Positions 1-34,357 of a stretch of DNA of 34,357 bases are shown here, in pieces. The DNA comes from Microcaldota archaeon (lineage in GTDB: Archaea > Micrarchaeota > Micrarchaeia > Norongarragalinales > JACRGE01), in contig JACRGE010000038.1 of the NCBI GenBank assembly GCA_016212465.1, positions 1-34,357 on the forward strand, read 5' to 3'. The notes beneath the pieces were generated by a model. It was not told where the DNA came from and did no database searches. It saw nothing but the letters and a program-made list of their open reading frames with translations. Numbering within the stretch: position 1 is the first letter of the stretch; every line of letters starts with the position of its first letter. The position numbers and the translations under genes are program-made.

Positions 1-1
1 C

Positions 2-283
2 GACCACGCCGCCCCCATTTTCTGCGAGCATTTCGCGGACAAAAAATACCCTGTAGTCGGGGCGGCTTCTATTGTCGCCAAAGTAATCCGCGACGCTGAA
101 ATAGAGAAAATAAAGAGAGAATTCGGAGTGGATTTCGGGAACGGCTACACCCATTCGCCTGAAACCATTGAATTCATTAAAAAGAATTTGAAAAACCCTG
201 CTCTACAAAAATATTTGAGGCACAAGTGGGAGACGATGAAGAGACTCAAGTTCGAGCAGATGGACTTGTCTAAATTCGTATGA
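2..283 (+). CDS. rnhB: Ribonuclease HII, C-terminal fragment (5' truncated by window)
   Basis: Open frame from window edge: DHAAPIFCEHFADKKYPVVGAASIVAKVIRDAEIEKIKREFGVDFGNGYTHSPETIEFIKKN..., typical archaeal RNase HII (AASIVAKV..D, GYTHSPET). Confidence 0.88.
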   Translation, partial: DHAAPIFCEHFADKKYPVVGAASIVAKVIRDAEIEKIKREFGVDFGNGYTHSPETIEFIKKNLKNPALQKYLRHKWETMKRLKFEQMDLSKFV

Positions 284-397
284 TTTTAGAGATATTCGAA
301 TGAGAGAAGGGCAGTCTTCTCAGTTGATGGGGTTAGTAACAAGTGTTATCATCGGCTTCATAAGGGAAATAGAAACCAAATAAAATAAAGGGGAAAG

Positions 398-417
398 GCC
401 GGCTGAGCCGGCTTTTT
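398..417. terminator. GC-rich hairpin plus T-run between convergent genes (terminator-like)
   Basis: GCCGGC-TGA-GCCGGC followed by TTTTT on +; lies between convergent rnhB (+) and the membrane protein gene (-). Confidence 0.5.
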
Positions 418-422
418 GGTAC

Positions 423-1112
423 TTAGACGAGTTTCTCTATTTCTGGCCTCTTCTTTTCTGCAACCTTCGCTACGGTATCCCTGAGACCGAGGCCGAGTGC
501 AATGCCCAAGCCCAACGCGAGCGCAAAGCCGATTGCACCGAGAATGATGTAGTAGGTAAACCTCAGGATTTCCGTGTCTGCGTTCGGTAGGATGAGGGGA
601 ATCGCCATTACTATTGCTGTATAAACGACGAACACCTCAAAGAACACTCCCACGAAGTTCGCGAACGGAATTACTTTTGTTTTCTTGATGTGGTCCGTCA
701 CGTAGTCTGCCGCAAGCATTGCGAACAGCAGTATGACTATTCCTTGGACGAGTAGCGGAACATAGCCTACAAACCACAGCACGATGCTCGTCATAAACTT
801 CAAGTTCACGGTTTCAGCCGCGATGCCGAGGAATGCAGCATAGACTGTTAGCTTAAGTAACATTGCCAAGACGTGAGTGAAATTGAATCCAAGTAATGCG
901 TCGTGAATACCGTGTTCCCTAAACTTCTCTTCAAGCTGGATTTCTTCAAGGAATCGCTTTAGGATGTGAACGAGTATCTTGCTCACCACCCAAGCAACTA
1001 CTAGAAATAAGATTACAACGACCAGGGCTCCGATACCTTCAACGAAATTCTTTGCCAGATTGTTCATGGCCTGATTCAGGCAATCTCCGACAGTATTGCA
1101 AACCTCAACCAT
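423..1112 (-). CDS. Multi-helix membrane protein, MscS-type TM-helix family-like
   Basis: 229 aa with several hydrophobic helices; N-terminal VVVILFLVVAWVVSKILVHILKRFL segment and GLGLRDTVAKV C-terminus resemble small mechanosensitive-channel TM-helix proteins. Confidence 0.55.
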   Translation of the reverse strand: MVEVCNTVGDCLNQAMNNLAKNFVEGIGALVVVILFLVVAWVVSKILVHILKRFLEEIQLEEKFREHGIHDALLGFNFTHVLAMLLKLTVYAAFLGIAAETVNLKFMTSIVLWFVGYVPLLVQGIVILLFAMLAADYVTDHIKKTKVIPFANFVGVFFEVFVVYTAIVMAIPLILPNADTEILRFTYYIILGAIGFALALGLGIALGLGLRDTVAKVAEKKRPEIEKLV

Positions 1113-1440
1113 ACCAGATCACCACCGTAGGCATTATGAAATCCCTATATATAAATCTAACTAACTACTGCAGCGTCTTAAAAAAGTCTTGTCTCCGTAA
1201 GCTGGTTCCAATGGACATTTCGGTATCGAGGAGACCAGACCAAAAAGTGCGAGCAATGAGATTGTTTTATGCTAACGAAAAAAATTTAAGGTGCGAGTGC
1301 ATTACAGGAAGTTTCCAAGAATATAAAAAAATCAATTACAGGACGCGCTCAACATCAAGAAAGATATATAAGTAATAAACGAGGTATATGTGTAGCATTT
1401 ATTTCTGCTCGCATTTTAGTTTTGTTTTGGGAGTGATTCT

Positions 1441-1839
1441 ATGGTACAATATCACAGAGCGATAGGAGCAAAGCAAAAAGGCACTGGTGGAAAGAAAAAG
1501 AAATTTAGGGACAAGGTAATGGCACATGCAGGTGGCTTTTTCTCCCAACCGAAATTCGAAGCCGAGTTAAAGGAGGAAAAGAGGGAGGCGTTCAAAACAA
1601 AAGGCGGAGGCGGAAAGGTGTCGGTCAGAAAAGCGTTGTACGTGAATGTCGCCGTCAAAGGGGTTGTGAAGAAAGTGAAGATACTGAACGTGCTTGAATC
1701 TCCCGCGGACAGACACTTTGCCAGGGAGAACATCATAACAAAGGGCTCTCTCATAGAAACCGAGCTTGGTAAAGTAAGAGTGAACTCCCGACCAGGCCAG
1801 GACGGAGTCGTCAATGCAGTCTTGGTTGAAGCGAAATAA
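1441..1839 (+). CDS. rps8e: 30S ribosomal protein S8e
   Basis: [25 protein letters not shown]...[50 protein letters not shown]-like atatataag upstream. Confidence 0.93.
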
Positions 1840-1976
1840 TCGCATTTCGTTTGACACTTGTTCTATTTTTTCCCAATCTCTACACAAATTTTTTGTGCAA
1901 CGCCTTGAGAAAAATATTTAAATCACATTCAATTAGTATGCTCTGTATAAATTGCTCAAGGTTTGAGCGTGCTCTC

Positions 1977-2204
1977 ATGAAATTCCTCGTCATCAAGAAA
2001 ACGAAGAACCAAAACCTTCTTCTGAAAAGCGAGGAAAATGAACCGATTATAAAGAAAATGCTTTTTTTAAATCGCAAGCAGATTGGGTATGTTTTTGAAA
2101 CAATCGGCTTAGTGGAAAAACCATTCTATCTAGCCAAGGCTCCGGATCAGTGGGAGACGGTAAAGGAAGGAACTGTTCTCGAAGGCGGGGGATGTGCTAA
2201 ATGA
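1977..2204 (+). CDS. gar1: Gar1-like H/ACA RNP protein
   Basis: 75 aa from ATG 1977; IGYVFETIGLVEKPFYLAKA resembles Gar1 (G.V.d.fGpV..PY); immediately upstream of tfb, a common archaeal gar1-tfb arrangement. Confidence 0.7.
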   Translation: MKFLVIKKTKNQNLLLKSEENEPIIKKMLFLNRKQIGYVFETIGLVEKPFYLAKAPDQWETVKEGTVLEGGGCAK

Positions 2205-3103
2205 TGAAATGCATGGAGTGTGGAAGCAAGATATTGAAGAGGAATGCGGAAAGAGGGGAGATTGTATGCAGCTACTGCGGCCTCGTACTCGAAGATACCG
2301 TAATCCAAAACGGACCAGAATGGAGGGCGTTTGACGCAGAGCAGAGGGCCATCCGCGCAAGAACAGGCGCTCCGTTAAAGTATATGAGCCCAAACAAAGG
2401 GCTGGTGACTGAGATAGACCAGTACAACAGGGACAGTAAGGGAGGTAAAATCGCTCCGGCTCAACAGGCACAGCTTTATAGGATCAGGAAGTGGCACAAA
2501 AGAGCAAGCGTCTCAAACTCAGTTGAAAGAAACCTTTCCATTGCTTTGACCGAACTCAACAGAGTTTCATCGCATCTGGGCTTGAATGAAAGCATCCGCG
2601 AGGGCTCCGCACTCCTTTACAGGAGATGCGTGGAAAAAGGGCTGATTAGGGGAAGACAGATAGAAAGCGTCGTGAGCGCAGTCATTTACGCGGTATGCAG
2701 GCAGTGTGGAATCCCAAGAACACTTGATGAGATCGCAGATGCTTCAGAAATTTCAAAAAAAGAAATTGGAAGAACTTACAGGCTTGTGATGCAGGAGCTT
2801 GGGCTTAGGATACCACTCACAAATCCGCGGTTGTGTATAGCCCGTTTCGTAAATGATTTACGCCTTTCTGGTGAAACCCAGAATAAGGCAGTGGAGATAC
2901 TCGACCACGCCATAGAGAAAAAACTGATTTCAGGAAGAGGGCCCATCGGCGTCGCAGCCGCATCCGTTTACATTGCTTCAGTAATGACTGGAGAAAGAAG
3001 AACGCAGAAAGAAGTAGCGGATATCGCTGGAGTAACGGAAGTAACTATACGCAACCGCTACAGGGAGCTCATAAAATTCCTTGGATTGAGGATAGCCATC
3101 TGA
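2201..3103 (+). CDS. tfb: Transcription initiation factor IIB (TFB)
   Basis: N-terminal Zn ribbon CxxC...CSYCG, RARTGAPL B-reader-like segment, two cyclin folds; full 300 aa. Confidence 0.96.
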   Translation: MMKCMECGSKILKRNAERGEIVCSYCGLVLEDTVIQNGPEWRAFDAEQRAIRARTGAPLKYMSPNKGLVTEIDQYNRDSKGGKIAPAQQAQLYRIRKWHKRASVSNSVERNLSIALTELNRVSSHLGLNESIREGSALLYRRCVEKGLIRGRQIESVVSAVIYAVCRQCGIPRTLDEIADASEISKKEIGRTYRLVMQELGLRIPLTNPRLCIARFVNDLRLSGETQNKAVEILDHAIEKKLISGRGPIGVAAASVYIASVMTGERRTQKEVADIAGVTEVTIRNRYRELIKFLGLRIAI

Positions 3104-3160
3104 TTTTAGGTATTTTTAACGATGCATTTTCTAAGTATCTCATTCCATTCTGGTGAGTTT

Positions 3161-4309
3161 GTGAAACTGATTATAGAAGATGAAGTGATGAAAAAGCTGG
3201 AGCCAAAGATGAGCGAATGCGCGGAACTCATCAAGAAAAACCTCCATGAAGGAAGCCCCGTGATAATAAGGTTCAACGATGACGTGGACGGAATCACAGC
3301 TGGCCTGGCGATTTATGAGGGAATAATGGGTTATGCAAGAACGGAAGGTATAAAACTGGCTGGAGGGAGAGTGAAGACGATTCAAACCAGCTCACCTTTC
3401 TATGAAAAGGTGGAGCTAGTCCATGACTTAGAACTCAGAAAGCAGTTCAGCAAAAAGCCGCTGGTGATCATATGTGATTATGGCGCGAACGAGGAAAGCG
3501 TTGAAAACCTCAGCAAGATAAAAAGTGCTGGTTTTATACTGGTGGTGATAGACCATCACCCGCATGCAAAAGAAATTAAAGAGACAGCGGACACCTTCAT
3601 TTCCCCTTTTTTAGTTGGAGGGAATTCCGATTACTCAACGGGGCTGCTTGCCGTCCAAATCGCATTAGAGCTGTGGGAGGGAGTCAACAAAAATCTGGCG
3701 TGGTTTTCTCTTCAAGGTGATAAGAGTGTTTTCGCAAAGGAAAAAGGATTTAGTTTCAAAGAGCCAGTTGCAATTGATTATGTCGCAAACGAAGTTCCCA
3801 AAGAAAACAATCTGGGAGCCTACGAAAAATTGCTTGCCGACAAGGAAGCGTTGGAAAGGAATTACGAAAAGGCGATGAATAAAATAAAGTGGATTCTGGA
3901 CAACTGCAACCGGTTTTCTAAGGTAAGAAACGTTGAGGGAGTGAGGGTGGTAGTGGTCAAAATGGGCAAACTGTGCAAGAAAGGAGAATATCCTTCGAAG
4001 GGAAAGGGACTGAATTTCATAAGCGAACAATTTATCAAAAAATGCAATGGGGCGTTGATATGCATAGGGTATGGTGATGACACTATTAGCATTAGAGCGA
4101 ATGCGGAAGCGTACGAAAAAGGCTTTCGCTCCAGCAGGATAATCAGAAAACTCAGGGGAGAGTATGGGTGGGCGATAAAATCCGGCGGGGGACACGAGCA
4201 AGCTGCTTCCATAAGGATGAATGAGAGCTTGGTTGGAAAAGCAGTTGAAACCATCCTAGAGTTGACTGCGGAAGAGATCACAATTTCAAAACCACCGCCT
4301 GAAAAATAG
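3161..4309 (+). CDS. DHH/DHHA1 family phosphoesterase (archaeal RecJ-like)
   Basis: RFNDDVDGITAGLAIYEG, VIDHHPH, C-terminal GGGHEQAASIRM. Likely GTG start at 3161 after GGTGA; the ORF opens at 3122. Confidence 0.85.
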   Translation: MKLIIEDEVMKKLEPKMSECAELIKKNLHEGSPVIIRFNDDVDGITAGLAIYEGIMGYARTEGIKLAGGRVKTIQTSSPFYEKVELVHDLELRKQFSKKPLVIICDYGANEESVENLSKIKSAGFILVVIDHHPHAKEIKETADTFISPFLVGGNSDYSTGLLAVQIALELWEGVNKNLAWFSLQGDKSVFAKEKGFSFKEPVAIDYVANEVPKENNLGAYEKLLADKEALERNYEKAMNKIKWILDNCNRFSKVRNVEGVRVVVVKMGKLCKKGEYPSKGKGLNFISEQFIKKCNGALICIGYGDDTISIRANAEAYEKGFRSSRIIRKLRGEYGWAIKSGGGHEQAASIRMNESLVGKAVETILELTAEEITISKPPPEK

Positions 4310-4310
4310 T

Positions 4311-4721
4311 TTATCCTCCCTTCGCTTTCTTCAGCTTTTCTTCCAGCAACGAAAGAGTCTTGTCCGTATAGCCGTACGCTAGCTCCTTAAGCTTTTCAAC
4401 CGCTTCATCTCTTTCTGCAGAGGGGGGCAGGTGAATCTTCTTCAGTTTTGACACGCTCATTCTCTCCATTTCCTTTTTGAGCACTGAGCCAACTGCAAGA
4501 GCCCTGCCAACAATGCACGCTTTCTTTCCAGCGGCTTTCCTGCGCCTCAGCCAACGATGGAACGTCTGGTCTACCCTCGCGACCACTCCCTCGTTCGAGA
4601 GCGTAACCACGTCAATGAGCCTAACCCTGCGGAAGTTCTCTGCCGCTAGTGCCTGCTTGACGCGGGAACGCGCTTCCGCTATGTCAGTGATTTTTTTCTC
4701 AAGTTCTCGGACGCCTGGCAT
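4311..4721 (-). CDS. Hypothetical basic protein
   Basis: 136 aa, Lys/Arg-rich (FHRWLRRRKAAGKKACIVGRAL); stop abuts that of the convergent DHH gene; family not recognised. Confidence 0.6.
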   Translation of the reverse strand: MPGVRELEKKITDIAEARSRVKQALAAENFRRVRLIDVVTLSNEGVVARVDQTFHRWLRRRKAAGKKACIVGRALAVGSVLKKEMERMSVSKLKKIHLPPSAERDEAVEKLKELAYGYTDKTLSLLEEKLKKAKGG

Positions 4722-4905
4722 TCATTCACCCAAACGAGTACAAAGAGGAGAACTATTTTATGACTTCGTCGACTTCGCATCAGTTTGGTTGTTTTCAGAG
4801 AGAGAACGTATGCTCTAAAATAACAAAGGGTTCGTCTACTTTCTTGAATTCGATCTTATTCCGGGCAATTTCCCCTTTTACACTGCCTTTCTGATTTTTC
4901 TCTTC

Positions 4906-6936
4906 TCAGCCGGCTTTCACTATTCCTCCACCGATAGGAATTACGGGTCTTGGTGGAATAACCTCAAACGGAACAGGCCCCTCGCTCCCGCAGTTCGCAT
5001 ACTGAATCAGTTCCCCTGTGCAGGAGCTGTAGTATCCTTCTGACCTTGTCCCGATTCCCTTGCATACTGCTGTGCACGCGCACTTGTCGTACTTTATCAA
5101 TTCCCCGTCAAGGTACCAACCCTCGCTCTTCGTGCCGATCTTGTCGCACACAGGGATTTTGTCGGGTTTTCCTGGCTCGCACTCGTTAAAGACTTTAAAA
5201 GATTTAACTCCACATCTTGCAGTACAGTTGGCGTATATTGAAGTGCAGTTGCCGTAGGTCTCATTGCTGCATCTATTCCTGCAGGATTGTTCAGCATGCC
5301 CGTACCATGCGCTAGCTGGCTTGCACGACAGCGGACCACCCATTATCTCTTCGTGACCGTCGTAGCACTGCCAATAGGCGTTCCTGTACCAAATCCTTGG
5401 AGGCTCCGGGGACTTTTCCAACGCAATCTTCAAATAACCCATTATGCCAGGCTCTATCCTAAAACGTGATTTAGCAGGCAAGTGGCCTGGAGCACTCGCT
5501 GAAGCGACGTAGTAGCCGACAGGCAGATCGTAGAATACTGCCGCTCCGCTTGAGGTATTCTTTGTGCCCACAAGATTGTTCATCCAATCGTAGACTGAAA
5601 CCCTCGCGTTATAGAGGATTCGCTCAACAGATGCGCAGTTAATGCTCTCTGAAATGATACAGTTTGAATCGGGGGTGCAACCTACGGCTGGTTTAGGCGG
5701 AATTTCGCACATGCGGTTGTTTCTCTCAACTATCGTGATATTGATTGAGCCGGTATTGTAAACAGATTTGTTCAGCGCGATCGTCAGGTATCCACGGTCG
5801 CCACTAGCTATCTTGAAAGGCGCTTTGGCAGGCCTATAACCTGGAGCACTCGCTGAAGCAAGGTAATCCCCAGCAGGCAAATCATTGAAAACAGCTGCAC
5901 CACCGCTTGTATCCCTCGTACCAACAAGATTGTTCTGCCAGTCGTACACGGAAACAACTGCGTTATACAAAATCTTGGACGTGTTCTCTGAACCAGCGTA
6001 TTCTACGACAGTGATCTTGATGGAACCTGAAGCCCTGATTTCTCGTGTATCCGAAACGTTCCTGCAGCTCGCGTCAACAACCTTCACGAAATAACGGTAT
6101 CCTGGGGCGAAGTCTGGATAGGGGCAGTTTGTATTGACCGAACAGCTCATGGGTGTGTTAGGTCCAACACCACACACTCCAATCAAGATATTGCAAACTT
6201 TTTCTATTGACGTGCCATTGAGTGTCATTATTTTCTCAAAAATTTGAACGTTGCTTCCCACACCCATACTTTCGTAGGAAACAGAGATGTTTCCCCCTTC
6301 CTTAGTTATATCAGTTATGTTTATCCAGCGCCCAACGCAATTCGGGATTGGCTGAAGGCACGCGCCGTCATTGCAGCCGTTGGGGCAGTTGAATAGCTTG
6401 TGCCAGTAATTGGCGCTGCTGGAGCAATAGTATTCTATCAACGTGCCGCTGGTGCAGTTAGAACTAGAACAATTCAAGCAGGTGTCGGTAGCAACAGGAA
6501 AACCGGCTAGTGAAACTGTTCCCTTCACAAAATAGTTTATTCCACCATCTGAATCAGTGCAGTTCGTTACGTTAGTTGAAGAGGCACACGCTCCGTTAGA
6601 GCATGAATAGCCAGATGGACAGGTGCGTATTGTAGTATTAATTCGTCCCCAAACGCAGTAACATTCCGATACAAAAGAAGAGCCGTTTGTTGAATATGCG
6701 CAGGTATCACTTATGCCATAGCCGCCCAAACCAAAATTCTGCTCACAATAACCCCTTATGAAGATATTGATGCCGCCGTCAGAATCAGTGCAATTAGGTT
6801 GAAAAGTGGTGGTTGTAATTGGAAAGGCTGTAGTGGTCGTGAAGTTAAGATTTAGAGCTGAAAACGTGGGAAAGAAGGAGATCCCGAAGACAACCAAAAT
6901 GAAAAACGCGGAATATCCGAAGAATTTTGCATTCAT
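4906..6936 (-). CDS. Secreted Cys-rich multidomain protein with two carboxypeptidase-regulatory/PEGA-like repeats
   Basis: N-terminal hydrophobic signal; repeated NCTDSDGGIN modules; two ~70-aa repeats ILYNAxVSVYDWxNNLVGT...GGAAVF.DLP.G.Y.ASASAPG..PAK...I..G..GYL.IAL.KS; C-terminal Cys repeats GTRSEGYY..CTGELIQY..C. Confidence 0.7.
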   Translation of the reverse strand: MNAKFFGYSAFFILVVFGISFFPTFSALNLNFTTTTAFPITTTTFQPNCTDSDGGINIFIRGYCEQNFGLGGYGISDTCAYSTNGSSFVSECYCVWGRINTTIRTCPSGYSCSNGACASSTNVTNCTDSDGGINYFVKGTVSLAGFPVATDTCLNCSSSNCTSGTLIEYYCSSSANYWHKLFNCPNGCNDGACLQPIPNCVGRWINITDITKEGGNISVSYESMGVGSNVQIFEKIMTLNGTSIEKVCNILIGVCGVGPNTPMSCSVNTNCPYPDFAPGYRYFVKVVDASCRNVSDTREIRASGSIKITVVEYAGSENTSKILYNAVVSVYDWQNNLVGTRDTSGGAAVFNDLPAGDYLASASAPGYRPAKAPFKIASGDRGYLTIALNKSVYNTGSINITIVERNNRMCEIPPKPAVGCTPDSNCIISESINCASVERILYNARVSVYDWMNNLVGTKNTSSGAAVFYDLPVGYYVASASAPGHLPAKSRFRIEPGIMGYLKIALEKSPEPPRIWYRNAYWQCYDGHEEIMGGPLSCKPASAWYGHAEQSCRNRCSNETYGNCTSIYANCTARCGVKSFKVFNECEPGKPDKIPVCDKIGTKSEGWYLDGELIKYDKCACTAVCKGIGTRSEGYYSSCTGELIQYANCGSEGPVPFEVIPPRPVIPIGGGIVKAG

Positions 6937-7093
6937 GTCAAAACCTCCACTAGAATTAATCAGAATTATCTTAGAGTAAATGCTGGGTTAAGTTTATAAC
7001 CCTTTTGATTTTTTCAGGTGGAACAGAAAAACTGATACCTTGTAGGGAGGGAAAACAGAGCGGGGATAAGTAATAAGTTGAATCGGGATTGAT

Positions 7094-8623
7094 TCAAGAC
7101 ACAGCTTCCTTGATTTTCTTCAGATGCTGCATCCTCTCACTGGAGTCCCGCTTCGCGATAAGGAGTAGCACAATTATGGCAGTGAGAATGATTATGATGA
7201 TGTTCGTTAGATTTTGGCTGAGCGCCATTATTAGAAACCCAGTCAACCCTCCGTCCTTTGCGGATATTTTGGGTAGCTCAATTGTTTTCAGGGTTTTTTC
7301 ACCGCTTTTCACTGTGACAACAGGTTTTGCCTCTTCGTTGGTGGTCTGTTTTACTAGGATCGTGAGGTTTTTTTCTGAATGCGGTGGAACAGTAATGGAA
7401 TCCTCTTTTGTTATCTCCCATTGGGAGGGAATGCCGGTTATGTTTGCGGTAACATATTCCAGAGGGATGTCCTGCAAGTTTTTGACCTGAACCACTATTC
7501 TTACGACGGAGTTGTTTTGTTCTTGGATTGTACTCACTTCAGGTTGAAGGCATTTGCTTAATATGACTGTGGTCGACCCTTCTCCGAACACATGCGGGCT
7601 TTCAGCCCTTACATAAAGGGCGTTTGGTCCCAGCTTGAGCTTAGACAAGTCAGGGAGGATGATTTCAAACCCTGCTTCCTCGCCTGAGCCTACTGAAACA
7701 ACTTCCGGAAATTCAGCGAAAGGACTTCCTGAAAGGCGGTAGTCATCTTCAGTGGTGCCTTCGTTTCTTATCTTGCCTTTCACAACCAAAGAAGTTTCGC
7801 AGTCTCTTGCTGGAGTTAACGTGGGGAGAATAACTTTTGCAGAATAATAGTCAACGACGTTGATGCAGACGTCCTTTTCTTCTACTCCAACGAAGTTGTG
7901 CACTACTTGAATAGTCAACGAAAGCTTTCCTCTACCAAGAGGTGAGGGCCGCACGTCCACGAAAATATCTTTTGCTTCATTCCTTTGCAGGCTCACATAA
8001 TCTGGCGATACTTCTGCTTTAAGCTCCTGCTTGTCCCCTAATAGACTCAATTCAAAAGTCCCGGCAGCACCTCGGTTGGTGATTTGATATTTGAGTCTCA
8101 AGTGTTCTCTAGGATAAACCTTCATGCACTTGGATGGGCCAGTCAGTTCAACTGCATACACGGTTGGGTCAAATGACGCATAGGACAAAATGTTGCTGGA
8201 TATTACGTTGGAGTCCTCGCCGAGAGTCAATGCAGGCCTCCGAGGCAATCCTTCAATATAGGAATCGCATGCTTTGCACGGCGAGACGAATACTTTCAAT
8301 TGTACATAGCGCGTTTCACAACCAGAAGGATCACAGAAATCTGCTTTCACTCTAATGTTTTCCTCTCCCTTGAAACAGTCGGGAGCAGAAAAGTGGAAAT
8401 ATGTACCCAGGTTTCCTTCAGGGGAATATGAATTTTCAAAATAGCCGTTCAAGCTGCTTGACGAAGCACTTAATGCAACTGGTTTGTTTCCCGAAGCCCA
8501 TACGAATACCTTTCCTTCACCGCACGAGAGGTCGACAGTAGAAGCACTAATTCTTAGTTCAGTTGCGGAAATGAAGAGCGTGAACGCCAACAGAAAAGAA
8601 AGCAGTTTCAACGTGATACGCAT
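7094..8623 (-). CDS. Secreted/membrane-anchored beta-domain protein (NEW3/COG1470-like)
   Basis: Signal peptide MRITLKLLSFLLAFTLFISA; several Ig-like segments (RNEAKDIFVDVRPSPLGRGKLSLTIQV); C-terminal TM helix NIIIIILTAIIVLLLIAKRD. Confidence 0.65.
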   Translation of the reverse strand: MRITLKLLSFLLAFTLFISATELRISASTVDLSCGEGKVFVWASGNKPVALSASSSSLNGYFENSYSPEGNLGTYFHFSAPDCFKGEENIRVKADFCDPSGCETRYVQLKVFVSPCKACDSYIEGLPRRPALTLGEDSNVISSNILSYASFDPTVYAVELTGPSKCMKVYPREHLRLKYQITNRGAAGTFELSLLGDKQELKAEVSPDYVSLQRNEAKDIFVDVRPSPLGRGKLSLTIQVVHNFVGVEEKDVCINVVDYYSAKVILPTLTPARDCETSLVVKGKIRNEGTTEDDYRLSGSPFAEFPEVVSVGSGEEAGFEIILPDLSKLKLGPNALYVRAESPHVFGEGSTTVILSKCLQPEVSTIQEQNNSVVRIVVQVKNLQDIPLEYVTANITGIPSQWEITKEDSITVPPHSEKNLTILVKQTTNEEAKPVVTVKSGEKTLKTIELPKISAKDGGLTGFLIMALSQNLTNIIIIILTAIIVLLLIAKRDSSERMQHLKKIKEAVS

Positions 8624-8812
8624 GAACCCACCTTTCAAACAACCCTGCAATACTAATGACAAGCCCTCTTTTTATATGTTACTATTGAGCAGTAAATACA
8701 TTTATATAGTGAATCGTCGCTAATAATTGTTGTCATATTTTTCATGCTGGGGATGTTACTCGTGCTAAAGGATAAATTTAAAAATGAGGGAGCGTTTAGT
8801 AGTATAGTTGAC

Positions 8813-9583
8813 ATGGTGAAAAACGCTGACCTGCTTAATAGTCTTAGACGGCTTGGTTTGAACCAGTATGAAGCACAGGCCTATTTGACACTTTCAACGT
8901 TGGGTGAAAAAACAGCTGGAGAGTTGAGCGAGCAAGCCGAACTCCCGAGGCCAAGGGTTTATGACGTGTTAAGCAAGCTTCAAGATAAAGGATTCGTCGC
9001 TCTCCAACCAGGCAGGCCCGTGAAATACGCTGCTCTTCCTATCATGGAAGCAGTGAGGACCCTCAAGAAACAGAAGGAGCTCTCCTTGACTGACGAGATC
9101 GGCCAAGTAGAAGAGCTTGGAAAGGAAATCTCGGGCAAGATGAAAAACATTGCAATGACTGAGAGGTATGGGATAGAAGAAAACGTGTGGACCCTTAAGG
9201 GAAGGGACGCTATTTATTCAAAGATTGCGGGCATGATTGCAAATGCAAGGGACCACATAACCCTGAGCACCACGCAGGAGGGGATAGCGAGGAAGATGAA
9301 AGCGCATCTCAAGGAGTTGGAGAAGGCGAGCACGCGGGGAGTGAAAGTAAACATAGTTTCTCCAATAAACCAGAAAGAGCTTGCTTCTAAAATGGGCGAT
9401 TTGGCGAAACTCGTTTCCCACAGCCCGAAAGAGCTTCCTACGAGGATGTTTCTTGCAGACAATGAGGCGCTTCTTTTTTTAACTGACGAAAAAACCCCCG
9501 GGGAAGACGAAGTCGGAGTCTGGATTCGCTCACCTCATTTGGTGAAGACGTTCAAGCACGCGTTTGGAACGCAAGAGAAATAG
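8813..9583 (+). CDS. TrmB-family transcriptional regulator
   Basis: LRRLGLNQYEAQAYLTLSTLGEKTAGELSEQAELPRPRVYDVLSKLQDKGFVALQPGRPVKYAALP wHTH, then TrmB-type effector domain; ATG 8813 lies ~30 nt after taaatttaaaaat. Confidence 0.9.
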   Translation: MVKNADLLNSLRRLGLNQYEAQAYLTLSTLGEKTAGELSEQAELPRPRVYDVLSKLQDKGFVALQPGRPVKYAALPIMEAVRTLKKQKELSLTDEIGQVEELGKEISGKMKNIAMTERYGIEENVWTLKGRDAIYSKIAGMIANARDHITLSTTQEGIARKMKAHLKELEKASTRGVKVNIVSPINQKELASKMGDLAKLVSHSPKELPTRMFLADNEALLFLTDEKTPGEDEVGVWIRSPHLVKTFKHAFGTQEK

Positions 9584-9594
9584 TTACCTACTCG

Positions 9595-9909
9595 TTATAT
9601 GGCGGATTCTTCAATCCACTTCAGGAATTCGTCGTTTCCATCAATTTCAAAAAAAGCGATTATTGGGCACGCATCGCCGTGAATCTTTTTTATTGTGGAT
9701 ATTATTTCCTGTTTGTTTCTCAGCATTGAAAAAGCTTGAATATTATAGTACTCTTTTTCAACGACTCTTCCGTTCCACCAGTATCTAGACGGTCCGTGGG
9801 TCATCAACGAGCCAGCGACAAGCTTTCTCTTGACTAGAGCATCTGAAATCTGGTTTGCCTCCTCTGATGAAGTCGCACTAATCAAAACTTGACAAAAGTC
9901 TCTCTGCAT
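9595..9909 (-). CDS. cutA: CutA-like divalent-cation tolerance protein
   Basis: SATSSEEANQISDALVKRKLVAGSLM...SRYWWNGRVVEKEYYNIQAFSM...CPIIAF, CutA1 pattern. Confidence 0.82.
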   Translation of the reverse strand: MQRDFCQVLISATSSEEANQISDALVKRKLVAGSLMTHGPSRYWWNGRVVEKEYYNIQAFSMLRNKQEIISTIKKIHGDACPIIAFFEIDGNDEFLKWIEESAI

Positions 9910-9939
9910 AAAATAGCACTCTCCTTATCAACGCCAACG

Positions 9940-10350
9940 CTACTTGCATCCGTTTTTCTTCCAAACCCAATAGGTCCTCATCTGGTGGCTCCTCCAATTC
10001 CCTCCCTTTTCCTTGAACCATCGTTTCTCGATTGCTTCCGCAATGGGGTGAGCTTGGCTGTCCACGTCAAGCCCGTATCTCCTCACAACATAGCCCTCAA
10101 TCGCTTCATGCAAGATTACTGCTTGCCTGTCCAAGCCGTTTAAATCGTCGTCAACATAAACTTTTCTCTTCTTCCTATTCCATTCGCCAACGTGCCTCTG
10201 GCGCTTTTGCACGAGCCCACGGTCTCTTAGGGGAGTGCCATCGTAAACCAGGGAAACAAAATCCTTCCCGAAAACAAGTGATTTAACCGGCTCTTCCATG
10301 AGCCTTCTTATCAGTTGAAAAACACCCTTGGTGCGCTTTCGGCGTTTCAT
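9940..10350 (-). CDS. Putative zincin-like protein with HEAIE motif
   Basis: AVILHEAIEGYVVRRYGLDVDSQAHPIAEAIEKRWF; HExxE helix followed by a second His. Confidence 0.5.
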   Translation of the reverse strand: MKRRKRTKGVFQLIRRLMEEPVKSLVFGKDFVSLVYDGTPLRDRGLVQKRQRHVGEWNRKKRKVYVDDDLNGLDRQAVILHEAIEGYVVRRYGLDVDSQAHPIAEAIEKRWFKEKGGNWRSHQMRTYWVWKKNGCK

Positions 10351-10413
10351 AAAATTAGTAGTTGAAACCGAATAAAAGGATTATTGAAAAGCAGTCAAGA
10401 ACACCCAACACGA

Positions 10414-11067
10414 CTATTGGAGTGGTTCTGGCTTTTGTTCTATACTGGGGAGTGGTACGACCGCCTGTTCCTTGGGAATCTCTTTTCCCTCCATGTCAAA
10501 TTCTTCCTTTAGCTCGGTTTTCCTTATCTCAACTTTTTTTATTGGAACTAGTTTCTTCAGTTTTCCAAGCATTTCAAGCGAAACTTTGCCGAACAGGACA
10601 TCCTGAATGAATTGCCCAAAATCTTCGCTGGCCGTTTTCTTCTTGAGCTCTTCAGCAAAAAGGTTTCTCAAAGCGGTCTTTTGAGCTCTGCTGCATATGA
10701 TGTTCGTCAAGATTATCGCCTTTATCTTGAATTCCAGTCCATCCTTTGACTTGGTTGAAAAAACGACGCTTAAAACATCCCGTCTTCTTCTCACAAGCGC
10801 GCGCATGTACTCTTGCGCCATTTCATGGCCTATGAATTTGGTGTAAGCAGTCTTCCCCTTTATTTCACAAACACGGAGCTTCAGCGTTGTATAGACGTGC
10901 GAGAAATCTCTGGTAATGTCCTTCAAAGGCACTTTGATTATCCTATTCAGGAGGTGCTCCTCGTCTGTTGCAATCACTTGAGCGACTTCTACTTCATTTA
11001 AAAACTTTGGTGCAGTCACAGAGTACCAGCTCTTTGTTTTCCAAGTGTCCACAATTTTTTTGACCAT
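10414..11067 (-). CDS. rps3ae: 30S ribosomal protein S3Ae (eS1)
   Basis: MVKKIVDTWKTKSWYSVTAPKFLNEVEVAQVIATDEEHLLNRIIKVPLKDITRDFSHVYTTLKLRVCEIKGKTAYTKFIGHEMAQEYMRALVRRRRD. Confidence 0.93.
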   Translation of the reverse strand: MVKKIVDTWKTKSWYSVTAPKFLNEVEVAQVIATDEEHLLNRIIKVPLKDITRDFSHVYTTLKLRVCEIKGKTAYTKFIGHEMAQEYMRALVRRRRDVLSVVFSTKSKDGLEFKIKAIILTNIICSRAQKTALRNLFAEELKKKTASEDFGQFIQDVLFGKVSLEMLGKLKKLVPIKKVEIRKTELKEEFDMEGKEIPKEQAVVPLPSIEQKPEPLQ

Positions 11068-11083
11068 TCAGAACGCCTTTTTC

Positions 11084-11539
11084 TTACTTCACGAGCAATG
11101 CCGCCTTTTCTGGCTCGTAATACCAATCCCTCGGAAGCTTCTTGACTTCGTGGTAATACCTGACGAGCCGCCTAATCTTTGATTCAGTATTAGAAAGCTC
11201 CCTTTTGTTGCTAAGGTCTCTCGGATTTTCCTTGAGATGCTTTCTTAGATTCACGGCAGATTTTATGAGCGATATCAAATCAGGCGGGAACTTTCCCAGC
11301 TGGCTTGCATCCTTCAAGATCTGGGAAACGGTTTTGCCGGCAATGACTTTGGTAGAAGGGATGCCGTATTCATCTCTTAATATCTGGCCTATCTGGGCGG
11401 GATTTTTGCCTTCATTTGCAAATTTCAAAACCAAACCAGATATATCATCTTTTGAGTACTGCACCCAAGAAGGGGGAATTCTGGCTATAGGCCTTCGCGA
11501 GCCGCTTTTGCCTTTCTTTCTTGTATGCATTCTTGCCAT
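11084..11539 (-). CDS. rps15: 30S ribosomal protein S15
   Basis: MARMHTRKKGKSGSRRPIARIPPSWVQYS...LREYGIPSTKV-like region; L..N.RDLSNKRELSNTESKIRRLVRYYHEVKKLPRDWYYEPEKAALLV; SD GGTGG upstream. Confidence 0.94.
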   Translation of the reverse strand: MARMHTRKKGKSGSRRPIARIPPSWVQYSKDDISGLVLKFANEGKNPAQIGQILRDEYGIPSTKVIAGKTVSQILKDASQLGKFPPDLISLIKSAVNLRKHLKENPRDLSNKRELSNTESKIRRLVRYYHEVKKLPRDWYYEPEKAALLVK

Positions 11540-11548
11540 AAGAGCCAC

Positions 11549-11650
11549 CTATTTTTTCCCAAGGCTTTTGCTGTTTTCCCCAGGATTTTTCCCGCAGGAA
11601 AAAGGCTGTTTGCCGCAGCAAAAGGCTTTTATCGTATGCATTCTCGCCAT
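11549..11650 (-). CDS. Possible 33-aa leader ORF duplicating the start of rps15
   Basis: MARMHTIKAFCCGKQPFSCGKNPGENSKSLGKK; preceded by GGTG and ends 9 nt before rps15 ATG; first six residues identical to S15. Confidence 0.4.
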   Translation of the reverse strand: MARMHTIKAFCCGKQPFSCGKNPGENSKSLGKK

Positions 11651-11718
11651 AAAAAAACACCGTTAATTTTCTATGCATGCCTAAGTCTGATTAAAGAGAG
11701 CAGAATTTCGCTATCAAC

Positions 11719-14139
11719 TCATGTTTGTTTCTCGCTCATGCGTAGATCGACTGCAATCTCACCGTCCTTGACTCTCGTTCTTATTGTCTTAACCGAACCC
11801 ACTTCAAGTATTTCCTCACTAACGGTCTCCAGTTTCTTCAGCGTTTCTTCTGGAGCCAGTATCTCAATGTAGTCTGCTGCTTCGTTCAGAGAGAAGCCGC
11901 GGCTTGCCTTGAACTTCCTTATGTGAGACAATATCAAATTCAAATTAGCAACTATATTCTCGGACTCATTATTTATATAACCTTCCTCGGCGATTGGCCA
12001 AGCCGAGAGGTGAATACTTCTCGCATCTTTGAAAATACTTTGATAGATTTCCTCAGTGAGGAAAGGCATTATGGGTGCAAGGAGCTTCAGGGTTTCTTTC
12101 AGCACGGTGTAAAGAGTGAATTGAGCAGCGGTTTTGCTTTCCTCCCCGACGTTCTTATATGTCCGATATTTCACTTCCTCAAGGTAGTAATCGCAGAACT
12201 CGTTCCAGAAAAATGAATGGAGTGTCGTGATAGTCGAGTAATAGTCATATCCATCCATGGCGTCTGTGCATTTGGATATCGCTTTGTTGAGCCTGCTGAT
12301 AATCCATTTGTCGGTCTCCCTCAGCTTCAGCCGCTTCGCATCCAGTTTCTTTATATCAAACCCAGCAAGGGATTTTTCAACGAACTTCGAAGCGTTCCAC
12401 AACTTTATTCCAAACGCCTGACCGCGTTCAACATCCTTGTAAGAGAACGGCCTGTCTTTGGCAAAGGCGCCACTCAATGCAGCCCATTGGCGCAGCGCAT
12501 CAGCTGAGTACTTTTGGAGGAGGACGTCAGGGTCCTCGAAGTTGCCCGCGCTCTTGCTCATCTTCTTTCCGTCCGTCCCAAGCACGTTGCCGTTTATCAA
12601 TAGCTCCCTGAAAGGCGGCTCACCTGTGAAGTAGAGGCACCTGAAAATCGTGTAGAACGCCCATGTGCGGATGATTTCAACACCTTGTGGCCTCAGGGAA
12701 GTAGGGTAGACCCGCTCAGTAAAGTCCTTTCTTGAACCAAGGAAAAAATCGCTTATAACGAGGGGAGTAATGCTTGAGTCAACCCAGACATCGCACGTGC
12801 TCCGTTCACTAATCAAATCCCCGCCACACTCGCACTTGTCTTGAGGCGGGCGATCCTTGTACGGGTCCACCGGAAGGCTTCTCTCGTCTGGTACGAATAT
12901 CAATCCACACTTGTTGCAATACCAGAAGGGAATCGGAGTCCCGTATGTTCGCTGTCTGGATATACACCAATCCCATTCCAGTCCCTCGGTCCAGTTTATC
13001 AAGTGTTGTATAGAAAAGTCGGGAATCCACTTCATCTTTTTTGCTGCATCAAGGATCTTCTGCTTCCAGTCCCTCACCTTTATGAACCACTGGAGGGAAA
13101 GCATGAATTCAACGGGGGTATCACAGCGGTCGTGAAGCTTTACCACCTGATGAAGGGGGGTTTGGTTCGTAAGCTTTCCCGCATTCCTTAACTCGTCGAT
13201 AATGCGTTTCCTCGCTTCATCAAGCCTAAGGTTATTGAAGGGACCTGCGTTGATCAACCTGCCTGCTTCCGAAAACGCCTTTATCACGGGGAGTTCGTGT
13301 CGGTAAACCCACATGACGTCGCTTTTGTCTCCGAACGTGCATGCCATTACGATTCCGGTTCCGAATTCCGTGTCCACCTCTGGCTCGGAAAGAATCTTTA
13401 CATCCCTGTTGAAGAGAGGGATAATAGCAGTTTTGCCTATAAGGTGTTTGTAACGATCGTCATTTGGGTGCACGAAAACCGCAACACAGGCGTGCAAGAG
13501 TTCTGGCCGGGTAGTGGCAATCGGAATGTCTTCATCAGTCTCCTTGCACTTGAATGTAATGAAATTGAGTATAGTGTCTCTCTCGATCTCGTCAACCTCT
13601 GCTTTGGCGATCGCGCTCTTGCATTGTACACAGAAAAGCACGGGATGTTCTGCATGGTATATCATACCGCCCTCAAGCATCTTCAAGAGAGAAAACTGCA
13701 CAAACTTATGGTATTCTGGATCCATCGTCTTGTACTCGTACCTCCAATCAGGGGAGAAACCCATTCTCTTCATCTGCTCCTTCATCTTTGAAATGTTTTC
13801 CTTGGTGAACTCAATGCATTTCTTGAGAAATGCTTCCCTGCCTAGCCCAAGCCCGTACTTCTGTTCCACCTTCACTTCAGTTGGAAACCCTTGGCAGTCC
13901 CAACCCTGTGGAAAGAACACATTATAGCCTCTCATCCTCTTGTATCTGGCAGCTATGTCAAAATAGGAGTAGGAAAGCATGTGGCCCATGTGTAGAGCAC
14001 CGGAAGTGAAGGGAGGGGGGGAGTCTATGCTGTAAACAGGCCTGCTGAGATCATTTTCATCGAATTTATATACTTTGTTGGCCTCCCATCTCTTGACTCC
14101 CTTTGCTTCAATCTCTTTGAAATTTAGTTTCTCAAGCAT
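11719..14139 (-). CDS. valS: Valyl-tRNA synthetase
   Basis: PPPFTSGALHMGHMLSYSYFDIAARYKRMRGYNVFFPQGWDCQGFPTEVKVE; KMSKSAGNFEDPD; class I HIGH and KMSKS signatures with archaeal ValRS features. Confidence 0.94.
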   Translation of the reverse strand: MLEKLNFKEIEAKGVKRWEANKVYKFDENDLSRPVYSIDSPPPFTSGALHMGHMLSYSYFDIAARYKRMRGYNVFFPQGWDCQGFPTEVKVEQKYGLGLGREAFLKKCIEFTKENISKMKEQMKRMGFSPDWRYEYKTMDPEYHKFVQFSLLKMLEGGMIYHAEHPVLFCVQCKSAIAKAEVDEIERDTILNFITFKCKETDEDIPIATTRPELLHACVAVFVHPNDDRYKHLIGKTAIIPLFNRDVKILSEPEVDTEFGTGIVMACTFGDKSDVMWVYRHELPVIKAFSEAGRLINAGPFNNLRLDEARKRIIDELRNAGKLTNQTPLHQVVKLHDRCDTPVEFMLSLQWFIKVRDWKQKILDAAKKMKWIPDFSIQHLINWTEGLEWDWCISRQRTYGTPIPFWYCNKCGLIFVPDERSLPVDPYKDRPPQDKCECGGDLISERSTCDVWVDSSITPLVISDFFLGSRKDFTERVYPTSLRPQGVEIIRTWAFYTIFRCLYFTGEPPFRELLINGNVLGTDGKKMSKSAGNFEDPDVLLQKYSADALRQWAALSGAFAKDRPFSYKDVERGQAFGIKLWNASKFVEKSLAGFDIKKLDAKRLKLRETDKWIISRLNKAISKCTDAMDGYDYYSTITTLHSFFWNEFCDYYLEEVKYRTYKNVGEESKTAAQFTLYTVLKETLKLLAPIMPFLTEEIYQSIFKDARSIHLSAWPIAEEGYINNESENIVANLNLILSHIRKFKASRGFSLNEAADYIEILAPEETLKKLETVSEEILEVGSVKTIRTRVKDGEIAVDLRMSEKQT

Positions 14140-14184
14140 TTTTTCACCAATGAATCTAGAAGTATGATGTGATTAAGATCACGA

Positions 14185-14979
14185 TCAGATAAACTCTGCG
14201 AGCTTTTTTTCACTTAACTCAATCTCTTCGCCTTCAATCGGAATAACAGTCCGGACACCAGTCAAGTCCTCGAGTTTTTTTCTCTGCTCCTCCTTGCCAG
14301 CTTGCAGGAATTTCAAGCCCATATGCAAAATGAAGAGAGTACGCGGTTTTTTCTTCACTGAATTTATAATTTCTGCAGCTTCGTCAATGCACAAGTGAAA
14401 AGGAAACTTGTCATCATCAGGCCTCAAGCAATTTACAATCAAGTGCATGCATCCATCAAACTGTTTGGCGAGACCATCAAAAACCTCTGTATCGCTTGTA
14501 TAGCCGAGAACTGGTTTTGAATCCATTTTAAGCACGAAACCAATCGCGGTGGGGTCCTCGTGAACTGTTTTTTTGGCCTCAATCACTGCGTTTTTCCATT
14601 CAAAGCATTCCCCTGGCTTTAAGGAGGAACATGTTTCAACAAGACTCTTGAAGTAATCGAACATTATCTTCTCGAACTTGCCTTTCCCGTTTATGACTGT
14701 CTCGCTTCCTATCATGAAACCTTTTTTCTTATAGCCGAGAGTCATGGCTTCCAGCATTATCTGCAGGTCGTTGTAATGATCTAGATGTGCATGGGAAACA
14801 AAAATGCCGTCTGTTTTCCTAAAATCGTGCTTGGCTTGAATGCTTTTTAGAAACGCACCTGGACCAGGGTCTACATGCATGCTCCAGCCATCCAAACCAA
14901 TTCCGAATCCTCCAGTTCCCAAGAGTTGTCTATCGACCACAACCCTGCCGCCGCCGGTGCCAAAAAAAATGAGTTTCAT
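14185..14979 (-). CDS. MBL-fold metallohydrolase
   Basis: IFFGTGGGRVV...VDPGPGAFLKSI...GIFVSHAHLDHYND; HxHxDH motif. Confidence 0.88.
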   Translation of the reverse strand: MKLIFFGTGGGRVVVDRQLLGTGGFGIGLDGWSMHVDPGPGAFLKSIQAKHDFRKTDGIFVSHAHLDHYNDLQIMLEAMTLGYKKKGFMIGSETVINGKGKFEKIMFDYFKSLVETCSSLKPGECFEWKNAVIEAKKTVHEDPTAIGFVLKMDSKPVLGYTSDTEVFDGLAKQFDGCMHLIVNCLRPDDDKFPFHLCIDEAAEIINSVKKKPRTLFILHMGLKFLQAGKEEQRKKLEDLTGVRTVIPIEGEEIELSEKKLAEFI

Positions 14980-15132
14980 TCAATTCCCGTCACACAAAAA
15001 CATGCAGAGGCGCCTGCCCGACGCAACTAACCCTTTTGCTCCGGCAATGTGGAAAATCTGCGGATTTTACACACAGAAAATCCTTTGGATTTTCTCTGAA
15101 GCGTTAACGAAATAATCCCGTCAAGAAAAGCA

Positions 15133-15297
15133 TCAAGCCGCTTTCTTCGTCCATTTGAGCTTGGTCTGGTTTCGACCCAAAGCAGCATTCTTTTCGCATT
15201 TCTTTGAGCAGTAACGCATGACAGTTCCCTCTCTCTTGAATAAAATAAGACCTTCACCAGCGGGTACCTCCTTTCCGCAAAAGCTACATGCAGCCAT
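15133..15297 (-). CDS. rpl24e: 50S ribosomal protein L24e
   Basis: Below the ORF-track size cut-off; translates to MAACSFCGKEVPAGEGLILFKREGTVMRYCSKKCEKNAALGRNQTKLKWTKKAA with CxxC...CxxxC. Confidence 0.93.
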   Translation of the reverse strand: MAACSFCGKEVPAGEGLILFKREGTVMRYCSKKCEKNAALGRNQTKLKWTKKAA

Positions 15298-15335
15298 TCA
15301 GCTCACCTTTTCTTCAAATAGACTTCGTAGGGATT

Positions 15336-15623
15336 TCATCGTGCTTTAATCGGTTTGGCTTCCCGCTCTGTTTCAAGAAGCATTATGTATTCTCCAGTCT
15401 TCACTGGTCCTTTTACGTTCCTGCGGATAACCCTGCCCTTGTCTTTCCCCTCAAGCAGTTTCACCATCACTTGGTTCACTTCGCCGAAGACCCCTGTTTT
15501 ACCGAGGACGTCCACTATTTCTCCAAGAACGCCTTCAGCACTGTAAACCCTGCTCTTCTCAGATTTTTCTTCCTTTAACACTGGTTCGGGCTCCTTCTTC
15601 TTGATGATTTTCTTTCCTCCCAT
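15336..15623 (-). CDS. rps28e: 30S ribosomal protein S28e (with N-terminal extension)
   Basis: [67 protein letters not shown] before ATG 15623. Confidence 0.92.
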
Positions 15624-15715
15624 GAAAACACCTATGAGGGACTTCGTCCCCTCAACCCCCTCCAAGAACTACGTTCCCTAAGAGGAACCTCTCGGTTCCT
15701 ATGAGAAACCTACGG

Positions 15716-15763
15716 AATTGTTCTTAAACCTTACATTTTTCTTAATATCGTTTAAGAACAATT
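15716..15763. repeat. 14-bp perfect inverted repeat (stem-loop)
   Basis: AATTGTTCTTAAAC (15716-15729) and GTTTAAGAACAATT (15750-15763), 20-nt loop. Confidence 0.8.
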
Positions 15764-15823
15764 TTCTTCAATCTTCCCTTAGTCTTGTCTTTTCCTTAAC
15801 CCATTTTTATTCTTGACGTTTCC

Positions 15824-15921
15824 AAACTGTGCGAAGCCAAACCGAGCTGACTGGGCTTCACACAGTTTCCAAACTGTATGAAACCCAACAATTTACGATA
15901 CAACAAGGTTTCAGACAGTTT
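15824..15921 (-). repeat. Two tandem related stem-loops in the L7Ae-S28e spacer
   Basis: 15824-15838/15854-15868 (AAACTGTGCGAAGCC/GGCTTCACACAGTTT) and 15871-15885/15907-15921 (AAACTGTATGAAACC/GGTTTCAGACAGTTT); 15-nt arms, near-perfect pairing. Confidence 0.8.
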
Positions 15922-16046
15922 CCTTGACCCTCCTTTGTTCCTGATGTTCCATCAACCACTTTTTCTTTTTCAAGACGTTCTTTTGAGAAACTGCGTTTCC
16001 TAGGAAAGGCCTTTGCTCCTTAACTCCACTTCTTTTTCCTTGAATC

Positions 16047-16493
16047 TTACTCCTTCTTTTTCCTCGGCTTCTTTGCCTTCGGCTTTTCTTCTTTTTCCTT
16101 AGCAGGAGCCTCTGGTTTTGCTTCAACTGGCGCAACACCACTGAGTTTGCCAAGCAATTCTGTTAAAGCCGATTCAGCTGAACCAGCTTTTGCAACTGCA
16201 ACAGCTGCAGTTCCAACGCTCAGGCCAGCTGCTTTTCCGAGTTCCTTTTTGGTGGAGATGTACATAAACGGAACATTTTTCTCCTGGCAGATGACTGGAA
16301 GGTGCATTACAATCTCTTCTGGGTCCACGTCCTCAGCAATCAGAACCAGCTTCGCTTCCTTCCGCTCAATGGATTTAGTCGTCTCGTTCGTGCCCTTTCT
16401 CGCCAAACCAGAATCCCTCGCGGCTTCCAGCACTGCAAGGGCCTTTTGCTGCAGATCCCCGGGAGTAGCGAACTTGACGTAACTCTTAGCCAT
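16047..16493 (-). CDS. rpl7ae: 50S ribosomal protein L7Ae with Lys/Pro-rich C-terminal tail
   Basis: KGTNETTKSIERKEAKLVLIAEDVDPEEIVMHLPVICQEKNVPFMYISTKKELGKAAGL; tail EAKPEAPAKEKEEKPKAKKPRKKKE. Confidence 0.95.
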   Translation of the reverse strand: MAKSYVKFATPGDLQQKALAVLEAARDSGLARKGTNETTKSIERKEAKLVLIAEDVDPEEIVMHLPVICQEKNVPFMYISTKKELGKAAGLSVGTAAVAVAKAGSAESALTELLGKLSGVAPVEAKPEAPAKEKEEKPKAKKPRKKKE

Positions 16494-16694
16494 AATCTCA
16501 CCTCGTCTCATCGGTCATTGATTAAAAACAAAACTAGCGAAATTATTATAGGAAGGAAGGTTTAAATATGTTCTTTAAAACTGAGAGTCCCAAAAGTGCG
16601 ATTGACGAAATCACATCAGCTCAACTAGGAGTCAAAAACAAGAAGTACGAGCCTTTCCTAAAACGTTTTTTAGCAGCAAACACTTAATAGCTGT

Positions 16695-17714
16695 ATGCTA
16701 GGTTTGCGGGTTGAGAAAAAAAACGCTGAAAAAGCCAGGAAACTGCTTTTAGAGCAGGGATGCCTTTCAGAGGAGTTCTCTACTTTTTCAGACTCCTCTT
16801 TCGTCTACTTTCCAGTATGCTCAAAAGAAATTGAATTGCCTTTCAAAGCAGAATTCATATCAACGAAATTCCCTAAAAAAACTAGGCAGAGGGGATTCCA
16901 TGAAATACTGGCTGAGTCAAAAAAATTCACCAAACGCGAATTGGCGCTTGTCCCAAGGGCGTTTGACCTGATTGGAGACATCGCGTTGATCGAGATTCCT
17001 CCTGCTTTGCGCAAAAAAGGAAGGGAGATTGCGGATGCACTCCTGAAGTCCAGCAAACGCATTAAAACAGTCCTTGCAAAGGCACCAGTTCGCGGCAGGT
17101 TTCGGGTTAGAAGAGCTGAGTTCTTGGGAGGCGAGGAGAAAACTGAAACTGTCTACAAAGAAGCGGGTTGTGTTTTTAAAATGGATTTGGCTAAAGTCTA
17201 TTTCTCTCCAAGACTTTCATTCGAGCGAGCTAGAATTGTTTCTTTAGTCAAGGACGGCGAGCGCATTCTGGTTCCATTTGCTGGCGTAGGCTCGTTCCCG
17301 CTAACAATTGCTCTACGAAAGCAGGTGAAGATAGTCGCCATAGAACTCAACCCTCATGCTGTGAGGTTCATGCATGAAAACCTTAGGCTGAATAGGGTGG
17401 GGGAAAAAGTGTTGGTGATTGAAGGAGATGCAAAAGAGCTGATGCCCAAATTCGATGGATGGGCTAACCGCATAATCATGCTGTTGCCTGAAAAAGGGCC
17501 GGAGTTTCTGGATGCCGCGGTGAAAGCGGCTGCCCCTGATGGAGTAATTCACTTCTACGCTTTTTCTGAAAAGACGCAATGCAACAGATTGTTGAAAAAA
17601 ATAGCCGCTGCCTGCAAGAAAAACAAGCGTTCTTTCAAGGTGCTCAATCAACGGATTGTAGCTGAATACTCACCAAAAATAGTGGAGTTTGTGATTGACT
17701 TCGGGGTTCTGTAA
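16695..17714 (+). CDS. trm5: Trm5-type tRNA (guanine37-N1)-methyltransferase
   Basis: FDLIGDIALIEIP, AGCVFKMDLAKVYFSPRLSFERARI, VPFAGVGSFPLTIA (SAM site), AIELNPHAVRFMHENLRLNRV, LPEKGPEFLD. Confidence 0.88.
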   Translation: MLGLRVEKKNAEKARKLLLEQGCLSEEFSTFSDSSFVYFPVCSKEIELPFKAEFISTKFPKKTRQRGFHEILAESKKFTKRELALVPRAFDLIGDIALIEIPPALRKKGREIADALLKSSKRIKTVLAKAPVRGRFRVRRAEFLGGEEKTETVYKEAGCVFKMDLAKVYFSPRLSFERARIVSLVKDGERILVPFAGVGSFPLTIALRKQVKIVAIELNPHAVRFMHENLRLNRVGEKVLVIEGDAKELMPKFDGWANRIIMLLPEKGPEFLDAAVKAAAPDGVIHFYAFSEKTQCNRLLKKIAAACKKNKRSFKVLNQRIVAEYSPKIVEFVIDFGVL

Positions 17715-18734
17715 CTACCAATAAATGGATGTGATTCCCAGAAAAGCAAAAACCGCTTGGAACAGCAGTAGGATTGCGACAAGCTGCTTTTCGGTCGGCT
17801 TAAACAATTTCATCACCACGTGCGTAAGCGAGTATACTCTTCCCGCATAGTGCAGCCTGCCTTTTCTTAGTGTCCCAAAGTTTTCCGCCCTAAACTTCGA
17901 ACGCGCCTTGAGGAAGAACTCTATTATCTGAGGCATTAGTAGGATTACTCCGACACGCTCCATGTTTCCGATTATTATCGCACTTGCAATTGCCCCGCCG
18001 ATTACGTATGTAGCTGAATCGCCGGGGAATATTTTTGCGGGATACCAGTTGAAGAAAAGGAATGCAAGGCAGGAAGCGAAGAGCGCGACTGCAATGAATG
18101 CGCTTTCTGGCCGCCCCAATAGGTAAGCTGCACCGAACAAGCCAGTGCTTGCAACTACTCCAACGCCTGCTTCCAAGCCATTGAATCCCGCCAACAAGTT
18201 GATGAGGTTAGAGCAGACTATTACGCCTAACGGAATCAGAATCAAGGGATAGACTACCCCAAAGTGCACGTCTCCAATGAACGGGAGAGTCATCATTGCC
18301 GTGCCAGCGTTAAGCACCATCAACGGAAGCGCGGCAAAGGCGGGCAGAACCGTTCTATACACTTGCCTGAGTGGAATAAAGTCTTCTATGATTCCGATCA
18401 TTGCAATCAGAGTAATACTCAAGAGCCCTCCCAAGGCTAGGTCAATCTTTTGTTCTGGCATTAAAACAAGCGAGAAAAGCATTCCAACTGTGAAGCCAGT
18501 TATCACCGCGATTCCTCCACCACGCGGAACCAGATGAGGTTTACCCTTGGCCTCTTTCACTTCAACAGCTTTAAGCTGCTTCATTTCCCCTAGGTTCAAT
18601 CCACCTTCAACCTTGTTTATGTCAACCCCCACAAACCCCCGTTCCTTCATCTTCTTTATCAAGTAGGGGACGACTGCGAAGGTTATAATGAAACTGATTG
18701 CTAGAGTGATGAAGTAAGGGTGTGAAAATGCCAT
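17715..18734 (-). CDS. MraY/GPT-like UDP-GlcNAc:polyprenyl-phosphate GlcNAc-1-phosphate transferase
   Basis: Polytopic; PHLVPRGGGIAVITGFTVG, NLINLLAGFNGLEAG, FPGDSATYVIGGAIA motifs. Confidence 0.87.
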   Translation of the reverse strand: MAFSHPYFITLAISFIITFAVVPYLIKKMKERGFVGVDINKVEGGLNLGEMKQLKAVEVKEAKGKPHLVPRGGGIAVITGFTVGMLFSLVLMPEQKIDLALGGLLSITLIAMIGIIEDFIPLRQVYRTVLPAFAALPLMVLNAGTAMMTLPFIGDVHFGVVYPLILIPLGVIVCSNLINLLAGFNGLEAGVGVVASTGLFGAAYLLGRPESAFIAVALFASCLAFLFFNWYPAKIFPGDSATYVIGGAIASAIIIGNMERVGVILLMPQIIEFFLKARSKFRAENFGTLRKGRLHYAGRVYSLTHVVMKLFKPTEKQLVAILLLFQAVFAFLGITSIYW

Positions 18735-18797
18735 GCACTCTCCTCAAGTAAATAATCAACGTGGGGTTATATAAAACCTTGAGAAAAAGATGAAAGT

Positions 18798-18912
18798 GGC
18801 AGCAGCAACCAGTTTTCCCGCTACGAAAGCAGTACTCGCTGGATCGTAAGAGGTCTTAACTTCCGTGTTCGAGACGGGAACGGGTGTTGCACCTCTCCTA
18901 TGACCGCTGTCC
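18798..18912 (-). rRNA. rrf: 5S ribosomal RNA
   Basis: Minus strand GGACAGCGGTCATAGGAGAGGTGCAACACCCGTTCCCGTCTCGAACACGGAAGTTAAGACCTC...GCTGCTGCC; conserved CCGAACxCGGAAGTTAAG-type core, terminal stem forms; TATA-like gtatttatttcc upstream. Ends approximate. Confidence 0.9.
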
Positions 18913-18959
18913 AAGATAATTTGGAAGAAAGGAAATAAATACCTGACGGCAGAGGATTT

Positions 18960-19715
18960 TTAAGACCACTTGCAGCCGCCTGAAACGCACTTGCAGGAAA
19001 GTCCGTACTTGGTTTCGTCAAAACACTCTCTCCATTCGCAGGTGGTTACTACGGATTCTTCCGTTCTTGATTGGCATACCTGCCCAGAGCATCCTCCGGT
19101 CGTGCAATTTGCGTTAGAGGAACAACGGCCGTAGGTAGAACTGCCGCAGAACCCCAAGGTAGTCGTAGTGACTGAAAAAAACCTTATCCTGAACTCGTTC
19201 AGCTTTTCTATAATCTGCGTCAAGCTTTGCGGCATGTTCTGAGGAAAGTACATGGAAACATTCTTCTCCCTTCCGTTTATCCTAAAGGTGACGAGCCTGC
19301 TCGGCAGGTCCATAGGACAATTTTGCCGGCACCAGTACGAGTCGTTGAAGCTGAAAACATTTGCGTCGGCCACCATTTTCTTGAAGGCTTGTAGTTCGTT
19401 ATGCGGAAGCTCGCTTTCTCTCGTCGTGATGTTTGCGTCAAACCAGCGTCGTTCTTCAAGGAAAAGGGAGCCGTTGTTTCTCACCCAGAACTTCCCATAC
19501 GCGTCAACCATTCCACTGTACCATGAGTGCATCACTTCAATGTTTTCACGCATTTCAATGCTCGTTGACGTTTGAGCGGCAGTAGTGGTGGCGCCTTCCG
19601 AGGTAGTTGTTGTAGCGAATGCGGTTGTGGACGTGGTGGCGGTCTGGGTTTGATTTACGCACCCGAATAAAACCAAAGTGGAAAAAAGAAGAAAAACAAG
19701 GAGCTTGTCTCTCAT
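18960..19715 (-). CDS. Lipoprotein with C-terminal eight-cysteine-cluster-like domain
   Basis: Signal MRDKLLVFLLFSTLVLFGC lipobox then Thr-rich linker; C-terminal CGSSTYGRCSSNANCTTGGCSGQVCQSRTEESVVTTCEWRECFDETKYGLSCKCVSGGCKW. Confidence 0.75.
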   Translation of the reverse strand: MRDKLLVFLLFSTLVLFGCVNQTQTATTSTTAFATTTTSEGATTTAAQTSTSIEMRENIEVMHSWYSGMVDAYGKFWVRNNGSLFLEERRWFDANITTRESELPHNELQAFKKMVADANVFSFNDSYWCRQNCPMDLPSRLVTFRINGREKNVSMYFPQNMPQSLTQIIEKLNEFRIRFFSVTTTTLGFCGSSTYGRCSSNANCTTGGCSGQVCQSRTEESVVTTCEWRECFDETKYGLSCKCVSGGCKWS

Positions 19716-19719
19716 TTTC

Positions 19720-20046
19720 TCACTCTTCAATGAAGTCCTTGAGCAGTTCAACCGCCCTCTTGATGCTCGTCTCAATCTGTTTCTCACTCTTTGCTCCAGA
19801 GCAAATTACTTTCCCATTCTTGAACAAAAGAAGTGTTGTACCAATTTCCTTGAGGCGCATGATCGCACCAGGGAATTGTTCCGGTTCATATTCAACGTTG
19901 TCAACTTCCATCGCAATGTTGAACAAATCCAGTTCAACGTTGAGGTTGGCGCTTGCGACGATGTTCTCTACCTTGAAGCTCACGTCTATCTTCTTTTTCT
20001 TCCCAGGCTTCTCTTCCCCAGCAGTTTTTTTCTTTCCTTTCGCCAT
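19720..20046 (-). CDS. Single-repeat TATA-binding-protein homologue (half-TBP)
   Basis: KVENIVASANLNVELDLFNIAMEVDNVEYEPEQFPGAIMRLKEIGTTLLLFKNGKVICSGAKSEKQIETSIKRAVELLKDFIEE* matches one TBP repeat; 108 aa in all; no second repeat before the stop or downstream. Confidence 0.88.
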   Translation of the reverse strand: MAKGKKKTAGEEKPGKKKKIDVSFKVENIVASANLNVELDLFNIAMEVDNVEYEPEQFPGAIMRLKEIGTTLLLFKNGKVICSGAKSEKQIETSIKRAVELLKDFIEE

Positions 20047-20132
20047 TACGCTCCCCCCTATATTTTTAAGAATCGGATATCTGTGTAGTCATTAGTTTTT
20101 GGTGCTTTAAAAAGGTTTTTAAAGGCGTTTTT

Positions 20133-20259
20133 AACCCTTGCGGGGAAGAGGGCTTTGCACAACAACCTGCTCACTTGCACGTTAACCTAGACGGCTGCAC
20201 AATAACCACCTTGGAAACCCCAAGGAGCATTAGTTATCATGCAAAGTCGCGGGGGGGTT
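20133..20259. ncRNA. Candidate structured RNA element (strand uncertain)
   Basis: Closing stem GGCTTTGCA(20151-20159)/TGCAAAGTC(20240-20248), outer AACCC/GGGTT, inner hairpins TGCACGT..ACGGCTGCA and ATAAC-CCTTGG-AAACC-CCAAGG-GTTAT; TTTAAA boxes on both flanks. Confidence 0.35.
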
Positions 20260-20286
20260 GCGCTTTAAAAGAAATCAGTTAGTGGC

Positions 20287-20604
20287 TTATACCAGCAATA
20301 GGATGAAGATCAGAAACACGACGAATACGAGTGCATCCTGTGCACTGAATCCACGCAAGCTGTTTATGACGAGCCAGAGCAAACCCAGTATTCCGATGAC
20401 TCCGATTGCCCCCAAAGCGAGTGCGCCGACGATGGCCCCCACGAATATGGAGAAAACCAGTACGAGGACAAGAATGATGCCGCCAATAACCACCGCAAAA
20501 GCGCCCCACACGCTCTCACTGGATGAATAGCCCTGGTACTGAGTAAGTATAAAAAGGAGAATCACGAAACCTATTATCACGGTCATGAAGTCGTCGAATT
20601 GCAT
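20287..20604 (-). CDS. Small hydrophobic membrane protein
   Basis: MQFDDFMTVIIGFVILLFILTQ...; three to four hydrophobic segments. Confidence 0.6.
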   Translation of the reverse strand: MQFDDFMTVIIGFVILLFILTQYQGYSSSESVWGAFAVVIGGIILVLVLVFSIFVGAIVGALALGAIGVIGILGLLWLVINSLRGFSAQDALVFVVFLIFILLLV

Positions 20605-20700
20605 ACTACTATTAGGTGGTAACAAATATTTAAACCTTGGTTTTTGTTTAAAAAGCCGCTTAAACTAGTTTCGGCTTTTGACGGATTTTTGGTGGTTTTA

Positions 20701-20973
20701 ATGAAGAGATCACGGGGCGCTTATTCAAAGAAAGGACGTAGCCTAAAGAGCAAGGGACTGGTTCCCATAACGCACATGCTGGAGCGCTTTGAAATAGGCG
20801 AGCACGTACGCATAGACATTAATCCTCGCTTCGGTGGAAAACCCCCTCTCAAGTTCAACAGAAGGATTGGCGAGGTGTTGGGCGCACGTGGTGACTCTTT
20901 TGTGGTCAAGTTGGCTGACTTAGGCAAAGAAAAGATTTTTACAGTTCCAAGCATTCACTTGAAGAGGGCGTGA
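20701..20973 (+). CDS. rpl21e: 50S ribosomal protein L21e
   Basis: MKRSRGAYSKKGRSLKSKGLVPITHMLERFEIGEHVRIDINPRFGGKPPLKFNRRIGEVLGARGDSFVVKL. Confidence 0.93.
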   Translation: MKRSRGAYSKKGRSLKSKGLVPITHMLERFEIGEHVRIDINPRFGGKPPLKFNRRIGEVLGARGDSFVVKLADLGKEKIFTVPSIHLKRA

Positions 20974-21031
20974 ATGCTTAATTAGTTGTCCCTCATTAGC
21001 CTATGGTGAGAAATTCATTCACTTGAAATGC

Positions 21032-21382
21032 ATGGAAGGGAAGCGTATGGAGCTTGTGAAAAATGAGCCCATTACATTGGCTGAAGTAGTGGCGTTGTTG
21101 AAGAAAAGGCAGGCGGACGGGGAGTTGAGTTACGAGCAGCAGAACGCCTTGGATTACGCCGAGAAATTTTCGAAGGTTGATGTAAAAGCCGCGAAGGAAT
21201 TGATGAAGGAACTGGCCAAGATTAATGGCCTTGGTGAAAAATCGGCTGCGTGCGTCACGATAATCAACATCCTGCCTAAGAAGGAAGAGGAAGCGAAGGC
21301 CATACTCTCCAAGGACAAGGTGGAATTGCCTGAGGAGTCCCTAAAGGAGATCATTAAAATCATTAAGAAATACCGCAAATAA
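21032..21382 (+). CDS. rpoF: DNA-directed RNA polymerase subunit F (Rpb4)
   Basis: NEPITLAEVVALLKKRQADGELSYEQQNALDYAEKFSKVDVKAAKELMKEL..LGEKSAACVTIINILPK; lies between L21e and DUF655 as in many archaea. Confidence 0.9.
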   Translation: MEGKRMELVKNEPITLAEVVALLKKRQADGELSYEQQNALDYAEKFSKVDVKAAKELMKELAKINGLGEKSAACVTIINILPKKEEEAKAILSKDKVELPEESLKEIIKIIKKYRK

Positions 21383-21470
21383 AATTGGTTCTTGAAGGTG
21401 GAAAGCATTTGGATTGGGGGGATAGTTTCATCGGTTAGCTTAGAGAATGCATAATTATCGGGTGTTTTGA

Positions 21471-22034
21471 ATGTTTAAGAGAGAGGAATACGGCTTAGTA
21501 CTAGATTTCCTTCCCTACGGCAGAGCCGATGAAGCAAAGAAAGAGCAGTTTGTGCAGGTGGTGGGCGAACAATTCTTTACTCTTCTAGAGGTAGTGATAA
21601 AACCAGGCATGACAGCTGACGTGGGGGAACGAATATACATCGGAAAGGGCACTCGTGACAAGGTGGACTACATCAAGTCAAGGATTACATACGCTCAGTT
21701 AACCAATACAGCAAAGCGGGAACTTCAAGGAATGGTCAGAAGAATTGTGGCAGCCAGGGAAGCAGAGTTCGTTAACTTTATCAATCACGCGGGCGCAATC
21801 AACATACGGTCGCATACGCTTGAACTCCTTCCTTCAATTGGGAAAAAGCATTTGCAGGATTTGTTGAGTGAGAGGGAAAAACAGCCGTTTACCTCTTTTG
21901 AGGACATTCAGAAGAGGGTCCCGCATCTGGGAAAGATCGAGGACTTGTTCATCAACCGAATCGTAGAAGAGCTGGAAGGAATTTCGAAGTACTACCTATT
22001 CGTTAAAATGCCTTCGCAGAGTGAAGCGTATTAG
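21471..22034 (+). CDS. DUF655-family protein
   Basis: EEYGLVLDFLPYGRADE...VGERIYIGKGTRDKVDYIKSRITY...RSHTLELLPSIGKKHLQDLLSEREK; canonical rpoF-DUF655-ksgA order. Confidence 0.9.
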   Translation: MFKREEYGLVLDFLPYGRADEAKKEQFVQVVGEQFFTLLEVVIKPGMTADVGERIYIGKGTRDKVDYIKSRITYAQLTNTAKRELQGMVRRIVAAREAEFVNFINHAGAINIRSHTLELLPSIGKKHLQDLLSEREKQPFTSFEDIQKRVPHLGKIEDLFINRIVEELEGISKYYLFVKMPSQSEAY

Positions 22035-22043
22035 TTGGTTCTG

Positions 22044-22811
22044 ATGCCTAAGCCTGCAAGGTTCGGCCAGCATTTTCTTGTGGACCGTCCAACGCTGGAA
22101 GCAATTTCTTCTTTTCTGGATTTGCATGAAAAAACAGTGCTGGAAATAGGGGCGGGAACGGGCAACCTCACCGAAGCTTTGGCTAAGCAAGCGAAGAAAG
22201 TGGTCGCAATAGAAATCAGTCCCTCCTTGGTCAAAAAACTGCATGAACGGTTTATGGAGAGAAAAAATGTTCAAATATTGGAATGCGACGCGCTTGAATT
22301 TAATTTTGAGGGGTTTAAACTAATTTTCGGCAACCTGCCGTACAATATTTCATCCAAATTGCTTTTCAGGATCATCGAATCTAATTTCGAGGAGGCTGTT
22401 CTGTGTCTGCAGAAAGAAGTTGCAGAGCGCCTTGTCGCCTCACCGAACTCCTCGGAGTACTCTCGTTTGACGGCGATGGTTCAAAGCAGGTGCGACGTTT
22501 CCATCGTCCGCACGGTTTCAAGAGAATGCTTTAGACCCATCCCCGGAGTGGATTCTGCAATTGTCTACCTAAAGAAAGACAAAAAATTTGATTTGAACGG
22601 CCGCTTGATCGCAGCAATTTTTCAGCACAAGAACCAGTCCCTGAAGAATGCTCTCATTCACTCTACCAAGGCGCTTGGAATGAGTAAAGAGGAGTTGCTG
22701 GAGTGGGTAGAACCCACTGGCTTGAAGGGCAGAAGAGTGAGAACGCTTTCGTTAGCTGAGTTGCAGGAAATCAGCGATGAATACAGGAAACTCAAGGCGC
22801 ACTCATCCTGA
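22044..22811 (+). CDS. ksgA: 16S rRNA (adenine-N6,N6)-dimethyltransferase KsgA/Dim1
   Basis: MPKPARFGQHFLVD, VLEIGAGTGNLTEALAKQAKKVVAIEI, IFGNLPYNISSKLLF. Confidence 0.94.
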   Translation: MPKPARFGQHFLVDRPTLEAISSFLDLHEKTVLEIGAGTGNLTEALAKQAKKVVAIEISPSLVKKLHERFMERKNVQILECDALEFNFEGFKLIFGNLPYNISSKLLFRIIESNFEEAVLCLQKEVAERLVASPNSSEYSRLTAMVQSRCDVSIVRTVSRECFRPIPGVDSAIVYLKKDKKFDLNGRLIAAIFQHKNQSLKNALIHSTKALGMSKEELLEWVEPTGLKGRRVRTLSLAELQEISDEYRKLKAHSS

Positions 22812-25652
22812 TGCCACAACCGGTTTGCCTCTTTTGTCAACAGCCTTGAGCCGCGCCTTCCCGGTTTTAATCTGGTTTCCACTACACAGCTCGTATTCCA
22901 CAATCCATTTGTTTCCCTTTGTAAGAGCATCTTTCCTCCAAACAAGCATCACTCCCGTAATGGTTTCCTTGGTTTCAACAGGCTTTTCAGTGAATACCAC
23001 AGGCATTGCTTCTGTGAAGTCAATCAACTCCAATTCCTTTAGGCCAAGGTTACCTGGTCTGACTTCAATGGAAATTTTTTGTCCATTAACGTGCTTTTCA
23101 ATCTTTGCCGAAGATTTTCGTTTGTACATGAAAGCACTTGCCAATACCGCAATCATAAACAATGCTGCACATTCTACGCCGCCGAAGCCTGTAACAAGGC
23201 GGCCAGTAAGCGGCGTTTCATAACTTGGGTTTTCAGCCACAGCGTTCTGAGGCTTTTTCACTTCAACTATCTTCAACTCGTTCTCGTACTCAACCCGCCA
23301 ATTGCCTTCTGCATCAAATACGAATCCCACGATTCCTGCGCCACCGATTTCCCTCAAATACCTGCGTCCCTTGGGGTCTGTTATTCTCAATATTCCTTGC
23401 GCGGGCTCTCCTTCAACAAAAACCCCTATCTCGTGAAAACCTATTTCAACGGAATTCAAGATCCTTAGGTCTACTGCTTCTTTCGTTGCATTCATTTTTT
23501 GTCTAACGGAATTTGTGGATGCGTTCGTTTTGTTTGCCACAGATTTTTCTGACGTGTCTTCCAGAGTTTGGTCAACAGCTTTTTTAGTTTGTTCGACGTA
23601 TGCTCCAGCAAAACCTCCGCTTGAAGAGCCGCTTCCCGTCCAAGGCACCCTCTGCTTTTTAGAGCACTTTCCTTGCAAGCAATAGCCTGTAGCGCAGTCT
23701 TCGTTGAAAGCGCAGGGATCTCCATCCGTTCCAAGATGCATTCCAGCTGCCTCCACTTCCACGTATGAAAAACTAGGAATGAAGAAAATCAGTTCATCAA
23801 CCAACCAATTGGAATTGCGGTCTTTCTTGCACGTCTTCCACAGGCGCGCGGGGGTTATTTGGAACGAGTCCAGGTTTGGGCACATGGAATTTGGCGTGAT
23901 GTCCTTTTCAATGCCGTTTTCAAAAGTCTTTAGGAAAATTCTCCCCGAGTCAACAAAACTTTCGTTTAACCCAATCTTTCCCTCAATTCCCTTGAATTCA
24001 GCGGGGGTAGTGTTGCACGCGTGAAGGACGCATCGCTCCCAGTTTGCTTCCCTGCTGCAGTGCAGTGAATCACTTATGTAATCGGATGAAAGCTCCGCAA
24101 TCCCCTTCCACGCACCAAACGCGGGAATAAATAGCTCGCTCCAATAAACTGACTCATTTTCCACTAGGGATAGGTTTCCTTCAACAGCTGAAACAGAGAA
24201 GCCGGCAATCGAGAAATTGATTTCTGCGAGATTGGTTATGTTGACTCCCATTTTTAGCGTCTGCGTGAAGAGGTTTCCTTCAGCAATCCACTCACCAAGT
24301 GATTCATTCAACGCGTCTCCTTCCCAGCCTATTGAGAAATTCAACTCGTTTCCAGCAGTTAGATCCGCCCGGATTCCGCTTTCATTACATTTCCCAAATG
24401 ATGGGCAGAAAAAATCAGCTTCCACACCAGCATAATCCTCCAGCGAAGGGTTTGATAACCCATATAATCCAATGGCATGTTGTACAGAAGCATTTGCTGC
24501 AAAGAGTTGATTCTGGTGCCAACCGTATTCCTTTAGCACAGGGGCAGGTGTTTCATAGCGGATAGAATAATCGTCTTCCAAGAGATTGCATGCGAATGCA
24601 CCTCTTGCCTCAGGGAGGATCTCTCCACTTGAGTTGCTTACTGACTCGCTTTTTATTACGTCTCTGGGAATATCGTAGGTGCACACGCCACTGCCCTTTC
24701 CCAAAATATCTATTGTCCAGGAAACAGGCTCACCCGCCCTCGCTTTCCCTGGGGTTAATCTGTTTTTTTGAGCAAAATGAATTACAGTGAAATTGATTTC
24801 TTCAGAGAAATTCCCGTATTCAAATCCATCCCCTGCCCTCAGTTTCAGGGAATAATTGCCGTCACCTAAGTTCGAGAGGTTGAGGTCATAGGCGGTTGCA
24901 CGCATATTCGCTAATTCCCTCCAACTCCCGTCAAAAACCCATAGGTTATAGGCGAGGCTGCTCTGATTCTGCTCCTTGTCCTCTGATGCATTCCAGTTTA
25001 TTGAAATGTTTTTGTCGTAAATTCCTTCTGGTATGGTAATTATTTTCGGAGGAGTTGGAGGAGTGTTTATGAAATAATCCAACACAATTTTCACGGAAGC
25101 AGCAACTGGCATGCCGCACTGCAAGGCGCCGAGGCCGCCATTGAAAGAAGCGATTCTACCCCACCCTCCGCCTGGCCCGCAGGCCAGAGAACCCACTGCG
25201 TAAATTGCCCAAGAGTTTGCCGCATTCATTCTCACTGCAGAAGAGGGAATGCTGCAGCTCACTGCCGCAAAGTTTTCTTCTCCCCCAGGGAAATCGCAGC
25301 GAGAACACACGTTCACTCCATTCAAATAAAACGCCTCGCACACCCCTGTGCTTCTCACTGCCCCAACCCAAGAAACGTTTCCCCCTCGGTAAATTCCTTT
25401 AGGGAATTGAATGCTTCCGCTGAGCGGGTTGCCTCCGGAGTAATGGGTTCCGCCCGAGAAAGCCGCGTCGCAAGAACTGCTGGTTGCGAAACACCCTTGG
25501 CTCCCTCCTTCCGGCACGTTGCACATCGATAACGCGAGATGCTTCGAAGGGTATTCGCAGTACTCCAAGCCGAGCCCCCCTGCGACGAACGTTTCCGCTT
25601 TGCATGAAAATGCAAGAAACAGCAGCGCTAGCAATAAGCGCAAATAGTTCAC
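22803..25652 (-). CDS. Large secreted protein with C-terminal TM helix and cytoplasmic tail
   Basis: Signal MNYLRLLLALLFLAFSCKA; Fn3/Ig-like segment; CAFNEDCATGYCLQGKC module; TM ECAALFMIAVLASAFMY then KRKSSAK. Confidence 0.65.
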   Translation of the reverse strand: MNYLRLLLALLFLAFSCKAETFVAGGLGLEYCEYPSKHLALSMCNVPEGGSQGCFATSSSCDAAFSGGTHYSGGNPLSGSIQFPKGIYRGGNVSWVGAVRSTGVCEAFYLNGVNVCSRCDFPGGEENFAAVSCSIPSSAVRMNAANSWAIYAVGSLACGPGGGWGRIASFNGGLGALQCGMPVAASVKIVLDYFINTPPTPPKIITIPEGIYDKNISINWNASEDKEQNQSSLAYNLWVFDGSWRELANMRATAYDLNLSNLGDGNYSLKLRAGDGFEYGNFSEEINFTVIHFAQKNRLTPGKARAGEPVSWTIDILGKGSGVCTYDIPRDVIKSESVSNSSGEILPEARGAFACNLLEDDYSIRYETPAPVLKEYGWHQNQLFAANASVQHAIGLYGLSNPSLEDYAGVEADFFCPSFGKCNESGIRADLTAGNELNFSIGWEGDALNESLGEWIAEGNLFTQTLKMGVNITNLAEINFSIAGFSVSAVEGNLSLVENESVYWSELFIPAFGAWKGIAELSSDYISDSLHCSREANWERCVLHACNTTPAEFKGIEGKIGLNESFVDSGRIFLKTFENGIEKDITPNSMCPNLDSFQITPARLWKTCKKDRNSNWLVDELIFFIPSFSYVEVEAAGMHLGTDGDPCAFNEDCATGYCLQGKCSKKQRVPWTGSGSSSGGFAGAYVEQTKKAVDQTLEDTSEKSVANKTNASTNSVRQKMNATKEAVDLRILNSVEIGFHEIGVFVEGEPAQGILRITDPKGRRYLREIGGAGIVGFVFDAEGNWRVEYENELKIVEVKKPQNAVAENPSYETPLTGRLVTGFGGVECAALFMIAVLASAFMYKRKSSAKIEKHVNGQKISIEVRPGNLGLKELELIDFTEAMPVVFTEKPVETKETITGVMLVWRKDALTKGNKWIVEYELCSGNQIKTGKARLKAVDKRGKPVVASG

Positions 25653-25745
25653 GTCTCCACACCCGAAGAATTCGGAAGGAAAATTTTTTATGCCTTTCCT
25701 TTTGGGGGTGACGACTTTGATGCCAACAAAACAAAACTTCTGCAG

Positions 25746-26987
25746 CTATCTCACATAACCCCATTTCTTTAAAGCTGCCTTGAGTTCAGAGTGGGTTTTA
25801 GCGTATTCGTTCAATGGAATTCTGTGGTTAACTGCCTCTACTGCCTGGCGCATGGCTGCTGCACCTGCTCTCGTTCCCTTTGGATGTGAATGAATTCCCC
25901 CGCCAGCCTGCAACTGCAGGTCGCTTCCCAAGAGCTTGATGTTTTTTTCAACGAGCCCTGGATGGAGTCCACCTGATGCAACGGGCATGCTTTTCCTTAT
26001 GTGGAACCATTCCCTTCTCAAGAAGTCGTTGTAGGCCCTGATTTCAAGGACTTCGCCGTGCATCTTGCCTATTGCGCCGGTATGTATAAGGTCCCCACCG
26101 CACAGCCGCGAAAGCTTTGCAATAACCATGTTGTTTATACCGTGCCTGGGGTTTCTGTCGAATGCAGCATGGCCGGCCCTATGAACGAGGAGTGGGAGAT
26201 GGTTGTTTGCTTCAGCGATTGCCTGAATCCCGTTCAAGCCAACGCAGACTGCATCTATCATCAAGAGAGTGGCGCCGTTTTCAGCTGCTGAATCAACAGT
26301 TTCAAGGAGCTTGTCGCACCTGTTGGTTACATTGATTGCATAAAGCACTCTCCTTCCTGTTTCACTCTTCACTTTGTCAACCACTTCTCTTATTGCCTGA
26401 GCCCTTTCCAAAAGGGGAGAAAATCTTTGGTTGCTCAGCGTTTCATCATCTTTGCCGCAGTCTATTCCACCAGAAGCAGCTTCGTAGAAGACTTCTGCCT
26501 GCTCCTTCGGAGGAAGACCTATCTTTGGTTTTATGATGGTGCCAACGTGCGCCCTTCGATTAATCTCTGTTCCAATTATTTTCCGTAGGCCTTCAACCCC
26601 TAACCTCGGGCCCTTGAATTCTCTCACCACAGACTTCGGGAGGTGCACGTCCAACAACCGCACGTTTTTGAGTTTCTCTAGCCCAAAAAGGTTTCCTGCT
26701 ATTGTGCTCATTAATTGGGGGATGCCACCGACATCCCAAGAAAAATTTTCTATGGGAAAGCCTATGTCTGAAATTGAGTTCTTGTAATCAAGTTTTATTA
26801 TTCTTGCCGCATAGAGTTTGTGGATCCTTCTTTCTCTTGGTACACTCGTCCACGTTCCGGTGCTCTCCTCTTTTCCTATCTCCTCAGCTCCCCGTTTCAA
26901 CCCAAGCGGGCTTTCCACGTAATAGCGCGCGATTATGTACTCATCTTCATCCATCGCTTTCGTGAAAAACAGGTCTTCAGGCTTCAT
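25746..26987 (-). CDS. rbcL: RuBisCO large subunit, form III-type
   Basis: KEESTGTWT, TIIKPKIGL, GGIDCGKDDE, HRAGHAAFDR, GDLIHTGAIGKMHG, PVASGGLHPGLV, GGGIHSHPKGTRAGAAAMRQAVEA. Start ATG at 26987 (MKPEDLFF) preferred over 27083, which would overlap the histone gene. Confidence 0.92.
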   Translation of the reverse strand: MKPEDLFFTKAMDEDEYIIARYYVESPLGLKRGAEEIGKEESTGTWTSVPRERRIHKLYAARIIKLDYKNSISDIGFPIENFSWDVGGIPQLMSTIAGNLFGLEKLKNVRLLDVHLPKSVVREFKGPRLGVEGLRKIIGTEINRRAHVGTIIKPKIGLPPKEQAEVFYEAASGGIDCGKDDETLSNQRFSPLLERAQAIREVVDKVKSETGRRVLYAINVTNRCDKLLETVDSAAENGATLLMIDAVCVGLNGIQAIAEANNHLPLLVHRAGHAAFDRNPRHGINNMVIAKLSRLCGGDLIHTGAIGKMHGEVLEIRAYNDFLRREWFHIRKSMPVASGGLHPGLVEKNIKLLGSDLQLQAGGGIHSHPKGTRAGAAAMRQAVEAVNHRIPLNEYAKTHSELKAALKKWGYVR

Positions 26988-27069
26988 CGCATCCCCGTTA
27001 CGATAACCTAAAGAAAAGGTGGCTAATAAGGTTTGGTTATAGAAAAACAAGAAGCAGATTTCAAAAGAT

Positions 27070-27288
27070 TCATCGTGAAGCAAGCTTTATGTCGTCGGCA
27101 GTAACTGTTTTCCTGCCCGCGTGTTTGGCCAGTTGGACCGCCCTTTGCGAGATGTCTATAGCCGCCTCTTCTAAAACATCGGCAAGTGCTTCAGCCGCAT
27201 CTGGACTAACGCGTTCCGCGCCAGCTTTTCTAATCAGTCTTTCGACAGGAGCAAGAGGCAAGTCAACCACAAGAACCACCTTAAACAC
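27070..27288 (-). CDS. Archaeal histone (GTG start)
   Basis: [63 protein letters not shown]; HMf-type histone fold. Confidence 0.94.
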
Positions 27289-27446
27289 ATTACTGCACTG
27301 AGGCTGCCGAATAAACTACGTTGCGGACAATTATAAAGGTTGTCTTTGTATAAAAACTTTTGTTATCTTTTCCCACATCCCGCATTTATTCGTATTAGTA
27401 CATATACTATGTGTGCATTAATTTGTTTCTGTCATCAGGCGAATGA

Positions 27447-29003
27447 ATGGACACGTCCTCGAGAATTCCACTGAAGTTGGAGAATATAGAGCTCCGCTCC
27501 TACCAGGTGGAGGCTGCTGAAAACGTTCTGAAGAAAGGTAACACGCTTGTGATAATGCCTACTGCACTGGGAAAGACCTTCATAGCGGTACTGGTCATGG
27601 CCAAGCTCCTAAGAAAATCTCCTTCATCCAAGTTTCTTTTCCTGGCTCCCACCAAACCGCTTGCTGTGCAACAGGCAAACAGGATAAAGGAATTGCTTGA
27701 AATCAGTGGAGAAAAAGTAGTAGTGGTAACCGGCGAAACCTCACCTGAAGAAAGAGAGGGCATTTACGGAACAGCTCAAATCATCTCGGCTACACCCCAG
27801 ACCATCCAGAATGACTTGCTTACAAGCAAGCTCAAGCTAGAGGATTTTTCGCTTCTTATTGTAGACGAAGCACATCGTTGTGTTGGAGACTATGCCTATG
27901 CATTCATCGCGGGGCAAGCAAGAAAAGTCCCGGGTCTGCTTGTTATCGGCCTCACCGCATCCCCATCCTCTCAGAAGGAAAAAATCCAGGAAATCTGCGA
28001 TAATCTTGGAATCAAAAACATTGAAATCAAACAAGAGTTTGACAGGGACGTGAAGCCGTACGTAAAACACATTTTTTTCGATTGGGTTTTCGTTGAACTC
28101 CCTAGGGAGATAGTCGGATTGAGGGAAATCCTGGATGAAATGCTGAAAGAGAACCTGGTTTTACTCAAGGAACAGGGAGTGATTGAAAGTGCCAGCGTAC
28201 AAAAGATCAACAAACGAGATCTGCTGCAGTTGAGAGGAAAGCTTGTCGCTTCCCTTCCAGCCACATTTTCTTCGCTGAGCGTGCTTGCGAAAGTGATAAA
28301 CTTGGTTCACGGAACCGAACTGCTTGAAGTCGAAGGCATTGAAGCCCTTCGCGGCTTTTTAAAGGACATGGAAACCAGGAAAGTAAAGAGCAAGGCGGTC
28401 AAGAATCTTTTGTCGGATTTCAGGATTAAAAAACTGGCCGTAAAATGCGAGTCGCTTCTGGAAAGTGGCGTAGAGCACCCGAAGATAAGAAAGCTCAAGG
28501 AGATCGTTGGGACGGAAGTAACGGAAGGAAAGTCCATCATTGTTTTCGCTCATTACAGGAATTCCGTGAGGAAGCTCGTGGAAGAGCTGAACGAGATTGC
28601 TGGAGTAGACGCAAGGCAACTGGTCGGTAGGAGCAACGAGGGCATGAGCCAAAAGGAGCAGATTCAACTTTTGGAAAAGTTTCGCGCCAAGGAATTCAAT
28701 GTTCTTGTCGCATCCTCTGTTGGAGAAGAGGGGTTGGACATTCCCGCAGTTGATTTGGTCATCTTCTACGAAGCGGTTCCCTCTGAAATAAGGGCTATTC
28801 AGAGAAGGGGTAGGACAGGCAGGGTAAGGAGCGGCAACGTGGTTGTATTGATTACAAGAGATACAAGGGATGAAGCGTATTTCTGGATTTCAAAGAGGAA
28901 AGAGAAAAAGATGAGGCAAGTAATTTCTGAGATGAGGGGAGAAATGGGAAAAGCAGTGGAAGAACTTCCTCCAGGGCAAAAGCCTCTCTCTGAATTTGGT
29001 TAG
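27447..29003 (+). CDS. hef: Hef/FANCM-type superfamily 2 helicase (no nuclease domain)
   Basis: LRSYQVEAAENVLKKGNTLVIMPTALGKTFIA, LFLAPTKPL, VDEAHRC, GLTASPSS, FAHYRNSVRKLVEEL, SVGEEGLDIPAVDLVIFYEAVPSEIRAIQRRGRTGR. Confidence 0.9.
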   Translation: MDTSSRIPLKLENIELRSYQVEAAENVLKKGNTLVIMPTALGKTFIAVLVMAKLLRKSPSSKFLFLAPTKPLAVQQANRIKELLEISGEKVVVVTGETSPEEREGIYGTAQIISATPQTIQNDLLTSKLKLEDFSLLIVDEAHRCVGDYAYAFIAGQARKVPGLLVIGLTASPSSQKEKIQEICDNLGIKNIEIKQEFDRDVKPYVKHIFFDWVFVELPREIVGLREILDEMLKENLVLLKEQGVIESASVQKINKRDLLQLRGKLVASLPATFSSLSVLAKVINLVHGTELLEVEGIEALRGFLKDMETRKVKSKAVKNLLSDFRIKKLAVKCESLLESGVEHPKIRKLKEIVGTEVTEGKSIIVFAHYRNSVRKLVEELNEIAGVDARQLVGRSNEGMSQKEQIQLLEKFRAKEFNVLVASSVGEEGLDIPAVDLVIFYEAVPSEIRAIQRRGRTGRVRSGNVVVLITRDTRDEAYFWISKRKEKKMRQVISEMRGEMGKAVEELPPGQKPLSEFG

Positions 29004-29007
29004 TGTG

Positions 29008-29556
29008 TCACTCGGAATCGTATTTTACTAGAGAAAACACGTCGTAGTCCCTGAGTTTGTCTCTGCCGTGAAGGAAAGAGAGTTCAATCACGAAGGCGAT
29101 TCCCGCCACTTTTCCACCGAGTCGTTCAACCAACTTCACAGCTGCCTTGGTAGTCCCGCCTGTTGCAAGCAGGTCGTCTACTATAAGAACTTTAGACCCC
29201 TTTTCAATGCCGTCCTCGTGAATTTCAAGCGAATCGCTTCCATACTCTAATTCATACGTTTCCTTAATCGTTTTGTGAGGAAGCTTTCCTGGCTTTCTGA
29301 CTGGAACGAAGCCAATGTGAAGCGCATTTGCAATGGCTGCACCGAAAATGAATCCTCTTGACTCGGCTGCTACAACGACGTCAATGTTCTTGCTTTTGAA
29401 ATGTTCTGCCAGCATGTCAACTACGCCGCCGAACGCCTTGCCATCCTTGAGAAGTGTTGTTATGTCCCTGAACACGATTCCCTTCTTTGGAAAATCGGGA
29501 ATATTTCTTATCCTTTCCTTGAGTTCAACGTCATTCATCATATCATCGTTTTCCAA
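29008..29556 (-). CDS. apt: Adenine phosphoribosyltransferase
   Basis: [79 protein letters not shown]. Confidence 0.94.
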
Positions 29557-29563
29557 TAAACTT

Positions 29564-30358
29564 TCAGAGAGTCGCGTTTTTCAAAGCAGCGTTGCAAGAG
29601 CATTCCTTTTCAACATCTGTTTTTTCAATTATTTCCAGCAACAGTTTTTTCACGGTTTCTATATTCGCGTTGAACACCTTCATGAAGTCCTTTGCCTCCA
29701 CGGATTTTATCTCTGGATGGCCTTGAAGCCCTGCGTCGTAATCCGTAACAAGCGCAATGCCACAAAAACAAATCTCTTGCTCCCTTGCGAGAATGACTTC
29801 AGGGTATTGCGTCATGTTAACTACGCTCCAACCCATTTTGGAAAACCAACAGCTTTCGGCCTTCGTTGAAAAGTGAGGCCCTTGGATCACTACCACGGTT
29901 CCTCTCTCATGAATTGGCAGCTTGAGCTTCCTCCCGCATTCGATTGCGATTTCCCTAAGTGAGGAGCAGTAGGGTTCCGCGCCCGATACGAATGTGATTT
30001 TCGGTCCATCGTAAAACGTGTCTTTCCTCCCCTTCGTTCTATCGATAAACTGGTCTGGGATAACTAGGTCACCAGGTTTTATCCCAAGCTGCAACGAGCC
30101 GCATGAACAAGGCGAAATGATTTTCTTCACGCCAAGGGATTTCATCGCGTAGATATTGGCGCGAAAATTAATCATATGCGGAGGGATTGAGTAATCATGG
30201 CGATGACGTGGTAGGAAGGCTATTTTCTTGCCCTTGTATTCCCCAACAGAAATCCTATCCGAAGTAGCTCCAAAAGACGTTTCTACATCAATTTGCTCAA
30301 CGTTTTCAAGGAACGAAAAAAAACCAGTGCCCCCGAATACACCGATGTCCGCTTTCAT
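29564..30358 (-). CDS. mtnP: 5'-methylthioadenosine phosphorylase
   Basis: [81 protein letters not shown]. Confidence 0.92.
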
Positions 30359-30624
30359 TTTTTCACCTTTTGCTTTCTTCCAAGCGGTTTAGCGTCCTTC
30401 TTGTAAAACCACTCGTAAACCCCGTAGGCGAAACTGAGGGAATAAACAACGCTCAATAAAAGAACTCCAAACTGTTTGTTCAGGAAAGCAGTCAGAAACC
30501 AGAATGGTTGGGCAAGGAGCCCGCACACAAAGCCCCATTTGTTCTTTTTCGCAAGGAGCAGGATTGATGATACTCCTAAGACAGCGATTCCAATCTGAGC
30601 CACCAGGTCAAGCGCATTTTCCAT
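30355..30624 (-). CDS. Small three-helix membrane protein (PnuC-like segment possible)
   Basis: 89 aa; WGFVCGLLAQPFWFLTAFLNKQFGVLLLSVVYSLSFAYGVYEWF; ATG overlaps by 4 nt with mtnP. Confidence 0.55.
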   Translation of the reverse strand: MENALDLVAQIGIAVLGVSSILLLAKKNKWGFVCGLLAQPFWFLTAFLNKQFGVLLLSVVYSLSFAYGVYEWFYKKDAKPLGRKQKVKK

Positions 30625-30685
30625 TGTTTTTCCCTTTGTTAATTATCTTATTTGTATTTTAACCAATATTAATGTGGTGTAGGAA

Positions 30686-31390
30686 ATGCAGAGCAAAGAA
30701 AAGCCAGCCGATGAAATTGTTTTCCTGCCAAGCGAGATAATCCAGGTGTACTTGGACGACAGGGAGTTGAGGAGCGAGACCGCGAAAAAACTGTTCGAGC
30801 TCGGCGCCAAATTGAAGGCAAAACGACTTGTCGTAGGGGATTTTATTTTGAGCGACAGAGTGGGTTTGGAAAAAAAGCTCGCAGCTGATTTTGAGAACAG
30901 TATAATAGACGGAAGGCTATTTGTTCAAGCTCAAGAGCTTGTGCGGAATTTTTCTTGCCCAATCCTTGTGGTAGTGGGAAGGGAGTTTGAGAGAATAAAC
31001 CCAAGGGCATTAAAGGGGGCGTTCATTTCCCTTGCGATAGACTTCAAGATACCTCTGTTTTTTTTCGATTCAGAGGAGGAACTAGCGGAGTTCATTTTTC
31101 AGACTGCAGAAAGGGAGCAGTTGAAGGAGAAAAAGGAATTGAAACTGAGGCTCGAGAAAAGAATTTTTGACCTTCCAATGCACCAGCAGTTCATCGTGGA
31201 ATCGCTTCCCTTAGTCGGGCCAGTTCATGCAAAAAAACTGTTGGAGTATTTCGGTAGCGTGGAACGCGTTTTTAATGCGTCTGAAGAGGAGTTGAAGGAA
31301 GTGGACGGGATAGGCGAGATAAAGGCCAAGGAGATCCGGAGAGTTGTATCAGCCCGCTATGAAAAACCAGATGAGGAAGAATGTGACTGA
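30686..31390 (+). CDS. XPF/ERCC4-type nuclease with C-terminal (HhH)2 domain
   Basis: VYLDDRELRSETAKKLFELGAKLKAKRLVVGDFILSDRVGLEKKLAADFENSIIDGRLFVQA (EKKxxxD for ERKxxxD); LPLVGPVHAKKLLEYFGSVERVFNASEEELKEVDGIGEIKAKEI. Confidence 0.9.
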   Translation: MQSKEKPADEIVFLPSEIIQVYLDDRELRSETAKKLFELGAKLKAKRLVVGDFILSDRVGLEKKLAADFENSIIDGRLFVQAQELVRNFSCPILVVVGREFERINPRALKGAFISLAIDFKIPLFFFDSEEELAEFIFQTAEREQLKEKKELKLRLEKRIFDLPMHQQFIVESLPLVGPVHAKKLLEYFGSVERVFNASEEELKEVDGIGEIKAKEIRRVVSARYEKPDEEECD

Positions 31391-31464
31391 TAAACCGTTC
31401 AACGCTGTGATTGAAAGCTTAATATCTGTCTTTTTTCTATATCAACCTTAAGGAATTTGATGCC

Positions 31465-32436
31465 GTGAAACCTGAATTTCTGCTGTTGACTGTGCTTGTA
31501 GCCTTTCTCTTCTTTGGCTGTGTCCAGCAACAACCAGGTGCGACAACCACCACCCAAGCTATAAACGTTACCGGAACTACAATTGAAGAAAACACTAGCA
31601 CGACACTAGAGCTTGGGGAAAAAGACAGTTCAGGTTGTGAAGGGATAGAAAACCAGCTTGAAAAAGACGGTTGCTATGTGCGGCTTGGAATTGATACTTT
31701 CAACGCGTCAATTTGTGAAAAGATACAAAATTCACACGACAGTGCATCATGCTATACAACTGTAGCGACTCACGAAAAAGATTTGTCTGTGTGCAATAAG
31801 CTCCAGAACCAAACGGACAGGGACAGATGCTACAAGGGAGTAGGCGTTGCAACAACAGATAAATCAATCTGCGCCAAGATTCAAACCCCAAGATATGGGG
31901 AGGAGTGCTATGCATACGTCGGTCCAGCATCGAACACTTCGTTTTCCTGCGATAGCTTGGAAGACTCAAACACCATTCAAGTGTGTAGGCGTGAACTCGC
32001 AATAAGGAATAAAGATTTTTCAGTTTGTGAAAACAGCACCCAGAAATCAACAAGGAACTACTGCTATAGGAATATGGCCATTAAAACAAGAGACGTTGAC
32101 ATATGTAAAAAAATAGCGGATGAACCAGCTTATGACAGAACAAGGGATTCTTGTTATCTTCAGGTAGCAATTTTTTCAAGCAACCTGACGTTATGTGAAA
32201 AAGTAAAGGGTCCCGGGGGCTCTCCGGAAGACGGCCCTTCGCCAGAGAGGGAGTCCTGCTACAGGCAGGTATTGATGCAATTAAATAACGCAACCAACTG
32301 CGATGCTCTAGACGACACGGGGATAAAAGACGACTGTTATTACTCCGTTGCAAAAAACACAAAGGAAATTTCTTTGTGCGATAAGATCAGTGATTCACAG
32401 AAGAAAGAAAACTGTGTGAGCATCGCTTCAAGCTGA
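31465..32436 (+). CDS. Lipoprotein of about ten paired-Cys repeats (GTG start)
   Basis: Lipobox FLFFGC; repeats ICEKIQNSHDSASCYTTVATHEKDLS / VCNKLQNQTDRDRCYKGVGVATTDKS / ICAKIQTPRYGEECYAYVGPASNTSF ... Confidence 0.75.
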   Translation: MKPEFLLLTVLVAFLFFGCVQQQPGATTTTQAINVTGTTIEENTSTTLELGEKDSSGCEGIENQLEKDGCYVRLGIDTFNASICEKIQNSHDSASCYTTVATHEKDLSVCNKLQNQTDRDRCYKGVGVATTDKSICAKIQTPRYGEECYAYVGPASNTSFSCDSLEDSNTIQVCRRELAIRNKDFSVCENSTQKSTRNYCYRNMAIKTRDVDICKKIADEPAYDRTRDSCYLQVAIFSSNLTLCEKVKGPGGSPEDGPSPERESCYRQVLMQLNNATNCDALDDTGIKDDCYYSVAKNTKEISLCDKISDSQKKENCVSIASS

Positions 32437-32549
32437 TTTTATCTGTGATCCCTGCGTTATTTGATTATTTTTTGTGACATTTTTTGTAAAGGAAATAACG
32501 ATTTAAATGTGATTCTCCCTAATATTTTAGTTTCTTCTTATGCATTCTT

Positions 32550-34034
32550 TTGGGTGATACTGCGAACAAGCTGAGAACCGATTCTGAAATGCTTACCTTC
32601 GACGACGTCCTTTTGGTTCCATCATATTCTGAGGTGTTTCCCGCTGAGGTGAAAACCGGGACTCTTTTCACTAGGAAGATAAGCATGAACATCCCGTTGA
32701 TTTCCTCACCCATGGACACCGTAACCGAGTCAGGGATGGCTATTGCGATTGCCCGAGAAGGAGGGATAGGTGTTGTCCACAGGAATCTTCCCGTAGAAGA
32801 ACAAGTGCATGCAGTTGAGAAAGTAAAGAAGTCCGAGAGCTGGGTGGTGAAGAATCCACTCACGGTTTCGCCGGAGGACACTATCTCAAAGGTTTTTTCA
32901 CTGGTCGAGCAGTATGAAGTGAGCAGCTTTCCTGTTTTAGACGGAGAAATGCTGGTTGGTATCATCACCACGAGGGATTTGATGTTTCACGAAAACCCTT
33001 CTTCGAAAGTAAGGGAACTCATGACCAGCGAGCTCATAACTGGAAGAGATGGAATAACTATTGAAGAAGCCAAGGAAGTGTTGAAAAGAAACAGGATTGA
33101 AAAGCTTCCGATAGTAGACAAAACTGGAAGACTCAGGGGGCTCATTACAGCAAGAGACATTGAAAAGGGAAAGAAGTTCCCGAACTCTTGCAAGGATGAA
33201 GAAGGCCGCCTTAGAGTGGGCGGAGCGACTGGCCCAAGCGACTTCGAACGAGCTAGAGCGCTTGTTGCAGCTGGAGCTGATGCGATTGTAATAGATACTG
33301 CGCACGGTCATACTAAAGCCGTTTTAGACGGAGTGAAAAACTTAAGAAGGGAATTCGGTGACGAGATTCAAATCGTTGCTGGAAACATAGTTACTGAAGA
33401 AGGCGTAGACGACCTTGTTTCAGCTGGTGTGGACGCGATTAAAGTAGGTCTTGGTGCTGGAGCCATTTGCACTACTAGAATCGTTTCCGGAGCCGGCATG
33501 CCCCAGTTTTCTGCAATCGTTGTTTGCGCAGAAGCAGCGAAAAAACACGGCGTTCCCCTCATTGCGGATGGCGGCATTCGATACAGTGGAGATATTGTAA
33601 AGGCCCTCGGAGCAGGAGCTCATTCAGTCATGTTGGGTAGCATGCTCGCAGGCACTGAAGAAGCGCCTGGCAAAACTGTTTTTTCAAGAGGAAGAAAGTA
33701 CAAGGAGTTCAGGGGAATGGGCTCGCTTGGAGCAATGACAAAGGGAGCGAGAGACCGTTATTTTCAAGGCAGCGTCATGCAGACGAAGAAGCTCGTTCCC
33801 GAGGGAATTGAAGGAATTGTTCCCTACAAGGGGGCTGTTTCAGAAGTAATCTACCAGATTGTGGGCGGCCTTCGTTCCGGAATGGGCTATTGCGGTGCGA
33901 AGAGTATAGACGAGCTAAGGGAAAAGGCGAAGTTCGTGCGCATTTCGAAGGCCTCTTATGTCGAAAGCCACCCGCATGACGTCACAATTACTCAAGAGGC
34001 TCCGAATTATCAGTCCAGCGAAGTGCCCCAATAA
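32550..34034 (+). CDS. guaB: Inosine-5'-monophosphate dehydrogenase with CBS pair
   Basis: LTFDDVLLVPSYSEV, SSPMDTVTE, two CBS motifs, VGLGAGAICTTRIVSGAGMPQ, ADGGIRYSGDIVKALGAGAHSVMLGSMLAGTEEAPG. TTG start as in the ORF track; exact start uncertain. Confidence 0.95.
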   Translation: MGDTANKLRTDSEMLTFDDVLLVPSYSEVFPAEVKTGTLFTRKISMNIPLISSPMDTVTESGMAIAIAREGGIGVVHRNLPVEEQVHAVEKVKKSESWVVKNPLTVSPEDTISKVFSLVEQYEVSSFPVLDGEMLVGIITTRDLMFHENPSSKVRELMTSELITGRDGITIEEAKEVLKRNRIEKLPIVDKTGRLRGLITARDIEKGKKFPNSCKDEEGRLRVGGATGPSDFERARALVAAGADAIVIDTAHGHTKAVLDGVKNLRREFGDEIQIVAGNIVTEEGVDDLVSAGVDAIKVGLGAGAICTTRIVSGAGMPQFSAIVVCAEAAKKHGVPLIADGGIRYSGDIVKALGAGAHSVMLGSMLAGTEEAPGKTVFSRGRKYKEFRGMGSLGAMTKGARDRYFQGSVMQTKKLVPEGIEGIVPYKGAVSEVIYQIVGGLRSGMGYCGAKSIDELREKAKFVRISKASYVESHPHDVTITQEAPNYQSSEVPQ

Positions 34035-34061
34035 CCCTCCCATTATTAAAAAGCACAGCGA

Positions 34062-34357
34062 TTATTGTTGCACAGGCAGTTGGAAGCTTTCCGCAAATTT
34101 TTTTGTTGGTTTCAGGAGTCTGGTGTTCTTGTACTTTTCAGAAGTGATGTAACCCAATTTCTTGAGCTCAGTAACGTATGCATAGATTTCTCCCTTAAAA
34201 TAATACTTGAGCTCGCTTTGCAGCATCTGTTTTTTTTTCACAATGAGCCCAAGCATCTTCAGCCCCTTCTTTGTTAGCTCAGTTTCCTTAGAAAGAGTCG
34301 AAACGTCGCCCAGGTACTCGTTTCTGACCTGCATTATGACTTCGTCATTCTGAAGCA
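34062..34357 (-). CDS. scpB: ScpB-like segregation/condensation protein, C-terminal part (5' truncated by window)
   Basis: Frame stays open to window edge (LQNDEVIMQVRNEYL...); LTKKGLKMLGLIVKKKQMLQSELKYYFKGEIYAYVTELKKLGYITSEKYKNTRLLKPTKKFAESFQL resembles ScpB wHTH2. Confidence 0.65.
   Translation of the reverse strand, partial: LQNDEVIMQVRNEYLGDVSTLSKETELTKKGLKMLGLIVKKKQMLQSELKYYFKGEIYAYVTELKKLGYITSEKYKNTRLLKPTKKFAESFQLPVQQ

Follow-up and report, generated by a model that had tools for sequence, protein, structure and literature searches.

The window, a 34,357-nt stretch of DNA from a Microcaldota archaeon, encodes a TATA-binding protein (TBP) with a single repeat. No other TBP was found in the genome, and this one is best read as the general TBP of its lineage. 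Few transcription factors are as conserved as TBP. Its two repeats are the textbook example of an ancient homodimer that a gene duplication froze into one chain, and this duplication is usually taken to have happened a single time, close to the origin of archaea. We consider it highly probable that the half-size protein (half-TBP) is general and binds an ordinary TATA box as a homodimer, and that repeated re-duplication of a single-repeat ancestor took place among its relatives. The gene and its immediate neighbour comprise the following features.

19720-20046, minus strand: half-TBP open reading frame, single repeat, 108 aa (Pfam PF00352 at 99.2 bits, AlphaFold2 model, Foldseek)
19732-19980, minus strand: the sole TBP repeat domain, residues 23-105 (PF00352 match)
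19987-20046, minus strand: Lys-rich basic N-terminal tail, residues 1-20 (open reading frame; low model confidence)
19963-19965, minus strand: codon of Asn28, in VENIVAS at the saddle centre (invariant in 25 half-TBPs)
19867-19890, minus strand: stirrup YEPEQFPG, residues 53-60, including Phe58 (invariant in 25 half-TBPs)
19822-19824, minus strand: codon of Phe75, in LLLF-KNGK (invariant in 25 half-TBPs)
18960-19715, minus strand: lipoprotein-like DUF6438 open reading frame (Pfam)

The open reading frame is a genuine single-repeat TBP. The Pfam TBP profile matched the protein in one stretch over its whole length (positions 1-85 of 85; E 1.2e-28; curated cut-off 22.9 bits). The two tandem repeats of a TBP were not present, as this single stretch was followed by a TGA stop. 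NCBIfam models of full-length TBP scored 60-88 bits against cut-offs of 181-347, with half of the model length covered, and the top sequence matches in the PDB were archaeal TBPs, each aligned twice, once per repeat. A second repeat hidden by a frameshift was rejected, because the downstream minus-strand reading frame, whose Met lies at about 19715 and whose start is 4 nt past the half-TBP stop, is the lipoprotein-like DUF6438 protein. This DUF6438 gene is possibly co-transcribed with the half-TBP gene.

An alignment of 25 diverse half-TBPs revealed no variation at Asn28, Phe58, Phe75 or the stirrup. Asn28 corresponds to the established DNA-contacting Asn of the saddle centre in normal TBP, and Phe58 and Phe75 to its two intercalating Phe residues. 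The N-terminal tail was variable among relatives. The same alignment was the input for an AlphaFold2 model, which had a pLDDT of 84 overall, >90 through the domain and <50 for residues 1-12. In Foldseek, about 80 residues of this model aligned with a single repeat of solved TBPs at about 1 Å; the top 44 matches were all TBP chains or TBP fusions, and nothing else was matched at E <0.001. A natural two-repeat relative, whose half-like repeats are each 60-61% identical to the window protein, was predicted to form a complete TBP saddle (TM 0.86 to the archaeal TBP 1mp9).

The genome of the window is metagenome-assembled (1.2 Mb, 104 contigs, 91% complete). No other TBP was found in it by protein search at E up to 10, by the family HMM or by a profile of 13 sequences; for this genome taken singly, a second gene may still lie in the missing 9%. 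In the window's order, all 27 genomes with a match had exactly one repeat above the family cut-off, and three incomplete genomes had no TBP match; the L049 and L050 proteins are identical to those of G007 and G009, which belong to this order. Among one-contig relatives, G160 (772 kb) has just one half-TBP, and four further genomes (G057, G226, G279 and G295) carry two unlinked half-TBP genes as their only TBPs, on a single contig each, so that these separate genes are not a product of fragmentation. A half-TBP from Thermoplasmata (L111) was left out of the counts as a truncated gene, since its reading frame runs off the contig end. An earlier note, made from the window's letters alone, had described a single-repeat TBP at 19720-20046 with a Lys-rich start and then a stop; this proved correct, on the minus strand and with the protein as quoted. 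The Pfam search that it proposed returned the full profile at 99.2 bits, and its statement that no second repeat had been lost to a frameshift agrees with the DUF6438 protein found 4 nt after the stop. Its proposed genome search yielded no canonical two-repeat TBP and left the half-TBP as the sole one, while a sequencing error hiding a repeat, which it had named as grounds for refutation, was ruled out by the distribution of single repeats across the order. Its suggestion of a specialised second TBP was not borne out, as neither the genome nor its order-mates yielded another TBP.

Three TBP states were recorded in a survey of 303 genomes of the class. One half-TBP gene was present in the window's order, in families f10, f12, f18, f20 and f27 and in much of f15, as well as in one genome of f17 (G069) and in f13, where up to three near-identical copies occurred. 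Two divergent, unlinked half-TBP genes were present in f11 and part of f15. One two-repeat TBP gene of about 190-260 aa was present in f9, f14, f16, most of f17, f19 and f21-f26. Among the sampled Diapherotrites, both half-TBPs (L052 and L083) and two-repeat forms were observed. The half-TBPs of a second type, B, in f11 and relatives (L152-L155 and L107), carry a signature of their own, IIILFKNGK and FPGAIFRI, which suggests a specialised partner for the A-class half-TBP. One f11 genome (G288) has two half-TBPs and also a canonical two-repeat TBP with FPGL and FSSGK (L022, C43:2733-3251), which may be explained by contamination, perhaps with host DNA, or by gene transfer. In f28, G142 carries a strongly diverged second TBP repeat of 42 bits (C12:19300-19539) beside an ordinary half-TBP. 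The neighbours of the half-TBP gene that mark its locus in the window are as follows.

20779-20973, plus strand: ribosomal protein L21e, a divergent neighbour (Pfam)
21023-21382, plus strand: RNA polymerase subunit Rpo4 (RpoF) (Pfam RNA_pol_Rpb4)
21471-22034, plus strand: DUF655 protein (Pfam and conserved neighbourhood)

Half-TBPs and two-repeat TBPs mostly adjoined this divergent L21e-Rpo4-DUF655(-KsgA) group in Micrarchaeota and, in part, in Diapherotrites; the neighbourhood was partly rearranged in f15 and f11. The half-TBP thus sits among housekeeping genes, and half and two-repeat TBPs are positional orthologues, indicating that the changes of state occurred at one locus.

The core promoter of half-TBP genomes was a normal one, with a BRE-like AAA and then an 8-bp box of the TTTATATA type about 30 nt before the starts, as in two-repeat relatives. 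A motif trained on G007, a half-TBP genome of the window's order, had 47 forward matches upstream of window-genome genes, compared to 13.9 ± 3.7 in shuffles, and at -50 to -30 there were 19 forward and 4 reverse matches. A de novo search of the window-genome upstream regions alone converged on a different motif. The direction bias against reverse matches was weaker in other genomes, which a near-palindromic box would lead one to expect. No extra palindromy of the TATA box was found in half-TBP genomes compared to two-repeat ones, and the most palindromic box belonged to the two-repeat genome G040; promoter symmetry therefore gives no support for a homodimer. A single TBP repeat covers about half of a normal TATA box. 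Given a normal 8-bp box, two subunits per box is the economical reading, and a half-TBP homodimer on TATA DNA, already suggested in the earlier note, would be the best mechanism. Two identical subunits would dimerise along the strand-1 edge, which is the repeat junction in normal TBP, and form a two-fold symmetric saddle on an ordinary 8-bp TATA box. As the two stirrups would be equal, direction must come from BRE and TFB: TFB, through the upstream BRE, would pick which of the identical stirrups to grip and thereby set the direction of transcription. The genome encodes the following two TFBs.

2201-3103 of the window, plus strand: TFB, the expected partner, with a Zn ribbon and two TFIIB repeats (Pfam)
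30211-30759 of contig C18 of the window genome (G000): second TFB (genome search)

Two other explanations bear on the function of the protein. An artefact or pseudogene, arising from a fragmented assembly or from truncation of a TBP with the real one elsewhere, might be suspected in a metagenome-assembled genome of 104 contigs and 91% completeness. The same architecture in all 27 matching genomes of the order and in one-contig genomes, 95 distinct single-repeat reading frames that stop soon after the domain (median 5 residues), and 33 fully invariant residues in a set of 13 sequences argue against it, and we regard it as scarcely credible. It is also unlikely, though less remotely so, that the half-TBP pairs with some unrelated protein or that TFB holds it as a monomer. 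Dimerisation is deduced here, and in many archaea the binding of TBP to DNA can be stabilised by TFB (PMC7289017); against this, the 8-bp TATA box is intact, the saddle-centre residues and both Phe residues are all kept, and in relatives two half-like repeats are fused into one predicted saddle.

The origin of the half-TBP was examined by comparison of the first and second repeats (R1 and R2). Protein identity between R1 and R2 was about 45-54% in canonical archaeal TBPs and up to 78% in two-repeat TBPs of Micrarchaeota. The Ala of FPGA and the Lys of FKNGK were fixed or nearly fixed in every repeat of the Micrarchaeota and Diapherotrites clade, and absent or rare in both canonical repeats; at a third clade position, Ile was fixed in halves and R2s. 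At the cleanest diagnostic site, canonical R1 mostly had Asp and canonical R2 had Asn (13/13), whereas the clade had Asp in 41 of 42 halves and in all 30 R2s. The earlier note had the window protein mixing features of both repeats. This is partly so, but the protein has the R1 state at both of the cleanest positions (Glu before Asn28, and Asp40), and EYEPEQFPG, which the note had assigned to the second repeat, occurs in both repeats of several archaea. In the repeat tree, all Micrarchaeota and Diapherotrites repeats formed one clade on the R1 side (SH-aLRT 95); within it, R1 and R2 of Diapherotrites each formed a clade, and half-TBPs were mostly placed outside the fused TBPs. Woesearchaeota, another DPANN lineage, had a TBP with canonical R1 and R2.

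Where R1 and R2 had the same residue, their codons agreed more often than expected from the codon usage of the gene in Micrarchaeota (32 genes, mean excess +0.14, p 4e-6) and, to a smaller extent, in Diapherotrites (11 genes, 0.08, p 0.003). No such excess was detected in other archaea (21 genes, +0.004, p 0.62). Because genes within a group are related, the p values err on the optimistic side. In G157, a member of f15, a family otherwise with half-TBPs, the end of contig C39 carries an in-frame tandem of two half-TBPs (L284) that are identical at 99 of 100 nt in the visible overlap, part of the first copy being missing at the contig end. AU tests on 86 columns rejected neither ordinary inheritance of R1 and R2 (p 0.128) nor a common origin of all fused R1 (p 0.094); they pointed towards a single-repeat ancestor and several re-fusions without reaching significance.

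The simplest account of these sequence comparisons would be a single-repeat ancestor, derived from R1 and later re-duplicated several times. In the ancestor shared by Micrarchaeota and the sampled Diapherotrites/Iainarchaeota, TBP would have been cut down to one repeat, most probably canonical R1. Some descendants, including the window's order, would have stayed single-repeat; f11 and part of f15 would have acquired two divergent half-TBP genes, probably acting as heterodimers; and in others tandem duplication would have restored a two-repeat TBP, apparently on more than one occasion. Both the direction of change and the number of re-duplications are what we infer from the tree, the diagnostic sites and the codons. 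The main rival is that a two-repeat TBP was kept throughout, with R1 and R2 homogenised by gene conversion and half-TBPs arising from several independent repeat losses, a combination that would mimic re-duplication. Gene conversion also yields excess codon identity, canonical inheritance was not rejected by the AU test, and R1 and R2 of Diapherotrites each form a clade. It accounts less well for fixed changes that R1 and R2 have in common throughout the clade, among them the R1 state in all R2s, for half-TBPs lying mostly outside the fused forms, and for G157, where a change from half to double is seen. On balance we judge this rival somewhat unlikely, although it deserves serious consideration. 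A further reading, which we hold to be improbable, makes the half-TBP a relic: Micrarchaeota and Diapherotrites would have split off before the TBP duplication, and two-repeat TBPs would have arisen independently here and in other archaea and eukaryotes. The clade's repeats group apart from canonical R1 and R2, its fused forms look independently duplicated, and its R1-like states could be primitive, since an unrooted tree of three groups does not allow the duplication to be placed. This reading requires the clade to lie outside all other archaea, including Woesearchaeota with their canonical repeats, and it is at odds with the R1-type states at the two cleanest positions and with the position on the R1 side. 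The earlier note's view that the protein resembles the pre-duplication ancestor thus holds for its architecture, while the R1-type states, the tree position and the two-repeat relatives at the same locus favour secondary reversion.

Compared to archaeal and eukaryotic two-repeat TBPs, for example those of Methanocaldococcus jannaschii (2z8u), Sulfolobus acidocaldarius (1mp9) and Pyrococcus woesei (1ais), the half-TBP has the same fold and DNA-contact residues, and both kinds occur with a TATA box and BRE, as the sole TBP gene and with TFB present. The half-TBP differs in having one repeat, so that it would have to dimerise to cover the box, and in FPGA and FKNGK in place of FPGL and F(S/G/R)SGK. 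Haloarchaea, like f11 and part of f15, have more than one TBP gene per genome (PMC7289017, PMC2121645). The haloarchaeal TBPs are each complete as far as known, whereas the f11 and f15 genes are each a half, and their pairs may therefore be heterodimers. RNase HIII, as cited in a passage of PMC7289017, also has one TBP-type domain per chain, but there the domain belongs to an enzyme and not to a general transcription factor; RNase HIII 3asm was a weak Foldseek match to the half-TBP model (E 0.34). One survey of DPANN does no more than score TBP as present (PMC8407392). In the open-licence literature we found no description of half-size TBPs from DPANN, and an earlier mention elsewhere is possible.

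A living lineage whose sole TBP has a single repeat makes the hypothesis of the frozen homodimer directly testable, including whether TFB and BRE suffice for a symmetric TBP dimer to drive transcription in one direction. In some relatives two halves seem to have been re-joined, repeating the duplication step of TBP, and Micrarchaeota thus serve as natural replicates of the transition to a two-repeat protein, with single, two separate, fused and, apparently in G157, fresh tandem forms. These findings also suggest that asymmetry between the repeats of TBP, which in eukaryotes serves TFIIA and other partners, is dispensable in archaea.
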